A model generated the notes under the pieces. That model saw only the letters and a program-made list of their open reading frames with translations, had not been told where the DNA came from and searched no databases. DNA of 64,000 bases from Lachnospiraceae bacterium (GTDB lineage: Bacteria; Bacillota; Clostridia; Lachnospirales; Lachnospiraceae), in NCBI GenBank assembly GCA_017634975.1, contig JAGBMJ010000018.1, positions 1-64,000 of the forward strand, read 5' to 3'. Made by a program: the position numbers and the translations under genes. Shown here one piece after another: positions 1-64,000 of the stretch. Every line of letters begins with the position of its first letter. Position 1 is the first letter of the stretch.

Positions 1-64
1 ACATTATTTCTTTACCTTGCCTGAGTAATAGTTCCGGATCGGTCTTATATTTTCGACTATTCAT
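1..64 (-). CDS. N-terminus of an unidentified protein, possibly a transposase (cut by window edge)
   Basis: Only the first 21 codons are visible, beginning MNSRKYKTDPELLL and running off the left edge. An ATG at 64 follows a good ribosome site (GGAGGTG) and a near-consensus promoter at 90-118, so this is an expressed gene start. The charged N-terminus with a helix-like stretch recalls the beginning of IS630-type transposases, but 21 residues cannot settle that. Its position directly after a RAMP gene that stops abruptly at 136 fits an inserted element. It could equally be an unrelated small gene. Confidence 0.45.
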   Translation of the reverse strand, partial: MNSRKYKTDPELLLRQGKEIM

Positions 65-89
65 ATATGTGGCACCTCCTTATAATTGG

Positions 90-118
90 AGTATACCATA
101 TATTGATTACAAAGTAAA
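90..118 (-). promoter_or_regulatory. Sigma-A-type promoter for the left-edge gene
   Basis: On the minus strand TTTACT (113-118) and TATACT (90-95) are separated by exactly 17 bases. The -10 lies 25 bases upstream of the ATG at 64. The promoter sits between the stop of the truncated RAMP gene and the left-edge gene, so that gene is independent of the CRISPR operon. Confidence 0.7.
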
Positions 119-135
119 TTTATTTATGTCGTTTA

Positions 136-564
136 CTATAGTTTCCATCTTTCTCCTTCCCGTATAAGAATTGCCGGTTCATAAGCTTTATTAGTCGCTA
201 CACGATTTGTCAGATATGCATTATCAGGCAATGTCGAAAAGCAAGAGTTCGTTACTGTCTCATACATGGATCTTATGCATCCTCTAATCGAACTCCCCGG
301 TATATATGGTACTTCCTTACCCTCTTTATTAGTTCTTAAAAACTTGTAACTTCCATGTCCATTCCCATCTCTTACAATATTCTCTTCATCAGTATCAAGG
401 ATAGCTAATGGTGTTTTTAAATATATCATACAATGGAGTTTTCCTGTTACCAACTCTCTACTTTCATTTAATTTTCCCCTATGAACTACTGTATCCGGTC
501 TTACAAAATTATAAGGATTTATAAAAGATTTATCGCGAAGTAACTTGTATGTTTTTTTCCCCAT
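136..564 (-). pseudogene. Truncated type III-D RAMP (Cas7-like, TIGR03986-type), N-terminal part only
   Basis: This is the start of a RAMP (Cas7-superfamily) backbone subunit of a type III-D effector. The RAMP signature YIPGSSIRGCIRSMYE lies near residue 95 and is followed by a TNSCFS segment, as in the TIGR03986 family. Members of that family run to several hundred residues, whereas this frame stops at about 142. The stop falls in a CTATAG context just before an AT-rich segment carrying the promoter of the left-edge gene, so the remainder was probably separated by an insertion. I use ATG 564, which has AGGTGA six bases upstream and lies just past the csx19 stop. Probably non-functional. Confidence 0.7.
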
Positions 565-566
565 GT

Positions 567-1031
567 TCAATCACCTACTCTTTCTGTCGCCAAAAAATCT
601 ACCATTCTCCAATCAGAAAGTTTGACATGTCCGGTATCCTCGTATTTATCAAGATAGTATCTTATCTTCAGCATGACACCTTCTTTTACTTCCAATGGAA
701 GATGAAATCTTCCGCCACCAGTAGTTACTACATCTCCATTGCCTAATTCCACCGTTTTCTTAGTATCAATATCAATATAATGATACTCATCAAAAAAGTC
801 CTTACCTGAATCAACGGTTCTTCTATACTTAAACCCTTTTGAAATACCAGTTCTTATTAATCTTTCTTCTATTTCCTTATTGAAAACATGTAACTCAAGC
901 AGTTTATCTTCCTTTCCAGCAAGAGAATATCTTTCCATTGGCCATGTATCTACAATATATTCATCAGTAAGACTGGCAATAGCATAGCCTTTGATATCGG
1001 ATATCTTTTCCAAAAAAACACTCAGATTCAT
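567..1031 (-). CDS. csx19: Csx19-like type III-D CRISPR protein
   Basis: The 154-residue protein resembles Csx19 (TIGR03984), a small subunit-like protein found with type III-D effectors. The supporting stretches are LLELHVFNKEIEERLIR, then KGFKYRR and DEYHYID, the usual Csx19 layout of an acidic strand followed by R/F and D-E-H-Y motifs. Its biochemical role is not established in general. The ATG overlaps the stop of the upstream RAMP gene (ATGA, 1028-1031) with AGGAGG inside that gene, so translation is coupled. It is intact, unlike its two damaged operon partners. Confidence 0.7.
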   Translation of the reverse strand: MNLSVFLEKISDIKGYAIASLTDEYIVDTWPMERYSLAGKEDKLLELHVFNKEIEERLIRTGISKGFKYRRTVDSGKDFFDEYHYIDIDTKKTVELGNGDVVTTGGGRFHLPLEVKEGVMLKIRYYLDKYEDTGHVKLSDWRMVDFLATERVGD

Positions 1032-2326
1032 AAAGCGTTTACCTCCTGACCAGATAGAATCCGTTTAACAGTCTGAAATATTTCTTCATTTTTCACGGGT
1101 TTACTATTTACTTCTATAATCGAAAACAGACCTCTTCCTATGGCTGTGAGCCCACCAACAGCCATAAACCCATATCCAAGATCAGATATAGATGCTGATA
1201 GAGCAAAAATCTGATCATCATTTAATCTCCCGTTTACAGAAATCTTCAATTTTGTATTTCCATCGTAGTATGTTCTCTCCGTGAAAAGAGCACCATCCGC
1301 AGCTCCGCCGGAAAACCTATCAATAGCATTTCTCGACATTTTCTTAGGATACGCATTTTCCAGCTGTGTTTCGCTAAACCTAATCAAAGATTTCTTCGTA
1401 CGGTTTCCCTTTACATATCCAAAAAGATCCTCGTAATCTCTTTCACTAAGTCCCAGTTTTCGCATCTGATGTCCAAAGGCCCCTGCCCAGCTGGTTCCCG
1501 GAATTATTGGAATGGGATTTGTTCCGGATAGCGTAAGCTGTTCATAATCAGGCTCAGGTATCTTCTTAAAATCACCATTATACATCTTAATCTTTTTTCC
1601 TGGTTTAGTAGAGTATTTTCTGATAGAAATCCCACCTTTTTGTTTAAGAGTTAATGTAATGGTTGTCCCTATATCTTTTTGCTCGTCTCCGTAACCTATA
1701 TAATCATCCCATTCTATTGACTCATCATACATGTCAAAAGAGACCCATTCCTCAATTTCAACTGGTTTTTGAAGATCAAACTCTTTCTGTCTGATTTCAC
1801 TCACAGAAACATCTCCATATCCTCTGGTGGTTTTTCCGCCAAAGCAGAACTTATTTGATTTAAATAAATCTGCAATAATACCAGCAACATTCATTCTCTT
1901 TAACTCAGTAATATTCTGTTCTATAAAGGTTACAAAAATCGGTCCCGGCTCTAATACTTCCATGTCAAATTTTGCGCCCTCTTTTGCTGTCTTATATTGG
2001 TCAAGGCCAACACAATCTCTTACAGAAATCGAATATTTCTGATCATGTTCCATAATCGCATCATAAAACAAAATCATACTATCTTCTGCGGATACTTCCT
2101 GATTGCTAACATCTGCCTTTATCACATTTCCAAGATAACTATCCATGTTTTTATTTTTTAAAGCTGTTCTGGCTACTCCAGCTATAGAGGAGGCAGGTAT
2201 ATAAGGTTTTCCACTGGCATCTCGTACTATATCCTTATCTGCGTTTTCGTTCTCACCTGAACCAACAGCTAAAGGAGATGATAAAGTAAACTTGATCCTG
2301 TAATAAACTTTCTTTAATACTTTCAT
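1028..2326 (-). CDS. Type III-D RAMP with two fused Cas7/Csm3-like domains
   Basis: This 432-residue protein appears to contain two Cas7-type RAMP domains. The first has SPLAVGSGE near residue 18 and KPYIPASSIAGVAR near 40-53. The second has PIPIIPGTSWAGAFGHQMR near 270 and RNAIDRFSGGAADGALFTE near 335. Glycine-rich loops (GGKTTRGYGDV, GGLTAIGRG) end each domain, as expected of RAMPs. Such proteins form the crRNA-binding backbone of type III effectors and can cleave target RNA at backbone aspartates; D31 and D34 are candidates only. It lies 3 bases after the Csx10-type gene and has AAGGAGG upstream of ATG 2326. Confidence 0.75.
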   Translation of the reverse strand: MKVLKKVYYRIKFTLSSPLAVGSGENENADKDIVRDASGKPYIPASSIAGVARTALKNKNMDSYLGNVIKADVSNQEVSAEDSMILFYDAIMEHDQKYSISVRDCVGLDQYKTAKEGAKFDMEVLEPGPIFVTFIEQNITELKRMNVAGIIADLFKSNKFCFGGKTTRGYGDVSVSEIRQKEFDLQKPVEIEEWVSFDMYDESIEWDDYIGYGDEQKDIGTTITLTLKQKGGISIRKYSTKPGKKIKMYNGDFKKIPEPDYEQLTLSGTNPIPIIPGTSWAGAFGHQMRKLGLSERDYEDLFGYVKGNRTKKSLIRFSETQLENAYPKKMSRNAIDRFSGGAADGALFTERTYYDGNTKLKISVNGRLNDDQIFALSASISDLGYGFMAVGGLTAIGRGLFSIIEVNSKPVKNEEIFQTVKRILSGQEVNAL

Positions 2327-2329
2327 TTA

Positions 2330-4498
2330 CTATCCCTCCTTATGGTCATACTTAGATGCAACAAGCAAAGACATCAGACATTCCCCCCAATAGGATCTTC
2401 TCTTTTCACAAATATCTTTTGGGAATTGTTCTTCACTAAGCCATGTAAATTTCCAGATTCCGTTTTCTTTTGTACCAAACATCTCAAGTACTGCCAACGC
2501 CTGTTTCCTAAGCTTATTCTTTTCCGAAATTGATTCTATTCTTTCACTAAACGCTTTAAACTGTTCCTCATAACATTTGTCAGCAACCAGGCTCTCTTTT
2601 AGCATAAGCGTTACTCTTCCAAGTCCTGCCGTATTCCTAATCGGTATTTTTTTACCAATAAACTCCAGTTTCTTTTCACTTAACCAATATTCATTTTCGA
2701 TTTCATCACATAATCCCTTTGCAGAACCTTCAATCGATATATCTTCAAGATTTTCCTGCTTAATATCCTTATTCATCTCCATCTTGTAATGCATGTCAGA
2801 CGCTCTATTCAATACAATTTGCCCATAGCCTTCCAAGCATCGTTCACCAATAAATACCTCTTCCGGAAGCACTATGTCTGACTTAAGTGTATATACTAAT
2901 GCACTACCTGCTTTCATTGTTGGAATGCATGGCTTCCGCAGATTCCAAACACTCATATATCCACTCACCTTACCGGTCTTTACATATGTTTGATCACGCT
3001 CTGGCTTTGCGTCACTGATTCCCAGTTCATTTGCAATAAGACCGGACACTTCATCAGAATATACTGTATAAGCCCCTTCATCATTCATAAAAATAGCATC
3101 TGACTTTAATGTAACAATGATTTTGTCCCCCGATTTGTATACTTTTTCGGTTTTTTTCAATTTTTCAACTATAGGTTCGCCTACAAGTTCACATCTTCCA
3201 TATTGTGCCGTTTTCGATTTTCCAAAATAAAATTCTTCGGTTTTCAGAAGAGAAATGAGCATGTTTTTATATTTTTCAGGCGTTATGATCTTTCCTGCAA
3301 ATATCTGATCTGGAGATATCACTTCCATGGCATAAAGAAGTCCTTGTGTGCCATCAATGTTAGAGATATAGTGGCTGTGATGGTATACCACCTCTTTACC
3401 CACTTCCATAATAGCAATTTTATTAGTACTATCCAGATTAACAAACTTTCCCTTTAGTTTTTTAGGCTGATTACCATTACGCCTTGAATATTCCTTTGTT
3501 TCTTCGTTTTCTTCCGTAATGCTCTCAATTCTATCCTTTTCATATTCTTCTATAATATTTACAATTTTTTCACTTTTTTTCATGGAACAGATATACTCTG
3601 GCGCCGGATAAAAAACTTTTCCTTCATCAGATGGATAAAGGTTTGAAAAAATAACCTTTCCATTTAGGAAAAGATCCTTAAATGCCTCATCCTTTGCTGA
3701 TGTCCCATCCATTGATAAGTATCTTCCTGCCAATGCTCCAATCACATTACTCCCGAGAATATGATTTTCACTATCATCAGAAGATTCTCCACTAAGTACA
3801 AGCGGATCTTTGTTAATAACAGCATATGAAATGAAATATAGTTCCTCTGATCCTTCAATCCTAAAATCAATGGCTTCACATTCTTCTTCTTTCAAATCCG
3901 TCTTGATAGAGATACTGCCAAGACCTCTATTTCTCTTAAGACCTATATTTTTGGTCGCTTTGATTATTTTTTCCAGAGCCTCTTTTTCCTGATTGTTCAT
4001 GTCAGCACTAATACATGCCTCGAATGACAATTCCGTAAACGGCGCTCCTGGTGCGTAATGATTCACTACTCTTGTATATCTAAGGCTACCTTTTTCTGCA
4101 GATCCGCTTTCTGTGAGTTTCGTCTGTCCGATCACTCTCGAATACTGTTCCAAAATGCTTTGCTGATTGAATTTCTCAGGATTTTGTCTTATCTTAGTTT
4201 GTAATATCGGTGATATTTTATCATATCCTATTATATATGCATTTCCAATCGTGAGTTTGCTTGATTCTTTTTGCCCTCTCTCACCAAACAGTTTGCTTAA
4301 AAACTTATCATCATATAAACAATAAAGATATGAATTGGCGGTTTCCCTGAAACATCCTTTCAGTCTTTTTCCGGGAATAAACGGAACTCCGTTTTTATCA
4401 TAGCAAATATCACTATCTACTATTCCAGCATATGCATATCCTGATCCAACACACAAATCAGACTTTAATGTGATAGTTATTTTCCCTTTATATTTCAT
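2330..4498 (-). CDS. csx10: Csx10-type RAMP fused to an N-terminal Cas7-like domain
   Basis: This 722-residue protein begins with a Cas7-like RAMP domain (VGSGYAYAG, then PFIPGKRLKGCFRE, then GLKRNRGLGSISI). It continues with a region resembling Csx10, the Cas5-like subunit of type III-D complexes (HHSHYISN, LYAMEVIS, FAGKI, then FGKSKTAQYGRCE). The predicted role is capping and organising the crRNA-bound end of the complex. I start at ATG 4498 (MKYKGKITI), which has GAGGTG eight bases upstream and overlaps the cas10 stop by 11 bases; a longer frame to 4546 lacks such support. At this length it is larger than a usual Csx10, consistent with fusion. Confidence 0.7.
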   Translation of the reverse strand: MKYKGKITITLKSDLCVGSGYAYAGIVDSDICYDKNGVPFIPGKRLKGCFRETANSYLYCLYDDKFLSKLFGERGQKESSKLTIGNAYIIGYDKISPILQTKIRQNPEKFNQQSILEQYSRVIGQTKLTESGSAEKGSLRYTRVVNHYAPGAPFTELSFEACISADMNNQEKEALEKIIKATKNIGLKRNRGLGSISIKTDLKEEECEAIDFRIEGSEELYFISYAVINKDPLVLSGESSDDSENHILGSNVIGALAGRYLSMDGTSAKDEAFKDLFLNGKVIFSNLYPSDEGKVFYPAPEYICSMKKSEKIVNIIEEYEKDRIESITEENEETKEYSRRNGNQPKKLKGKFVNLDSTNKIAIMEVGKEVVYHHSHYISNIDGTQGLLYAMEVISPDQIFAGKIITPEKYKNMLISLLKTEEFYFGKSKTAQYGRCELVGEPIVEKLKKTEKVYKSGDKIIVTLKSDAIFMNDEGAYTVYSDEVSGLIANELGISDAKPERDQTYVKTGKVSGYMSVWNLRKPCIPTMKAGSALVYTLKSDIVLPEEVFIGERCLEGYGQIVLNRASDMHYKMEMNKDIKQENLEDISIEGSAKGLCDEIENEYWLSEKKLEFIGKKIPIRNTAGLGRVTLMLKESLVADKCYEEQFKAFSERIESISEKNKLRKQALAVLEMFGTKENGIWKFTWLSEEQFPKDICEKRRSYWGECLMSLLVASKYDHKEG

Positions 4499-6004
4499 TC
4501 GTTTCACCTCGCTTAAACCATAGATCATAAGATATAACAATGTCATAGATCAACGCTCTAATTTTTTCAGGTTCATGATCTAAATGCAGAATCAATTCTT
4601 TTAATTCATTCTTCACTTGCTTTTCAACATTTTTATCATTATTTGAATAGTGTGCTTTTATTCGATTTAGTTCTAATTTGAGCGATACCAGATCATTTTT
4701 TGCTGCACTGCTAAGTTCTTTAACATTGCTTCTTCCAAGCTTATTAAATGTCTCGACTATCTTTTCAACCTTATCGAATCCAACGATGCTTTCATCCATG
4801 AAGTCTGTAGCAGTGATCAACCATGGTCTGCTACAATCCAAAGTCATTTCATGTTTTCTAATCTCCTTAAGAGATATACCTATTCCGTTCTGAATTAACT
4901 GAAAGTCTATGAAACATGCATTCTTTATGTTTTTCTTTTTCATAATTTTTTTCCCTGATTCACAGCATTCTTCTGCTATCCTGTATGCATCAGAATACGG
5001 TGCATGAGAATTAAATACAGCAATTCCGGCACAAGCGGATGCGCCTTTATGTTCTGAAAGATCTTCCAAATACGATTTTGTACATTTTAGAGCTTCGCTT
5101 GCCTTCACAACAAAATTAATCTCATCTCCAGCCGCAACCACTACTCTGATTTTTTTATCATCAAGAACTTTTTCTACACTCTTAACGCCTTCATCTACAT
5201 ATATTCTCTGTATCTCATCCGAAAACTCTCTCAACGCTTTAGCACATGACGCATAGTCCTTTTTATCTCCTAATACATTCTCCACTTTTGCGCCCATGCT
5301 GTTCCCATCAATATATACAACAGCAAGATTACTGTCGATCCCTTTTTCCTCAACCATTTTGTCAAAGATATCGACACTATCTTTATCTTTTATAGTTTTA
5401 TACTTTGACAGTTTGGCATATGTTTCTTTTGAGCACTCCACACCATCATACTTTTTAGTAATAGGCATTCCTGTTCTTCTATCTATCATACTGATTGGAA
5501 GAGTGACCCAAGGAGAAATACTGCTTTCCGCACTCTCATTTTTTGAGTGAACTAGGCGCAACCTTTTTTGATCACCTTTATAATCTTCAAATCCATCTAT
5601 TTCTACTGCACTTCCTAAAACCTGTAAAGTTCCCACTTTTTCCATTACTGTTCTCGTAAACTCATAAGTGATATCCCTAAAAGTATCAATATCTTTAAAC
5701 AGGATCAGAAAATTCCCCCCTCCATCATATACAACTTCTCCAATATATCCTTCCTTCATATGTCTTCTAAATTGTGCTTCAGAAAAATCTGTTTCAGCTA
5801 CGATATTGCCGCAAGCATCCTTGTAATGAAAAATCCTATAATCTCCATATCAAGTTTTCCGGAAGCCGGATACAAATAATCTTTGTATAAATCCCTGATC
5901 ACAGCAGATCCGCCAGCTATTTCTTTAAGCTTGTTCGTTCTGAAAATAAACTCCTGCTTCCCCCTAATATCATACATTGCCAATACATATTTATTATGTT
6001 CCAC
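4488..6004 (-). pseudogene. cas10: Cas10-like large subunit, frameshifted
   Basis: Two frames together encode a Cas10 palm-domain protein lacking an HD nuclease domain. The first (GTG 6004, ribosome site AAAGGAG) reads YVLAMYDIRGKQEFIFR, the typical start of this family. It stops at 5798. The second continues with HYKDACGNI and EGYIGEVVYDGGGNF, then YIDGNSMGAKV and VAAGDEINFVV, the latter in the place of the cyclase GGDD motif. Restoring one A in the five-A run at 5829-5833 fuses the frames into a 505-residue protein. The change may be a real decay mutation, a phase-variable tract or a sequence error. The AGDE motif leaves cyclic oligoadenylate synthesis uncertain. Confidence 0.75.
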
Positions 6005-6085
6005 CGATCATACTCCTTTCTGTCAAATTCTTTTGCATCCAAAAAATACTGGTTAATGCAACTTACTCCTAATAAATCTTTCTTT

Positions 6086-6445
6086 TCAGTATTCACGCAT
6101 CCCTCCATATAGGAATTGTGAAATCTTACGAACGCTCCCATCCTCCAGTTTCTCTTCCTCTGATACGCGTTCGGTACAACTTGCCAACACTTTTATTCCC
6201 ACTGTTTTCAGACGATTAGTTAAACGAAATGCAAATACAGGCTCTCCCTGTAACATAACTGTTGGTTCATCATACTGAACAATGAGGTCGTAATAATTAT
6301 TCACTAGCGAGTCTATTTCTTCATTTGCAATTTTAACAGGAATTTGGGGGTAAGGAATGTCGACGATTTCCCCATATCGCAGAGCATCCTGCCTCTGCGC
6401 TTCTCCCCACTGACTACTCGGATGATTTGATAAATTTATAAACAT
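6086..6445 (-). CDS. Small conserved protein at the head of the III-D operon, function unknown
   Basis: A 119-residue protein starting MFINLSNHPSSQW, with motifs YGEIVDIPYPQI, VMLQGEPVFAF and IKVLASCTER, ending FLYGGMREY. I recognise the pattern as a recurring small family but cannot attach a function. The alternating hydrophobic strands and the GE/SCTER motifs suggest a compact alpha/beta fold. It is the first gene of the CRISPR effector operon, 81 bases before cas10, so an accessory or regulatory role in type III defence is inferred. I start at ATG 6445, with GGGGGA four bases upstream; the in-frame ATG 6457 and TTG 6466 are alternatives. Confidence 0.6.
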   Translation of the reverse strand: MFINLSNHPSSQWGEAQRQDALRYGEIVDIPYPQIPVKIANEEIDSLVNNYYDLIVQYDEPTVMLQGEPVFAFRLTNRLKTVGIKVLASCTERVSEEEKLEDGSVRKISQFLYGGMREY

Positions 6446-6502
6446 TTGTTCCCCCATAACACCCAATAAATATCCAATAAATATATATAAATACCCTTAT
6501 AT

Positions 6503-6531
6503 ATTATACTATATCCACCTCACCTTATCTA
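6503..6531 (-). promoter_or_regulatory. Promoter of the type III-D operon
   Basis: Minus-strand TAGATA (6526-6531) and TATAAT (6503-6508) are 17 bases apart. The -10 is about 60 bases upstream of the first gene. The leader contains two near-identical copies of ATATTTATTGG (6464-6484), whose function is unknown. Confidence 0.55.
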
Positions 6532-6710
6532 TTGCGCTTGTTTACAAATAATAAAACCATTTTTCTACATTCTGACGATTGATTTTTTACATTTCAGGTT
6601 CATCTCGTCTCAATTTTGATTTTCCATTCTCTTTCACTCTCTTATAGAAATATCTGGCAGGATTTTATGGTTTTTTCGAAAAATTTTCTAAATATACTCA
6701 TGTTCTCCCT

Positions 6711-6749
6711 CATTATACCCTTGACCTACTTTTTGTATAGGGTATAATG
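6711..6749. promoter_or_regulatory. Perfect 10-bp inverted repeat bracketing the AAA gene promoter (candidate operator)
   Basis: CATTATACCC (6711-6720) and GGGTATAATG (6740-6749) are exact inverted copies 19 bases apart. The left arm abuts the -35 and the right arm contains the whole -10 of the downstream gene. A further partial copy, GGGTATAA, follows at 6749. The layout suits a dimeric repressor; in the transcript only the right arm would be present, so an RNA hairpin is not the explanation. Confidence 0.6.
6721..6748 (+). promoter_or_regulatory. Promoter of the AAA ATPase gene
   Basis: TTGACC (6721-6726) and TATAAT (6743-6748) are 16 bases apart, with the start codon 31 bases downstream of the -10. 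The remaining part of 6532-6710 is AT-rich and shows no gene. Confidence 0.75.
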
Positions 6750-6778
6750 GGTATAACCAGTTAAGGAGACTGCCCATT

Positions 6779-8584
6779 ATGGACAATGAAATCTATGAAA
6801 AAATAGCCGATATAGAGCATGAAATTGCATCGTTGCCGCATGGAAGCATTACCAAAAAAATGATCAAAGGCAGAGAGTATTTTTATCACAGAATATCTCT
6901 TAACGGCAAGCGGGTGGAAAACTATATTCGCTTTGAAGATCTTTCCGCATTGCAGGAAGGGATCCTTAAGAGAAAAGCGCTTGAAAAGAAACTAAAAAAA
7001 CTCAGATCTGCCGTTCCACAGACTGCCATTCCGGTTTACAAAGGTCTTAACTTCAAGACGATGGTAAGATCAGAAAAACAACTCGAATCACAGATTTCAT
7101 CCGTAAGAAAATATAAAAAAAGAGAATCCATACGCCTGCTCAGGGATTATATCTTCGGTCCTACGCAGGATAAAGTATTGATCCTTTACGGATTACGAAG
7201 AACCGGAAAGACTACGATGATCCGTCAGATCCTTACGGAACTCCCTCAGGAGGAGTTTCATAAGGCCGCCTTTATTCAGATAACGATCGGTAATACTCTT
7301 TCCGATCTGGATGCGGATCTCAGATTGTTGGAAAAGCATGGCTTTAAGTATGTTTTTATCGATGAAGTTACCCTAATGGAAGATTTTATCGAAGGAGCTG
7401 CACTGTTCTCCGATATCTATGCCGGCAGTGGCCTAAAAATCGTTTTATCCGGAACGGATTCCCTCGAATTAGCTTTTGCAAAAGAAGAACAGCTATATGA
7501 CAGATGTATCTTGCTGCACACAACATTCATTCCCTATCGTGAATTCGAAGGAGTATTAGGACTATGCGGTATCGATGAATACATCCGTTATGGCGGAACC
7601 ATGAGTCTGAGCGGTATAAACTATAACACCGATACACCATTTTCAGATGTAAAGCACGCCGAAGAATACATTGATACAGCGATCGCCAAAAACATACAGC
7701 ATTCGTTGAAAACCTATCAATATGGCGGACATTTCCGATTATTGCTGGATCTCTACGAGCGTGGAGAACTGACCAATGTGATCAACCGTGTGGTTGAGAA
7801 TATCAACCATCATTTCACAAAAGATGTTATAGAAAGAACCTTTAAGCCCAATGATATATCGGTAACTGCAGCCGATCTGCTCCAGGACCGTGAACACCCC
7901 ATCAATATCATGAAACATATGAACCTGGATGATATCACATCCGGTATTATGAAGATGCTGGATATCCTGAACAAAGAAGATCTGCGCATAGATATCGAAG
8001 ATGATCATATGATACAGATCAAAAAGTACCTAACGATGCTTGATCTTGTTATGGATATTGATCTGGAATCGCTTCCGGAGGTGATCCGCAAGGGAAAGAT
8101 CACGATGATCACCCAGCCGGGATTACGATATGCCCAGGCAAAGGCTATTGTTGAAAATATGCTTCTTGATGCTGATTTTCAGGAACTGTCAGCAAAAGAC
8201 AGAAAACAAATCCTGGACAGATTGCTTTCCGAAATACGCGGCAGAATGATGAAGGATATTTTACTTTTGGAGACGCAGATTGCATATCCGGATAAGAAAG
8301 TTTTCAAATTGCAGTTTCCGATCGGTGAATTTGACATGGTCGTATACGACCCGAAGACCCTCTCCTGTTCTCTTTACGAAGTAAAGTACAGCAAAGAAGC
8401 CGTCCCGGAACAATATCGCCATCTGGCAGATGAATCAAAGTGCGCCATGACAGCACACAGATATGGAGATATCCTTGGTAAATATGTAATATATCGCGGA
8501 AAAAATATCACCGACGGTGATATTCGATATATCAATGTTGAAGAATACTTGAATTCTTTGGGGAAAGAGGAAACGATTCACTAA
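6779..8584 (+). CDS. AAA ATPase with a C-terminal nuclease-like domain
   Basis: A 601-residue cytosolic protein. Residues 1-90 are charged and contain GREYFYHRISLNGK. The ATPase core has Walker A GLRRTGKT at 138-145 and Walker B YVFIDE at 191-196, of the AAA_14/DUF4143-like kind. Near residues 513-537 the pattern EFDMVVYD followed by SLYEVKYSK matches the D-(x)n-ExK layout of PD-(D/E)XK nucleases. Such ATPases are common in gut clostridia; their substrates are unknown and links to mobile DNA or toxin-like functions are suggestions only. AAGGAG precedes ATG 6779. It is a single gene with its own palindromic promoter, between CRISPR and Eleos-like genes. Confidence 0.7.
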   Translation: MDNEIYEKIADIEHEIASLPHGSITKKMIKGREYFYHRISLNGKRVENYIRFEDLSALQEGILKRKALEKKLKKLRSAVPQTAIPVYKGLNFKTMVRSEKQLESQISSVRKYKKRESIRLLRDYIFGPTQDKVLILYGLRRTGKTTMIRQILTELPQEEFHKAAFIQITIGNTLSDLDADLRLLEKHGFKYVFIDEVTLMEDFIEGAALFSDIYAGSGLKIVLSGTDSLELAFAKEEQLYDRCILLHTTFIPYREFEGVLGLCGIDEYIRYGGTMSLSGINYNTDTPFSDVKHAEEYIDTAIAKNIQHSLKTYQYGGHFRLLLDLYERGELTNVINRVVENINHHFTKDVIERTFKPNDISVTAADLLQDREHPINIMKHMNLDDITSGIMKMLDILNKEDLRIDIEDDHMIQIKKYLTMLDLVMDIDLESLPEVIRKGKITMITQPGLRYAQAKAIVENMLLDADFQELSAKDRKQILDRLLSEIRGRMMKDILLLETQIAYPDKKVFKLQFPIGEFDMVVYDPKTLSCSLYEVKYSKEAVPEQYRHLADESKCAMTAHRYGDILGKYVIYRGKNITDGDIRYINVEEYLNSLGKEETIH

Positions 8585-8595
8585 TGTATTAGGGC

Positions 8596-8650
8596 TCCCT
8601 TCCCCCTCCTTACGAGGGAAAGGTGTCAGCAAGGCTGACGGATGAGGGGT
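8596..8650. repeat. Dispersed hairpin repeat, copy 1
   Basis: The segment contains CCTTCCCCCTC..GAGGGAAAGG, then GTCAGCAAGGCTGAC and GGATGAGGGGT, forming two consecutive hairpins. Related segments occur at 32276, 43300, 44841, 57248 and 62806, always between genes. This family of short palindromic units is common in gut Firmicutes. Here it follows the ATPase stop and lies between convergent genes, where it may act as a terminator. Confidence 0.7.
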
Positions 8651-8669
8651 AATTATCCGATAACCCGTC

Positions 8670-9683
8670 TCACTCGTAATACTCCATCATCTCCTTAAGC
8701 AAATTCTTCATCTCTTCCCGCAGCGACTCCGGCCGGATCACTTCCACATTCTTTCCTTGGCTCAAAAGCCACATCACGATCCCCGTACCGTATACTTCTG
8801 CCTCGATCAGTTGATACTTTGCTTTTTCCTGTACCACTTTCGCCGTAGGCAGCCGGTCCAGCACCGCATCCACATTCGGCCCGTAATACTTAAACTGCAG
8901 TTTCACCAGTCTCCCCGGGAACATAAACTGTGTTCTCTTTCGGAATTCACCTTCCTCAAAACGATTGCTGTAGATCACCATAAACCGCTCTCCGCTATCT
9001 TTTCTCGTAACAATCCTATCCAACCGAAACAGCGCCGGGTACTGGTACTTATGCACCAACACCCCGTTCTCATCCGCTTCATCAATATACGCATTTAAGT
9101 AAAAGTAGTACTCCGAAAAAAGCAGCCCGACCGGTTCCACGATATACTTCTGCTTCTTCTTTTCCCCGAAGACTTTTTCGTAAGCGATCTCCACCCGGCG
9201 AAGATTCTTAATATCTTCTCCCAGATCCCAGATCAGCGCCTTTAATTTCTTCTTATGCCGCAGTTCCACATAATGGTACTTTTCATTCGCCAGCAGATCT
9301 GCCACCATCTTCATATTCTTTTCGGGCACACAGCCGGCGATCATCTTATCCAGAATCTCGCTGATCTCTTTTTTCGTGAACGCACGGCTCTCCAACAGCA
9401 CCTTGCTCACCGCAAGGATCTCACTGTTGGTCATCAGGGAAGACTGCCCGCCCTCCATAACGAACCCCTTCTGATTCCTGTCATAAACGATTTCCCTATG
9501 CTCTGCACCATAACAGGCTTCCTGCTCATCCAAAAAAGCCCGGATATCATCCAGATCCCTTTGGATGGATCTTTCATCCACACCAAAGCGCTCCGCTTCT
9601 TCCGTCTTATTGATCAGCCGACCTTCGCAGAGGCGTACATACATACTGAGTGTTCTTGAGTTTTTTGCTTGTTTGTCGGTCAT
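8670..9683 (-). CDS. WYL-domain transcriptional regulator
   Basis: This 337-residue protein has an N-terminal DeoR-type helix-turn-helix (INKTEEAERFGVDERSIQRDLDDIR) and a WYL-type ligand-binding region (VEPVGLLFSEYYFYLNAYI, then YPALFRLDRIV) followed by a WCX-like C-terminus. WYL proteins sense nucleotides or other small ligands and often control defence genes. Its location beside the dynamin-like GTPase operon suggests it may control that operon or the ATPase gene. I start at ATG 9683, with GAAGG eight bases upstream; TTG 9689 is a weaker option. Confidence 0.85.
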   Translation of the reverse strand: MTDKQAKNSRTLSMYVRLCEGRLINKTEEAERFGVDERSIQRDLDDIRAFLDEQEACYGAEHREIVYDRNQKGFVMEGGQSSLMTNSEILAVSKVLLESRAFTKKEISEILDKMIAGCVPEKNMKMVADLLANEKYHYVELRHKKKLKALIWDLGEDIKNLRRVEIAYEKVFGEKKKQKYIVEPVGLLFSEYYFYLNAYIDEADENGVLVHKYQYPALFRLDRIVTRKDSGERFMVIYSNRFEEGEFRKRTQFMFPGRLVKLQFKYYGPNVDAVLDRLPTAKVVQEKAKYQLIEAEVYGTGIVMWLLSQGKNVEVIRPESLREEMKNLLKEMMEYYE

Positions 9684-9718
9684 AGACAATACCTTCTTTT
9701 ATACTTACACCACCATAC

Positions 9719-10192
9719 TTATTCTTTCGCTTCCAGTTTGGAAATTCTTTTCTCCAAAGCCTGAATTGTTTTCTCCATCTCTGCTAGTTTATCAATGAGC
9801 ATCTGATGTGTTTCTTTTACAGATTTATCGTCCTTAACTTTCGCTCCCTTTGCTTTATCCAGATCTTTACATAGTTTTGCCAGATCCTCTTTTGAGATTT
9901 TCAAAAACTTCAGCCCTTGGAAAACATCTTCATAGTTCTCTCTGATTTCATTGTACATGCAGGTTTTGCTACATTTCTGAATAATATCCAGATCATCCAT
10001 ATTATAATACTCATGCTCTGTACTCTCTGGCTTATGAAACATTATGACTCTGTCCTGCAAAAAAAGAAGACTGCTCCGATATGGATAAGCATGCTCTTTT
10101 TCACCACTCTCTTTTCCATACTTTGAACAGGCAATCCCAATAATACATTCCCGATCGATACCATATGCCTGTGATGCCATCGTTTCGTCCAA
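9719..10192 (-). CDS. Hypothetical protein with C-terminal coiled coil
   Basis: A 157-residue frame with an aromatic, mixed N-terminal half (YPYRSSLLFLQDRVIMF) and a strongly helical C-terminus whose last 30 residues (LAEMEKTIQALEKRISKLEA) form a clear heptad coiled coil. No family recognised. The start is uncertain: TTG 10192 has AAAGGAG only 3-4 bases upstream, while ATG 10180 lies further downstream. It overlaps the 3' end of the NERD-like remnant in another frame, so it may be the tail of a larger broken gene. Confidence 0.45.
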   Translation of the reverse strand: MDETMASQAYGIDRECIIGIACSKYGKESGEKEHAYPYRSSLLFLQDRVIMFHKPESTEHEYYNMDDLDIIQKCSKTCMYNEIRENYEDVFQGLKFLKISKEDLAKLCKDLDKAKGAKVKDDKSVKETHQMLIDKLAEMEKTIQALEKRISKLEAKE

Positions 10193-10295
10193 AATCTCCT
10201 TTCTTCAAGTTGAGATCCTGCAGGATCTCAAACATCTTTTTCTCAGCATTACTTTTGATTTCTTCACCCATATAGGGTGGAATAAATATGGGCAT
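10101..10295 (-). pseudogene. Remnant of a NERD-type protein N-terminus
   Basis: The first 30 or so residues (MPIFIPPYMGEEIKSNAEKK, then FEILQDLNLK) match the usual beginning of NERD (nuclease-related) domain proteins. These normally continue into a catalytic domain, but here the sequence departs after residue 32 and stops at 64. GAGAGG precedes the ATG. An internal deletion or recombination joining it to the next frame is the simplest explanation. Confidence 0.5.
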
Positions 10296-10346
10296 AGATA
10301 ACCTCTCGCTTAAAACTGTTGATTACAATGTTTGAAAGTTCATATT

Positions 10347-10562
10347 TTAATCTTCGTCATTTTGTTCCTTTGTAGAATCCGACATATCATCATCTCCATC
10401 ACCTATCGCATCACCCGGCATACGATTTCTCTTTCCAAATATCACCTTACCAAGCAATCCCATCCCACCACAATTTGGACAGTGAGTCGCCCCAACAGAT
10501 GGATTATAACTATACATATAGCCACATTTTCTACAAGTTCGAATATCAATCATCATACTCAT
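10347..10562 (-). CDS. Small zinc-ribbon protein
   Basis: A 71-residue protein with two CxxC knuckles (CRKCGY near residue 9 and CPNCGG near 28), forming one zinc ribbon, followed by a very acidic C-terminal tail rich in Asp and Glu. Function unknown. I start at ATG 10562 (MSMMIDIRTCRKC), with GGAGG eight bases upstream. It lies 43 bases downstream of the LeoA-like gene on the same strand and is probably its last operon member. Confidence 0.6.
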   Translation of the reverse strand: MSMMIDIRTCRKCGYMYSYNPSVGATHCPNCGGMGLLGKVIFGKRNRMPGDAIGDGDDDMSDSTKEQNDED

Positions 10563-10605
10563 CACACATTCCTCCATATTATCACGAGCATGTGATATTC
10601 AATTT

Positions 10606-12297
10606 TTAAAACTCACTCTCATGGATTTCCGAAATCAAACCCCTGCAATGTTCTTCCAAATGAGCCATTTTCTGGCAGTTCTCCGTTTTTCCTATTCTTA
10701 ATTGTCTTATATCCAAAATACTCTGATCAATCTGCTCAATACGAGGCATTATGGAAGCTCGTGTATATTCATTAAGTGATTTCATATAATAATCTTCCAA
10801 CTCTTCAGCTACGCTATTAAATATCGCTCTTATTTTTTCTCTATTTTCTTTAAGTTCTTTAACTCGTTGTTCCTCATCATGATCACTTTTTGCTTGCATT
10901 CCCACAGAAAGAACAATTCCCAAGGCTCCTAACACTTTTCCAAATACATTTATTCCTTTTGTAATCTTCACTGCCTCCCATGGTTTAAATGAATGATTAA
11001 AGAAATGCCCAACATTCAACACCATTTGATGCACATTCGTTCCGCTTAAACCGGATAATCCTTTCAATCCGATTTTCCCACCGGCATTCTGTACAATAGC
11101 TTCTCCACCTTTAGCTAATACTTCCGAATCAACGATTTTCTGAATTAATGGCAAATCTTTTAAATTCTTTTTACTTAATCTATCGTATACTTTTTTTATA
11201 AATGGACTTTTATAGTATTCTTCCAATTCAGCCTCACATTCCTCTAGAATGCGTTTTATTGCATCTTCAATATCTTTCTCACATTTATGAGAAATATCAT
11301 CTACTTGATTCTGTGCATCCTTCATATAATTATCTGCTTCTTCCTGACTCGAAAATCCTTCGAACTCATTTGCTGCATTTCGTCCAATTTCCCTGATAGA
11401 AGATGATGCATCCCTATATATACTTCTTACTTCATATTCTATTTTCTTTAAAGCATTATTAAAAATACTCTTTTGACGTAATTGCGTTTCCTCAAGTGCA
11501 TCCACATCATCATCACCAGATGATGGAAGATACTGAGTCATATCTGATTGTATTGTGTCAAGCAATCTGTATAGACTGGTTGTTAATCGTATAGATAATT
11601 GTTTTTCCTCAACAAATTTATTTATAGTATCAACAAGTCCGGTGTAATTACTTCTGTCAACCAATTCATTCCTAATCTCGTCATCCGTCTCTTCTTCGCT
11701 TTCTATGTAAGATTCCGCGTCAATAAAACAGGTTCGTAATTCTTCCGGAGAATATGGTTGAGTAACTTTTTTTAAATCTTCCAGTTTTATCGTGCGCATT
11801 TCTTCTGAATTTCCTACATCAGCCATTTTATTTACAATCAAAATAGTTTCCTTGGCCTTATCGTTATCGATAATTAATTTTCTAAAGTCTGTCCCTATTA
11901 ATTCATCAAACAAATTATGGGTAACAATGTACACAAGCATATCTGCATCTGCGATAGCTTTATATGATACCTCATCATGATCCGGTCGAAGAACTGTACA
12001 AATACCCGGCGTATCCACAACCGTCATACCGTTCCAATCATATGAATGTGCTTCTTGTGTAGTAATGCCTTCGCCAATTTCTATAGACGATATACCTGTT
12101 AACGCCTTTATTATAGTTGATTTTCCGGCACTATACTGACCGGCAAAAACCAAACTGATAGGTTTCTCACCGTCAAATATTCCATCAGGCAAGTTCTCAG
12201 CTGAAATACCTAATTCTTTATACACTTTTTTTGCTTCAAAAATCATCTCGTTGCATTTTCCGGTCCATACTGCCAAATCCATTTTTTCGTTATCCAT
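10606..12297 (-). CDS. leoA: LeoA-like dynamin-family GTPase (Eleos-type defence)
   Basis: A 563-residue dynamin-like GTPase of the LeoA/HP0731 kind. G1 is GQYSAGKS (53-60), G2 includes TT at 79-80, G3 is DTPG (95-98) and G4 is NKMAD (146-150). Long helical stretches follow, as in bacterial dynamin-like proteins, with a hydrophobic segment (VFGKVLGALGIVLSVGM) near 450 that could be a membrane paddle. LeoA proteins remodel membranes, and together with LeoBC they form the Eleos antiphage system. It lies 13 bases after the second GTPase gene. AAGGAG precedes ATG 12297. The family call is strong; antiphage function is inferred from the pairing. Confidence 0.75.
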   Translation of the reverse strand: MDNEKMDLAVWTGKCNEMIFEAKKVYKELGISAENLPDGIFDGEKPISLVFAGQYSAGKSTIIKALTGISSIEIGEGITTQEAHSYDWNGMTVVDTPGICTVLRPDHDEVSYKAIADADMLVYIVTHNLFDELIGTDFRKLIIDNDKAKETILIVNKMADVGNSEEMRTIKLEDLKKVTQPYSPEELRTCFIDAESYIESEEETDDEIRNELVDRSNYTGLVDTINKFVEEKQLSIRLTTSLYRLLDTIQSDMTQYLPSSGDDDVDALEETQLRQKSIFNNALKKIEYEVRSIYRDASSSIREIGRNAANEFEGFSSQEEADNYMKDAQNQVDDISHKCEKDIEDAIKRILEECEAELEEYYKSPFIKKVYDRLSKKNLKDLPLIQKIVDSEVLAKGGEAIVQNAGGKIGLKGLSGLSGTNVHQMVLNVGHFFNHSFKPWEAVKITKGINVFGKVLGALGIVLSVGMQAKSDHDEEQRVKELKENREKIRAIFNSVAEELEDYYMKSLNEYTRASIMPRIEQIDQSILDIRQLRIGKTENCQKMAHLEEHCRGLISEIHESEF

Positions 12298-12310
12298 ATA
12301 GCATTTCTCC

Positions 12311-14395
12311 TTATCTACTTATATACAATCTCGATAACTGTTGAGCCATTTTGATTCTGTTAACCATTACCGGATCTATTACTTCATCTATATCAACACG
12401 TATACCTATTGGATTCCTCGAAGAGTCATATTCTATCTTTATTCTGTTTTTTTCTACTCCTATCATCCGAGAAATCTGAGCATTAAAATCTTCAACATGC
12501 TCTACCACGAATACCATTTCCTTAAGTAATGACTCTAGATTTTTATGTAATTCCTCCGGAAAAATGTAATTTGCACACAAAGAGATACAGGTTCCGGGAA
12601 TTCGTGATATATGAGATATTATATTGCGCAATGAAGAAATACCCATATATGCGGCAGCTTCTTCTATCATTATCCTATCCACCTCCTCTTTTTTATCATA
12701 TAAACTATGCGCAAAGGAATCCTGTTCTTTTGATACCGATTTTAATGTATTTATCGTGTCATTAAAAAGAGCGGATGAAGGATCTACTTGTTTTATAATT
12801 AGCTCCTCTTCAAATATTTTTTTCATCTGTTTATTAAGTTCTTTAAATTGTTTATCTAAATTTTCATTAATCTTATTTTCTAATTTGCCACGAGCTTCCT
12901 TTATCTTTTCCTCTTTACTCTTAAATAATAATGAAATCAATCCTCCAACTACACCAACTCCTAATGCTACCCATCCAACAACAGGCACACTAAATGATAT
13001 TATTGTTAAAACTCCTGTTGTTATGACCACTCCCCAATCCCATATCTTTTTTCCATCCACAATGGAACTCATGTGAATATCTGATTCTAAAGAAACCTTT
13101 GATGAATACTTTAACTCCGCCTCTATTTCCCGATAAATTTCTATCAGTTTTTCTTCACATTCTTTTGCTAACTGATCCAGAATTTCTCCACAACGCTCAT
13201 CTATTTTAAATCTCTTCACTACCTTATCCCATTCTTTACCAGCATTTCTGTCGGAATAATGTGTTTCCGAAAAAATCGGTATTTCTCTTTTTATGTCGTT
13301 TTTCAGAATATCAAGACTCTTTTCAATATGTGTCTTTCCTCTTTCCTTAAATTTTTTTAACCAACTCTCAAATTTATCCCTTTTCTCCTCAATAATTACA
13401 CTGCGTTCATGATTCTTTGAAGCATTTTTAATTAGCGCATCTGCCGTTGTCATCAACGGAACAGAAACCGTATCTATATATGCTTTTATTTTATAATAAC
13501 CACCATTTTTAATAACCTCATCAGCAATGAGTTTTTCCACATATTCAAATCTACTCAATCTATATAGTTCTTCGTTATCCCCATTCCAATCAGGCGCCTG
13601 AGACAAATACGCAGACTTTAGATGAACATATTCAAATGTCAACATATCCCACGCCTGTCCATAAGAAACTCCAAAGGAAAGAAACTGGCTCTTAAGCGAC
13701 ATTAGACGCTTATTTGCCATCTTTTTACTAAGATCTCTCGCAAAAATCTTTATTGATGTATTTTTATCGATATTTGCTTTGACATTTATCAGACAAATTA
13801 CTGGTTTTCCTAAATTTAATATTTTTTTCAAACAGACAGCTTCACTATACTGTGGACCATCATCAGTAATAAGGAAAAGAACCAGATCTGCCTTCTTTGC
13901 AGCATCGTACGCAACTTCCTCGTCTTCCTTTCCTTCAAATGCAGCAATACCAGGAACATCTGTTATTACTAATCCTTTATATGAATACTCTCGTACATCT
14001 CTCGTCGTTCTTTGGTATCCTTTACCTATAGCTTCCCCATTACCATGAGTTAGTATTTCCATCAAAGTAGATTTTCCTGTCATCGTACGTCCAAACAGAG
14101 TTATGTTGATCGTTTTTTGAGAAATACATTTAATATTATCCAACATCCTATCCGGTAATACGGATATTTCTTTTTTTATCTCATCTAACTGACTCTTAAG
14201 GAGTTCTACACCATTACTGCTATTAACATTCTTCTCATCTAATTCCTGAATGGTAGAATCTAATTTCTTTATTATTGCCGACGATGCATTTTTTACCAAC
14301 TTAATGGAATCTTTTGCAAGCTTATCACCCCTTTTTGCATATATCCTGCTATTCTTTATCGCTTCCTCAATAGTAACCCCTGTCTCCAAACCCAT
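12311..14395 (-). CDS. leoBC: Second dynamin-like GTPase (LeoBC-like)
   Basis: A 694-residue GTPase. G1 is GRTMTGKS (102-109), G2 includes TT (130-131), G3 is DVPG (146-149), and a weak G4, NVKA, lies near 194. A pair of hydrophobic helices near 450-490 (WGVVITTGVLTIISF and VVGWVALGVGVVGGLISLLF) could insert in the membrane, flanked by long charged helices. This matches the layout of the larger partner of LeoA-type systems. AAGGAG precedes ATG 14395. The gene is AT-rich compared with the metabolic genes of the window, in line with horizontal acquisition. Confidence 0.65.
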   Translation of the reverse strand: MGLETGVTIEEAIKNSRIYAKRGDKLAKDSIKLVKNASSAIIKKLDSTIQELDEKNVNSSNGVELLKSQLDEIKKEISVLPDRMLDNIKCISQKTINITLFGRTMTGKSTLMEILTHGNGEAIGKGYQRTTRDVREYSYKGLVITDVPGIAAFEGKEDEEVAYDAAKKADLVLFLITDDGPQYSEAVCLKKILNLGKPVICLINVKANIDKNTSIKIFARDLSKKMANKRLMSLKSQFLSFGVSYGQAWDMLTFEYVHLKSAYLSQAPDWNGDNEELYRLSRFEYVEKLIADEVIKNGGYYKIKAYIDTVSVPLMTTADALIKNASKNHERSVIIEEKRDKFESWLKKFKERGKTHIEKSLDILKNDIKREIPIFSETHYSDRNAGKEWDKVVKRFKIDERCGEILDQLAKECEEKLIEIYREIEAELKYSSKVSLESDIHMSSIVDGKKIWDWGVVITTGVLTIISFSVPVVGWVALGVGVVGGLISLLFKSKEEKIKEARGKLENKINENLDKQFKELNKQMKKIFEEELIIKQVDPSSALFNDTINTLKSVSKEQDSFAHSLYDKKEEVDRIMIEEAAAYMGISSLRNIISHISRIPGTCISLCANYIFPEELHKNLESLLKEMVFVVEHVEDFNAQISRMIGVEKNRIKIEYDSSRNPIGIRVDIDEVIDPVMVNRIKMAQQLSRLYISR

Positions 14396-14436
14396 TTATC
14401 TCCTTATCTATTAATACTAATCACAACTCATTTCTG

Positions 14437-14874
14437 TTATATCCGACTCATTATTTTTCTCTTCTTTTCATTATATTCGTTTTCGGTAATAGCCCCCATA
14501 TCTAAAAGCTCTTTTAATTTTGCCAATTCATCCATGGCTGCCTGTCTTTCTGTAGAAGAACTTGTTTCAATAGGTTTCATTGTAGATATCACTCTTTTCA
14601 TCGCCCTTACCATACCGTTATATGTTCCCCAAGCAATACGAATATTATTTGGATCTATTATTCTGGCATGTTTTGTAACCATGTTTTGTTGCATTCTCCA
14701 ACCATCATAATTCATTTCTGTAGTCCAAAATACTTCGCCTCCCATGGTTGGGAATGGAATATTGGGTAATGACAATTCAGAATCTAAAATCTTTTTAGCC
14801 TTTTCACCTGTTTTTCCACTATCGGATAACATCCGTAATACCTGCTCTATTTCATTTGTATTTAATCCATCCAT
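14437..14874 (-). CDS. Small SHOCT-domain protein of the dynamin operon
   Basis: A 145-residue protein ending in a SHOCT-like module (DELAKLKELLDMGAITENEYNEKKRKIM), a short C-terminal helical motif usually linked to oligomerisation. The middle contains GGEVFWTTEM and RIAWGTYNG, and the protein has no membrane segment. It precedes the LeoBC-like gene by 41 bases and is probably co-transcribed. Function unknown; a partner or regulator of the GTPases is a guess from position. Confidence 0.6.
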   Translation of the reverse strand: MDGLNTNEIEQVLRMLSDSGKTGEKAKKILDSELSLPNIPFPTMGGEVFWTTEMNYDGWRMQQNMVTKHARIIDPNNIRIAWGTYNGMVRAMKRVISTMKPIETSSSTERQAAMDELAKLKELLDMGAITENEYNEKKRKIMSRI

Positions 14875-14885
14875 AACACTCGCTA

Positions 14886-15179
14886 TTAATTTTTCTCATT
14901 TCCCATAATCTTTTCCGCAGTCTCTTCCTTTTCGCATTCCAGTCTCCAGACTTCATGGGACGTTGTTTTACGCAAGATGGTTTTTTGCTTAATCAATTTT
15001 CTCAGATTCTTCAATTCGTTTTCAAGTTGATCAATCTCATAATGCATCTGTTCTATCTTATTCTGAATTTCTACAGATACTTTTAATCTATTCAAAGATG
15101 CCAGTAATGCCTCTCCTTCTTCACGCATCTTAAGACCATCTACATCTTTTTTGTCTTTTGAGTTCCACTTGTTTTTCAT
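14886..15179 (-). CDS. Small coiled-coil protein of the dynamin operon
   Basis: A 97-residue, highly charged protein with a central heptad coiled coil (IEQMHYEIDQLENELKNLR). No family recognised. Its start region overlaps the end of the preceding small gene by about 50 bases, with only a weak ribosome site (AAAGAG), so translation may depend on coupling. It lies 11 bases before the SHOCT gene. Confidence 0.5.
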   Translation of the reverse strand: MKNKWNSKDKKDVDGLKMREEGEALLASLNRLKVSVEIQNKIEQMHYEIDQLENELKNLRKLIKQKTILRKTTSHEVWRLECEKEETAEKIMGNEKN

Positions 15180-15366
15180 CTCTTTTTATACGTTTTATAC
15201 AGTTTATATAACCATTGAAACCACTGCAAAAATCCGGTTTATGCTTTTGATCTATAGCACAACTCATACAATAGCGATATACTTCAGATAATCGCGCAAA
15301 CAAATATCTTTTAATCTCATCTATCTGATCCGCCCTGCAAGTTACTTTTATAATCTCGTCAGCCAA
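15130..15366 (-). CDS. Small Cys-containing protein, first gene of the dynamin operon
   Basis: A 78-residue protein with an N-terminal alpha/beta stretch (IIKVTCRADQIDEIKRYLF) and a cluster of four cysteines (YRYCMSCAID, DFCSGF and NCIKR) that might bind metal. It starts at TTG 15366 with AAGGAG eight bases upstream. Unknown family. It overlaps the next gene in another frame; either the overlap is real coupling or the C-terminal part is spurious. Confidence 0.5.
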   Translation of the reverse strand: MADEIIKVTCRADQIDEIKRYLFARLSEVYRYCMSCAIDQKHKPDFCSGFNGYINCIKRIKRDEKQVELKRQKRCRWS

Positions 15367-15534
15367 TTTGATTGCTCCTTCCCTGTAGTATTCTGCCTAT
15401 CCATGATTTCATTCATTGTATTTATATGTGTAGCACTCCGCTAATACTGCTCGGATCTGACTGCGCTTTAAGATGCCGCAAAGAAATACAGACAACTCAA
15501 CCATATATCCGTTATTTTACTATCAATTAAAACG

Positions 15535-15604
15535 CTCGTCAATCTGAATTTGTGCATATTGCTGTTTATGCAACCGTTAACTCGTCATATTTGTGCACAT
15601 TATA
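15535..15604 (-). promoter_or_regulatory. Leader of the dynamin operon with direct repeats at a -10 box
   Basis: The 15367-15691 interval has no gene and is AT-rich. It carries two direct repeats: CTCGTCA followed by ATTTGTGCATATT (15535-15541, 15548-15560) and CTCGTCA followed by ATTTGTGCACATT (15581-15587, 15589-15601), one turn-multiple apart (41 bp). A minus-strand TATAAT at 15599-15604 lies at the upstream edge of the second copy, although its -35 is poor. This could be a regulator's tandem operator controlling the operon beginning at 15366. Confidence 0.5.
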
Positions 15605-15691
15605 CAATTCTGCCAATTAATTTTTATAATATATTTTATATTTCCGGTTTAGCAGTTTAGCAAACCTCATTATGCATCGTGTATTTAGTAT

Positions 15692-15723
15692 AAAAAAACA
15701 GAGCGACATCATCTGTCACTCTG
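15692..15723 (-). terminator. Rho-independent terminator
   Basis: Stem CAGAGTGACAGAT/ATGTCGCTCTG (15699-15723, one mismatch), followed on the minus strand by seven T. It lies downstream of the Rpn-like remnant. The stem is nearly identical to that of the terminator at 18028-18057. Confidence 0.8.
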
Positions 15724-15744
15724 GATAAGTAGGATTGCTTTTTA

Positions 15745-16054
15745 TCAGGTATTCTTTTTCACGTTCTCGTCCAGATCAATTCCGTGCAGCAACAGGATCG
15801 CTCGATAGCCTTCGGCTCTCTCCTCCGCTTGACTGGCCCTTTCCTCGGCCTGGCCGATACGCTCTTCCGCTTGGCTGGCTCTCTCTTCAGCCTCATGCAA
15901 CTGGGCCGTCATCTGTTTCATCTGCTCCTCGTTCTCACTACGGATCTCCGCTTCCACTCCTTCAACGCTGTACACATATCGTATTCCTTCCTTTTTCCCT
16001 GACCTTCTCCGAAAGATAATCAGGGGCGAACATGATCGCTATATCGTAGGTGGA
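15745..16054 (-). pseudogene. C-terminal remnant of a second Rpn-type nuclease gene
   Basis: One frame reads KRKSTYDIAIMFAPDYLSEK and stops near 15973. A second frame continues from 15975 with VEAEIRSENEEQMKQM, three repeats of EERASQAEER-type heptads, then YRAILLLHGIDLDENV. Together these look like the tail of a PD-(D/E)XK-family (Rpn, 'transposase') protein, separated by a frameshift. It directly follows the intact copy, which suggests tandem duplication and decay. Confidence 0.5.
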
Positions 16055-16061
16055 CTTTCTT

Positions 16062-16964
16062 TTAAACAGGAATCATGGAGTCTTTAAGCACCTCATTCAT
16101 CTGCTCTTCGAATTCCTTTATAGAATCAGCATGAGCTGCAAGTCTGAGGAGTTTCTTAAGACTGTCCATATTATTCTGCGCATTGATCCTTGCCTCTAGC
16201 TCAGGTGATACTTCACCAAGTTCACATAACAAATCTATAATGCTTTCAACTCTATCTTCGATTTTTGCTTCATCACGTTCTCTATCAATGATATCCCCAA
16301 ATGTCATGAGCTCCCTCCTTACTTCCGGATCCATCTTTACTTTTCGAACATAACCATCTAATTCTTTCGTTGCTTCATCAACCACTGCTGTAGAATTACT
16401 GTTCTCCATAAAGTGTAACATATTTTTGATGGATTTGCTACCGCCTTTTGTACCTGTCGTATTGAAGTATATGTGATACAATCCGTTCTCATACGGTAAA
16501 TCCGGAACTTCTACGCATTTCTCCCGAAATGTATAGATCATCTGTCCTTCCCCAAAGATATCATAGTTAGTGATCGTTATCACATATAGATCCGGCAAAT
16601 GTATAAAATCATTATCTCCACTCTTCATATACCTGCTGTCGATCTTTGCCTGACGGAAACGGTTCGCCCTTGGAAAATCCCTCTCCTTTCCGGTATGCGG
16701 CTCCATATCAAAGACATTCGTTACGGTCTTTGACTCATTCGCATCCATTTCCGTAATCTCCACATCCATCCGGATCCCGCGGTGCTCCGGACTGTATCCC
16801 GGAACGATCTTTTCCGATACCACTCTGATCTTTCCGATCTTACGTTCCAATAAGACCTCCAGAATACATCGAAGGCTCGCCTCGTTCACTTCCTGATCCG
16901 AGCTTATCGCCTGAATCAAGAAATTGTCGATCAGATTCATGTCCTCCAGTTGCTTTTTTACCAT
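16062..16964 (-). CDS. Rpn-family PD-(D/E)XK nuclease (recombination-promoting type)
   Basis: A 300-residue protein of the PD-(D/E)XK 'transposase' family. The nuclease core lies at about 50-110, with GIRMDVEITEMD, then NVFDMEPHTG and FRQAKIDSRYMKSGDNDF, followed by the strand LYVITITNYDIFG and by HIYFNTTG. Rpn proteins bind and nick DNA and stimulate RecA-independent recombination; they are abundant and variable in gut bacteria. The C-terminal 80 residues are helical. GGGAGA precedes ATG 16964. It is adjacent to a broken homologue. Confidence 0.75.
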   Translation of the reverse strand: MVKKQLEDMNLIDNFLIQAISSDQEVNEASLRCILEVLLERKIGKIRVVSEKIVPGYSPEHRGIRMDVEITEMDANESKTVTNVFDMEPHTGKERDFPRANRFRQAKIDSRYMKSGDNDFIHLPDLYVITITNYDIFGEGQMIYTFREKCVEVPDLPYENGLYHIYFNTTGTKGGSKSIKNMLHFMENSNSTAVVDEATKELDGYVRKVKMDPEVRRELMTFGDIIDRERDEAKIEDRVESIIDLLCELGEVSPELEARINAQNNMDSLKKLLRLAAHADSIKEFEEQMNEVLKDSMIPV

Positions 16965-17135
16965 TGTCTGTTATCTCCCTTCGTTTTTTCGGTAACGGAG
17001 ACAACAATATCCTATGGTAAAACGGTCTCCGTCACATATAATTACTTGCTCTGTGAATTTTGACCGAATCGTCATCGAAAAACAGAACTCACAGAAATGC
17101 TCAGAGAGGATAATAACAAACATACTTGTTATTTG

Positions 17136-17672
17136 TCAACTATTATTTTCGCCGGGACACCTGATCCCCATGCGCGCTGCCTTTTGTTTGATCCGTTCTC
17201 CCCGGCAGACCAATCGGTCATATGCCTTCGTTATCTCCTCCATGGTCTTCCGGTGATCGGTAAAGTCTTTTCTTACCTGTTCGGATGGGAATCCGGATAG
17301 TTTCCTAAGCAGTTCATCCCCCTCTTCACTAAAGTCTACCCCGTACTTTTGCCATAAAATGTCTTTTGCTTCCTTTTGTTTTTTCTCCAGGCGCTCAAAC
17401 TCCGCATTGATCTCGTCCAATTCCATCTTCATTTCCTCGACCTCCTGGAATCTCGGCCAATATTGCATAAAGACCATTACATAAGAAATCAAAAATATCC
17501 ACACACCCAGAAGGGCTATGATGATCACATTATGCCACTCCCCTTCCGGTATGAAGATCCTGCTCCACAATAAGCAGGCTGTTACAACGATATTCAGCAA
17601 AACCAGGATTATCTGCTTTACCGCGTTTTTAACTTTCTTTACCTTTCTTTTTATCCATGTTTTCTTCTGCAT
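17136..17672 (-). CDS. Membrane protein with two TM helices and a coiled coil
   Basis: This 178-residue protein has a very basic N-terminus (KKTWIKRKVKKVK), two hydrophobic helices (IILVLLNIVVTACLLW near 22-37; VIIIALLGVWIFLISYVMVF near 49-68), and a cytosolic coiled-coil tail (VEEMKMELDEINAEFERLEKK) ending in a helical domain. No family recognised. GGAGGAA precedes the ATG. It lies 32 bases after the next small gene, probably in one unit. Confidence 0.6.
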   Translation of the reverse strand: MQKKTWIKRKVKKVKNAVKQIILVLLNIVVTACLLWSRIFIPEGEWHNVIIIALLGVWIFLISYVMVFMQYWPRFQEVEEMKMELDEINAEFERLEKKQKEAKDILWQKYGVDFSEEGDELLRKLSGFPSEQVRKDFTDHRKTMEEITKAYDRLVCRGERIKQKAARMGIRCPGENNS

Positions 17673-17704
17673 TCGGACTGTTCCTCCATTCTGTATATAC
17701 CCGG

Positions 17705-17896
17705 TTATGCGTCCTTTCCGATCACACCGTCTTTCGCTGTCCAGAAGGGTTTATCTTCTCCCCAGCCTTTGGCTTCCAACTCGTAATGTCTCTCTGCACA
17801 CTTTTCGAGTTCTGCAAGCTTCCGCTCATATTCCGCCTTGTGCTGAAGCCGTCTTGCTTCCTTCTGTGCCTTTAAAGAATCCATAATGCTACCCAT
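17705..17896 (-). CDS. Small helical hypothetical protein
   Basis: A 63-residue, highly charged helical protein (QKEARRLQHKAEYERKLAEL) ending with GEDKPFWTAKDG. I start at ATG 17896 because AAAGGATG lies six bases upstream. The in-frame ATG 17959 has no ribosome site. Unknown function; it precedes the two-TM protein in the same orientation. Confidence 0.5.
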   Translation of the reverse strand: MGSIMDSLKAQKEARRLQHKAEYERKLAELEKCAERHYELEAKGWGEDKPFWTAKDGVIGKDA

Positions 17897-18027
17897 AATA
17901 CCATCCTTTCCGCCCGTCTCTTCGGACTTTGCGATCTGGCTGCTCGCTGTCGGTTTCATAAAATAGTGCAGTTCTATTTTATTTTTTAGTATATGTGCTG
18001 ATTTCTGTGTTTATAAGATAAGTATAG

Positions 18028-18057
18028 AAAAACAGAGTGACAAAATCTGTCACTCTG
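18028..18057 (-). terminator. Rho-independent terminator
   Basis: A perfect 10-bp stem, CAGAGTGACA/TGTCACTCTG (18033-18042 and 18048-18057), is followed on the minus strand by five T. It ends the BMP-lipoprotein transcript and has the same stem as the terminator at 15692. Confidence 0.85.
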
Positions 18058-18115
18058 AATTCAAATACAAAACTATTTGATTATAGGTTTTACGGATCTC
18101 TTTTCTATGGATCAA

Positions 18116-19243
18116 CTACTGCCCGCAGAAAGCGTTGTACTCCTCTTCCGTAGACGGGGGTGTCAGTTCGCCCGCTACGATCTGCACCTGCAGATCCAGC
18201 ACTTTCTCGTAGATCTCCTGCGAATACAACGGGTGATCTTCCGTGATCCCCACGGCGTTTTCCGCCAGTCCCAGTTCGATCGTCTGACCGGGAACGATAT
18301 CGTCCTTTAAGATTCCTTCCGATACCTGCTTTACGGATACATTCACATATTTTAATGCGCTGCACAATACCCGGTCCGGTGCGAGATAGGACTGGTCCTT
18401 ATCCACGCCGATCACATATTTACCTTCCTCTTCCGCCGCACGGATCACACCCAGGCCGCTGGCTCCGGCCGCATGATAGACCACATCGCAGTTCTGATCA
18501 TACAGCGTTTTTGCCATCTTATAGCCTTCTTCGGGATCATCAAAACTATCCACATAGATCGTGCATGTTGAGATCTTTATTCCGCGCTCTTTCGCAGCGG
18601 TCTGTACGCCGGCACCAAAACCGTAATAAAACGCATCAATCACGTCATTCTGTTCACCGCCGACAAATCCCACATAACCGCTCTCGGTCACACTGCCTGC
18701 GATATACCCTGCCAGAAACGAAGACTCCTGCGCCCGGAATACCACGGCGGTCACATTTTCCGGAAGATCCTCAAAGGTGGTATCCGCAATGGCAAACTGC
18801 ACATCGGGATGCTTTTCCGCCGCCGTAAGCACCGCATCCGCACAGTTCACGCCAATACCCCAGCACAGATCACAGCCCTTCTCCACCAGTCGCTCCATCC
18901 CGACTGCTTCATCACCGTCCTTTACCTCCATGATCAGGCTGCTGTCACAATCCATACTGCCTTCCAGCCATTGCAGTCCTTCCCATGCACTCTGGTTGAA
19001 CGATCCGTCATCGATGCCGGACTCGCTGATCACCATACCGACCTTCGGCAGATCATGGACCGTCTCTTCCTTCGGCTGCGGTATTACAGCGCCCTCTCCC
19101 GGCAGCATATTGTCGGCCGGTGCCGTAGGACGCGCTGCTGCTGTCGATTCTGTTGCCGCTGCCGGCTGCTGCACCGTCTGTTGTCCGCAGGCACACAAAA
19201 TACCTGTGAGTACCAGAACAGATGCGTATATTTTCCTTTTCAT
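18116..19243 (-). CDS. BMP-family basic membrane lipoprotein (substrate-binding protein)
   Basis: This 375-residue lipoprotein has a signal peptide with lipobox LCAC (Cys19), a Pro/Ala/Thr-rich linker, and a periplasmic-binding fold of the PnrA/Med (BMP) family: VGMVISESGIDDGSFNQSAWEG, the typical first strand and DxSFNQ motif, then ADTTFE, GFVGG and VIGVDKDQS. BMP proteins usually bind nucleosides or related molecules for ABC import. No transporter genes are adjacent, so it may be a sensor or partner of a distant transporter. I start at ATG 19243; an upstream frame extension lacks a signal peptide. Confidence 0.85.
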   Translation of the reverse strand: MKRKIYASVLVLTGILCACGQQTVQQPAAATESTAAARPTAPADNMLPGEGAVIPQPKEETVHDLPKVGMVISESGIDDGSFNQSAWEGLQWLEGSMDCDSSLIMEVKDGDEAVGMERLVEKGCDLCWGIGVNCADAVLTAAEKHPDVQFAIADTTFEDLPENVTAVVFRAQESSFLAGYIAGSVTESGYVGFVGGEQNDVIDAFYYGFGAGVQTAAKERGIKISTCTIYVDSFDDPEEGYKMAKTLYDQNCDVVYHAAGASGLGVIRAAEEEGKYVIGVDKDQSYLAPDRVLCSALKYVNVSVKQVSEGILKDDIVPGQTIELGLAENAVGITEDHPLYSQEIYEKVLDLQVQIVAGELTPPSTEEEYNAFCGQ

Positions 19244-19302
19244 AATCTTTCTCTCCCCTATACAGATTCTTCGGGAATCTCTTTTCCGCATCTATTCTAC
19301 AT

Positions 19303-19340
19303 AAAAAAATGCAGATACACAACTCGTATCTGCACTTTTT
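19303..19340. terminator. Bidirectional-looking terminator hairpin
   Basis: TGCAGATAC (19310-19318) and GTATCTGCA (19326-19334) form a perfect stem with seven T on the minus-strand exit and five T on the plus side. It terminates the 50-residue gene. The same stem and a closely similar loop recur at 21524-21554. Confidence 0.85.
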
Positions 19341-19346
19341 CACGCC

Positions 19347-19499
19347 TTAAAGCTGCGCGATGTACATGATCAGCACTCCGACGATCACTCCGGCCAGAAA
19401 TCTCAGGTAATTCATAAAGCGATTCTGTCGCATGGCCGACTCAAAATATTCCTCATCCGTCAATGCTTTCCGCAATGCATTCTTTTCACCATCGGTCAT
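19347..19499 (-). CDS. 50-residue single-TM protein downstream of the GTPase
   Basis: A short frame with GAGGAG eight bases upstream of ATG 19499, starting MTDGEKNALRKALTDEEYFE and ending in a hydrophobic helix (FLAGVIVGVLIMYIAQL) at the stop. It lies 25 bases after the GTPase gene and just before a strong terminator, so it is its operon partner. It is a tail-anchored-like micro-protein; a membrane docking or inhibitory role for the GTPase is inferred only from position. Confidence 0.65.
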   Translation of the reverse strand: MTDGEKNALRKALTDEEYFESAMRQNRFMNYLRFLAGVIVGVLIMYIAQL

Positions 19500-19524
19500 A
19501 ATAATATGCTCCTCTTAGCTTTCT

Positions 19525-20736
19525 TCAGTACCGCTCTCCGACCAGGGTGCCGATGATACCGCGTACCACACCGTATGCACCGCCCACGAAGGAACCGATG
19601 ATCCCGCCGGGGATACCAAACAGGATGTCACCCAGTTCACGCCCGTCATCGGCCCCGTCCAGAAAACTGTTGCAGACCGAGTCGATAAAGGTGTCTCCCG
19701 TCATCCGCAGGTAATCGGACTTCTGGTCATCATAACTCCAGTTTTCCTGCTCCTCACTGAGGTTATCAATGAAGGCAAGGCGCTTCTCTTTCGGCACCGA
19801 CCTTACGATATGATACAGCAGCTTGGTCAGGTTGTACGGCCGGCGTACCTCGTCACTGTCCGTTCCTTCCATATAGCCTGCACAGAAGTATACCGGCTCA
19901 GTATCAAGTCCCGTAGCTTCACGGATACGATCACCCACGGATGCCGTCTTTTTCTCAAGAAATTTCTCAAGTACTTCATCCGGTGCATTCTTCTCCTTAT
20001 CCCAGTGGACGCCCTTCATAGCGATATCCGACTGGTTCAATGCGATCAGGATCCGGTTCTGTGCTTCCTCTCCGAAGCACGGCATCAGCACATTGTTGAT
20101 CAGATCAAAGGTTGTTCCCAGATCCTTGGAAGAAGCATCCAGGATCACCAACACCATATCGATCAACGGCTCATTCTCATCATTCATCTCATTCAGCTTG
20201 GCGATGATCTGCTTCTTGATCTCCTTATCCGTCTCTACATTATCTCCAAGTCCCGGCGTATCCCAGATGATCAGATTATCCAGTTCATAACATTCGATCA
20301 GGGAAGTTTCCGGATCCACACCCACACCTACTTTTGCGATCTCCGTATTAAAGAGTGCATTGATCGTAGAACTCTTGCCCACACCGGTCGCACCGGTCAC
20401 CAGGATATTCACACTGCGGCTGCGAAGCTTCAGCAGATAGGAAAGTTTTTTCACTTTTTCCGCTTCCGGAATATCCGATGCTACGATCTCTTCTTCCAAT
20501 ACATCATAAATACTCTGCCGGTCGTTTGCTTTCTCATCCTTCATTACGCCCTTTACCGCTTTCTCAACTGCCTGTGTCACCATCGTTGCACTTCCGACGA
20601 TCGTGGAAGGATCCTTCCGGTGGTTCTTTACGAATGCCGGCGTTTCGTAATCGCTCTGTTCGGTATCCGTTTCATATTCCGCCGGTAACATACCTGCCTG
20701 CCGCATCGCTTCGATCTTCTTTTCACGTTCTGTCAT
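19525..20736 (-). CDS. Era/YfjP-like GTPase with glycine-zipper C-terminus
   Basis: A 403-residue TRAFAC-class GTPase. G1 is GATGVGKSS (about 115-123), G3 is DTPGLGD (159-165) and G4 is NQSD. The N-terminal 100 residues are charged and lack a known domain. The last 35 residues form a glycine zipper (GIPGGIIGSFVGGAYGVVRG) likely to contact membrane. This suggests a membrane-acting GTPase similar to those next to toxin or envelope-stress genes; the exact role is unknown. I start at ATG 20736 because AAGGAGG lies eight bases upstream, whereas ATG 20754 is itself just upstream of that site. Confidence 0.7.
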   Translation of the reverse strand: MTEREKKIEAMRQAGMLPAEYETDTEQSDYETPAFVKNHRKDPSTIVGSATMVTQAVEKAVKGVMKDEKANDRQSIYDVLEEEIVASDIPEAEKVKKLSYLLKLRSRSVNILVTGATGVGKSSTINALFNTEIAKVGVGVDPETSLIECYELDNLIIWDTPGLGDNVETDKEIKKQIIAKLNEMNDENEPLIDMVLVILDASSKDLGTTFDLINNVLMPCFGEEAQNRILIALNQSDIAMKGVHWDKEKNAPDEVLEKFLEKKTASVGDRIREATGLDTEPVYFCAGYMEGTDSDEVRRPYNLTKLLYHIVRSVPKEKRLAFIDNLSEEQENWSYDDQKSDYLRMTGDTFIDSVCNSFLDGADDGRELGDILFGIPGGIIGSFVGGAYGVVRGIIGTLVGERY

Positions 20737-20819
20737 CTTATTGTCCTCCTTCATTTAATAATGATTTCTGATTGGTCTGTTCCCTATCAGCGTGCCTTAT
20801 AAGAGTATTGTAAAAACCC

Positions 20820-20845
20820 GGAATGACATTTTTTGTCATTCTTCC
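20820..20845. repeat. Short palindrome in the GTPase upstream region
   Basis: GGAATGACA and TGTCATTC form a hairpin around a T-rich loop; a third TGTCATT half-site lies at 20893. These sit between divergent genes and may be operator half-sites. No T-run follows in the GTPase direction close enough to call a terminator. Confidence 0.4.
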
Positions 20846-20966
20846 GATAATCTGAAATAATTTTTCATCCATCTTCAAAAAGACAGGAAATGTCATTGAC
20901 GCATGATAGAATGGTTTCGTAGTTGGGATTTCATTCCTTATATCAATTTTACATAAAGGAAAACTC

Positions 20967-21515
20967 ATGGAAAGGTGTTCTGACGAAACCCTACAACTGA
21001 AGACACGCTTACTAAGTCGCAGATTATCGACGGAGTTTGCTTTTTCCTGTCGTGACTATCCCGCCGGGACCGATCCGGATGAGATCGTGCGACAGGCTTA
21101 TGCAAAAGCCGTCACCCTTTTCGACCCTCATTCGGACGATTCCATCTTATACGAGACTCTGCGGTTTTATATAGAGAATGTTGACAAGATCCTGGATGAA
21201 TACCTGAAAGATCTTTCCGGCATGGACGCCGTAGCAAAGATCCTGCCGTTTTTTCTGAAGGCTTTACGTTTTTCCAGTGAAGGTACCGATATGCTGCAGA
21301 AAAAATTCTGTGCGGAACTGGATGACCACCGGGACTATTATACGCTCTTCCGCATCGGTTATTTTATCGAACTCTCGCACACCGACGGCATCGATGCTGC
21401 TCTTGAAGAACTGGAAGCCGATGTGAATATCCGGGCAAATACCTATTACAAGGCAGCTTACCGGGAATATCTGGAACTGCTTCCCCATTTTGACTTTTTC
21501 TGTATGTCGGAATAA
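20967..21515 (+). CDS. Hypothetical helical protein
   Basis: A 182-residue soluble, mostly helical and acidic protein with no signal or membrane segment. Recognisable stretches are EFAFSCRDYPAGTDPDE and LPFFLKALRFSSEG, with a Tyr/Phe-rich C-terminus (YREYLELLPHFDFF). No family recognised. AAAGGA lies seven bases before ATG 20967. It is divergent from the GTPase gene and ends at a bidirectional terminator. Confidence 0.55.
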   Translation: MERCSDETLQLKTRLLSRRLSTEFAFSCRDYPAGTDPDEIVRQAYAKAVTLFDPHSDDSILYETLRFYIENVDKILDEYLKDLSGMDAVAKILPFFLKALRFSSEGTDMLQKKFCAELDDHRDYYTLFRIGYFIELSHTDGIDAALEELEADVNIRANTYYKAAYREYLELLPHFDFFCMSE

Positions 21516-21523
21516 AGAAAAAA

Positions 21524-21554
21524 ATGCAGATACATAACTCGTATCTGCATTTTT
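21524..21554. terminator. Bidirectional terminator between convergent genes
   Basis: A perfect 10-bp stem, ATGCAGATAC/GTATCTGCAT (21524-21533, 21541-21550), is flanked by A-rich and T-rich tracts on both sides. It serves the plus-strand hypothetical gene and the minus-strand transporter operon. It is nearly identical to the hairpin at 19303. Confidence 0.85.
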
Positions 21555-21586
21555 CAATATGGGAGATAATATATGAGAGAAGCTGA

Positions 21587-22756
21587 TTATTTGGTTGCGT
21601 TCTTCTTGGCTGCCAGGATGTCGAAGACTACCGCACCCAGAAGTACAACGCCCTTAACGATCTTCTGCCAGTCGGCATCAACGTTCATAAGCTGCATGCC
21701 CAGGTTGATGACACCGATCAGTGTTGCACCGACTACCATTCCGAAGACACTACCGGATCCGCCGTATGCGGATACACCGCCGACTACGCAGGCTGCGATG
21801 GCGTCCATTTCGTAGTTGGTTCCCGCCTGTGCATTGGCTGCCTGGAAACGAGCGATTACGATGTAGGAAGTGATAACCGTCAGCACTGCCATATTCAGGT
21901 AGGCGAAGAACATGATCTTCTTGGTATCCACACCGGAAAGTCTGGTTGCTTCTTTATTACCGCCGATGGTGTAGAAGTATCTGCCCACGGTAGTTTTGGA
22001 AGTGATGAAACCGTAGATCAAAACGATCGCTACCACCCATACCAGTACGGTCGGGATACCGCCGGCCAATGCCAGTTTGTAAGCAAAGAGCATAATGACT
22101 GCTACGGAAAGTACCGACTTAACGATCACGGAAACCAGGGAATCTGCTTCATAACCTTTCTTTACGCGGTTTGCTCTGGTCATAAAGTTTACCACAACCA
22201 CGATCACGGATGCGATCACACCTACAACAACACATACGATATTGAGCTGGTTGATCGGTGTCTCAAAAATCTTTCCGGAAAAGATCGACAGGAACGCTTG
22301 CGGGAACGGTGCGATACTGCCGGTAGCACTGTTTTCGGAAAGCAATGCGGTTCCCCATCCGCGGAATGCCAGATAACCGGCCAGGGTTGCGATCCAGGGC
22401 GGGATATTGACATATGCCACCAGGAAGCCGAGGATACATCCGTAGATCACACCTACCAGTAACATAATGAAGATCGATACACCGGCCGGCAGCTGTTTCA
22501 CTACCATCAGGATACCGCCGATCGCTCCGATGAAACACACGAAGGAACCACAGGAGAGATCGATATTACCGCCGGTCAACATACACATCAGCATACCGGT
22601 CGCGAGTACAAATACATATGCGTTCTGTGTGATGAGTGCGTTAAAGTTCAGGGGCGAAAACATTCCGCCGTTTGTCATCACCACGAAGAAGATATATACC
22701 AGGACAAGGACGATCAGCATTGCATTCTTTTTTAATATGTCCAAATATTTTGCCAT
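21587..22756 (-). CDS. Multiple-sugar ABC transporter permease (MmsB/GguB-like), copy 2
   Basis: A 389-residue BPD_transp_2 permease with about ten hydrophobic segments and the typical NIDLSCGSFVCFIGA, PPWIATLAGYLAFRGWG and [14 protein letters not shown]-like motifs (here [20 protein letters not shown]). It forms the membrane channel for a ChvE-type binding protein. The adjacent upstream gene encodes a full-length paralogue, whereas most such operons carry a single permease. The pair could form a heterodimeric channel or handle different sugars. AAGGAG precedes ATG 22756; it is the last gene of the operon. Confidence 0.88.
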   Translation of the reverse strand: MAKYLDILKKNAMLIVLVLVYIFFVVMTNGGMFSPLNFNALITQNAYVFVLATGMLMCMLTGGNIDLSCGSFVCFIGAIGGILMVVKQLPAGVSIFIMLLVGVIYGCILGFLVAYVNIPPWIATLAGYLAFRGWGTALLSENSATGSIAPFPQAFLSIFSGKIFETPINQLNIVCVVVGVIASVIVVVVNFMTRANRVKKGYEADSLVSVIVKSVLSVAVIMLFAYKLALAGGIPTVLVWVVAIVLIYGFITSKTTVGRYFYTIGGNKEATRLSGVDTKKIMFFAYLNMAVLTVITSYIVIARFQAANAQAGTNYEMDAIAACVVGGVSAYGGSGSVFGMVVGATLIGVINLGMQLMNVDADWQKIVKGVVLLGAVVFDILAAKKNATK

Positions 22757-22768
22757 GACTTACTCTCC

Positions 22769-23935
22769 TTACTTTTTCTTCTTATTTGACATTACATCAA
22801 ATATGATCGCTACCAATACCACGATACCTTTGACCACCTTCTGGTAGTTTGCCGATATACCCATGATACTCATACCCTGGTTGATGACACCCATCAGTAC
22901 GGCACCGATGATCACACCGAAGATACCGCCTTCACCGCCGTATGCACTCGCGCCGCCGATGAAGCAGGCTGCGATGGCGTCCATTTCGTAACCCTGTCCG
23001 AAGGTCGGCTGGGCACCGGATGCTCTGGCGATCGTAAGGATACCGCCCAGACCTGCCATCAGACCCATATTGATATAAGCAAAGAAGTACACTTTACGGG
23101 AATCGATACCGGACAGTCTGGTCGCTTTTTCGTTACCGCCGACTGCGTACAGATAACGTCCGATCGTCGTTCTGGAAGTGATGTACTGATATGCGAGAAG
23201 TACGACCGCGATCCAGATCAGACCGGCAGGAATACCTTTGTATTTTGCCAGCTTGTAGAAGATCCACAGTACAGATGCACCGACTGCTACCATTCTGGCA
23301 GCATCACTATAGATCGGTGCCACATCGAAGCCTTTGGCTTTTGCACTCAGACGGTTCTTAACCGTTAATGCCGCATAGATCACAACGATCGCGATACCCG
23401 CTATCATACAGGTAAGGTTGATACCTTCTCCGTGCAGGAAATCCGGAACATAGCAGTCTGCACCGCCGCCGAATACATTTAAGAATGTCTGATCGTTCAC
23501 ACCGATCGTAAGACCCTGCAGTACAACGTTTGCAAAACCACGGAATGCGTACATACCGGCCAGCGTTGCAATGAACGGAGGTACTTTGATATAGGCGATC
23601 CAGAAGCCCTGCCATACACCGACCAGAACACCGCCGATCAGCATGATCGCTACGGCCACCCATACATTGATATGCTTATCCATCAATACCGCACCGATAC
23701 CACCGACAAAGCATACTACAGAACCGACTGCCAGGTCGATGTTACCGCCGGTCAGGATGCAGAGCAGCATACCTGCCGCCAGAACGAATACGTAAGCATT
23801 CTGTGAGATCAGGTTGTTGATGTTCTGCGGAAGAAGGATCTTGCCGTCGGTCATCATCCAGAAAAAGATGATCACTGCGATCAGGGCAAAAACCATCGTA
23901 TATTTTTTTAATATATCCTGAAGTTTTAAATTCAT
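22769..23935 (-). CDS. Multiple-sugar ABC transporter permease (MmsB/GguB-like), copy 1
   Basis: A 388-residue inner-membrane permease with [33 protein letters not shown] and [20 protein letters not shown]. It is a clear paralogue of the following gene, with matching TM topology. Its ATG overlaps the stop of the ATPase gene (ATGA, 23932-23935), indicating coupled translation with the ATPase. It resembles the MmsB/GguB family of the ChvE system. Confidence 0.9.
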
Positions 23936-25494
23936 GCTTCTTCGCCCCTTCCTGACTGCAAGATGCAGGCCATGATGTTCTCCTGCGTTGCGTCTTCTGC
24001 TTTCATCTCGCCGACAAATTTGCCTTCATTCATAATGTAGATACGATCACTCATTCCGATGACTTCCGGAAGCTCCGAAGATATCATGATCACCGATTTT
24101 CCGGCTTTGACCAGATCATTGATGATACAGTAGATCTCGTACTTTGCACCGACATCGATACCTCTGGTCGGCTCATCCAGGATCAGGATATCCGGATCCG
24201 TGAACATCCACTTTGCAAGCAAAACTTTCTGCTGGTTACCACCGGAAAGATTTCCGACGTTCTGTTCCACCGACGGGGTTTTTGTCCGCAGTTTTTCCTT
24301 ATACTCCACTGCTACCTGATATTCTTTATCCACATCGATGACACCGTTTTTGCTGACTCCGTTCATGTTTGCCAAAGAGGTGTTCACGCGGATCGGATTA
24401 CTAAGTACCAGCCCGTTTCCTTTACGGTCTTCCGTAACATAGGCCAGATGTGCATTGATCGCTTCTCTAGGATTCTTAAGGATCATCTCTTTTCCGTTGA
24501 TCTTTAAGGTTCCGGTGATCTCGGATCCATAGGAGCGTCCGAAGATACTCATCGCGAGCTCTGTTCTGCCGGCACCCATCAGTCCGTAGATACCGACAAC
24601 CTCGCCTTTATGGACAACCATATTTACGTTATCCACCACTTTACGCTCGGTATATAACGGATGATGTACCGTCCAGTTTTTCACTTCCATATTGACATCG
24701 CCGTCATTTACGACGATATCGCCGTATGCATCCATTCTCTTCGGGAAACGATCGGTGATCTCACGACCTACCATTCCGCGGATAATGCGGTCTTCATTGA
24801 TCTCCATCGTATGGCAGTCCATCGTCTCTACCGTAGAGCCGTCTCGTACGACCGTGATCTTGTCCGCAACATAAACCACTTCGTTGAGTTTATGGGTGAT
24901 GATGATCATCGTCATTCCCTGCTTTTTAAATTCCAGCATCAGATCGAGCAGTGCTCTGGAATCTGTTTCATTCAGGGAAGAAGTCGGCTCATCCAGGATC
25001 AGCAGCTTTGCATTTTTTGCCAGCGCTTTTGCGATCTCAACCAGCTGCTGTTTACCGGTTCCGATATCCTTGATCAATACACGCGATGATTCCGACAGAC
25101 CTACCATCTTCAGATATTTATCTGCTTCGCTGTAGGTTTCATTCCAGTTGATCGCGCTCTTTTTGCCCCGCTCATTGCCCAGGAACATATTTTCTCCGAT
25201 GGACATCTGCGGTACCAATGCTAATTCCTGATGTATGATGACGATTCCTTTTTTCTCGGAATCGGTTATCTTCTGAAACTGGCAGATTTCTCCGTTATAT
25301 ATGATATCCCCTTCGTAACTACCGTAGGGATAGATTCCGCTAAGTACGTTCATCAAGGTTGACTTACCGGCCCCATTCTCTCCAACCAGTGCGTGGATCT
25401 CGCCCTCTTCGACCTGAAGATTTACATTATCCAGCGCCTTTACCCCGGGGAAGGTTTTGGTAATATTTTTCATTTCGAGTAATATCTTGCCCAA
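23932..25494 (-). CDS. mmsA: Multiple-monosaccharide ABC transporter ATP-binding protein
   Basis: This 520-residue protein has two ABC domains in tandem. The first has Walker [10 protein letters not shown] (near 38), signature [13 protein letters not shown] and Walker [11 protein letters not shown]. The second has the degenerate Walker [10 protein letters not shown], signature LSGGNQQKV and [19 protein letters not shown]. The [12 protein letters not shown] and [20 protein letters not shown] stretches match the MmsA/GguA subgroup. It energises uptake of monosaccharides such as arabinose, xylose, galactose or glucose. The start is TTG 25494, with GGAGGG five bases upstream. Confidence 0.92.
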
Positions 25495-25566
25495 AATATC
25501 CCTCCATTCTGTCTTTCAGCCGTTGTTTATAGCTGATACGATCTTTGTGCAGTTCTTCTTAGATAA

Positions 25567-25590
25567 GCAGGCGGGTTTTGCCCCGCCTGC
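25567..25590. promoter_or_regulatory. Intercistronic hairpin between binding-protein and ATPase genes
   Basis: GCAGGCGGG (25567-25575) and CCCGCCTGC (25582-25590) form a 9-bp GC-rich stem with a six-base loop and no T-run. Such hairpins after binding-protein genes usually protect the upstream message and lower downstream expression, giving excess binding protein. Confidence 0.65.
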
Positions 25591-25617
25591 CCGTAATGCT
25601 AAAAGTGTGGTGATTTC

Positions 25618-26775
25618 TTACTTCAACTGATCTTCGGTGTAGTATCCGGATTCGATCAGGATGGTCTTGTAGTTGTTTGCATCTGCAAATACCGGCTCGC
25701 ACAGGAAGGACGGAACAACCTTTACACCATTGTCATAGGTAGAAGTATCGTTTACGTCAACGGTTTCGTTGTTGATGATCTGACCTACCATCTTAACAAC
25801 CTGAGATGCCAGAGTACGTGTATCCTTGAATACGGACATCGACTGCTTGCCTGCGATCATGTTCTTGGTGTTCTGGATATCACAGTCCTGACCGGTGATG
25901 ATCGGGTAAGATCCGTTGTAGTTTGCTGCCAGAGCGTTCTCTACACCAAGTGCGGTGGAGTCGTTGGAGCACAGCCATACATCAAGGTTTGTGCCGTCTG
26001 CGTAGAAGGAAGACAGGATGTTCTCTGCTCTGGACTGAGCAACTTCAGTAGCCCAGGTCGGAGTTGCTACTTCGTCGAAGGTCTTCTGACCGGAAACAAC
26101 GACCAGCTTGCCTTCTGCGATATAATCCTTCAGTACATCATATGCGCCGTTGAAGAAGAATCCTGCATTGTTATCACCCGGGTCACCTGCAGTGAACTCG
26201 ATGTTGAACGGACCTGCTGCATTGTCCAGATCCAGAGTATCCTTTACGTATGTACCCTGAACCGTACCAACCTTGTAGTTATCAAAGGTTGCGTAGTAGG
26301 AAACTGCATCGCTGTTCATGATCAGACGGTCATATGCGATTACCGGGATGTTTGCGCCTTTAGCCATATCCAGAGCTTCACCGAGGGAAGAACCTTCGAT
26401 TGCTGCAATAACCAGTACATCGCATCCGTTGGAGATCATGTTCTCTACCTGGGACAGCTGCTGCTGTACATCGTTTGCTGCATACTGCAGATCTACTTCG
26501 TAGCCTGCTGCCTTCAGCTGGCTCTCCATATTGGCACCGTCCTGATTCCACCTCTGCAGATCCTTGGTCGGCATGGATACGCCTACCTTAGCACCGCCTT
26601 CCGGAGCCGTCGTCGTAGCACCGGTATCCGTAGTTGTAGTTGCGGTAGTCGTCGTTGTTGTAGTCGTTGTGCTGCCGCCGGTAGATCCTGTTCCGCCTGT
26701 AGAACCGCAGCCTGCCATCATCGTTGCTGCAAGTGTTACTCCCAAAAGTGATTTTGCAAATCTTTGGAATTTCAT
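25618..26775 (-). CDS. chvE: ChvE-like sugar-binding lipoprotein
   Basis: This 385-residue lipoprotein has lipobox MAGC (Cys23), a Gly/Thr-rich linker with long runs of Thr (about 36-52), and a periplasmic-binding domain: VGVSMPTKDLQRWNQDG, VIAYDRLI, GDPGDNN and ITGQDCDI. These match the ChvE/multiple-monosaccharide family. It captures sugars for the MmsA-type transporter. AGGGAGG precedes ATG 26775. The 5' leader holds a strong hairpin (26818-26852), and the gene is separated from the sensory operon by a terminator. Confidence 0.92.
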   Translation of the reverse strand: MKFQRFAKSLLGVTLAATMMAGCGSTGGTGSTGGSTTTTTTTTTATTTTDTGATTTAPEGGAKVGVSMPTKDLQRWNQDGANMESQLKAAGYEVDLQYAANDVQQQLSQVENMISNGCDVLVIAAIEGSSLGEALDMAKGANIPVIAYDRLIMNSDAVSYYATFDNYKVGTVQGTYVKDTLDLDNAAGPFNIEFTAGDPGDNNAGFFFNGAYDVLKDYIAEGKLVVVSGQKTFDEVATPTWATEVAQSRAENILSSFYADGTNLDVWLCSNDSTALGVENALAANYNGSYPIITGQDCDIQNTKNMIAGKQSMSVFKDTRTLASQVVKMVGQIINNETVDVNDTSTYDNGVKVVPSFLCEPVFADANNYKTILIESGYYTEDQLK

Positions 26776-26817
26776 TTTCGTTACCTCCCTTTTTAGGTGT
26801 TTGTTGTTTGATGAGCA

Positions 26818-26852
26818 GTAACTGTTCAGAACCCTTGGGTTCTTCCAGTTAC
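26818..26852 (-). promoter_or_regulatory. Two-part hairpin in the 5' leader of the binding-protein gene
   Basis: GTAACTG/CAGTTAC (26818-26824, 26846-26852) encloses AGAACCC/GGGTTCT (26828-26834, 26837-26843), a 14-pair stem with a small internal loop. It lies about 43 bases upstream of the ATG. It could be a DNA operator or an RNA element affecting stability or start access. No known riboswitch is recognised. Confidence 0.55.
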
Positions 26853-26953
26853 GGTGAACATATCACTGTGCTCTTTATGGCTTGATAGTAACACAGCACA
26901 AATAGAAGATGCTTGCGATATTCTTCACTTTATTGCAAAGTTCCGGAAAACGC

Positions 26954-26992
26954 AAAAAGCCGGTGCTAGCATTTTTTTGACATAGCACCGGC
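26954..26992 (-). terminator. Terminator after the sensory operon
   Basis: A perfect 10-bp stem, GCCGGTGCTA/TAGCACCGGC (26959-26968 and 26983-26992), is followed by five T on the minus strand. It separates the XylF-like gene from the transporter operon. Confidence 0.85.
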
Positions 26993-27045
26993 CGGGTATA
27001 GCAATTTTGTCCACAACATGAGGAAGGCAGGAATGCTGTGGATAC

Positions 27046-28080
27046 TCATTTTACATTAAGGTAGACTTCCTCCTTCGAATGAAATCCGCTGTCGATAATG
27101 ACCTCATCCATATTATCTATGGTCACTTTGACGGGCTCGAGCCGTACAAACGGGACCTCTTTTTCACCATTGTCGATCTCCCCGATATCCTCTCCCTGTA
27201 TCTCTTCCTCCTGCGCCAGCGCCACCGCGCATTCCGCAGCCCTTCTGGCGAGACTGTCGACCGGCTTATAAACGGTCATGATCTGCGTACCTTCGACGAT
27301 ACGCTGGCAGGCCTCCAGATCCGCATCCTGTCCGGTCACCATGATCTTGCCGGCAAGCCGCTGCACCGCAAGGGAGCTGGCCACCTGGCTGGCCACGTTA
27401 TCATTACCGCACATGATCGCATCGCACTCGGATACCAGATCACGGTGTTCGTAGATGTATTCCGATGCCAGCTCTGCGCGCCATCCTTCACAATGCGTAC
27501 GATCAAGAATTTCCACATTGTTTTCATCCATCACTTTTTCAAACGCATCTTCCACCAGGGATACGTTATTATCCGCCGGAGATCCGCCGATCATGATCAC
27601 CTTGCCTCCGGACAGTCCCTCATCGATCAGACTCTGCGCCATCAGGGTACCGACCATCTCATTATCAAAAGAGATGTACAGATCGATATCGGCATTGTTG
27701 ATCAGTCGGTCATAAGCGATCACTTCCACACCTGCGTTTTTGGCTGCTGCCACGGATTCGGTCAGCGCATCGGAATCGATACAGACGATCACGAGCACAT
27801 CCACCCCTTTTTTGACCAGATAGTCAATCTGTTCCTGCTGTTTCTCCACGTCACCGTTTGCATTCTGTACGTTCACTTCCGCACCGAGCTCTTTGGCAGC
27901 CTGCACAAAGATGTCACGATCCCTCTGCCAGCGTTCGATCACAAAGGAATCAAAACACATACCGATCAATAGTTTATCTTCTTCCGCCTCACCCGTTTCC
28001 ACCGGCGCTTCCATCTGTCCGCAGGCCGTCAGAAAAGCGCCTGTCAGCAGCATCATGAAAAACTTTTTTATCCTGTACAT
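27046..28080 (-). CDS. XylF-like sugar-binding lipoprotein
   Basis: This 344-residue lipoprotein has lipobox LTAC (Cys20) and a type I periplasmic-binding fold: GMCFDSFVIERWQRD, DVLVIVCIDSDAL, VIAYDRLI, GGSPADNN and VTGQDADLEA, as in D-xylose-binding XylF. It lacks its own ABC genes but overlaps the response-regulator gene by 13 bases. It may present sugar to the membrane sensor kinase or share the downstream transporter. GGAG lies ten bases before ATG 28080. Confidence 0.85.
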   Translation of the reverse strand: MYRIKKFFMMLLTGAFLTACGQMEAPVETGEAEEDKLLIGMCFDSFVIERWQRDRDIFVQAAKELGAEVNVQNANGDVEKQQEQIDYLVKKGVDVLVIVCIDSDALTESVAAAKNAGVEVIAYDRLINNADIDLYISFDNEMVGTLMAQSLIDEGLSGGKVIMIGGSPADNNVSLVEDAFEKVMDENNVEILDRTHCEGWRAELASEYIYEHRDLVSECDAIMCGNDNVASQVASSLAVQRLAGKIMVTGQDADLEACQRIVEGTQIMTVYKPVDSLARRAAECAVALAQEEEIQGEDIGEIDNGEKEVPFVRLEPVKVTIDNMDEVIIDSGFHSKEEVYLNVK

Positions 28081-29666
28081 TTTTCTTTATACTCCGTCGG
28101 GGTCAGACCGACATTTTTCTTGAACGTCCGGCTGAAGTAATTCGGATCCGAATATCCGCACATCGCACAGATCTCCTTCATCGACAGCTCAGCCTTCTCC
28201 AACAGTTCCTTTGCTTTTTCGATCCTTACATTTGTAAGATACTCGATAAAATTCTCACCGGTCGCTTCCTTAAACAGCTTACTGAAATAGTACGGTGAAA
28301 TATTCGCGACTCTCGATACATCATCCAGGGTGATGTCCCTGGAATAATTATCCCCGATGTAATCCTTCGCCGTCTTGATGATGTCCGTGGACCGCTCCTG
28401 CCGCTTGCTGCCGATATTCCGGCAGGCCGTCGTCAGCTTTTCAAGAAACCAGCCTTTCAGTTCCTCGATACTCTCCATCGTCATGATCTCCGGCAGGTAG
28501 GAATCCCTGGATCCGAAGCGATATGTCATACCGCCGTTCTCGTAGGCCATACTCTCTGCACGCAGCGTAAATTCCAGGATCTTTAGGCGGATGGCCATCA
28601 GATTGCCGCCGTCATACTCTTTCATCCAGTTCACGAAGCTTTCCGCATACATGGTCGCATCACTGTGATCGCCTCTGCTCACGCTCTCGAGCAGCCCCTT
28701 CTCCAGATCCACGGGATAATCCTTTTCGTAATCGCAGCCGATCGGCAGGTCATCGGCATGCGCCACCTGCCCCGTGGATGCGATCAATGCATTTACAGCT
28801 TCCCGGTAGGATTTTACCAGCTGTCGCAGCGGCTTCACGCCGCCGATCCCGAGCCGGAAACTGATGCCGAATTTTTTCCGCAGGTAGCGGATCAGCTCCC
28901 GTCCTTTTTCGATCAGTTCGATACGGTCATTGTATTCCATTTCGTTATCGGCATTGGGAACCAGTACCGCCACCTTATTACCCATTACGGATCCCACCTT
29001 GCACGGGAAGAATTCTTTCAGGGCAGAACGCAGTTCCGCATAGTGATTGGTGATCTTAACGGAACTGCCCACGGCATTGGTCATATGATTGCCCTCCTGC
29101 GAATCACCGCACACCAGACACATCATATATCCGTAATCCTCTTCCACCCCCAGGATCGTCTTGTAATTATTGACATCTTCTTCAAAATGCTCCTGGAACA
29201 GGATATTGTAGATCAGTCCGTTTTCGATGATGGGCTCTACGCTTTCCAGCTTTTCCTTGACCAGCAGATCCTCGCTGCGTTTCTTTCGTTTCAGGTCGAT
29301 CTCTTCCATGGCTTTTTTCAGGACCATCACAAACTTGGTCTTTTCCATAGGTTTGTTGATGTATTCCAGTACGCCCAGCTTGATCGCCTCCTGCGCATAA
29401 TCAAATTTATCATACGCACTCATCACGATGAACACTGTATTCACGGAAAACTTCTTGATCTCTTTCATGGCCTCGATCCCGTTGATGCCCGGCATCTGGA
29501 TATCCATAACGGCGATATCCGGCCGGAACGTCTCAGCCAGTTCGATCACGGAACGTCCCGTCTTTGCAAACTCCACTTCGCATTCATCCTTAAATTCCTT
29601 TTTGATGATATACTTCATCGAATCGATCACGATGCCTTCATCATCGGCCAGTAGTATTCTGTACAT
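28068..29666 (-). CDS. YesN-type response regulator (receiver plus AraC HTH)
   Basis: This 532-residue regulator has an N-terminal receiver domain (acidic pair D8-D9, phospho-acceptor D55 in VMDIQMPG, K105-region NKPME), a middle region with a degenerate GGDEF-like fold, and a C-terminal AraC-type double HTH (YIGDNYSRDITLDDVSRVANISPYYFSK-type, ending YSDPNYFSRTFKKNVGLTPTEYK). It should activate the adjacent sugar uptake genes when phosphorylated by the next-door kinase. AAGGAG precedes ATG 29666, three bases after the kinase stop. Confidence 0.92.
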   Translation of the reverse strand: MYRILLADDEGIVIDSMKYIIKKEFKDECEVEFAKTGRSVIELAETFRPDIAVMDIQMPGINGIEAMKEIKKFSVNTVFIVMSAYDKFDYAQEAIKLGVLEYINKPMEKTKFVMVLKKAMEEIDLKRKKRSEDLLVKEKLESVEPIIENGLIYNILFQEHFEEDVNNYKTILGVEEDYGYMMCLVCGDSQEGNHMTNAVGSSVKITNHYAELRSALKEFFPCKVGSVMGNKVAVLVPNADNEMEYNDRIELIEKGRELIRYLRKKFGISFRLGIGGVKPLRQLVKSYREAVNALIASTGQVAHADDLPIGCDYEKDYPVDLEKGLLESVSRGDHSDATMYAESFVNWMKEYDGGNLMAIRLKILEFTLRAESMAYENGGMTYRFGSRDSYLPEIMTMESIEELKGWFLEKLTTACRNIGSKRQERSTDIIKTAKDYIGDNYSRDITLDDVSRVANISPYYFSKLFKEATGENFIEYLTNVRIEKAKELLEKAELSMKEICAMCGYSDPNYFSRTFKKNVGLTPTEYKEKCTG

Positions 29667-29669
29667 TCG

Positions 29670-31154
29670 TCACTCCTTATCACTCTCAAACGGCAGGCAG
29701 ATCACCACTTCCGTTCCCATATCTTTTCCTTCGCTTTGGATCCGGATCACATCATCGGTATCAGAAAAAAGTTTCAGCCGGGCGATCACGTTATCCATCC
29801 CCACTCCGTTGGAGTCACCCGTATTTTCCTCGTATTTCCATTTGCCGCCCAGCAGCTTGTCAATGTTTTCCTTACTCATTCCTTTTCCGTTATCTTTTAC
29901 GGAAATGAACACCCTTCCTTCATCCCGGTAAACCTTAAGAAAAATATGCCCCTGATCTCCCATTTCCCGTATCCCGTGGTTTACGGCATTCTCCACGATC
30001 GGCTGCAGGATCATCCCCGGCATCTTCACTTTCAGCAGCCGCTGGTCGACCTGCTGCGTATAATGGATGTCTCCGGAAAAACGGACGTTCAGGATGCGGA
30101 TATAATTATCCACCAGATTCACCTCATTTTCAATCGTTACCAGCTCATCCTGTTTCCTTACATTATAACGGAAAAAGTCCGCTACCGTCTGTACGTATTC
30201 ATAGGTGCGGTCCGCGCCTTCCATCATCGCCAGCTGCGCACCGGCATTCAGCGTATTGAACAGAAAATGCGGATTGATCTGCGCCCGCAGGTACTTCAGC
30301 TGCGCATCCTTCAGATGCGTCTCCATCATCAGTTCCTTCTCCTGCATGGCACGTTCTTTTTCCATACTCATACGGAGCTTTTCGATATAATCCCGGATGC
30401 TGACCATCATTTTTCCGAAAGCCACGGTCAGCTTTCCGATCTCATCATTATAAGTACTTTCCGGCAATTCCGCATCCAGCCTGCCGTTTGCCACCTCGTC
30501 GGCACTCTTCGCCAGAGCCCCCAGAGGCCGGATCAGACTGGTTATGATATTTGTGATGATCACGGCACTGCCGAAGAGTACCACAAACATCACCGCTACC
30601 GCAAACACTTCAAACTTTCGGAAATTCCGGGCCAGCGTCGTATACCGGACCGAGTTGCTGATGAACTGCTCTTCGTTCAGGCTTCGGATATAAGTCTTGG
30701 TATACTCGTACTTTTTCGTCGCCTGCTCAAAGAGGACACGGTACCGCTCTACGTTCCTTCCGCGCTTGGCCTCGATGGTCTGCGCCACTTCCTGCAGATA
30801 GTCCTCCGACATATAATGGATGTTTCGCGACATACGGTCATACGCACGGTCACTGACGATGGTATCCAGTTCTCCCGCCAGTTCCGCATAATGCTGCTCC
30901 GCCATATAGTATCCGGAAAGGGAATCCGTGGATTTGGAGTTCAGGTAGTCCGTCATCGAACGCTGCACATCTTCCAGAGCCTCCAGCATCTCATTCAGAT
31001 GGCTGTTCTCGCGGTAGGTATCTTCCATATCCACCGACAGGCGGTTGATCGCAAACAGCAGTGCGATATCCACGATAAAGGTCAGCAGATTGGCCAGCAC
31101 AAAAATGCCGCTGATCTTGTGGGAAAGGGGGAGCCCCGCAAATCTACTTCTCAT
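29670..31154 (-). CDS. YesM-type sensor histidine kinase
   Basis: A membrane kinase of about 494 residues. A first TM helix (ISGIFVLANLLTFIVDIALLFA), an extracytosolic helical region, a second TM (FAVAVMFVVLFGSAVIITNIITSLI) and a HAMP linker lead to a His_kinase domain with INPHFLFNTLNA and the ATPase boxes ENAVNHGI, VKDNGKGM and SNGVGMDNV. I start at ATG 31154 because AAGGAGG lies seven bases upstream; it then overlaps the sensor-protein stop by 11 bases. It probably receives its signal from the neighbouring anchored sugar-binding protein. Confidence 0.9.
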   Translation of the reverse strand: MRSRFAGLPLSHKISGIFVLANLLTFIVDIALLFAINRLSVDMEDTYRENSHLNEMLEALEDVQRSMTDYLNSKSTDSLSGYYMAEQHYAELAGELDTIVSDRAYDRMSRNIHYMSEDYLQEVAQTIEAKRGRNVERYRVLFEQATKKYEYTKTYIRSLNEEQFISNSVRYTTLARNFRKFEVFAVAVMFVVLFGSAVIITNIITSLIRPLGALAKSADEVANGRLDAELPESTYNDEIGKLTVAFGKMMVSIRDYIEKLRMSMEKERAMQEKELMMETHLKDAQLKYLRAQINPHFLFNTLNAGAQLAMMEGADRTYEYVQTVADFFRYNVRKQDELVTIENEVNLVDNYIRILNVRFSGDIHYTQQVDQRLLKVKMPGMILQPIVENAVNHGIREMGDQGHIFLKVYRDEGRVFISVKDNGKGMSKENIDKLLGGKWKYEENTGDSNGVGMDNVIARLKLFSDTDDVIRIQSEGKDMGTEVVICLPFESDKE

Positions 31155-32193
31155 CCGGCTCCTCCTTATGCAGATATTCAGCGACATTCGTTTTGTCTAT
31201 GATGGTCACATCCGCCGCAAAATACTGGCTGGTATTACCGTAGTTGATATACTCATCCATCGCTTCCGCGCAATACCTGCCCAGTTCTTCCGTATCCACG
31301 GCCAGTGTGGAATATACAACATTCCGGCTGATGGCATTCAGGATATTTTCGGAATTATAATACCCCAGGATATAAACCGAACCGACCAGGTTGAAATCGA
31401 TGAGCGCCTGGTATGCACAGGTAGTATCCAGTTCACTTAAACACACCATGATGTCCGGGATCTCTTCCTCCATAAAGATATCACGGATGGATTCTTCTAC
31501 CGAGAACGGATTGCTGTTATCCACATTCACAAGCTTTATGGCATATTCCACACCGCTTTCCTCTCGGTTGATAATGTCTTTGATCCCGGAAAGGATCACG
31601 TTCTGATCATAAAACGGCTTCTTATCCTCGACCAGCACGGTTACGTTACAGACCGCTTTTTTCCTTGCCGGATCCTGGAGTGCCAGACGCTGGATCTCCC
31701 CTGTCGCATTGCAGATCTGCCGTCCGTATTCCAGACCGATGTTGTATCCGCTGACGCCCACGTACGAACAGCGCTCGGAATACGGACTGTCGGAATACAT
31801 CGTTACGACCGGTATCCCTTCTTTGGCTGCCTTTGCGATCATATCCACCATGCTCTCACTGCTGTTGCCGTAGACCATGATACCGTCTACCTTTGCAGCC
31901 ATCGCCATTTCCATCAGTTCTTCTACGGAATAATCATAGCCAAGATCCGCTCCGAACAATTCCACATAGGAATTGTTCCGGGCCGCCTCTTCCGACGCAC
32001 CCTTCCACACATACTGCCAGAACGAGGATTTGTAATCATCCGTGACCATGGCATAGTAATGGCTATAGGTCTTTTCCGGCTGCTCTTCCGTCTCTTTTCC
32101 CATAATAAAACGAAAATACATCCAGGCAACCACAAACACCGCAGCCGCAAACAAAATGCTCAATATCGAATAAACAACGGCTTTTGAACGCAC
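31144..32193 (-). CDS. Membrane-anchored sugar-binding sensor (XylFII-like)
   Basis: This protein of about 349 residues has a single N-terminal TM anchor (VVYSILSILFAAAVFVVAWM) and an extracytosolic type I periplasmic-binding domain (SSFWQYVWKGASEEA, DGIMVYG, PVVTMYSD, YVGVSGYNIG). It heads the sensor operon, like XylFII in the clostridial XylFII-LytS-YesN xylose system, so it probably feeds ligand state to the kinase. I use GTG 32193 with AAGGGAG seven bases upstream. The longer frame from TTG 32223 would begin at or before the predicted transcription start. Confidence 0.75.
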   Translation of the reverse strand: MRSKAVVYSILSILFAAAVFVVAWMYFRFIMGKETEEQPEKTYSHYYAMVTDDYKSSFWQYVWKGASEEAARNNSYVELFGADLGYDYSVEELMEMAMAAKVDGIMVYGNSSESMVDMIAKAAKEGIPVVTMYSDSPYSERCSYVGVSGYNIGLEYGRQICNATGEIQRLALQDPARKKAVCNVTVLVEDKKPFYDQNVILSGIKDIINREESGVEYAIKLVNVDNSNPFSVEESIRDIFMEEEIPDIMVCLSELDTTCAYQALIDFNLVGSVYILGYYNSENILNAISRNVVYSTLAVDTEELGRYCAEAMDEYINYGNTSQYFAADVTIIDKTNVAEYLHKEEPDEK

Positions 32194-32234
32194 AAAACGA
32201 CTCCCTTCCATCACACGATCCAAAGAATATTCCT

Positions 32235-32263
32235 ATTATACCACTAAGAAGGGAATGGGTAAA
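32235..32263 (-). promoter_or_regulatory. Promoter of the sugar-sensor operon
   Basis: TTTACC (32258-32263) and TATAAT (32235-32240) are spaced 17 bases apart on the minus strand, 40 bases upstream of the chosen GTG start. Confidence 0.65.
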
Positions 32264-32275
32264 TTCATGTTTATT

Positions 32276-32360
32276 GTTCCCTCAAGGGGAAGGTAAGGGG
32301 CGTATCATCAACCACTACATCGCAAGGCATCCTCCCGCAAGCGGGCCCCTCCTTAGGATG
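32276..32360. repeat. Dispersed hairpin repeat, copy 2 (diverged)
   Basis: TTCCCTCAAGGGGAAGGT forms a hairpin, followed by GTATCATCAACC and a second stem, CCCGCAAGCGGG. It resembles the units at 8596 and 62806. It lies between divergent genes (the sensor operon and the beta-helix lipoprotein). Up to 32512 nothing else is seen except a ribosome site. Confidence 0.55.
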
Positions 32361-32512
32361 AAACTTGCAGCTCACCCTGGAATATTATATAATCTGTATG
32401 AATTCGGAACTAACTACGTCAAGATTTTTCGATGACGCAGATGGACAGAAAGACAAGGCAAATTGTAAAGTTATTTTATAACAGTTCCTAAACACAAACT
32501 TGGAGGAAAGGC

Positions 32513-34570
32513 ATGAAAAAGAGAAACATCAGATGGATCACAGCAGCGCTTCTCTCCGCGATGACACTCGCGGCCTGCGGGCAGGACAAAGACAGCAGCA
32601 GAGGCTTACGGCCGGATCCGGAACCGAGCCAAACAGACCCGCTGCGCACGGAGCCGGAAACACCCAACCCCTCAACAACACCGGAGGCAACTGCGATACC
32701 GGATGATGGGGCGATCCATGTAGATAATGTAAAAGACCTGCTGGCTGCGATCGAGCCGGGCGCCGAGATCGTACTGGAGCCGGGCACTTACAACCTTTCC
32801 AAATACATTGAACTCGCCAAAGACGGCGTTAACGATAACGGCTGGGTATATCTTTTCGATTGCGGAGACGGGACGGAGGCACGGATTGCCAATGTATCCG
32901 ATCTGACGATCCGCGGACGGGACGGAGAACATACCGAGATCGTGATCGAACCGCGGAATGCTCAGGTACTTTCTTTTGAAAACTGTGACAATATCACCCT
33001 GGAAAACCTGACACTGGGGCATACGGTGTCCACCGATCCCTGCGAAGGTGATGTTCTGGATTTTATCGAGTGCAGCAATATCAGCTTAAACGGTATGGAT
33101 CTGTATGGATGCGGTACCTTCGGCATCTACGGCCGTCAGATCTTCGGTCTGCACGTAACCGACAGCGTGATCCACGACTGTTCCCAGGGCGGACTCGCGA
33201 TCAACAACAGCAGCGACGTGGTGTTTACAAACAGTACTTTCCGGGGGATCGAGGGAGATGATCTGATCAGTTCCTTTGGCGTAGATCTGCGATTTGAAGA
33301 TTGCACCTTTGAGGATAACAGCACTACGACCATGGTCTACAACAGCTCCGGCTCCTCGCTCTTCTATGGCTGCGATTTCGGATCGAAGGAAAGCGCTGCC
33401 CTCCGGGACGATATGGCTGACAACTGCGGCATCGTCTATGATGAAAACTGTACGTTCACTACAAATATGGACAAAACACCCGTGATCGTATCGAGTGTAG
33501 AGGAACTGCTGGATGCGATCGCACCGGATACGATGATCCTTCTGGAGCCGGGTACTTACGATATCAGCGGTTATCTGGAAGATGCCGCCAAACAGTATGG
33601 CGACGACTGGTATAAGGCTTACGCCTATGTATCCGTCAATCCGGAATTTGACGGACCGGAGCTGATGATCCAGGATGTATCCGGCCTTTCGATCACCGGA
33701 CGTTCCACGGACTGTTCCGATACCGTGCTTCTGACCGACCCGCGCTACGCGGCGATCATGCATTTGGAATCCTGCAGCGATATCGCCCTGGCCAATCTGA
33801 CCATGGGACATACCGAGCAGGGAGATTGCAGTGGTAATGTACTCGATCTGTATTACTGCGGCGATGTGACACTGACCAATATGGATATCTTCGGATGCGG
33901 AGTGCTCGGCATCTACGGAGAACGATGTGACGGAAACCTCTATTGTTATGACTCCGTTATCCATGATTGCTATGCCGGACCGCTGTCCGCCTGGGAATGC
34001 GAAAGTCGATGGACCTTTATCAGCTGCTCCCTGATCGATTCCTTAAGCGGCGGCTTCTTCGACGAAACCGATGATTTCAATCTCACATTTTATGACTGCA
34101 TCTTCGGTGATAAGGAGACGGAAAACTTTATGTTCCGTTCAAACACCGATACCTACAACTGCGAATGGGGTGAAGTCGGTACCTATCCCGATTACGGCCC
34201 GTTTGATATTCCGGTGGAAAGTCTTATGCCGGAAGTCCTCGACACCGACAATCTGAAAGTGGCGCCTTTTGACAAAGCGGTATTAGACGATACCTTCTGG
34301 CAGGGATTCATCGTTGCTGATCAGGATACCGGTGAGACCAACGCTCTCGAAATGAATGTGGAATTCTGGTCGGAAGGTAACGGTATTCTGACCGAATATG
34401 ACGATGTGACCCAATTTACCTGGGAATGCGACAGCCAGTACAGTGCAGTTCTGGAGGATGCAGCCGGTAATATTTTTGGTAAGGTAACCCTGTATTACGA
34501 TAAAGAAAGTAACGACAGTGCCATGCTGATGTATATGCAGCTCTATGGAAATGATGTCTGGTTTTACTAA
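32513..34570 (+). CDS. Lipoprotein with duplicated right-handed beta-helix domain
   Basis: This 685-residue lipoprotein has lipobox LAAC (Cys22) and a Pro/Thr-rich linker to about residue 65. Two homologous beta-helix blocks follow (about 66-320 and 323-570): each starts with a V..LL.AI....I.LEPGTY motif, then NLTLGHT or NLTMGHT, LDFIEC or LDLYYC, and GCGTFGIYG or GCGVLGIYG. The last 110 residues form a separate beta-rich domain. Proteins of this fold often bind or cleave polysaccharide, but no catalytic residues can be assigned. GGAGGAAAG precedes the ATG. Surface-exposed and possibly carbohydrate-binding. Confidence 0.75.
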   Translation: MKKRNIRWITAALLSAMTLAACGQDKDSSRGLRPDPEPSQTDPLRTEPETPNPSTTPEATAIPDDGAIHVDNVKDLLAAIEPGAEIVLEPGTYNLSKYIELAKDGVNDNGWVYLFDCGDGTEARIANVSDLTIRGRDGEHTEIVIEPRNAQVLSFENCDNITLENLTLGHTVSTDPCEGDVLDFIECSNISLNGMDLYGCGTFGIYGRQIFGLHVTDSVIHDCSQGGLAINNSSDVVFTNSTFRGIEGDDLISSFGVDLRFEDCTFEDNSTTTMVYNSSGSSLFYGCDFGSKESAALRDDMADNCGIVYDENCTFTTNMDKTPVIVSSVEELLDAIAPDTMILLEPGTYDISGYLEDAAKQYGDDWYKAYAYVSVNPEFDGPELMIQDVSGLSITGRSTDCSDTVLLTDPRYAAIMHLESCSDIALANLTMGHTEQGDCSGNVLDLYYCGDVTLTNMDIFGCGVLGIYGERCDGNLYCYDSVIHDCYAGPLSAWECESRWTFISCSLIDSLSGGFFDETDDFNLTFYDCIFGDKETENFMFRSNTDTYNCEWGEVGTYPDYGPFDIPVESLMPEVLDTDNLKVAPFDKAVLDDTFWQGFIVADQDTGETNALEMNVEFWSEGNGILTEYDDVTQFTWECDSQYSAVLEDAAGNIFGKVTLYYDKESNDSAMLMYMQLYGNDVWFY

Positions 34571-34600
34571 AACGGAGCGCGCTTTCCAACCAACTTAAAA

Positions 34601-34655
34601 AGCGATGAAAAAGGAGCTTATCACTTTTTTGATGACAGCTCCTTTTTTCATCGCT
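34601..34655. terminator. Bidirectional terminator
   Basis: AGCGATGAAAAAGGAGCT (34601-34618) pairs with AGCTCCTTTTTTCATCGCT (34637-34655), one bulged T apart. It lies between the convergent beta-helix gene and the rpiB-like gene. Confidence 0.85.
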
Positions 34656-34661
34656 TACGTT

Positions 34662-35300
34662 TTATGCTTTTAATTCTTTTACCAGTGCCTTCAGCTCCTC
34701 ATCCTTTGCATCCGCAAAGAACAGCTCGTCAAACTTTACACCGGCAAATGCACCTTTGACCAGATCCCGGTCCAGACCCTTTAAGATTTCTGCTAACGGC
34801 TTGAATGCCTGTGCACGCACACCATCCAGGATCTTCTTGTTACGCTGCTCCGGTACCACGCGCTCCTTCGGATAGCCACCGCCGAACGGTTCACTGAAGA
34901 GTTTCTCAAAGATATATTCCAGATTCAGATCTCCGCCCCAGCCAAAGCCAAGTGCGAACGGAATGGAGATCGCATTCCCATCATTGATCTGTGCGAAGGT
35001 GTATGCATCCAGAGGATTGGCTACGTGTCCGCAGATCACTCCCGGGAAAGAGTTCAGAGCAAGCATAGCGCCCTCACCGGTACCGCAGCCGGTCACGACA
35101 AAGTCTGCAGCGCCGGAATTCAGCAGTACTGCTGCCAGGATACCGTTCTGTACATAGGTCAGCTGTGCATCATCTTCTGCAGTATACATACCGTAATTCA
35201 CTACTTCATACCCTTTCTGATCTGCCACCTTTTTCAGCGCATTGTAGATGATCTCATTTTTTGCTGCCTGGCTGTTTTCGTTGATCAGTGCAATCTTCAT
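34662..35300 (-). CDS. RpiB/LacAB-family sugar isomerase, possibly DhuI-like
   Basis: A 212-residue protein with the RpiB/LacA/LacB fold: MKIALINENS, GCGTGEGAMLALNSFPGV (near 92-109; the catalytic Cys region) and GHVANPLDAYTFAQINDGNAISIP. It is longer than RpiB (about 150) and lies in an operon with kduD and kduI. In streptococci a protein of this family (DhuI) isomerises 4-deoxy-L-threo-5-hexosulose uronate. That role, alongside or instead of KduI, is an inference; ribose- or galactose-phosphate isomerase is the alternative. GGAGGA precedes ATG 35300. Confidence 0.75.
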   Translation of the reverse strand: MKIALINENSQAAKNEIIYNALKKVADQKGYEVVNYGMYTAEDDAQLTYVQNGILAAVLLNSGAADFVVTGCGTGEGAMLALNSFPGVICGHVANPLDAYTFAQINDGNAISIPFALGFGWGGDLNLEYIFEKLFSEPFGGGYPKERVVPEQRNKKILDGVRAQAFKPLAEILKGLDRDLVKGAFAGVKFDELFFADAKDEELKALVKELKA

Positions 35301-35330
35301 TTATTTATCCTCCACTTTTTGATAAAACAA

Positions 35331-35353
35331 CACCCCCATGGTTCATGAGGGTG
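35331..35353 (-). terminator. Intercistronic hairpin between kduD and the rpiB-like gene
   Basis: CACCCCC/GAGGGTG (35331-35337, 35347-35353; one mismatch), followed on the minus strand by TTGTTTT. Probably a partial terminator or a processing signal inside the operon, reducing expression of the last gene. Confidence 0.5.
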
Positions 35354-35374
35354 CTGCAGTCATTCAGGCTATGA

Positions 35375-36241
35375 TCAGTCTTTTACTTTGATGTTGCCTT
35401 CTACTTCTTCTTCCGCAGCAAACTTGGATTCATCCAGATTGCTCGGATCCTGTCCGATGTATGCGGAGATACCGCCATCAATGTAAACCACCTGTCCATT
35501 GATGAAATCGGATGCCGGAGAAGCCAGGAATACTGCCAGACCCATCAGGTCTTCGGTATGTCCCCAACGCTGTGCCGGTGTCTTGGAACGGATGAAACGG
35601 TCGAACGGATGCATGGAACCGTCTGCCTGCTTCTCACGAAGCGGCGCAGTCTGCGGTGTAGCGATATAGCCCGGTCCGATCGCATTACACTGGATGTTGT
35701 ACTGACCGTATTCAGAGCAGATATTTCTGGTGAGCATCTTAAGGCCGCCCTTTGCAGCTGCATAAGCAGATACGGTCTCACGTCCGAACTCACTCATCAT
35801 AGAGCATGCATTGATGATCTTACCACTCTTCTGCTCCATCATGTGCGGCAGTACTGCCTTAGAGCAGATGAACGGACCGGTGAGATCGATATCGATCACC
35901 AGCTGCCAGTCCTTCAGTGCCATCTCATGCATCGGGATACGCTTGATGATACCGGCGTTGTTTACGAGGATGTCGATCGGGCCAACCGCTGCTGCTGCAT
36001 CTGCTACAAATTTCTCTACCTGATCTTCCTTGGTCACGTCACACAGAGCACCGTATACTTCGATACCGGCTTTCTTATACTCGTCCATACCACGCTCAAA
36101 GTTTTCCGGATTTACATCGTTGAAAACAATCTTTGCGCCTGCCTCAGCATATGCCTTTGCATACGCCATACCCAGACCGTAAGATGCACCTGTGATCCAA
36201 GCTACTTTGCCATCCAGGCGGAATTTGTCCATTACTCCCAT
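35375..36241 (-). CDS. kduD: 2-deoxy-D-gluconate 3-dehydrogenase / DKII reductase (KduD-like SDR)
   Basis: This 288-residue short-chain dehydrogenase has the cofactor motif TGASYGLG (19-26), NNAG (near 94-97) and the catalytic S...YAAAK pattern (SAYAAAKGG near 162). It is of the GA5DH/KduD subgroup that makes 2-keto-3-deoxygluconate from the KduI product. The C-terminal tail has about 25 acidic residues beyond the usual fold. GGAGGT precedes ATG 36241. Gluconate 5-dehydrogenase is the alternative name, but the kduI neighbour supports the uronate role. Confidence 0.85.
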   Translation of the reverse strand: MGVMDKFRLDGKVAWITGASYGLGMAYAKAYAEAGAKIVFNDVNPENFERGMDEYKKAGIEVYGALCDVTKEDQVEKFVADAAAAVGPIDILVNNAGIIKRIPMHEMALKDWQLVIDIDLTGPFICSKAVLPHMMEQKSGKIINACSMMSEFGRETVSAYAAAKGGLKMLTRNICSEYGQYNIQCNAIGPGYIATPQTAPLREKQADGSMHPFDRFIRSKTPAQRWGHTEDLMGLAVFLASPASDFINGQVVYIDGGISAYIGQDPSNLDESKFAAEEEVEGNIKVKD

Positions 36242-36301
36242 TTTTGTTTTTACCTCCGTTTTATGTTGATTAATATTTTTTCCGTTTTCTTGAGTTGTCT
36301 A

Positions 36302-36354
36302 CTGATCCGTGAATCCAACCTGCATTCGCAAAACAAATTATATACACGGATCAG
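36302..36354. promoter_or_regulatory. Long-loop inverted repeat between kduI and kduD
   Basis: CTGATCCGTG (36302-36311) and CACGGATCAG (36345-36354) are exact inverted copies about 33 bases apart, overlapping the kduI stop. There is no T-run. Possibly an mRNA-stabilising structure. Confidence 0.5.
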
Positions 36355-37214
36355 AGCAAGTCCTGATTTCGAACATCGTCCATATCGTCGAAGTCCTGAT
36401 TCTCACCGACCATACCCCAGATGAAAGTATAGTTACGGGAACCGGCACCGGAATGGATCGACCAGCTCGGGCTGATCACCGCCTGCTCGTTACGCATCAC
36501 GATGTGACGCGTCTCCTGCGGCTCGCCCATATAGTGCATTACGAAAGCATCTTCCGGCAGGTCAAAGTACAGATACACTTCCATTCTGCGGTCGTGTGTA
36601 TGGCAGGGCATTGTGTTCCATACACTGCCCGGCTCCAGCTGCGTCATACCCATTTCCAGCTGGCAGCTTTCTACCTGACCCGGCAGAATATATTTGTTGA
36701 TGGTACGCTTATTTGCGTCTTCCACAGTACCCAGATGCTTCTTGTTCTCTTCCTTGATGACCACTTCACCTTCGCCTGCGGTGCCTTCCCGCTTGATCAG
36801 TACCGTGGGATACGTGGTATGCGCCGGTGCGGAGTTGATATAAAACTTCGCCGGATTCTTTGCATCATCACTTTCAAATTCGATATCCTTTGCACCCATA
36901 CCGATATACATACCGTTGCGGGGTGCCACTTCATATACTCGGCCGTCGATCGTGATCTTTCCGGCACCGCCGATGTTGATCACACCCATTTCACGGCGCT
37001 GCAGGAAATATTCCGCACGCAGCTCATCCCCTGCTTCCAGTTTCAGCTTCTTCGAAACCGGAGTCGCCGCACCGGTGATGATACGGTCGATGTGGCTGTA
37101 CACCAGATAGATCTCGTCCTCGTGAAACACTTTCTCGATCAGAAATTCTTCACGCAGACGCTTTGTGTCATAGTATCTTACATCCTTCGGGGATGCCGCT
37201 GTTCTCAGTTCCAT
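36351..37214 (-). CDS. kduI: 5-keto-4-deoxyuronate isomerase
   Basis: This 287-residue cupin converts 5-keto-4-deoxyuronate (DKI), formed from unsaturated pectin or glycosaminoglycan sugars, to 2,5-diketo-3-deoxygluconate (DKII). It has the KduI start ([16 protein letters not shown]) and the metal site [14 protein letters not shown], with a later His in WSIHSG. Length matches the family. I start at ATG 37214 with AAAGGAG eight bases upstream. It is followed by kduD in the same operon and preceded by pta. Confidence 0.93.
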
Positions 37215-37239
37215 GATGTTCTCCTTTGTAAACAATAGT

Positions 37240-38223
37240 TTAGGTTAATGCGGCCGTAATGATCGCCATAGAATATACTTCCAGAGCGTTGCAGCCACGG
37301 GACAGATCATTGATCTGTGCGTTCAATCCCAGCAGGATCGGTCCGTAAGCTTCGAAATTACCCATACGCTGTGCAATCTTGTAGCCAAGGTTACCCGCAT
37401 TGATATCCGGGAAGATAAAGGTATTGGCATAACCTGCCACCTTGCTGCCCGGTGCCTTCTGGCGTGCCACACGCGGCGAAACCGCGGTATCAAACTGGAA
37501 CTCACCATCGATCGGCACATCAGGAAATTCTTCCTTTGCCTTCTGTGCGGCATTGCGCATCTTATCTACGGAATCGCCCTTGCCGGAGCCCAGTGTAGAG
37601 TAGCTCAGGAAAGCAACCTTCGGATCCACACCAAAAATCCTTGCACAGTTGATCGTTTCACCGCAGATCTCTACCAGCTCATCTTCGGAAGGCTGGATAT
37701 TGATCGCGCAATCTGCCATCGCCAGCACCTCGTTCTCACCGGTCGCACCCGGGCGTACCAGGATAAAGCAGGACGATACGATGCTGTTGTGCGGTTTGGT
37801 CTTGATGATCTGCAGCGCCGGACGAACCGTATCTGCGGTGGAGTACGTCGCGCCACCCAGCAGACAGTCTGCAATGCCCATCTTTACCAGCATGGTACCG
37901 AAGTAGTTGCGCTGCTGCATCATCTTCTCCGCTTTTTCCATGGTCATGCCTTTTTCTTTACGGATCTCGTAGAATGCCTCGATCACTTCCTGCAGACGCT
38001 CATAATTCTTCGGGTTGATCACCAGAGCACCGCGAATATTGTAGCCGGCATCCTCTGCAGCCTTTGCCACCTCTTCCTCATCCCCCAAAAGGATCGGGGT
38101 TAAGAAGTTGCTCGCCAGCAGACGGGATGCAGCTTCAAGGATACGGGGATCCTCACCTTCCGTCAGTACGATCGTCTTCGGGTTCTCCTTCAGTTTCTGG
38201 ATCATTGCACCAAAACCAAACAT
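37240..38223 (-). CDS. pta: Phosphate acetyltransferase
   Basis: This 327-residue enzyme interconverts acetyl-CoA and acetyl phosphate. It shows the PTA_PTB core: [35 protein letters not shown], then [15 protein letters not shown] and [20 protein letters not shown]. It is a class I (short) Pta. It is unusual to find it as first gene of a kduI-kduD operon, without ackA nearby; this may increase acetate-forming capacity during uronate growth, where acetate is a main product. I start at ATG 38223, with AGGAGG nine bases upstream, downstream of the operator at 38299. Confidence 0.93.
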
Positions 38224-38298
38224 TTTAACTTTCCTCCTGTTTTTTGTAACGGATACAAGATCATCCGTATCTTCTTTCATCACCTAAGCAAGCACGCT

Positions 38299-38312
38299 TG
38301 AAAGCGCTTACA
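38299..38312. promoter_or_regulatory. Cre/LacI-type operator upstream of pta-kduI-kduD
   Basis: TGAAAGCGCTTACA matches the CcpA cre consensus TGWAANCGNTNWCA and the palindrome found at the other three uronate promoters. It lies 76 bases upstream of the pta start. The promoter itself is AT-rich and not clearly resolved. Confidence 0.75.
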
Positions 38313-38382
38313 TTTATTATTCTACGCTTTTTTCCGAAAAAAGATATAGTGCAAATGTACCAAATATTTTAAGAGATATTGT

Positions 38383-39327
38383 TTAGTTTTGATCCTTTAA
38401 TATAGGCATGATCTGGGAGATCATATTATCTATATTCTCAAAATAGACGCTCTTGCCCGTTCCCAGATCGGCTGCACGCTTAATATGATCCAGCAGTGTA
38501 CCGTAATCATCCTCTACCATATCCATGGCATGCTCGATGCGCTCCAGTTCTTTGTCTGCACTTTCTGCAGCATCCGTAATACTTTGCTGTACTTCATCTA
38601 CCCCCTGCATCTTTTCGATGATCCGGTCAAAATTGCCATATGCATCATTCACTTCCGAGACGCTCCTCTGCAGGGCTTCGTTGGAAGATTGGATACTTTC
38701 GTTCAGCTGGGCGGTTCCGTTCTCGGTATCCTGCAGATAGACTCCTACTTCACCCACCAGTTTTTTGATCTGCTCTGCCAGATCACGCACTTCCACGGCT
38801 ACCACGGCAAATCCTTTGCCGGCATCTCCGGCTCTGGCAGCTTCTATAGATGCATTGAGTGCCAGGATATTGGTCTGGTTTGCGATCCCTATAATCTGTT
38901 TCATACTGTCTTCGATCCTGCGGACCGAATCCTGAAACGCTATAAAAATCTGCTCCATATCCTCGAATCGTTTTTGCACTTCTTCCGTACTGTTCTTTAA
39001 TACATCCATCTTTTCCTGCGCATTTGACACAGTATCAACGATATCGGTTTTTACACCTGCAAACCGGTTTGCAGTATTCCCTACGGAATCAAACACCTCA
39101 CCGAACGCACTCAGCTGTGATTTGAGCGCTTCATTATTACGGATCACTTCGTCAAAAGAATCCTGCACTTTTTTCAGTTCAAACAGGGATTCCACCTCCT
39201 GATCCGCCAAATGTTCCTGATACGTCCGGATATTATCAACGATATATTCCACCGGATGCAGGTCTGCCTTCTTTTCCGGCTCCGCCGCTGTCACTTCTGC
39301 TTCTGTTTTCTTCTTTCCGAACAGCAT
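38383..39327 (-). CDS. Soluble methyl-accepting chemotaxis protein
   Basis: This 314-residue cytosolic chemoreceptor has no TM or HAMP domain. The N-terminal 60 residues contain an acidic linker, and the signalling hairpin tip [21 protein letters not shown] lies near 145-165, followed by the usual [17 protein letters not shown] segment. It should bind CheA/CheW. ATG 39327 has AGGGGG six bases upstream. The gene is 11 bases downstream of the FIST-domain gene, suggesting that FIST provides its input. Confidence 0.88.
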
Positions 39328-39338
39328 AGACACACCCC

Positions 39339-40397
39339 CTATTCAAATACCACACAGGTCATGGACTGATTCACAAACTGACCGTTATAATGCTCACCAT
39401 AACCGACAAAACCGCAGAAATTCGGCAGGGCATTCATCGTTTTCAGATAGTCGTCCATCGCATGGTTCTCACTGAAATAAATGTAACGGAAAAGGCAGTT
39501 TACGGCAAATACTCCCGAGATCCTGCGAAAATCCTGACGGATCTTATCCATCGTATCCTGCGCGATCTGTCGATAATCTTTCATCTCCAGCATCGTAAGC
39601 ACATCCGAATCATTCACCTGCCTGAAACATGCCAGTCCGTTTCCCACCACTTCTTTCAGGGATACGATACATACATCTTCTCCATTCAGTTTTCCAAGCG
39701 GGTTTCGGAATGTCTGCGTGGAAATATCCTTTTCCGGAATATGCAGGATATCCATATACACCTGCTTTGCCGGTCTTCCGTTCAATTCTCCGATATAGTA
39801 TTTGCTGCGGTCGGTTTTGGATGCTACCAAACGGTAATTCTCCGCCATAGGCTGATAAATATTTTCTTTATATACCTCTACCCGGCCGCCCACGTTACGC
39901 ACTACGGCAAACGCGCATGCATCGGAATAGACTTTACCATTACATGAAACCCGGCCGCCGTCTCCGGTTCCGCCCATCAGTTTGACTCTCTTTTTTTCCA
40001 GAAAAGCATAAATCGTAGTCAGTACACATGCATCATTTCCGGTGCAAAAATCGATACATACCGTATCATTGGATCCGGGATGTATTTTGGAAACCGCTTT
40101 TTCTACCCTGCCAATATATCTGGCAGGCGCTGTGGAAACTTCTTCAATGACGTCTGTAGCTGCTTCCACCCCTTCCGTAAATGCAGCGATCCCGACTCCC
40201 TTCTCCGTCACCTGGCGATCATAACACATATCGATCACCCCGATACTCGGAACTCCCGGAAATAACTGTTCCAATTCTTCCACATGCTGATCAAACCGGT
40301 CCGGACTGGACATCAATATGATCAGTTTCGGTGCTGTCAACCCCCGCACAGCATCTTTTAATATTCCGTTTTTGCTACTGCCATAGAACTGTTTCAT
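39339..40397 (-). CDS. FIST-domain sensory protein
   Basis: This 352-residue protein has FIST_N ([34 protein letters not shown]) and FIST_C ([46 protein letters not shown]). FIST proteins are predicted to bind small ligands such as amino acids and are paired with chemoreceptors or kinases. GGAGGG lies seven bases before ATG 40397, which overlaps the preceding stop (ATGA), so it is translationally coupled to the small upstream gene. Confidence 0.85.
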
Positions 40398-40639
40398 ACT
40401 ATACCCTCCGATCTTTCTTTCGTTTCCATCTGTTCCGGCGGAAGGATCCATCCATTGTATTTCAGTATCTGCGTACTCTTAATGATTTTCCTCTCCTTTC
40501 TCCATTGCATGGGTTTACTGCCTATGATCTTCTTAAAATGCCGGTTGATATTGTTTTTAACCAGTTTTGCCACCTTACTCCTCCCTATATTACCCATTTC
40601 CATTGGCCTTCTATAGAAAAAATTTTCTGAAAGCAGCAT
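40394..40639 (-). CDS. Small basic protein, AraC-HTH-tail-like, head of the FIST operon
   Basis: An 81-residue basic protein. The stretch NINRHFKKIIGSKPMQWRKE resembles the last helix of AraC-type DNA-binding domains (usually FKKxxGxTPxxYR), but the domain is incomplete. It ends in an overlap with the FIST start. The ribosome site is weak (AGGTG, close to ATG 40639). It may be a small regulator or a relic of a longer AraC gene. Confidence 0.45.
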   Translation of the reverse strand: MLLSENFFYRRPMEMGNIGRSKVAKLVKNNINRHFKKIIGSKPMQWRKERKIIKSTQILKYNGWILPPEQMETKERSEGIV

Positions 40640-40792
40640 TTTCACCTGACAAAGTATAGTTTTATACTGGTTATTTTATATATTACCATAAACATTCGGC
40701 CATTGCGATTCTTTTTTATCCCTCGAATAAAAAAATAGTCATTTCTGCACAAAACATGATCTTATTTGACAATCCATACATCATATTAAAGA

Positions 40793-40823
40793 AAAAAACC
40801 ATGGGTTTTTCCCATGGTTTTTT
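40793..40823. terminator. Bidirectional terminator
   Basis: CCATGGG/CCCATGG (40799-40805, 40811-40817), flanked by seven A and six T. It terminates the aquaporin transcript on the minus strand. Confidence 0.8.
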
Positions 40824-40853
40824 CCGATTTTCCTTACGGTTTCTTTTTAATCC

Positions 40854-41543
40854 TTATTTCTTCTTCTCGTCTGCTTCCAGTGTCTTATAGATAAATGCGC
40901 CCAGAGCTGCTCCGATAAACGGACCTACGATGAACGCTACCAGCTGGCTTAACGGCTTTGCGTTACCGGTAGCTGCAGCCAATACCGCCGGTGCAAGGCT
41001 TCTTGCCGGGTTTACGGAGGTACCGGTCAGACCGATGCCGATGATGTGGATCCCTACCAGTGTCAGGCCGATCACCAGACCGCCGAAAGAACCATGGCTC
41101 TGCTTCTTGGAGGTCACACCCAGGATCGTCATAATGAAGATGCAGGTCAGTACGATCTCTACCACGATCGCAAACGGGATATTCGGTGCTGCATTTGCAC
41201 CAAGCCCGCCGGTCTTATCGGTCAGACCGCCCATACCGAAGATGCATGCCAGCAGGCCGGAACCTGCAAATGCACCGAGGCACTGTGCTACCACATAACC
41301 GACAAAGTCCTTTGCATCCATACCGCCGTTGATCAGCACAGCCAGGGATACCGCCGGATTCACGTGACCGCCGGAGATGTTCCCCAGGCTGTAAGCCATT
41401 GCGACGATCGCCAGACCAAATGCAAACGCGGTCAGGATGTATCCGCAGCCGTTGTTTGCATCGCATCCTACCGTCATCGCCGTACCACAGCCGATGAACA
41501 CCAGAATGAATGTGCCGATAAATTCCGCTACATATTTTTTCAT
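40854..41543 (-). CDS. MIP-family aquaporin
   Basis: This 229-residue channel has six TM helices and both NPA boxes: SGGHVNPAVSLAV (near 62) and GTSVNPARSLAP (near 175). The second-half sequence lacks the GlpF-type D after NPAR (NPARSL), favouring water or small neutral solutes over glycerol. GAGAGGGA precedes ATG 41543. It is downstream of uxaA, separated by a terminator, so it is transcribed separately. Confidence 0.9.
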   Translation of the reverse strand: MKKYVAEFIGTFILVFIGCGTAMTVGCDANNGCGYILTAFAFGLAIVAMAYSLGNISGGHVNPAVSLAVLINGGMDAKDFVGYVVAQCLGAFAGSGLLACIFGMGGLTDKTGGLGANAAPNIPFAIVVEIVLTCIFIMTILGVTSKKQSHGSFGGLVIGLTLVGIHIIGIGLTGTSVNPARSLAPAVLAAATGNAKPLSQLVAFIVGPFIGAALGAFIYKTLEADEKKK

Positions 41544-41712
41544 ATTTTCCCTCTCTTTCCGGAGTGATCGCAGACGATCTGCAATATTCGTGCTGTCCGT
41601 CCCTTCGCTCCATTGATTCTACAATAACCTATTTTATCGCATTCTTTGGCGGTTTACAATAAAAACTTTTTGACAACCAGGCTGCTTCAGACGCATGCAC
41701 TTTTCCAAAAAA

Positions 41713-41745
41713 GAAAAAGACCGTCGTACCTATAATACGACGGCC
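41713..41745 (-). terminator. Terminator of the uxaC-uxaB-uxaA operon
   Basis: A 10-bp stem, GACCGTCGTA/TACGACGGCC (one G-U pair), at 41719-41728 and 41736-41745, is followed by five T on the minus strand. Confidence 0.8.
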
Positions 41746-41784
41746 TTTCCCCGGTTAATCTATCTATAAATACTTTCAATCTCC

Positions 41785-43263
41785 TTACAGCACTACCCCA
41801 TCCTTAAAGATCGAGATCTCGCGAATACCGCTTTCTTCGCTCTTCGTCTGCTTACCGCTGGCGATCTCCATCACAAAGTCCAGAAGACGATCCCCTGCGG
41901 CATCCAGATCTTCTCCTTCCGCAACACTGCCTGCATTAAAGTCGATCCAGCTGCGTTTCTTATTATACAAAGCCGTGTTGGTCGAGATCTTGACCGTTGG
42001 TGCCGGAGCTCCGAACGGCGTACCGCGTCCCGTCGTAAACAGGATCATATGCGCACCTGCTGCCGTCAGATCCGTCGCACTCACCAGGTCGTTGCCCGGA
42101 CCGCTCAGGACATTCAGTCCTTTCTTCGTTACCGGCTCCGCATAACGCAGTACATCCACCACCTGGGCGCTGCCGCCCTTCTGTACACAGCCGCAGGACT
42201 TATCTTCCAGCGTCGTGATACCGCCGGCTTTGTTGCCCGGGCTCGGATTCTCATAGACCACCTGTCCGTGGCTGACAAAATAATCCTTAAAGTCGTTGAC
42301 CATCTTTACCGCTTTTTCAAAGACCTGCGCATTCTCACAGCGGGAGAAGAGGATATTTTCCGCACCGAACATTTCCGGCACTTCCGTCAGTACCGTAGAT
42401 CCGCCCAAAGCGATCAGCCGGTCGGAGAAACGGCCTACCGTCGGATTTGCCGTGATGCCGGACAGCCCGTCGCTGCCGCCGCACTTCATACCGATCACCA
42501 GCTCGCTCGCCGGGATCTCCTCACGGGTAAACTGAGAAGCATACTCCGCCAGTTCATGGATGATCTTTACACCTTCTTCCACATCGTCTTCCACATCCTG
42601 ACAACGCAGGAAGCTGACACGCTCGTGATCATAATCCCCCAGTTCCTCCAGAAAAAGTTCATGGGTTAAGTTTTCACAGCCCAGTTCCAGACACAGCACG
42701 GCTGCCGCATTTGGATGGCGCACCAATGCTGCCAGCAGGCGCTTGGTCTGCTCCAGATCGCCGCCCAGCTGGGAACAGCCGAACGGATGCGGCCAGTAAT
42801 AAACACCCTCTACGGATCCTTTTACCACATCCTGACTCTCTTCCACGATCTGTTTGGCGATACCGTTCACACAGCCGACGATGGGTACGATCCAGATCTC
42901 ATTACGGATGGCTGCACGGCCGTCTTTTCTGCGGAAGCCCTTAAACGTTCTGGGTGCCACCTCCGGCAGATCATATACTTTATGATCATAGGTATACTCG
43001 CCACCCTCTTTCAGCCCGGTCTTCACATTATGTGTATGCACCCAGCTGCCCGTTTCGATATCCGTCGTCGCATACGCGATGGTATTGCCGTACTTTACGA
43101 CCGGCTCCCCGTCTTTGATCTCACGGATCGCGATCTTGTGTCCGCGGCTCACTGCTTCTTTTGTCACGATCTCCTGTCCGTCCACCGTGATCGCGGCACC
43201 GGCTGCCACATCTTCCAGACATACCACTACGTTATCGGACGGGTGTATTTTAATGACCTGCAT
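41785..43263 (-). CDS. uxaA: Altronate dehydratase
   Basis: This 492-residue enzyme dehydrates D-altronate to 2-keto-3-deoxygluconate. The N-terminal SAF domain (VVCLEDVAAGAAITVDG) is followed by the large catalytic domain with GFRRKDGRAAIRNEIWIVP, HPFGCSQLGGD, GMKCGGSDGLSGITANPTVG and DKSCGCVQKGG. Conserved Cys and His residues suit the iron-dependent family. AAAAGGAG precedes ATG 43263. It is the last gene of the uxaC operon, with a hairpin repeat between it and uxaB. Confidence 0.93.
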   Translation of the reverse strand: MQVIKIHPSDNVVVCLEDVAAGAAITVDGQEIVTKEAVSRGHKIAIREIKDGEPVVKYGNTIAYATTDIETGSWVHTHNVKTGLKEGGEYTYDHKVYDLPEVAPRTFKGFRRKDGRAAIRNEIWIVPIVGCVNGIAKQIVEESQDVVKGSVEGVYYWPHPFGCSQLGGDLEQTKRLLAALVRHPNAAAVLCLELGCENLTHELFLEELGDYDHERVSFLRCQDVEDDVEEGVKIIHELAEYASQFTREEIPASELVIGMKCGGSDGLSGITANPTVGRFSDRLIALGGSTVLTEVPEMFGAENILFSRCENAQVFEKAVKMVNDFKDYFVSHGQVVYENPSPGNKAGGITTLEDKSCGCVQKGGSAQVVDVLRYAEPVTKKGLNVLSGPGNDLVSATDLTAAGAHMILFTTGRGTPFGAPAPTVKISTNTALYNKKRSWIDFNAGSVAEGEDLDAAGDRLLDFVMEIASGKQTKSEESGIREISIFKDGVVL

Positions 43264-43299
43264 GATATCTTCTCCTTTTTATCGGAAATCCGGTTTAAC

Positions 43300-43324
43300 G
43301 CCTTCCCCCTAAAAGGGGGAAGGC
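43300..43324. repeat. Dispersed hairpin repeat, copy 3 (uxaB-uxaA spacer)
   Basis: GCCTTCCCCCT (43300-43310) and AGGGGGAAGGC (43314-43324) form a perfect 11-bp stem with a three-base loop, with no U-run. It lies inside the operon, downstream of uxaB. Confidence 0.75.
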
Positions 43325-43333
43325 TTATGTCAT

Positions 43334-44821
43334 TTACAGTATGCTCTTGTATGCTGCTTCGGCACCTTCCTTACGGATCAGGGTAAGGTCTGCAAGAACG
43401 GTATCGTACAGCCCATCGATCTTCGTCAGATCCTGATCCCACATCTTTTCGTTGGAAAGGACATCCTTTACGAGAACCGCATCATCGGCATCCTTGTGTT
43501 CATAGTAGAAATCCAGCACCCACGCATCGTCCTGTACCTTATATTCATTGCCTCTCGGGCGTACGCAGACCAGACCGTCGGCAGTTCTTTTCTTGATGTC
43601 GGTAGAATAAAATGCGATATATGCGGCAAGACTCATCGTCAAAGCTGCCGGCAGCTTGCCGAATTTCTCAATGTACTCCAGGAAGGACGGCATATTACGC
43701 GCTTTCCATTTGGAAGTGGAATTCAGGGATATACTCATCAGCTCGTGATTTACAAACGGATTGTTGAAACGATCCGTCACGGCTGCTGCAAACTCATCAC
43801 AGTCTTTCTTATCCAGCGGCAGTACCGGAATGACTTCCTCAAAAAGCATCTTGTTCATGAATCCTTTGATCGTCTCGTTATGCATGCAGTCGCGTACGAT
43901 GTCCTGACCGGACAGGTATGCTCCCAGCACAAAACCGGTGTGCGCACCGTTTAAGATACGTACTTTACGCTTTTTGTACGGCGTAACATCCGGAACCACG
44001 TGAACATTCACGCCCGCCTTCTTGAACGGCAGTTTTTCCTCCAGCCACTGCGGACCTTCGATGTACCATACACCGAATACCTCGCCGACATCCAGCAGGG
44101 GATCTTCATAACCGTTGATCTTTTCCAGCATTGCCACTTCCTGTGCATCACGGATGCGGCCCGGAACGATACGGTCTACCAGCGTGGAGCAGAACAGGCA
44201 GTCTTCATTGATCCACTTCTTGAAATCTTCGCCCCAGCCCCAGTCATCGATATGCTTCACGATGATCTTCTGCAGTTCCTTACCGTTGTTATCGATCAGC
44301 TCGCAGGAGAGGATCACCAGCCCCTTCTTGCCTGCCAGGAAACGCTCATGCAAAAGTACTGCCAGCTTGGCCGGGAAGGAAGTGGGCGGTACCTGATCCG
44401 GCTTGGAATCCGGGTCGTAAACGATACCGGCTTCGGTCGTGTTGCTGGAAACATATTCCAGATCATCGCTCTTGATCAGTTCCTTTACGGCATCCCAGTC
44501 TTTTGCCGGGCTGTAGCAGCGGTCAACTACGGAGATCACACGCTTGCGGTCAACCTTTTCGCCCTTCTCGGATCCGCGCAGATACAGGGTGTACAGACCT
44601 TCCTGCTCGTTGATCATATCGGATAAGCCCTGATCGATCGGCTGTAATAATGCCACCTTGCCGTTCCAGCCGGCTTTCTCATTGGACATATCAAACCAGT
44701 AATCTACAAAGGCACGAAGAAAATTCCCCTCACCGAACTGCAGCATCTTTACCGGTGCTTCCTTAAGAATATACCCGTCATATCCTGATTTTTCCAACAC
44801 TTCATAGTTTAACTTTGCCAT
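43334..44821 (-). CDS. uxaB: Tagaturonate reductase (altronate oxidoreductase)
   Basis: This 495-residue member of the mannitol dehydrogenase family has the NAD motif MLQFGEGNFLRAFVDYW near 28-44 and the catalytic block RILNGAHTGFVLGAYLSG with K near 300. It reduces tagaturonate to altronate with NADH. The length and the GEGNFLRAF start favour UxaB rather than UxuB. I start at ATG 44821, with AAGGAG seven bases upstream; the longer frame is not supported. Second gene of the uxaC operon. Confidence 0.92.
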   Translation of the reverse strand: MAKLNYEVLEKSGYDGYILKEAPVKMLQFGEGNFLRAFVDYWFDMSNEKAGWNGKVALLQPIDQGLSDMINEQEGLYTLYLRGSEKGEKVDRKRVISVVDRCYSPAKDWDAVKELIKSDDLEYVSSNTTEAGIVYDPDSKPDQVPPTSFPAKLAVLLHERFLAGKKGLVILSCELIDNNGKELQKIIVKHIDDWGWGEDFKKWINEDCLFCSTLVDRIVPGRIRDAQEVAMLEKINGYEDPLLDVGEVFGVWYIEGPQWLEEKLPFKKAGVNVHVVPDVTPYKKRKVRILNGAHTGFVLGAYLSGQDIVRDCMHNETIKGFMNKMLFEEVIPVLPLDKKDCDEFAAAVTDRFNNPFVNHELMSISLNSTSKWKARNMPSFLEYIEKFGKLPAALTMSLAAYIAFYSTDIKKRTADGLVCVRPRGNEYKVQDDAWVLDFYYEHKDADDAVLVKDVLSNEKMWDQDLTKIDGLYDTVLADLTLIRKEGAEAAYKSIL

Positions 44822-44840
44822 ATCGTTTCTCCTTATATGA

Positions 44841-44883
44841 TAACCCTCATCCTCCCGCCATCCCCTCACAGGGGGAGGCTTTG
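44841..44883. repeat. Dispersed hairpin repeat, copy 4 (uxaC-uxaB spacer)
   Basis: Contains ACCCTCATCCTCCC, then CATCCCCTCACAGGGGGAGG, a version of the gene-spacer repeat in inverted orientation. It lies between uxaC and uxaB. Confidence 0.6.
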
Positions 44884-44900
44884 GATGCTACTCTGTTCCT

Positions 44901-46331
44901 TTAAATCCCAAAATATCTCTTTGCGTTGTTGTAGGAAATACCTTCTACGATCTTCTTTAAGCTCTTCTCATTGTTCGGGTACTCACCATCCTCGACCCAC
45001 TTGCCGATCAGGTTGCAGGCGATACGACGGAAATAGTCATGTCTGGTATAGGACAGGAAGGAACGGGAGTCCGTCAGCATCCCGACAAAGTTACCCAGAA
45101 GCCCCAGATTTCCGAGAGATCTCATCTGCTCTTCCATACCGTCACGGCTGTCAAGGAACCACCATGCCGCACCCAGCTGCATCTTGCCCGGCACCTCATC
45201 GCTCTGGAAGGTTCCGAGGCATGTTGTGATCTGGTTGAAATCGTTGTGATCCAGGGAGAATACGATCGTCTTCGGCAGCTCATCCGTCTTGTTCAGCTCG
45301 GAGAACAGCTCTGCCAGCTGGTCATAGCAGTTGCTCTTTGCGATCATATCGTAACCGGTATCCGGTCCCTGCAGCCGGAACATCTTCTCGTTCACGTTAC
45401 GGGTGCAGGAATAATGGATCTCCATCACCACATTTTCCTTGTGGTACTTTCTTGCCAGACTCGTAAGCACCTTGGTCTGATAGATCTCTGCTTCTTCGGT
45501 GGTGATGCTCTCACCGTTCATCACTTTCTTAAATGCCGCATCGGCTTCCGCATCGCTACCCTTGCGGAACATCACGTAATCGATACCGTGATCGGATGCC
45601 TTGCAGCCGTGTGCCTTAAAGAAATCCAGACGCTCGTTCAGCGCATCGCATACCTCCTGTGCGCTGTTCAGGGATTCTTTACCGACGCTCTTAGCCAGCT
45701 TTTTGATATAATCCGCAAAACCATCCTTAGTAATGTTGATCGCCTTGTCCGGACGGTAAGACGGGCATACCTGAAAACCAAGGTCTTCCTTCGCCAGTTT
45801 CTCATGCCACTCCAGCGTATCGATCGGATCGTCCGTCGTTCCGATAAATGCCACGTTGGATTTGCGGATGATACCGCGTACGCTCAGATCGGGGTCTTTC
45901 TTAAGCATCTCGGAAGTTTTGTCCCAGATCTCCTTCGCATTCTCTTCGGTCAGCGGCTCGTTGATGCCGAAGTACTTCTTCAGTTCCATATTGGACCAGT
46001 GATACATCGGATTGCCGATCGCCATTTCCAGTGCTTTTGCAAATTCCAGAAACTTCTCGAACGGTTCCGCATCGCCGGTCACCTTATCTTCGGATACACC
46101 ATTGGAACGCATCACACGCCATTTGTAATGGTCGCCGAAATAGCCACCGTTCGGCTGCTTGCCTCCCAGCCAGATTTCCGCGATATTGTTGTATCTGCGG
46201 TCCTCATAGATCTCCTGCGGGGAAATGTGGCAATGATAGTCAATGATCGGCAAAGACTCTGCGTAATCGTGAAACAAGTGCTTTGCTGTCTCGTTGTACA
46301 GCATAAAATCGGCGTCCATGAATGCTTTCAT
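44901..46331 (-). CDS. uxaC: Uronate isomerase
   Basis: This 476-residue amidohydrolase-fold enzyme converts galacturonate to tagaturonate and glucuronate to fructuronate. Landmark motifs are IDYHCHISPQEI near 29-40 (metal His pair), GTTDDP near 164-169, DYVMFRKG, MEIHYSCTRN, FSLDHND and GMLTDSRSFLSYTRHDYFRR. Length matches the family. I start at ATG 46331, six bases after GGAGGG; ATG 46337 lies on the ribosome site. First gene of the uxa operon, under the operator at 46420. Confidence 0.95.
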   Translation of the reverse strand: MKAFMDADFMLYNETAKHLFHDYAESLPIIDYHCHISPQEIYEDRRYNNIAEIWLGGKQPNGGYFGDHYKWRVMRSNGVSEDKVTGDAEPFEKFLEFAKALEMAIGNPMYHWSNMELKKYFGINEPLTEENAKEIWDKTSEMLKKDPDLSVRGIIRKSNVAFIGTTDDPIDTLEWHEKLAKEDLGFQVCPSYRPDKAINITKDGFADYIKKLAKSVGKESLNSAQEVCDALNERLDFFKAHGCKASDHGIDYVMFRKGSDAEADAAFKKVMNGESITTEEAEIYQTKVLTSLARKYHKENVVMEIHYSCTRNVNEKMFRLQGPDTGYDMIAKSNCYDQLAELFSELNKTDELPKTIVFSLDHNDFNQITTCLGTFQSDEVPGKMQLGAAWWFLDSRDGMEEQMRSLGNLGLLGNFVGMLTDSRSFLSYTRHDYFRRIACNLIGKWVEDGEYPNNEKSLKKIVEGISYNNAKRYFGI

Positions 46332-46419
46332 ATGCATCCCTCCCTAAATATAAATATTTTAAGATTTACAGAAACTTTTTTTATTATCGAGATCGCAACA
46401 ACATTGATTTTCACAGTGT

Positions 46420-46467
46420 TGTAAGCGCTTACATAACAGTTATATGCCTTTTTCAAATTTCTGTCAA
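46420..46467 (-). promoter_or_regulatory. uxaC promoter with LacI/cre-type operator
   Basis: TTGACA (46462-46467), 17 bases, TATAAC (46439-46444), then the perfect palindrome TGTAAGCGCTTACA (46420-46433) starting five bases after the -10, across the likely transcription start. A bound repressor would block initiation. Confidence 0.8.
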
Positions 46468-46523
46468 TACCTATTTTTCTGTACCTGAGATTCTTTGGGA
46501 CGTTTTTTGAAAACCAATCCCCT

Positions 46524-47543
46524 TTAAAACTCCGTCGTCCCCCGGGAGATCAGATCACAGGCGATCACAACCTTATGCTCAAGATCAGTTTCTTTGTTCT
46601 CGATCACGGAGATCAGACGTTCTACCGTACGGTAACACATATCTACAACATGATTGTCGATACTGGTCAGCTCCGGTTCACAGGCGATCGCCACGCTGCT
46701 GTTGTTATATCCTACGATCGAAAGCTGCTCCGGTACCAACAGTTCTTTTTTAAATGCATATTTCAGCGCACCTACCGCAATCTCATCATTGCTGGCAACC
46801 ACGGCATCAAAAGCAACCTTGCATTCCAGCAGCTGATCCCGTACCGCATGCATATGATTGACCACATGCATCTCCAGTTCCGGGCGTACGGGAATATCAC
46901 GATCTTCCAGTGCCTGTTCATATCCCTTGCGTTTCTTGATCGCACTGTAGGACTGGGAATCCGTCAGATACAGGATACGTTCATGCCCATACTCGATCAG
47001 TTTCGAAGTCGCATCGTAAACTGCCTTCACATCATCGTTCACCGTACAATATATATTCTCGCCCAGCACATTACCGTTGACCACACAGACCGGTACGTTC
47101 TGCGCAGCTTCCCGGATATAATCGGTGTCCTGCACATGCTCGCCGTTACCCGCATAGGTGGATCCTACCAGGATCAGCGCGTCCACATGTTTGGACAGCA
47201 GCATGTTCACGTGGCGCTGTTTTCCTTCCAGTTCAAAACCGCTGCAGCCCAGGATGCAGTCATAACCATATGTCCGCAGTTTTTCCTGCAGATAGTAGAC
47301 CGCATTCGACATATAGATATCCGAGATCGTAGGTACCAGAATCCCTACCGTATGCATCGTATTGAGACCAAGCCCCTGAGCAAATACATTGGGAGTGTAA
47401 CCGACTTCTTCGATCACCGCCATAACTTTTTTGCGGGTTTTCTCACTCACCTTGTCCGAACCGTTCACCACTCGTGAAACTGTTGCTATGGAAACCTTCG
47501 CCATTTCTGCGATGTCATAAATATTGATCACATCTTTTTTCAT
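46524..47543 (-). CDS. LacI-family transcriptional regulator, probable uronate regulator
   Basis: A 339-residue LacI protein with an N-terminal HTH (INIYDIAEMAKVSIATVSRVVNG), hinge (YTPNVFAQGLGL) and sugar-binding core (VGILVPTISDIYMSN; ILVGSTY; VASNDEIAVGALKYA; TSIDN). It is placed among uronate genes and its own promoter carries TGAAAGCGCTTACA, so it probably recognises that palindrome and responds to an intermediate such as KDG; CcpA sharing the sites is an alternative. I start at ATG 47543; GTG 47564 is also in frame, and neither spacing from GAGGAG is ideal. Confidence 0.88.
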   Translation of the reverse strand: MKKDVINIYDIAEMAKVSIATVSRVVNGSDKVSEKTRKKVMAVIEEVGYTPNVFAQGLGLNTMHTVGILVPTISDIYMSNAVYYLQEKLRTYGYDCILGCSGFELEGKQRHVNMLLSKHVDALILVGSTYAGNGEHVQDTDYIREAAQNVPVCVVNGNVLGENIYCTVNDDVKAVYDATSKLIEYGHERILYLTDSQSYSAIKKRKGYEQALEDRDIPVRPELEMHVVNHMHAVRDQLLECKVAFDAVVASNDEIAVGALKYAFKKELLVPEQLSIVGYNNSSVAIACEPELTSIDNHVVDMCYRTVERLISVIENKETDLEHKVVIACDLISRGTTEF

Positions 47544-47565
47544 ATCCGATGATACACTCCTCACT

Positions 47566-47608
47566 TGAAAGCGCTTACAGTTTATATTTTAGCTGTTTTG
47601 ATGTACAA
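47566..47608 (-). promoter_or_regulatory. lacI-family gene promoter with autoregulatory operator
   Basis: TTGTAC (47603-47608), 16 bases, TATAAA (47581-47586), then TGAAAGCGCTTACA (47566-47579), one base beyond the -10. This suggests autorepression. Confidence 0.7.
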
Positions 47609-47690
47609 AAAACAGTAGGCAATTTTAACAAAAATATACCGATATTATAAAGATATTGCATAATTGCTTTTTCATACCCTATCAGTATAG

Positions 47691-47719
47691 CAAAAGCGGC
47701 AGCTTTTGCAAGCTGCCGC
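47691..47719 (-). terminator. Terminator of the 2151-residue protein gene
   Basis: A perfect 10-bp stem, GCGGCAGCTT/AAGCTGCCGC (47696-47705, 47710-47719), is followed by TTTTG on the minus strand. Confidence 0.85.
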
Positions 47720-47764
47720 ATCCTCTCTTCCGGTTGCCGGTCCGATAGGATTCCCCGGGATCGT

Positions 47765-50700
47765 TTAGGGTTTCGACGGTACCATAGCCTTGTTGTTACT
47801 CATCACATCATTTACACCATGTTCTGTTTTACCCTTATCTTTTACATTCTCACCTTCTGCTTTGGACCGGGTCAGATTTCTTCTGCTTTCTTTCCGGTCA
47901 CCTTCCAGGAAATTCTTCAGATCATCCCCTTCCAGCTTTTTCCGCTGTCTGTTTTCGCCCGTCTCATTTTCCGCTCTGTTTTCTTTCACTTCGGGCTTTC
48001 CCTGCGGTTCCGGAGAGCGGGACTCTTTCTGCCCATGCTGCACCGCTAATTCTTCCACTTTGCAGAAACGGCGTTCACTCAGGATCTCCTTATTTGACCG
48101 TATATCCTTTGTCATATCCGGCAGACCGATAAAGCTGCCTACAACCTTCTGCTGATCTGCTGCCTCCTGCGCCAGATTATCCATTTTCAGCCTTACAGCG
48201 GTCACATTGATCTTCATAAGATCCTCCGCGGTCCTCATTGGCACAAATCCCGCATCCAGTTCCGAAAGCCGCTTAAGAGCTGCTTTCATATCGGTCGCTT
48301 CCGGAGAGGCCTTCAACTTTCGGATTTCTTTACTCGACAGCTTCTCCTTCGCCCAGCTTCGGATATCCTCATAACTGTTTTCAACTTTTTCGACCACATC
48401 CTCTTCGTACTGGCGCCCCGCAAGCATCATATTAACCGCCTTGGTATCCCGTACCTGTTCTGCCAGAGGCTGATCCGGTTTCAGATTCAGTTTGTAGATC
48501 CCGGTAATCTTCTGATCCAGCAGATTTGTTTTCAGCCGGGTCGCATCTCCCTCCGCAAAACGATCCACCGAACTGACCAGGCGGGTATACTTTCCGTTCC
48601 TTACGGCTTCCTTTGTACATTGTTGCAGCTTTCCGATCGCCGCTGTGATCTCACCCGGGGTTTTCGTGGCATCCAGTTCCGCAACTGTCATAAGAGCATC
48701 ATCCAGTTCCTTCCAGCAGCCCGTTCGTTTCTTCTCCGGGATTTCCGCCCGCAGGCGATAATGCAGATAGTCTGCATTCGACCTCATTTCAAACAGCGGA
48801 GCCACACAACTGTTTATGATACCGTTTTCTTTCTCTACAAATACCGAAGCATCCTCTTTACCTGCATTCATTGCTTTCTGACGGTACGCACGGAATGTAG
48901 CCTCCTGCTCCCGGGTCGTTCTGCCTTCCCCGGCAGCCAGTTTCAGATCCGCAACAGCTTTTCCGATATTTCTCATATCGATTTCACTTACACTGTATCC
49001 ATTCAGATTTTTTGCCGTCTTCTTCAGCTCAGAGACTGCTTCCTGTAGAGGGTCTTTTCCGGATGCCTGCTGTTTCGGCAGCTCCTGCTTCTTCTCTTCC
49101 TCCTTCGGAGCATCTGGCACCGGTTCCGCCTTTGCCTCGGCGATCGCTGCAGACATACCTTTTTCCACGATCTTTTTGACCGAAAGCCCCTGCAGCTGTG
49201 ACTGCGGAGCATAATAGAGCTGTGCCTCCGTCTTCAGCTTTTGTTCTTCTTCAGCGCTGCGCAGCTTTGCTTCGTTCGTAAGTGCCGCCATATTCAGCTT
49301 TTTCGGCAAATATACCTGCTCGGTCAGTACCAGTCCTTCTGCCGTGATCGGTGACACATCCTTCTGGTCTGCCATAGCCGGTCTGCCGCCGTAACGGGAG
49401 ATCATACAGGCATTCTGCATGGTCTCTATCATGTTTTTATTGTCTTTTTGATGCCCTGCACTCAGAACCACACTGCCATCCTGCGCCACGGTTACCGTAT
49501 CGTCCGGATTGCCGATGAGCTTTCCGTCCTTATCCAGGCGGAGGTCGGAACCCCAGATGATCTGCAGCGGTTCATGCGTTCCGGTCCTGGTAATGCGGGA
49601 TACAAAATCATCGATCGGGATCTCACGCATACGATCCTGTGTCATCATACCTTTGACATACAGGGGATCCTGGATCAGCAGCATATCACCCTTGATCCCG
49701 ACGATCTCCAGATAATGCGCACGCCCTTCCTCCTTGATCACCAGAGGCGAATGATCGATATAAATGGCCTTCTCCACCGTCTGGCGTACCATCTCTTTGG
49801 CACTCGCAGCATACTGCGCTTCTGTAATATTGGCTGCTTTGGTTTCCGGATTGTCAAAGTGTGCGATGTCCAATACGCGCACCATGGTATTGGGTGCAAA
49901 ATGGAATACCGGATCCAGTGTTTCCGTAATGATCGCACCGCTGTCGGTATTCAGGATCTCATCCGCATATTTATAATCACCTTTCTGCAGTCCGGCTTCG
50001 ATCGCCGCACCCTTGTAGTTTTCCGGACGGAACGCACGGATGTCTTCCTGTACCACACCTTCGATGCCGCGGCTCTGTATGATCTGCTGCAGACCTACCG
50101 ACCAGCAGCCGTTATAGCTGCTCTGCGCTGCCGGCTGCTCGATACGCAGTCTCTCGTATCCTTTTTCATCGGTATAGATCTCCGGCTTATTTCCCCTTGT
50201 TCCGCTTGTCCGCAGTTTTTCATCCTGCTCTTTTTGGATCTTTGCTGCCTTATCGATGGTCTCGATATGCTTGAGCACAAATGCCTTATCTGCAGAATTC
50301 AGTTCTGCCTGATGCGCATCCAGATAGGCATGCAGTTCATTTGCATCTCCGGAAAGCGTCACCGCGGTCGGCAATATGCTCGGATATCTTCCGGCTGAAC
50401 GCGAATGCGGAGCATCCCACTCCTGGAACGGATTGTAATATGTGTTGCCGGTCGAAGCATAAGTCTGCGCCTGCTCTGCCTCTTTGTCCGTCATACCCAT
50501 ATAGATCCTGTGCATGGCATCCTCAGACAGATTCATCTTCCCATAGACTGCCTTGAACTGATCAAATGTAAAATTTCCGCCAAAGCCGGATTCCGCGTTT
50601 GGATTGATCGCCCATCCGCTCTGTGATCCCTGCACCGCCTGCGTTTCCGGCTGCCGTGTCTCTTCCGCAGGCTGCGTCTGCTGTACCGGTGCTCTCCAGT

Positions 50701-53700
50701 CAAATTCGTTGCTGCGCGTATGCAGCTGTCCTTCCGGCTGCGTTGCTTTTTCCTGTGCGGAACTTCCGATAAAACTGATCGAATCGGTATGGGTTACCGC
50801 AAACTGTGTGTGCGCAGCGGTATTTGTTACCGTTTCCTTCTGTGGCGCTTCTTCTTTCTGCTTTTCGGCGGCTTCCAGTTTCTTACGGTACTCATCACGG
50901 ATCTGCATCGTACGGAACACCTGATCATCCAGATTCTCATTTCCATCCAGACGTCCGTGCGAGATCGCTTGCATGGTATTGTTCCATTCCCCGGCCATTT
51001 CCGCCAGATCCAATGCAGTATTGTAACGGCTTACGCCTTTGCTCAGGATTCCGGCAAAACGCTGGTGATCGATCTTTTCCTGATAATTCTGTGCAGCATA
51101 CCTTACATTGGCGATGGCATTTTCCACTTCAAACGGCGTATTCTTATTTCCGAGTGTCGCGATCGACTCCAGAGCCGTATAGATTGCCCGGTACTCATCC
51201 GATCCGCTTCTGCCCCCCAGTTTTTTATCCGCATCCATTTCTTTAAGTTTTCTGGCCGCTGCAGATTTGATCTCCTGCAGACTCTGAATGTAGTTTTCCG
51301 CGCTGTCCACGCTCTCCTGCAGATTCTTTGCAACTGCCGACGGCCGGATATCATATCCCGGATCACTTTCGCTCTTTCCGTTTCCAAACTCGATCGCCAG
51401 GGTATTGGTGAATCCGGAGATCCCGTCCATCAGATACCGTCTGCGTTCTGCGGGAGTGTTTCCAAAACCTCCTTTGCGAATATACTCTTCATGGAATACC
51501 CGTGTATCATGAGCAAACACCTCTTCACCATTGGAGTATTTAATGCTGCTATTCCCGATACCCGTCAGAAGCATCCTCTCCGCACTCAGCTGATCCTCTA
51601 CCGCAGACCCCTTCAGCATCCTGTTTGCAAGGATCCTGCTGGCATGATAATCCTTAGCCATATCCTGATAGACCGGTTCCACCTGCACTTCACCCTTGCG
51701 GATCCTTGCAGCCAGCTCCTCCGACTGCTGTGAAAAATGAATGTTATCTTCTACATTGCGCCGGTTGAGCTCCCGGGCGACTGCATCATAGGTTTCCTGC
51801 CCGTGAATATAGACTCCGTTATCCTGCCGGGCAAAAAGATCCGTCGTAAATTGATCATACGCCTCTTTAAACGCTTCTTCTTCCTCGGTCAGGCCTTCCT
51901 CCATCGCTTTATTCTGCAGCATATAATCTGCTTTTCCGGCCTCGAGCAGGGCATCCGTAAACTCTCTGTAGTTATTTGTCCGCTTTGCCTCTTCGAGCAT
52001 TTCTGACAGACATGCCGTCACATCATAACGGATACGATAATCCCTCTGGCTCTGCCGGATCCGTTCCTCCGCCATTTGCCGTGATGCTTCTGTCTGCTCA
52101 CGCTGCTCTTCACTGCCGATCTCACGAAGCTTATCATAGCCCTCGTTCATGGCCTTCTGCATCTGCTGATACTCCGGCTTATTCCGGTCCTCCGGATGCG
52201 CCTCCAATACATTCCTATACAGCTGTGTTCTGGCCTGCAAAACATCCGCCGTATCAATGGCAAGCACATTCGCCGGATCCTTCTTCATCGCATCGATCTT
52301 TTGGTAGATCCGCCCGGAACGATCCATGATACCTGCATAATCCACCGGCGTCTTCTGCAGATATGCCTCTGCATCAAAGCCCGGTCCGGTAATCCTGCCA
52401 TATTTATCCGTCTGCGGAATGCCGCTTAACATACCGGACAGCTTTCGGTCCTCGTCCGATGCCAGCATCAGATTCTGCAGGGTCTGCTGTCTGGCGGCAC
52501 GCTCCGCCGTCTTCATCTCACCATTTCCGCGGGCAAAATAGGAAAACTTATTCTCCCATGATTTGGAGATCACATCAGACAGATGTTCATACAGCGTGAT
52601 CCCGGTAAAAAGTCTGTTCTGTTCCTTCTTTTCCGGATCCCCTTCCAGCAGATAGGGCAGCTGCAGAAGTCTTCTTCCCTCTGCTTCCTCCACACTGCCC
52701 ACAAATTCTTCTCTGGCAGTCTCGGATCTTCCGCTTCCGGAAAGCAGCTCCAGTGTATCCTCCAGACTCAGGCTTTCCGCCTTCTTTTCCACGCTGTTCT
52801 TTTCATAACGGTCAACAAATGCGTCTTCCAATGTCTTCACAGGATTTGCCAGAAATTCCTCCAGATCCAGTCCCTGTGTCTTCCACTGCATGTACGCAAG
52901 AAAAACGCCGTTGACCTGTGCCGTACTTACGATATCACCGGTAAATTCATACGGCTTATCCACATCTCTCCAGCTGTCCATATTCCCCGGCATCTGCGTC
53001 ATTTCCTGATCAAACGACTCCTTCGCGATCCGGTAAAGTTCCTGCATATCTTCGACGGTCTTCGCATACTGTTTCTGCTCTGCAATGATGTCTTCCGGTA
53101 CCGGCGGCTCCTTCTTCAGGGCATCCCGCAGTTTTTTCTGCTGAGCCATCAGCTTGTTCAGACCATAAACCTTGTCTCCATCCTCATACCGGAGGTCAAA
53201 TCCATACTCCTCCAGATGCATCTCTTCCATTTTCCGAAACATCTTCCGCAGACCGTCTCTGGTCTTATCGGAGATCAAAACGCCGTTTCTTGCAGTATCA
53301 AACGCTTCCGTCTTATCCTCTGCGATCGTAAGGATCCCGGGAACTGCATCATCCTCTACCGTCAGTTTGTCATATTTTCCGTTCTCATATTGCGGACGTA
53401 ATACCTGCATTGTATTCTTATCTTTTCTTACCTGTACGGTCGATGCATGGTTATCCAGATTTTCAAGTTCGTCTCTTACGGAAGGTTTTGTTTCTGTGAT
53501 ATGTTTTGCCGCATACTCCAACGCATCCTCATATTCTTTTTTCTTCTCCGGGTCGTTTTTGATCTTCTCCGGCATCTGCTCTTTCAGCTCATCGCAATAC
53601 TCTTTCATCGGATAGGTAACCGGATCCTTTATATCCCTCTCATATGGATCCTGATATTCTTCGATCTCTTTCAGGATACTCTGTTTTTCCTGCGGATCCA

Positions 53701-54220
53701 GAGACTGCTCCAGGGAATCCAAAAATGCACCCGCATCACTTTCCTCGGACAGATTATCAAAACTGAAAAAAAGTTTTTTTGCCAGCAGATCATCCAATTC
53801 CTCCTGACGGATCTTTTCGTTCCGGATCCACCCATCCAGTAATGTCTTCCGCTTTTCATGATCTCCCAGAAAATTCCTTCGCGTCATGTAATCCAGACCC
53901 TGCCACAGATCAGGGTGCTTATGAGTTAGCAGTTCCTGAATATCATAAGCTAAACCAAGGCCCTCGGAATACTTCCGGATACTCTCCTCTGCTTTCTCCT
54001 CACCCACCGAATGACCATACGCACGAAAGATCTCCTCATTGGTATATTTGTGACTCAGGATCCGGGAACGGATCTCATTGTGCTTTGCGTTTGCTTTTCG
54101 TTTGTTTCTTTCAAATTCCAGAAACTCCTGCGTCTGCGTTGCCGGATCCGGTGTCGTTGCATTTTGATACTTTTGGTATTCCTCCAGGATCTGCTTATAT
54201 TTATTCGCGATATCTCCCAT
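47765..54220 (-). CDS. Giant cytosolic protein with a papain/C39-like peptidase domain, function unknown
   Basis: A 2151-residue protein with no signal peptide or TM segment. Residues 1-1150 are charged and helical. A Pro/Gln/Thr-rich linker (about 1155-1230) leads to a peptidase-like domain: Q1366 six residues before C1372 (QSSYNGCW), H1502 (GRAHYLEIVG) and D1518 (LIQDPLY). The Gln-Cys spacing and order are those of papain-fold enzymes, closest to the C39-like group. Residues 1600-2070 are again helical and the tail is very charged. GGAAGAAGG precedes the ATG. A single-gene transcript between terminators. Possibilities include a toxin-like effector, a structural protein with self-cleavage, or a defence protein; none is shown. 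Confidence 0.6.
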   Translation of the reverse strand: MGDIANKYKQILEEYQKYQNATTPDPATQTQEFLEFERNKRKANAKHNEIRSRILSHKYTNEEIFRAYGHSVGEEKAEESIRKYSEGLGLAYDIQELLTHKHPDLWQGLDYMTRRNFLGDHEKRKTLLDGWIRNEKIRQEELDDLLAKKLFFSFDNLSEESDAGAFLDSLEQSLDPQEKQSILKEIEEYQDPYERDIKDPVTYPMKEYCDELKEQMPEKIKNDPEKKKEYEDALEYAAKHITETKPSVRDELENLDNHASTVQVRKDKNTMQVLRPQYENGKYDKLTVEDDAVPGILTIAEDKTEAFDTARNGVLISDKTRDGLRKMFRKMEEMHLEEYGFDLRYEDGDKVYGLNKLMAQQKKLRDALKKEPPVPEDIIAEQKQYAKTVEDMQELYRIAKESFDQEMTQMPGNMDSWRDVDKPYEFTGDIVSTAQVNGVFLAYMQWKTQGLDLEEFLANPVKTLEDAFVDRYEKNSVEKKAESLSLEDTLELLSGSGRSETAREEFVGSVEEAEGRRLLQLPYLLEGDPEKKEQNRLFTGITLYEHLSDVISKSWENKFSYFARGNGEMKTAERAARQQTLQNLMLASDEDRKLSGMLSGIPQTDKYGRITGPGFDAEAYLQKTPVDYAGIMDRSGRIYQKIDAMKKDPANVLAIDTADVLQARTQLYRNVLEAHPEDRNKPEYQQMQKAMNEGYDKLREIGSEEQREQTEASRQMAEERIRQSQRDYRIRYDVTACLSEMLEEAKRTNNYREFTDALLEAGKADYMLQNKAMEEGLTEEEEAFKEAYDQFTTDLFARQDNGVYIHGQETYDAVARELNRRNVEDNIHFSQQSEELAARIRKGEVQVEPVYQDMAKDYHASRILANRMLKGSAVEDQLSAERMLLTGIGNSSIKYSNGEEVFAHDTRVFHEEYIRKGGFGNTPAERRRYLMDGISGFTNTLAIEFGNGKSESDPGYDIRPSAVAKNLQESVDSAENYIQSLQEIKSAAARKLKEMDADKKLGGRSGSDEYRAIYTALESIATLGNKNTPFEVENAIANVRYAAQNYQEKIDHQRFAGILSKGVSRYNTALDLAEMAGEWNNTMQAISHGRLDGNENLDDQVFRTMQIRDEYRKKLEAAEKQKEEAPQKETVTNTAAHTQFAVTHTDSISFIGSSAQEKATQPEGQLHTRSNEFDWRAPVQQTQPAEETRQPETQAVQGSQSGWAINPNAESGFGGNFTFDQFKAVYGKMNLSEDAMHRIYMGMTDKEAEQAQTYASTGNTYYNPFQEWDAPHSRSAGRYPSILPTAVTLSGDANELHAYLDAHQAELNSADKAFVLKHIETIDKAAKIQKEQDEKLRTSGTRGNKPEIYTDEKGYERLRIEQPAAQSSYNGCWSVGLQQIIQSRGIEGVVQEDIRAFRPENYKGAAIEAGLQKGDYKYADEILNTDSGAIITETLDPVFHFAPNTMVRVLDIAHFDNPETKAANITEAQYAASAKEMVRQTVEKAIYIDHSPLVIKEEGRAHYLEIVGIKGDMLLIQDPLYVKGMMTQDRMREIPIDDFVSRITRTGTHEPLQIIWGSDLRLDKDGKLIGNPDDTVTVAQDGSVVLSAGHQKDNKNMIETMQNACMISRYGGRPAMADQKDVSPITAEGLVLTEQVYLPKKLNMAALTNEAKLRSAEEEQKLKTEAQLYYAPQSQLQGLSVKKIVEKGMSAAIAEAKAEPVPDAPKEEEKKQELPKQQASGKDPLQEAVSELKKTAKNLNGYSVSEIDMRNIGKAVADLKLAAGEGRTTREQEATFRAYRQKAMNAGKEDASVFVEKENGIINSCVAPLFEMRSNADYLHYRLRAEIPEKKRTGCWKELDDALMTVAELDATKTPGEITAAIGKLQQCTKEAVRNGKYTRLVSSVDRFAEGDATRLKTNLLDQKITGIYKLNLKPDQPLAEQVRDTKAVNMMLAGRQYEEDVVEKVENSYEDIRSWAKEKLSSKEIRKLKASPEATDMKAALKRLSELDAGFVPMRTAEDLMKINVTAVRLKMDNLAQEAADQQKVVGSFIGLPDMTKDIRSNKEILSERRFCKVEELAVQHGQKESRSPEPQGKPEVKENRAENETGENRQRKKLEGDDLKNFLEGDRKESRRNLTRSKAEGENVKDKGKTEHGVNDVMSNNKAMVPSKP

Positions 54221-54299
54221 GAACCTTCTTCCTTTCTGAAATGATAATTTGTGGTATACCCGCCATCCACATGTACGTTACTGCTTATCATATCACTCC

Positions 54300-54319
54300 A
54301 AGTGCAAGCAAAGTGCAAG
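54300..54319. promoter_or_regulatory. Direct repeats upstream of the giant gene
   Basis: AAGTGCAAG occurs at 54300-54308 and 54311-54319, repeating with an 11-bp period (one helical turn), about 80 bases upstream of the start codon. A weak -10 (TATGAT, 54285-54290 on the minus strand) follows. Candidate activator or repressor site. Confidence 0.45.
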
Positions 54320-54356
54320 TTTGAAGAAGAATTTTTTCTTTGCGAAGCAATTTTCT

Positions 54357-54405
54357 AAAAAAAAGGAAGAGACCCGCTGTTCACCGGATGTGACAGCGGG
54401 CCTCT
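54357..54405 (-). terminator. Terminator of the kdgK-eda operon
   Basis: A 13-bp stem, AGAGACCCGCTGT/ACAGCGGGCCTCT (54368-54380, 54393-54405; one G-U), with eight T shortly after on the minus strand. Confidence 0.85.
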
Positions 54406-54445
54406 ATGGGGGAAGTTGCATTAACAACGAAAACGGCTGATTAAT

Positions 54446-55096
54446 TTATTTGCGGTTTGCCTTTACGATCGCAGCTGCTTCCGCAACCTTCTTCTCGATC
54501 TCATCGAACTGGCCGGCTTTGATCATATCGCCCTTGACCATCCATGAGCCTCCGCAGCAGAAGATCTTGTCATTTTTCAGATATTCTACCACGTTTGTCG
54601 CATTGATACCGCCGGTCGGCATAAAGCGCAGAGCGGTCAGTGCTGCACCGATAGCCTTGATCATTGCCAGACCACCTGCATTCTCTGCCGGGAAAAACTT
54701 CACATGCGTCAGACCCAGACGGATGGCTTTCATCATCTCACTAGCGGTCTGGGTACCCGGACATACCGGAATATCCTTCTCCAGACAGTATTTTACGATC
54801 TCTTCATCCAGACCGGGTGCCACGATAAACTTTGCACCGGCTGCTACAGCACGGTCTACCTGATCGATCGTCAGAACAGTACCTGCGCCTACCAGCATGT
54901 CCGGAAATTTTTCTGCCATAATACGGATGGATTCCTCTGCTGCTGCCGTGCGGAAAGTAACTTCTGCTGCCGGCAGTCCTCCCTGCATCAGGGCTTTACC
55001 CAAAGGTTCCGCATCCTTTGCATCATTCAAAACCACAACGGGAATGATCCCGACTTCCTCAAATTTCTGAAATACTGCATCTGCTTTTGCACTCAT
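54446..55096 (-). CDS. eda: KDPG aldolase
   Basis: This 216-residue TIM-barrel class I aldolase splits 2-keto-3-deoxy-6-phosphogluconate into pyruvate and glyceraldehyde-3-phosphate. The catalytic Glu45 (AAEVTFRT), phosphate-loop GAGT (70-73) and Schiff-base Lys133 (HVKFFPAE) are present. Last step of the uronate pathway in this window. AGGAG precedes ATG 55096, 78 bases after kdgK, in the same operon. Confidence 0.95.
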   Translation of the reverse strand: MSAKADAVFQKFEEVGIIPVVVLNDAKDAEPLGKALMQGGLPAAEVTFRTAAAEESIRIMAEKFPDMLVGAGTVLTIDQVDRAVAAGAKFIVAPGLDEEIVKYCLEKDIPVCPGTQTASEMMKAIRLGLTHVKFFPAENAGGLAMIKAIGAALTALRFMPTGGINATNVVEYLKNDKIFCCGGSWMVKGDMIKAGQFDEIEKKVAEAAAIVKANRK

Positions 55097-55174
55097 ATTT
55101 TTTCTCCTGTGTACTCTGTCGCTTCCTATAACATGTATATCCCCGCAACCAAATCCGGGCTTCGCCCGTATTCG

Positions 55175-56272
55175 TTAACGCTTTACTCTTGCGCCTGCAC
55201 CGCCCATGATAGCTTCCACTTCTTCTTTGCTCGCCATGGAAGTGTCTCCCGGAGTGGTCATTGCCAGTGCGCCGTGCGCCGCACCGTAATTCACAGCCTT
55301 CTCCGCATCACCGGTAGTCATCAGACCGTATACCAGACCGGATGCAAAGGAATCGCCACCGCCCACACGATCCATGATCTCCAGACCGTTGTACTCCTTG
55401 CTCACATAAATCTCGCCGTCTGCCCAGCAGATTGCCTTCCAGTCATTCACGGTAGCCGTGCGAACGGTACGAAGGGTCGTTGCCACAGCCTTGAAGTTCG
55501 GGTATGCCTTGGCAGCTTCCCCGATCATCTTCTTGTAACCGTCCAGATTCAGTTCTTTCAGATTTGCATCGTTGCCTTCGATCTGGAAACCAAGGCAGGC
55601 CGTGAAGTCTTCCTCATTCCCGATCATTACGTCCACATACTTTGCTACTTCTTTATTTACTTCCTGCGCCTTCGCCTGACCGCCGATCGCACTCCACATG
55701 GAAGGACGATAGTTCAGATCGTAGCTGATCACAGTACCGTATTTCTTCGCCGTCTTGCAGGCTTCGATCACGGTCTCACATGCCTGCTCGGAAAGCGCTG
55801 CATAGATACCGCCGGTGTGCAGCCAGCGCACGCCCAATTCGCCAAAGATATAATCAAAATCAAAATCCTTCGGGGTTGCCTGACTGATCGCGGTATTTGC
55901 ACGATCGGAGCATCCTACTGCACCACGGATACCGAAACCTCTCTCGGTGAAGTTCAGACCGTTACGACAGATACGTCCGATACCATCGGTCTTTTTCCAA
56001 TAGATCAGGGATGTATCCACACCACCCTGTTCGATCAGATCTTTCATCAGTTTACCCACTTCATTATCAGCAAATGCGGTGATCACTGCCGTATTGAGGC
56101 CAAAGCATTTGTGCAGACCGCGTACTACATTGTACTCGCCGCCGCCTTCCCATGCAGTGAAATGACGTGCGGTACGGATACGGCCCTCGCCCGGATCCAG
56201 ACGGAGCATGATCTCGCCCAGTGATACAGCATCAAATTTGCAGTCTTCTTTTTTTCGTAAATTCAAATCCAT
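55175..56272 (-). CDS. kdgK: 2-keto-3-deoxygluconate kinase
   Basis: This 365-residue PfkB kinase phosphorylates KDG at O6. It has the N-terminal GEIMLRLDP and GGGEYNVVRGL motifs and the C-terminal catalytic block DRVGGGDSFASGLVYGL, with the base Asp. AAAGGGG precedes ATG 56272. It supplies Eda, encoded just downstream. Under the operator-bearing promoter at 56323-56376. Confidence 0.93.
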   Translation of the reverse strand: MDLNLRKKEDCKFDAVSLGEIMLRLDPGEGRIRTARHFTAWEGGGEYNVVRGLHKCFGLNTAVITAFADNEVGKLMKDLIEQGGVDTSLIYWKKTDGIGRICRNGLNFTERGFGIRGAVGCSDRANTAISQATPKDFDFDYIFGELGVRWLHTGGIYAALSEQACETVIEACKTAKKYGTVISYDLNYRPSMWSAIGGQAKAQEVNKEVAKYVDVMIGNEEDFTACLGFQIEGNDANLKELNLDGYKKMIGEAAKAYPNFKAVATTLRTVRTATVNDWKAICWADGEIYVSKEYNGLEIMDRVGGGDSFASGLVYGLMTTGDAEKAVNYGAAHGALAMTTPGDTSMASKEEVEAIMGGAGARVKR

Positions 56273-56322
56273 TCTTTGGTATCCCCTTTCGTATTGAAAA
56301 CACCTTCCTGAACGCTTTTTGT

Positions 56323-56376
56323 TGTAAGCGCTTACATATCTATCTTGTATTATAGACCACTTTTAAACTTTGTCAA
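56323..56376 (-). promoter_or_regulatory. kdgK promoter with LacI/cre-type operator
   Basis: TTGACA (56371-56376), 16 bases, TATAAT (56349-56354), then TGTAAGCGCTTACA (56323-56336), 12 bases after the -10. A consensus-strength promoter that must be held off by a repressor. Confidence 0.85.
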
Positions 56377-56406
56377 GCATAAAAATATATCTGAAATCTA
56401 AAGTAG

Positions 56407-56436
56407 TTGACAAAACACTTTTTCTGTAGATATAAT
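56407..56436 (+). promoter_or_regulatory. nadE promoter
   Basis: TTGACA (56407-56412) and TATAAT (56431-56436), 18 bases apart. Divergent from the kdgK promoter, whose -35 lies 30 bases to the left. No palindrome on this side. Confidence 0.85.
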
Positions 56437-56487
56437 GATTATGATAATATGAGGTGCTTCCATCTGGTGTAAAAGGAGGAACAAACT

Positions 56488-57228
56488 ATGGACGGGTACA
56501 ATTTCAATGCAGAAGCAGTAAGGGACCGGCTGATCACAATGATCAAAGAACATGCGCAGCAATATGGCTTTGACAAAGTGGTGCTGGGCATCTCCGGCGG
56601 AAAGGACTCCACCGTGGCTGCGGCACTGTGTGCCAGGGCTCTGGGAAAAGAAAATGTCATCGGTGTGATGCTGCCGGACAAACAACAGGCGGATATCGCA
56701 GATTCCGTTAAGGTATGCGAGAGCGTGGGCATAAAGAATTACACGATCAATATCGGAGAGATCCATACGGCACTGCTTTCGGCAGTGGATGCCATCCCGT
56801 TTTCGGAGGAGAGCAATACCAATGTGGCACCGCGTCTGCGTATGACCACCCTCCGTTATGTAGCACAGGCCCTGGGCGCCAGACTGTGCGGTACCGGCAA
56901 TCTGTCGGAAGCCACCGTAGGCTACTGCACCAAGGACGGAGACACCAGCTGCGATTTCAACCCGCTGGGAGCACTCACCAGCATGGAAGTCGTGGAAGTG
57001 GGCAAAACCCTGCCGGAACTGCCGCGGGAACTGGTGGAAAAGACACCCAATGACGGTCTGTCCGGTAAGAGTGACGAGGAAAAACTCGGACTGAAATATG
57101 CCGATATCCACAAGTATATCCGTTTCGGAAGCTGTGGGAATGCCGAGGTCGACGAAAAGATCCGCAGAAAAGAAGCCGCGAATATGCATAAGCGTATGCG
57201 TCCGCCCATCCTTGACCCGCTGGCATGA
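56488..57228 (+). CDS. nadE: Ammonia-dependent NAD synthetase
   Basis: This 246-residue NadE has the PP-loop SGGKDST (36-42), VMLPD, the deamido-NAD-binding GTGNLSEATVGYCTKDGD block and PNDGLSGKSDEEKLG. It lacks the glutaminase domain, so it uses free ammonia. Catalyses the last step of NAD synthesis in the cytosol. AAAGGAGG precedes ATG 56488. Confidence 0.95.
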   Translation: MDGYNFNAEAVRDRLITMIKEHAQQYGFDKVVLGISGGKDSTVAAALCARALGKENVIGVMLPDKQQADIADSVKVCESVGIKNYTINIGEIHTALLSAVDAIPFSEESNTNVAPRLRMTTLRYVAQALGARLCGTGNLSEATVGYCTKDGDTSCDFNPLGALTSMEVVEVGKTLPELPRELVEKTPNDGLSGKSDEEKLGLKYADIHKYIRFGSCGNAEVDEKIRRKEAANMHKRMRPPILDPLA

Positions 57229-57247
57229 TCGTCATCAAACGTGATCC

Positions 57248-57287
57248 CGCCTCCCTTTTGAGGGGAAGCTGACGGATGAGGTGTTAC
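57248..57287. repeat. Dispersed hairpin repeat, copy 5
   Basis: CCGCCTCCCTTTTGAGGGG, then AAGCTGACGGATGAGGTG, matching the distal half of the unit at 8596. It lies between nadE and the CapA gene; the repeat's GAGGTG may double as the ribosome site of that gene. Confidence 0.7.
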
Positions 57288-57291
57288 ATAA

Positions 57292-58386
57292 ATGATCTGT
57301 AAATCCAGGAAAAATACTACATTAAAATTCGCCCTGTCTCTCGCGACCATGCTAACCGCAGGTCTGACGATAGCAGATCCCGCCTACGCTGCCGATCCTC
57401 CGGAACTTCCTCCGACCATCGGTGATACCGGTGTCTCGGTACAGAAGGTTACCATCTCGGCAGTAGGTGACTGCACCCTGGGCAATGATCCCTCACAGGA
57501 GAGCCGGGCAAATGCCTTTCACAGGATCTACAATGCCAACGGACCGGATTATTTTCTGCAGTACTGCCGCCCGGTATTTCAGACCGACGACCTGACCATC
57601 GCCAATCTGGAAGGCACACTTACCACGCAGGGATCGCCGGCACAGAAGACCTGGCGTTTCCGTTCCGACCCTTCTTATATTGAGATCCTGACACATTCCT
57701 CCGTGGATGTGGTGGGCTTTGCCAACAACCACTGCCGGGATTACGGAGAGGTCAGCTATTGGGACACCATGGCCAACCTGGATGCCTATGGCCTGCCATA
57801 TTCCTCCAAAGATAATGTGTGTGTGCTGGAACGAAACGGCATCCGCATCGGCATTGCGTCCCTGAAACTGCTTGGCGGCAGCACCGCTTCCAACAAACAG
57901 CGGATCCGTACCAAAGTAGACGAGCTTAAGGCGCAAAATGTCCAGCTGATCCTGATGAACTGCCACTGGGGCATCGAGATGGACCGTATCCCAAACAGCA
58001 TGCAGAAGGAACTGGGGCACTATGCCATCGATGCAGGTGTGGATCTGGTGATCGGACACCATCCGCACGTACTGCAATCCGCGGAATACTATAATGGAAG
58101 ATACATCATCTACAGTCTGGGCAATTTCTGCTTCGGCGGCAATACCAACCCGGGCAATAAAGATACGATGATCTGGAAGCAGGAGTTTGTGTTCCAGGAC
58201 GGACAATTGCTCATGCAAGAGGCGCGCATCCTGCCCTACAGCATCTCTACGCGAAAGGATCTGAATGACTATTGTCCGATCCCCTTAAGCGGTACGGACA
58301 GCGACCGCGTGATCAGCAAGATGAACGAGCTCAGTGCCGGATTCCATGTGCAGTTTGCCCCGGACGGCACCGTGATCGCGCAATAA
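57292..58386 (+). CDS. CapA-family (poly-gamma-glutamate synthesis-like) metallophosphatase
   Basis: This 364-residue secreted protein has a signal peptide (about 1-33, ending in PAYAAD) and a calcineurin-like CapA domain: SAVGDCTLGND, IANLEGTLT, FANNHCRDYG, MNCHWGIE and GHHPHVLQSAEYYNGRYIIYSLGNF. The CapA family is named for capsule genes, but such single genes are widespread and their substrate is not known. The only ribosome site is GAGGTG, ten bases upstream, supplied by a repeat copy. Confidence 0.85.
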   Translation: MICKSRKNTTLKFALSLATMLTAGLTIADPAYAADPPELPPTIGDTGVSVQKVTISAVGDCTLGNDPSQESRANAFHRIYNANGPDYFLQYCRPVFQTDDLTIANLEGTLTTQGSPAQKTWRFRSDPSYIEILTHSSVDVVGFANNHCRDYGEVSYWDTMANLDAYGLPYSSKDNVCVLERNGIRIGIASLKLLGGSTASNKQRIRTKVDELKAQNVQLILMNCHWGIEMDRIPNSMQKELGHYAIDAGVDLVIGHHPHVLQSAEYYNGRYIIYSLGNFCFGGNTNPGNKDTMIWKQEFVFQDGQLLMQEARILPYSISTRKDLNDYCPIPLSGTDSDRVISKMNELSAGFHVQFAPDGTVIAQ

Positions 58387-58422
58387 TTGACTCGGCCATC
58401 CATACCGTATATAATATCCACT

Positions 58423-58977
58423 ATGAAAGCTTTAGAAAAACTGGATGATGTCAAAAAAACGGCCTCTGAAAAAAACGAGCCCGAAAAGAAATCTATGCCG
58501 GTGCCGTTGTTTTTACTGCTCTGTCACGCTGCCTGCCTTGGGCTGTTCGTTCTGGCGATGCTGGCGGATTGGGCTTTGGGTGATGTGCAGGCACAAAACA
58601 TTACCGGCGCCGCCGCTTTTATCCTTCCGATCGCACTGGCCGCGGCCGTGATCACTCGGTCCGCAAAGATCCCGCCCAATACCAGGCTCAGCAGTCCGCC
58701 ATTCATCATATGCTGTTTTCTGGCCATTGCCCTTGTCTGGATCGTTGTCTATTCACAGTTTTCCGGAATGCGCCAGCCGGCAGCCATAGCACCGGATGCG
58801 CAGGCAGACATCCTTTGGAAAGAATACATAAACGATATCCGTCTGAGCGTTTTCTTTTTCGGATTGTTCTATACCGTCGTTGACAGCGTGATCCTGTTCT
58901 TCTATTTTGTGATCCGTTGGATCATAAAGCGGATCCGGGAATCGAAAAGACCTGTAAAAACAAAAAATAAAAAATGA
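58423..58977 (+). CDS. Four-TM membrane protein, function unknown
   Basis: A 184-residue membrane protein: a charged N-terminus, four hydrophobic segments (LFLLLCHAACLGLFVLAML; GAAAFILPIALAAAVI; FIICCFLAIALVWIVVYS; VFFFGLFYTVVDSVILFFYFVI) and a Lys-rich C-terminal tail (ESKRPVKTKNKK). No family recognised. I use ATG 58423; a TTG at 58387 is in frame. Both lack a clear ribosome site. It directly follows the CapA gene and ends at a terminator. Confidence 0.55.
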   Translation: MKALEKLDDVKKTASEKNEPEKKSMPVPLFLLLCHAACLGLFVLAMLADWALGDVQAQNITGAAAFILPIALAAAVITRSAKIPPNTRLSSPPFIICCFLAIALVWIVVYSQFSGMRQPAAIAPDAQADILWKEYINDIRLSVFFFGLFYTVVDSVILFFYFVIRWIIKRIRESKRPVKTKNKK

Positions 58978-58999
58978 GGCGCAAACCTCATTTTTTTTA
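58974..58999. terminator. Bidirectional terminator
   Basis: ATGAGG/CCTCAT (58974-58979, 58986-58991), flanked by A-rich and eight-T tracts, between the convergent membrane protein and GGDEF-EAL genes. Confidence 0.8.
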
Positions 59000-60652
59000 T
59001 TTATACTGTTTATTTTTGAGCCGTTGTTCAAAATCCTCCCGTGGCATCGGCTTGTCGTAATAGTAGCCCTGGATCACGTAGCAGCCCACGCTGTTGACGA
59101 AGAAGAGCTGATCATCCCTCTCCACGCCTTCCGTCAGGGTTTCAATCCCCAGCTCCTGCGCCATATGGATGATATCCCGCAGGATGATCTCGTCCTTCCA
59201 CGAAAAGTCATTGTTATTCACAAAGGAACGGTCGATCTTTAAAGTGTGCACACGATATTCCCGCAGTGTAGACAGTGAGGAATAGCCGGATCCGAAATCG
59301 TCAATGGCTGTCATAATACCGTACCGGTACAGCTTGTCGATAAAAGTCGCCAGTTCCCCGTGCTCTTCCAGATCCACGGTCTCCGTTACTTCCACCTCGA
59401 TCAGTTTCTTATCCACACCGGACTTCTCTATAATGTCGTTGATCGTTTCCGCCAGATGCTTATCCTGCAGATCCTTTCTCGAGAAGTTGACCGATACCGG
59501 TACCGGTTCATATCCCGCATCGATCCAGTGTTTCAGATCCTCACAGGTATGCCGCAGTACATAATAATCCAAAAGCACCATCAGTCCGTTCTCTTCCAGC
59601 GGCGGAATGAACACACCGGGCGAAACCAGCTTGCCGTTCCTCTTCCAGCGCACCAGACTCTCGGCTCCCACCAGCCGCTTGTCCCTGGAATCCACCTTCG
59701 GCTGGTAATAAACCTGAAACTCCTCTTTATCCAGTGCCTGCTGATAGTTCACCAGAATACCCTTACGCTGCGAAACCATATCCAGCATATGTTCCGTTGC
59801 GTAGGCAATGGGCTGATGCAGCACATTTTTGGCCTGATTGAGCGCCACCACCGGACGGTTGATCACATCCGCCGGATCGATCTTATCTTCCACGATCTCC
59901 CAGATCCCCGCCCGGCTGGACAGATGCACTTCCTCGTCCAGCCCCGGCAGGGCCACCGGCACATCCGCCAGATAGTAGATAAATTCATCCCTGCGGCTCT
60001 TGCGCAGCAGCACGGCAAAGTTGTCTCCGCCCATATGCGCTGCGATCTCGTCTTCCTTCAAAAACGATTTGATGATCTCGGCAAACCGGCGGATCAGCTC
60101 ATCCCCGGCCTGAAATCCCAGACGTTTATTGATACTGCCGAACCCTTCGATATTGATATAAAAGGCATCATAGAAAGAAAGCGGTACGCTCTCGTCCATC
60201 AGCCAGATGATCTTGCGGATATAACCACTGTAATTGAACAGCCCTGTCAGATGATGCGTAGTACTGCTCTCCTTAAAGGCCCTGACCGCCTGCAGACTCA
60301 GCAGATAATAATAGATATCCATTGCATAAAGCTCCAGGATCTCTCTTTCATCTTCACTGAAGGACATTCCGGCAGGCACGAAGTGAAGTTTCAGTTCATA
60401 CGTATCACTGTACTTATACTCCAGTATAAAAGATTCCGTCCGTCCCTGCTTCACCCTGCGGTCTTCAAACAGTGGAAAGAATTTCCGGTTTTTGATGACC
60501 GCCGCATTTCCCTGCTGCTCTGCATCCAGCTTATAAACATGATAACGAGGCCCTACTTTCAGCAGAGCCTCGCGTAATGTTTCCAGATTTGGCGGAAGCT
60601 GCGTCAGACTTTGTAAAAAGCGGTAATGCAGCTGACGATCGGTTTCTTTCAT
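58997..60652 (-). CDS. GGDEF-EAL protein, probable cyclic-di-GMP phosphodiesterase
   Basis: This 551-residue cytosolic protein has an unassigned sensory N-terminus (1-130), a GGDEF domain with a degenerate site (GGDNF in place of GGDEF; HHLTGLFNYSGY upstream), and an EAL domain (GAESLVRW for EAL, NFSRKDLQ, EVTETVDL, DDFGSGYSS, LKIDRSFV, EGVE). The EAL catalytic residues appear present, so hydrolysis of c-di-GMP is likely and synthesis unlikely; the GGDEF may sense GTP. AAGGATG precedes ATG 60652. Confidence 0.88.
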   Translation of the reverse strand: MKETDRQLHYRFLQSLTQLPPNLETLREALLKVGPRYHVYKLDAEQQGNAAVIKNRKFFPLFEDRRVKQGRTESFILEYKYSDTYELKLHFVPAGMSFSEDEREILELYAMDIYYYLLSLQAVRAFKESSTTHHLTGLFNYSGYIRKIIWLMDESVPLSFYDAFYINIEGFGSINKRLGFQAGDELIRRFAEIIKSFLKEDEIAAHMGGDNFAVLLRKSRRDEFIYYLADVPVALPGLDEEVHLSSRAGIWEIVEDKIDPADVINRPVVALNQAKNVLHQPIAYATEHMLDMVSQRKGILVNYQQALDKEEFQVYYQPKVDSRDKRLVGAESLVRWKRNGKLVSPGVFIPPLEENGLMVLLDYYVLRHTCEDLKHWIDAGYEPVPVSVNFSRKDLQDKHLAETINDIIEKSGVDKKLIEVEVTETVDLEEHGELATFIDKLYRYGIMTAIDDFGSGYSSLSTLREYRVHTLKIDRSFVNNNDFSWKDEIILRDIIHMAQELGIETLTEGVERDDQLFFVNSVGCYVIQGYYYDKPMPREDFEQRLKNKQYK

Positions 60653-60771
60653 GGTTACATCCTTATGTCAAAGCAAGTGTTATATATGATCTATTCTAAC
60701 AAATATACCGGTGTAATAAAAGTGCTTTCCGAAAAATATTTCCTTTTTCCCGGGAACCGGGCCGGAAACAC

Positions 60772-62769
60772 TTACAGCGCTTTTCTTCCCGGATTTTCCA
60801 CAAACGGTCCCGGCACGGCGCAGATCCCTCTGTGATTGCCGAAATAGTCCACATCAAACGTGATCGGACTGCCGTCCGGGCTTTCAAAACGCTGCTCCGG
60901 CTCAAAGGCACATCCCAGGATATCGCTGGTCATGATGCCGTTGGTGAAATCCTTCAGGTATTTATATACATCTGTCTTTAAGGTATACCTGCCGTTCTTT
61001 TCCACCAGTTCCACGCTGACCGTATCCTTCTTGTTGACCAGCTTCTTTTTCTCATGTCTGCACACATTCGCCCCATTGAAGTAGGCATTTCCCTCTACCC
61101 ACACCGGCAGATGTCCGAAGTGTGCTTCCGCGAGCTTGCCCATATCCGCCAGTTCGCCTTCGTCAAACGGCTTTCTCCATTCTTCATAAGTCGGGAAGAT
61201 GTCAAATGCCGCCGTCCCTGCCTGCTGGTAGTCTGCATCCTGCGGTGTTTTCTTTTTGTCTTCTATTTTATACTTCTGAATGAAGATATTGTTGTAGATC
61301 CGGTCATCCCCGTGCAGGATGGTCATAAAACCGGCCACCTCGGTACGGTGACGGATGTGATACGGTGTGTAGCGCGGCTCACGCTGTCCGTTCACGATAC
61401 TGTCCACACCGGAATTGATCAGGGAGAAACCGCCCAGGATCAGGTTGTTCACCACAGCCACGCCCTCGCTCGGGATCGTAACGGATACCTTGGAGAGCAG
61501 CAGATTGTTGTCGATCAGCGTCGGACCATGCCCCACTTCGATAAACACATCCGTATTGAACATAATGCCGTTGCGGCCTTTCACACCGTTGGGGCGCTGG
61601 TTGTCATGCATCAGGTTCTGCGATACTCTCGCCCCCTGTGCCTCCCAGTCCAGCCACACGCCCTGGATGCAGTTGTGGATATGATTGCGGCGGATCGTCA
61701 CATCAATGGCTGCGTGCAGCTTGATCCCCGCCGTCTCTGCACCGCCCAGCTGGGAAGAATTGCAGATGTGATGGATATGGCAGTCCTCGATCGTCGAGAA
61801 CACACCACCCATACGTCCCACGATACCGGTCTGCTCGCAGTGATGCACGTGGCAGCGGCGGATGATGTGGCTTCCCACCCGTTCCTTCGTCCAGCCATGG
61901 TACTGTCCGCGGCATACCGCGTCACGCTCCATCTGCGTCGGACTCTTCACACGTTTCTCCGTGAAATACATATCGTTCTCGGGATCTTTGTATTTACCCA
62001 GGGAAATACCGCAGCAGCGGCTGCCGTATACCTCGCAGTCTTCGATGATCCAGCCCTTTGCCCAGTGCGGTCCGATCATACCGTCCTGGTATGCTGCCGG
62101 CGGAGCCCAGGTGGTTGCCGCCTTGCAGATGGTAAAACCGCTCACCGTGATATAGTCCACATAGTTCTTCTCCGGCATAAAGCAGTTGCGGCGTACACTG
62201 ATCTCCACGTTTTCCTTATTCGGATCCTTCCCGCGGAAATTGGCATACAGCACGGTCTCGTTGGTTTCCTTATCCTGCTCCGTGTACCATTTGTACTTCG
62301 ACGCATCGGCATCCCATGCATATTCATCCGCCGGCGCCTTGCAGCACTCCTCTAAGGAAGCCGCTTCGTACATCGCATTATCGTTCAGAAAAACGCAGCC
62401 GGTATGACGGATCTTCGGCGAGAAATACCAGTCACCGTATACATACGTCGTATACGGATGATACGAACCGAAGATGGTGTTGTCCACGCGTACGGTCCAT
62501 ACACTGCCCTTATATTTCTTCCAGCCCTTCACCTCCTCGGCACCGGTGATCACTGCCCCCAGAGGCACTTCGGAGCGATAGCGGATCGGCGCCTCTTTCG
62601 TCCCGGCATTCTTCGGGCACACATATTCACGGTAGATGCCCGGTGCTACCAGGATCTCGTCACCGGCAGCGGCGATCTTTGCCGCCTCATTGATCCGCTT
62701 GAACGGGCTCTCTTTCGAACCGCTGCCGTCGTGGTCTGCATTTGCGTTAACATAGTAGATCTTAGACAT
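60772..62769 (-). CDS. GH120-type beta-xylosidase (beta-helix)
   Basis: This 665-residue enzyme closely matches the GH120 family founded on XylC of Thermoanaerobacterium saccharolyticum: a parallel beta-helix with ANADHDGSG at the start, PPAAYQDGMIGPHWAKGWI, GIKLHAAIDVTI, WLDWEAQGARVSQNL and DVFIEVGHGP. By alignment with XylC, D374 (LDWEAQG) and E411 (FIEVGHGP) are the catalytic acid pair. A 14-residue insert separates them, absent in XylC. No signal peptide, so it probably cleaves imported xylo-oligosaccharides in the cytosol. AAGGGGG precedes ATG 62769. Confidence 0.82.
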   Translation of the reverse strand: MSKIYYVNANADHDGSGSKESPFKRINEAAKIAAAGDEILVAPGIYREYVCPKNAGTKEAPIRYRSEVPLGAVITGAEEVKGWKKYKGSVWTVRVDNTIFGSYHPYTTYVYGDWYFSPKIRHTGCVFLNDNAMYEAASLEECCKAPADEYAWDADASKYKWYTEQDKETNETVLYANFRGKDPNKENVEISVRRNCFMPEKNYVDYITVSGFTICKAATTWAPPAAYQDGMIGPHWAKGWIIEDCEVYGSRCCGISLGKYKDPENDMYFTEKRVKSPTQMERDAVCRGQYHGWTKERVGSHIIRRCHVHHCEQTGIVGRMGGVFSTIEDCHIHHICNSSQLGGAETAGIKLHAAIDVTIRRNHIHNCIQGVWLDWEAQGARVSQNLMHDNQRPNGVKGRNGIMFNTDVFIEVGHGPTLIDNNLLLSKVSVTIPSEGVAVVNNLILGGFSLINSGVDSIVNGQREPRYTPYHIRHRTEVAGFMTILHGDDRIYNNIFIQKYKIEDKKKTPQDADYQQAGTAAFDIFPTYEEWRKPFDEGELADMGKLAEAHFGHLPVWVEGNAYFNGANVCRHEKKKLVNKKDTVSVELVEKNGRYTLKTDVYKYLKDFTNGIMTSDILGCAFEPEQRFESPDGSPITFDVDYFGNHRGICAVPGPFVENPGRKAL

Positions 62770-62805
62770 TGAATTGAACTACCCCCTTTACAGAAAGAAT
62801 ACACT

Positions 62806-62850
62806 TTTAACCTCGGCTTCCCCCTATGAGGGAAGGCAAGGTTAACCTTT
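62806..62850. repeat. Dispersed hairpin repeat, copy 6
   Basis: TTTTAACCTCGGCTTCCC and GGGAAGGCAAGGTTAA form an interrupted long stem around CCTATGA. It lies between the VWA and GH120 genes. The rest of 62770-62973 shows no gene. Confidence 0.65.
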
Positions 62851-62973
62851 TTCACTTACGATCATCAATATAACATGACCGGATCACCCCAAACCATTTA
62901 TCTGCCGCTATCCTGAGTTATCAGATTTTGTCCTGCTGCTATTCAGCGGCCGGTCGGTAACTATGTCCTGTCC

Positions 62974-64000
62974 TCATCCGATATAATCTACCAACAGTTT
63001 CAATACTTCCCCGTTATTCCCCGGCAGTTCCTTATATTTCCCGCTCTGTGCCAGTTCATTATAGAAGGCATCATCCTCTGCAGAAAGCTTATCGGACTGC
63101 CGCAGCTTCTCTCCGATGCAATACAGAAAACGCGCCAGTTTTGCATTTTCCCCGCCGTTGCATTCCTGACCGACTGCTTTGGAGATCTCGATGCTCTCCT
63201 CGCCCAGAGGCTCTTTGTAGCGCACCTTCACGGTACACAGTTCCTCCGATCCGCTCAGCTGCGGTTTCTGGTATTTCAGCTCTTCCACTTCGGCAGCATT
63301 GCCTCTTACGATCTCATAAAGCGCCACCCCCTGCCCGCCGCTGCCGTATGGCTCGGAGATCACCTTATCGTTCTTAAAATCTTCATGTGACAGTGCGCGG
63401 TTCTCATACCCCAGCAGACGGTAGCTTTTTACGTGCGCCGGATTAAATTCCACCTGTGCCTTCACATCTTTGGCGATGATATTTGTCAGGCTGATATAGC
63501 AGCGGTTCACGGATTCTTCCACATCCGATAAGCGGTTCACCACGCAGTAGGTACCGTTTCCATGCTTGGAGAGCACCTCGAGTTTATCATCTTTATAGTT
63601 GTACAATCCGGTGCCGATGACCGAGAGGAACAGATTGCTCTTTTTCTTTTCTTCGATCAGTTTCTCCAGACCGTCCTTTTTGGTCACGCCGAAGTTCAGA
63701 TCACCGTCCGTGATCAGGATCACCTGGTTGTTACCGCCTTCCTTATAATTCTCCGCCCCGATCTTATAAGCCGTCTCGATGCCGGCAGAACCGTAAGTGC
63801 AACCGGTGATCACGATCGCAAGAATGCGTCCCATCAGGTCTTCCTTGTCACCTTCGCCTTTGATCTCAAAACCGGAATAGACCGTCTCATCCCGGTCACT
63901 GTATGTGACCAGACTGAAGGTATCGCCCTTCTTCAGTTTGCTCACCACCGTCGCGATGGTCTCCTGTGTCACCACGTTCTGCGAACCCATCGAACCGGAC
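62974..64000 (-). CDS. VWA-domain protein (YfbK-like), 5' end cut by window edge
   Basis: At least 341 residues of a von Willebrand factor A protein. The frame remains open to 64000 and reads SGSMGSQ, the MIDAS motif DxSGS, so the true start lies outside. Further MIDAS residues follow in GCTYGSAG and LITDGDLNFGV. The C-terminal part (AKDVKAQVEFNPAHVKSYRLLGYENR) matches the DUF3520 region of YfbK-like proteins. Probably a secreted or membrane-anchored metal-dependent adhesion or assembly protein; the N-terminus is not visible. Confidence 0.85.
   Translation of the reverse strand, partial: SGSMGSQNVVTQETIATVVSKLKKGDTFSLVTYSDRDETVYSGFEIKGEGDKEDLMGRILAIVITGCTYGSAGIETAYKIGAENYKEGGNNQVILITDGDLNFGVTKKDGLEKLIEEKKKSNLFLSVIGTGLYNYKDDKLEVLSKHGNGTYCVVNRLSDVEESVNRCYISLTNIIAKDVKAQVEFNPAHVKSYRLLGYENRALSHEDFKNDKVISEPYGSGGQGVALYEIVRGNAAEVEELKYQKPQLSGSEELCTVKVRYKEPLGEESIEISKAVGQECNGGENAKLARFLYCIGEKLRQSDKLSAEDDAFYNELAQSGKYKELPGNNGEVLKLLVDYIG

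Follow-up and report, generated by a model that had tools for sequence, protein, structure and literature searches.

A giant papain-like protein as a candidate T4SS effector in a mosaic protein family of ruminant Lachnospiraceae

What is the role of a single giant gene that stands alone between metabolic genes in a Lachnospiraceae genome? The gene occupies 47765..54220 of the window, by which we mean the whole 64,000-nucleotide stretch that was analysed, and its source organism is probably a rumen bacterium. The ORF listing and translation bore out the span and the length of 2151 residues given in the original prediction, and placed the CDS on the minus strand, which had been left unstated. 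The gene was also said to have its own ribosome site and terminator, and candidates for both are present: an RBS-like AAGGAAGAAGG precedes the ATG (54224..54234, on the minus strand like every feature below), and a terminator-like hairpin with a 10-bp stem lies past the stop codon (47696..47719). A further claim was that the gene interrupts a uronate regulon. Its neighbours, across intergenic gaps of 200 and 225 bp, are as described, namely genes beside it that we take, from their sequence, to encode a LacI-type regulator (46524..47564), a KDPG aldolase (eda-like, 54446..55096) and a KDG kinase. Because the same LacI-type regulator adjoins other members of the giant family in genomes G032, G021 and G010 (loci L038, L051 and L059), with an eda-like gene also at the far side in L051, the supposed interruption is better taken as an insertion hotspot that other giants use, with the regulator and aldolase genes at its edges.

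No family name had been recognised for the protein, and searches of Pfam, NCBIfam and PADLOC reached none either: at E<1 nothing in Pfam, PADLOC or the PDB sequences matched the whole protein, and its single NCBIfam match was insignificant (E 0.18). The proposed papain-type fold was recovered by structure prediction, as an AlphaFold2 model of residues 1270–1620 (pLDDT 90.4, pTM 0.91) has a catalytic region that aligns with papain-fold proteases, papain among them. Comparison of relatives delimited a conserved papain-like block at residues 1217–1700 (49121..50572), within which the four proposed residues sit exactly where they had been placed: Q1366 at the oxyanion-hole position (50123..50125), C1372 at the nucleophile position (50105..50107), H1502 (49715..49717) and D1518 at the third catalytic position (49667..49669). 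Their spacing, Q-x5-C-W and H-x15-D, is that of papain, and the arrangement is no product of chance. Conservation was checked in the 15 domains that blast found with the whole protein as query: Gln, His and Asp are present in 15/15 and Cys in 13, with Gly in the remaining two, a point against the effector reading favoured below. A wider alignment of 74 domains came from scanning the collection with the pattern Q[STN]Sx[NQA]G[CG]WS[VC], and comprised 73 of 82 domain matches plus the window domain after weaker, near-duplicate and X-containing ones were excluded. The Q, G, W and S (74/74) and C (72/74) counts in this set are largely fixed because the scan pattern demanded them; His was found in 74/74, and position 1518 was D in 51, N in 13, E in 6 and S in 4. 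Complete ORFs carrying the domain range from 568 to 3733 aa, and the relatives that we kept (the best 80 of 82, at 79 loci) include named strains without a MAG label; Butyrivibrio sp. WCD3002, Eubacterium ruminantium FB3002 and Lachnospiraceae LC2019 are examples of carriers of a papain giant.

The nearest peptidases belong to clan CA: Peptidase_C39_2 / C39, Peptidase_C70 (AvrRpt2), UfSP/ZUFSP and papain. For the window domain no Pfam model passed its cut-off; searched alone, it reached C39 only, at 12.8 bits against a gathering cut-off of 22. Among 14 family members searched against Pfam (E up to 10), C39_2 was weakly matched by eight (best 6e-4) and C70 by four (best 2e-3). A papain-type fold and active site are supported for the 2151-aa protein as predictions from its sequence and model.

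Sequence comparison places the protein among giant soluble proteins of ruminant Lachnospiraceae that together form a mosaic family with swapped domains. Its N-terminal module (residues 1–157; 53750..54220) is common to the L048/L049 relatives and to a 225-aa ORF in L050. The "chassis" that follows (residues 157–1112; 50885..53752) shows 35–37% identity with the second part of each of four paralogues, one of them in the same genome, which align to our protein from residue 157 onward only and carry the Fic motif HSFKDGNGR nearer the N-terminus; the three complete ones are ~1530–1550 aa long. A module at residues 963–1100 (50921..51334) is similar to several other giants and to proteins of ~500 aa, and a model of residues 150–720 is mostly helical at low confidence (pLDDT 66). 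Other giants gave glimpses of different domains, with a Pfam Fic match in 1 of 31 giants scanned (1.4e-6). One member of the same regulon in this genome partially matched PI3/PI4 kinase (47.3 bits, cut-off 27.1; profile 133–176 of 241) and Fam20C (31.6 bits, cut-off 26.8), and giants of other genomes partially matched Fam20C (31.6 bits) and calpain (37.1 bits, cut-off 23.8; profile 163–294 of 297). Because these matches are partial (profile 80–136 of 218 for Fam20C), the calpain, PI3/PI4 kinase and Fam20C activities of the giants are uncertain.

What ties this family to a secretion machine is, in part, a shared promoter sequence. The element TTGCACTTTGCTTGCACTTGGAGTGATATGAT, of the form TTGCAC-N5-TTGCAC-N9-TAnnnT, lies 66 nt before the ATG (54287..54318), and the same form precedes other giants, the T4SS pilin gene and the VirD4 operon. 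Nineteen exact sites occur in this genome, including that of the 2151-aa gene and four on contig C145, which holds the T4SS genes for VirB4, VirD4 and pilin. Genus-wide, 85 exact sites were found in six genomes and none in the other 29; five of the six have a pilin match, and in these five one site stands at the pilin gene and another at the DUF1292-Rce1-VirD4 operon. Merging two identical copies (C118/C137) left 84 distinct sites, behind which the first gene encodes a large soluble protein in 35 cases, a count made by script that includes doubtful picks such as L258 (ferredoxin-like, 498 aa, counted as large soluble) and L256 (start 333 nt from its site). The exact promoter was absent from four of the ten giant-bearing genomes of the genus (G013, G014, G024 and G033), with a variant form seen by eye in G014 only, and nine one-mismatch matches were present in seven other genomes of the genus. 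Membership of the 2151-aa gene in this regulon is well supported by the sequence comparison. Proteins of the cell surface and of chemotaxis (lipoproteins and chemoreceptors) belong to the regulon as well, and since it holds non-exported proteins too, co-regulation is no proof of export.

The family and the T4SS tend to occur together. In the genus, pilin was detected in 9 of 10 giant-bearing genomes versus 1 of 25 others, so that one genome had a giant without pilin and 24 had neither (Fisher p 1.4e-6 over 35 related, not independent, genomes). Across the 299 genomes of the family, also related and not independent, the papain domain and VirB4 occurred together in 6, papain alone in 1, VirB4 alone in 10 and neither in 282, giving p 5.8e-8 with papain matches at E<1e-30 and p 3.4e-6 with all 11 papain matches at E<0.001. 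Ten of the 16 VirB4-bearing genomes were thus without a papain match, and in G251 the papain domain was found but not this VirB4. Papain giants do lie beside T4SS genes elsewhere (co-location of relatives at L060/L142, L062 with L166, L078, L081, L129 and L133), with core T4SS genes flanking only 5 of the 79 papain loci among the best 80 of 82 relatives; the 2151-aa gene itself is not adjacent to T4SS genes.

The protein had been said to lack an export signal, and its sequence shows no evident hydrophobic N-terminus, but its C-terminal 60 residues (47768..47947), a putative translocation signal, are similar to the tails of otherwise unrelated giants. We compared 177 proteins, retaining 5'-open ones and removing 3'-open ones and identical copies, and found seven pairs similar in the tail only, every one within the giant class. 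A motif model, trained on sites picked by eye in 17 of 20 tails, placed the motif RKKLEGDDLKNFL at residues 2093–2105 (47906..47944), with a leave-one-out p = 0.03 against the shuffled tail and one of 22 internal windows scoring equally high. This model fits 10/19 further large soluble proteins found by promoter (p<0.05), 2/16 small soluble and 0/28 membrane or secreted ones, and just 13/69 papain giants outside the genus. Tails of papain ORFs are basic (mean +4.0, 55/62 positive, from the 62 of 80 that are complete at both ends) compared with +0.08 in 426 other ORFs of at least 200 aa, which may include spurious ones, and the last 30 residues are net positive in 25 of 28 complete large soluble promoter-found proteins. 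In the 2151-aa protein itself the last 30 residues have a net charge of 0, and the motif is present just upstream.

Because the papain-bearing gene has its promoter signal in common with the T4SS, its product is probably T4SS cargo, and the family as a whole is tied to the T4SS by co-occurrence, promoter, tails, co-location and the Fic, kinase and calpain matches of other giants. We consider it likely that the 2151-aa protein is a T4SS effector with a cysteine-protease warhead; "effector" was among three options in the original prediction and is supported. A common promoter, to which the two-component regulator from the T4SS locus perhaps binds, would turn on the gene together with the T4SS, differently armed giants, chemoreceptors and lipoproteins. 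The papain-like warhead sits within a very long body, predicted to be mostly helical, and the C-terminal tail would be the export signal. Upon target-cell contact, the VirD4 ATPase would recognise this tail and deliver the protein by way of the T4SS channel; once inside the target cell, the protease would cleave or otherwise modify its protein substrate. The T4SS in question may serve protein transport alone. More tentatively, and with somewhat less than even confidence, we suggest that the T4SS of ruminant Lachnospiraceae and relatives is a dedicated Gram-positive machine that is not conjugative, that its giants form a dispersed arsenal like that of Legionella, linked to chemotaxis by one promoter, and that these are injected into eukaryotes, whether partners or prey, for example rumen ciliates, fungi or the epithelium of the host. 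Such an arsenal would include papain-like and calpain-like proteases, Fic enzymes, and PI3/PI4- and Fam20C-like kinases.

The target is what separates this effector reading from an antibacterial toxin that would use the same T4SS against rival bacteria. The T4SS linkage of the protein fits that reading as well, and bacteria-killing T4SSs are known in Gram-negatives, as described in the cited parts of two papers (PMC6536674, PMC10933484). Against it, the gene stands alone with gaps too short to hold an immunity gene of the usual kind, although such a gene might be located at another site. The partial matches of other giants are also to domain types known from eukaryote-directed effectors, although Fic acts in bacteria too, and overall we regard a bacterial target as unlikely. 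Less probable again is that the giant serves the T4SS, or a machine at the cell surface, as a structural or accessory component and is not cargo: the T4SS cluster encodes an 812-aa protein whose tail motif is related, and the regulon contains surface and chemotaxis proteins, but the giants vary in number and type among genomes, are scattered and have swapped domains. The reading as a cytosolic self-processing, scaffold or stress protein with no role in secretion, which takes up the main idea of the original prediction, draws on the buried protease domain, the long and mostly helical body and the N-terminus, in which inspection of the sequence revealed no evident hydrophobic stretch; the promoter held in common with T4SS genes, the common tails and the T4SS co-occurrence make it quite improbable, and no observation points to self-processing. 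It is hardly likely that the protein is a polyvalent protein escorting DNA into a recipient, in spite of its giant size, its T4SS link and an LPD22 match in 1 of 21 giants scanned (E 0.0093). Such proteins are known from conjugative elements of Firmicutes, according to the part of PMC5512222 cited here, but the Pfam search of our protein gave no polyvalent domain, its gene sits between metabolic genes, none of 50,697 phage and 72,556 plasmid records gave a match, and the T4SS contigs of eight genomes, which may be incomplete, carry no PF03432 relaxase, which is wholly absent from four of the eight. Abortive infection, also proposed originally, is unsupported because PADLOC gave no match at E<1, the searches turned up no relative among phages, plasmids or viral contigs, and the promoter is shared with a secretion system.

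Use of a T4SS for effectors has rarely been shown in the bacterial class to which this host belongs, and a 2025 review, in the sections cited, treats dedicated effector-translocating T4SSs in Gram-positives as a long-standing question with one case, SspA-1 of Streptococcus suis (PMC12857230). Here a machine, a promoter-derived list of candidate cargo, a tail that may be the export signal and warheads that can in part be recognised were found together, which, with the papain domain in named strains, makes that question directly testable. If true, the effector reading would suggest that injection is a means by which Firmicutes of ruminants affect other cells, with consequences for our view of predation, symbiosis and interaction with the host in the rumen. 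In mode of working there is a likeness to Legionella Dot/Icm, a T4SS of a different type in which one secretion machine serves many mosaic effectors, as one machine may serve many mosaic candidates here. The giants also resemble polyvalent proteins as giant multidomain proteins linked to T4SSs, to judge from the cited part of PMC5512222; unlike these, the 2151-aa protein shares none of their domains that we could find and is not on a recognised mobile element. The 89K element of S. suis has a Gram-positive VirB/VirD4-type T4SS that exports SspA-1, the one effector reported in the cited parts of PMC4897608 and PMC12857230, and also moves its own DNA. The T4SS here is of the same Gram-positive VirB/VirD4 type with protein export as a prediction, and differs in its many giant candidates, their common promoter and the lack of a PF03432 relaxase on its contigs. 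The Bartonella Beps, cargo of a VirB/VirD4 T4SS, are modular, have in most cases a Fic domain at the N-terminus, and carry a bipartite C-terminal signal that ends positively charged, as the cited portion of PMC8714903 describes. A Fic motif is likewise present in some of the giants, and basic tails in most of them; unlike the Beps, they come from a Gram-positive-type host, are mostly far larger, and carry papain-like and kinase-like domains.

The gene under study occupies the minus strand of the window as one 2151-codon ORF (47765-54220, by ORF listing and translation), and sequence inspection found a ribosome-site-like sequence and a hairpin terminator with it, bearing out the original prediction of a single 2151-residue gene with its own ribosome site and terminator and now giving the strand as minus. 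Searches with the protein found no match at E<1 in Pfam, PADLOC or PDB sequences and a single insignificant match in NCBIfam, in keeping with the earlier failure to recognise a family name. The gaps flanking the gene are 200 and 225 bp. It had been described as interrupting a uronate regulon: the insertion there stands, and we recast the site as a hotspot because the same LacI-type regulator adjoins other members of the giants, a mosaic class of very large soluble proteins from ruminant Lachnospiraceae, in three genomes of the genus set (G032, G021, and G010); across the giant from the regulator, G010 has an eda-like gene and G032 a kdgK-like one (the G021 locus does not extend that far). The window gene is thus a hotspot occupant and not part of uronate metabolism. 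A second copy of the gene and its region, encoding a 100% identical protein, was present in the same assembly (G000:C118:24573-31025, locus L044), and may reflect strain redundancy of the assembly (contamination 7.46%).

The sequence TTGCAC-N5-TTGCAC-N9-TAnnnT, in which a -10-like box comes after a direct repeat, precedes many giants; it was first spotted by eye, and we infer it to be a working promoter. In the window's own genome it occurs 19 times in exact form, twice with a single mismatch, and 9 times with two mismatches, compared to 6 matches at up to two mismatches for a reversed control pattern; four exact copies are on the contig of the type IV secretion system (T4SS), and one is 66 nt 5' of the window gene. 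Across the 35 genus genomes, 85 exact copies were confined to G000 (the window's own genome), G006, G010, G020, G021, and G032, with none in the other 29, seven of which carried 9 further one-mismatch matches between them; the reversed control gave 3 matches in total at up to one mismatch. Giants were present in all six genomes with the exact element, and in all five of these with a pilin match an exact copy preceded both the pilin gene and a DUF1292-Rce1-VirD4 operon. The first genes after 84 distinct copies encoded 35 large soluble proteins, 5 pilins, 5 DUF1292 proteins, 12 small soluble proteins, 24 secreted or membrane proteins, and 3 membrane proteins, classes that follow a simple hydropathy rule and script-made, partly doubtful gene picks. 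We hold it very probable that the window gene belongs to this T4SS regulon. Chemoreceptors and a SpoIIE phosphatase are among the picked genes; they and lipoprotein-like genes lie behind the element in the own genome (L219, L226, L222, L224, and L225), a hint of a chemotaxis-plus-injection regulon. Giant-bearing genomes G013, G014, G024, and G033 were without the exact element. By eye, a GTGCAAC-type variant repeat in G014 lies 5' of the T4SS pilin (L166, upstream of 3222) and of a giant with the papain-like domain (L062, upstream of 8819).

Among the best 80 of 82 relatives found, the papain domain was encoded at 79 loci. Sources named in their record titles are largely ruminant; most of the titles are for Lachnospiraceae, and Ruminococcus, Oscillospiraceae, Eubacterium, and others account for some. 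Carrier ORFs that are complete span 568 to 3733 aa, and conservation of Q and C in the domain was taken from the blast-found set. We detected no relatives in viral contigs, 50,697 phage records, or 72,556 plasmid records, and no paper on this family among the top literature matches listed.

T4SS pilin (PF18895, over cut-off) and giants were each found in 10 of the 35 genus genomes and together in 9 (Fisher p 1.4e-6, which overstates independence because the genomes are related). The exceptions were G020 (72% complete) and G018, where inspection by eye showed no further T4SS genes on the 12-kb contig carrying the pilin; pilin matches in G012 and G030 fell below the cut-off. In a family sample of 299 genomes from 298 genera, the papain domain (E<1e-30, a threshold set post hoc with results already known) occurred in 7, this VirB4 type (E<1e-60) in 16, and both in 6 (p 5.8e-8), while all 11 papain matches at E<0.001 again gave an overlap of 6 (p 3.4e-6), values that likewise overstate the independence of related genomes. 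The fetched flanks of the 79 papain loci contained core T4SS genes at 5, cluster-specific markers at 13, and any marker, SpoIIE counted, at 14; by rough estimate, chance would put core genes at 1.2% of loci and markers at 1.9%. VirD4 directly follows the papain giant at L078, pilin and VirD4 follow it at L081, and both lie within about 7 kb of the papain domain gene at L133; papain giants and the T4SS pilin are ~4 kb apart in G033 and ~10 kb in G014. One ORF of Ruminococcus flavefaciens YRD2003 (L129:9884-12688) joins the papain domain to ~470 C-terminal VirD4 residues and lacks the N-terminal part of VirD4, perhaps through natural deletion or assembly error.

The 35-kb T4SS contig of the own genome (C145) encodes VirB4 (Pfam match obtained with the G032 copy), VirD4, pilin, and VirB6-like proteins (named by appearance; the one scanned had no Pfam match), as well as a CAAX-type Rce1-like protein, STAS, DUF1292, SpoIIE, an RsbW-like ATPase, a histidine kinase, and a response regulator. 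In eight genomes searched for PF03432, no T4SS contig encoded such a relaxase, and four of the eight had none anywhere; as the search covered PF03432 alone, this T4SS may also transfer DNA.

Among 177 genus-locus proteins of at least 400 aa, seven pairs were alike in their last 70 residues without body similarity, all of them large proteins of the giant class, the window protein included. A 13-column tail motif (basic, then hydrophobic, then D/E-L), hand-made from 17 tails, reached p<0.05 in 13 of 17 held-out training tails, whose sites were chosen by eye. On promoter-found proteins, a fairer test, it did so in 10 of 19 large soluble (at least two of which, L246 and L223, resemble training protein L039), 2 of 16 small soluble, and 0 of 28 membrane or secreted proteins, and it was weak beyond the genus (13/69). 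In the 62 complete ORFs among the 80 bearing the papain domain, the last 30 residues had a mean net charge of +4.0 and were positive in 55, compared to a mean of +0.08 for 426 other ORFs from these loci; those of the window protein are neutral rather than basic. One giant, measuring at least 4430 aa (L063:5709-19001, G024:C189), had no Pfam matches, and its tail resembles that of a 3248-aa protein in L061.

Relatives sharing residues 157-1112 of the window protein, one of them in its own genome, have a Fic motif closer to their N-terminus. A 1350-aa regulon member of the own genome matched PI3/PI4-kinase at 47.3 bits (cut-off 27.1) and Fam20C at 31.6 (cut-off 26.8), and giants of other genomes gave over-cut-off Fam20C and calpain matches. 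Enzyme activity is uncertain for all three because profile coverage is partial (calpain 163-294 of 297, Fam20C 80-136 of 218, best PI3/PI4 stretch 133-176 of 241), and the majority of scanned giants had no recognised domain. Contig C11 of the own genome (L042, L043) carries a row of large proteins, some with a papain-family PF00112 match, that have a common GGEITRxVVxGVVQ-like C-terminal end and form a family distinct from the giants. Small proteins of 150-190 aa, possibly chaperones, lie by giants or behind the promoter (L058:6761-7210, L060:5112-5678, L217:381-941, and L045:14110-14559), two with weak YbjN matches below cut-off.

The window protein is most likely an effector of its own T4SS with a predicted cysteine-protease warhead, effector being one option of the original prediction. 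We think export by this T4SS likely, and give a eukaryotic target an even chance. PMC12857230 describes known Gram-positive T4SS functions as nearly all DNA transfer and dedicated effector translocators as a long-standing question, and PMC4897608 reports SspA-1 of S. suis as T4SS-secreted. Polyvalent proteins are described in PMC5512222, and PMC6079354 mentions that proteobacteria associated with ciliates have secretion systems. The Bep layout, according to PMC8714903, is Fic-BID-basic-tail.
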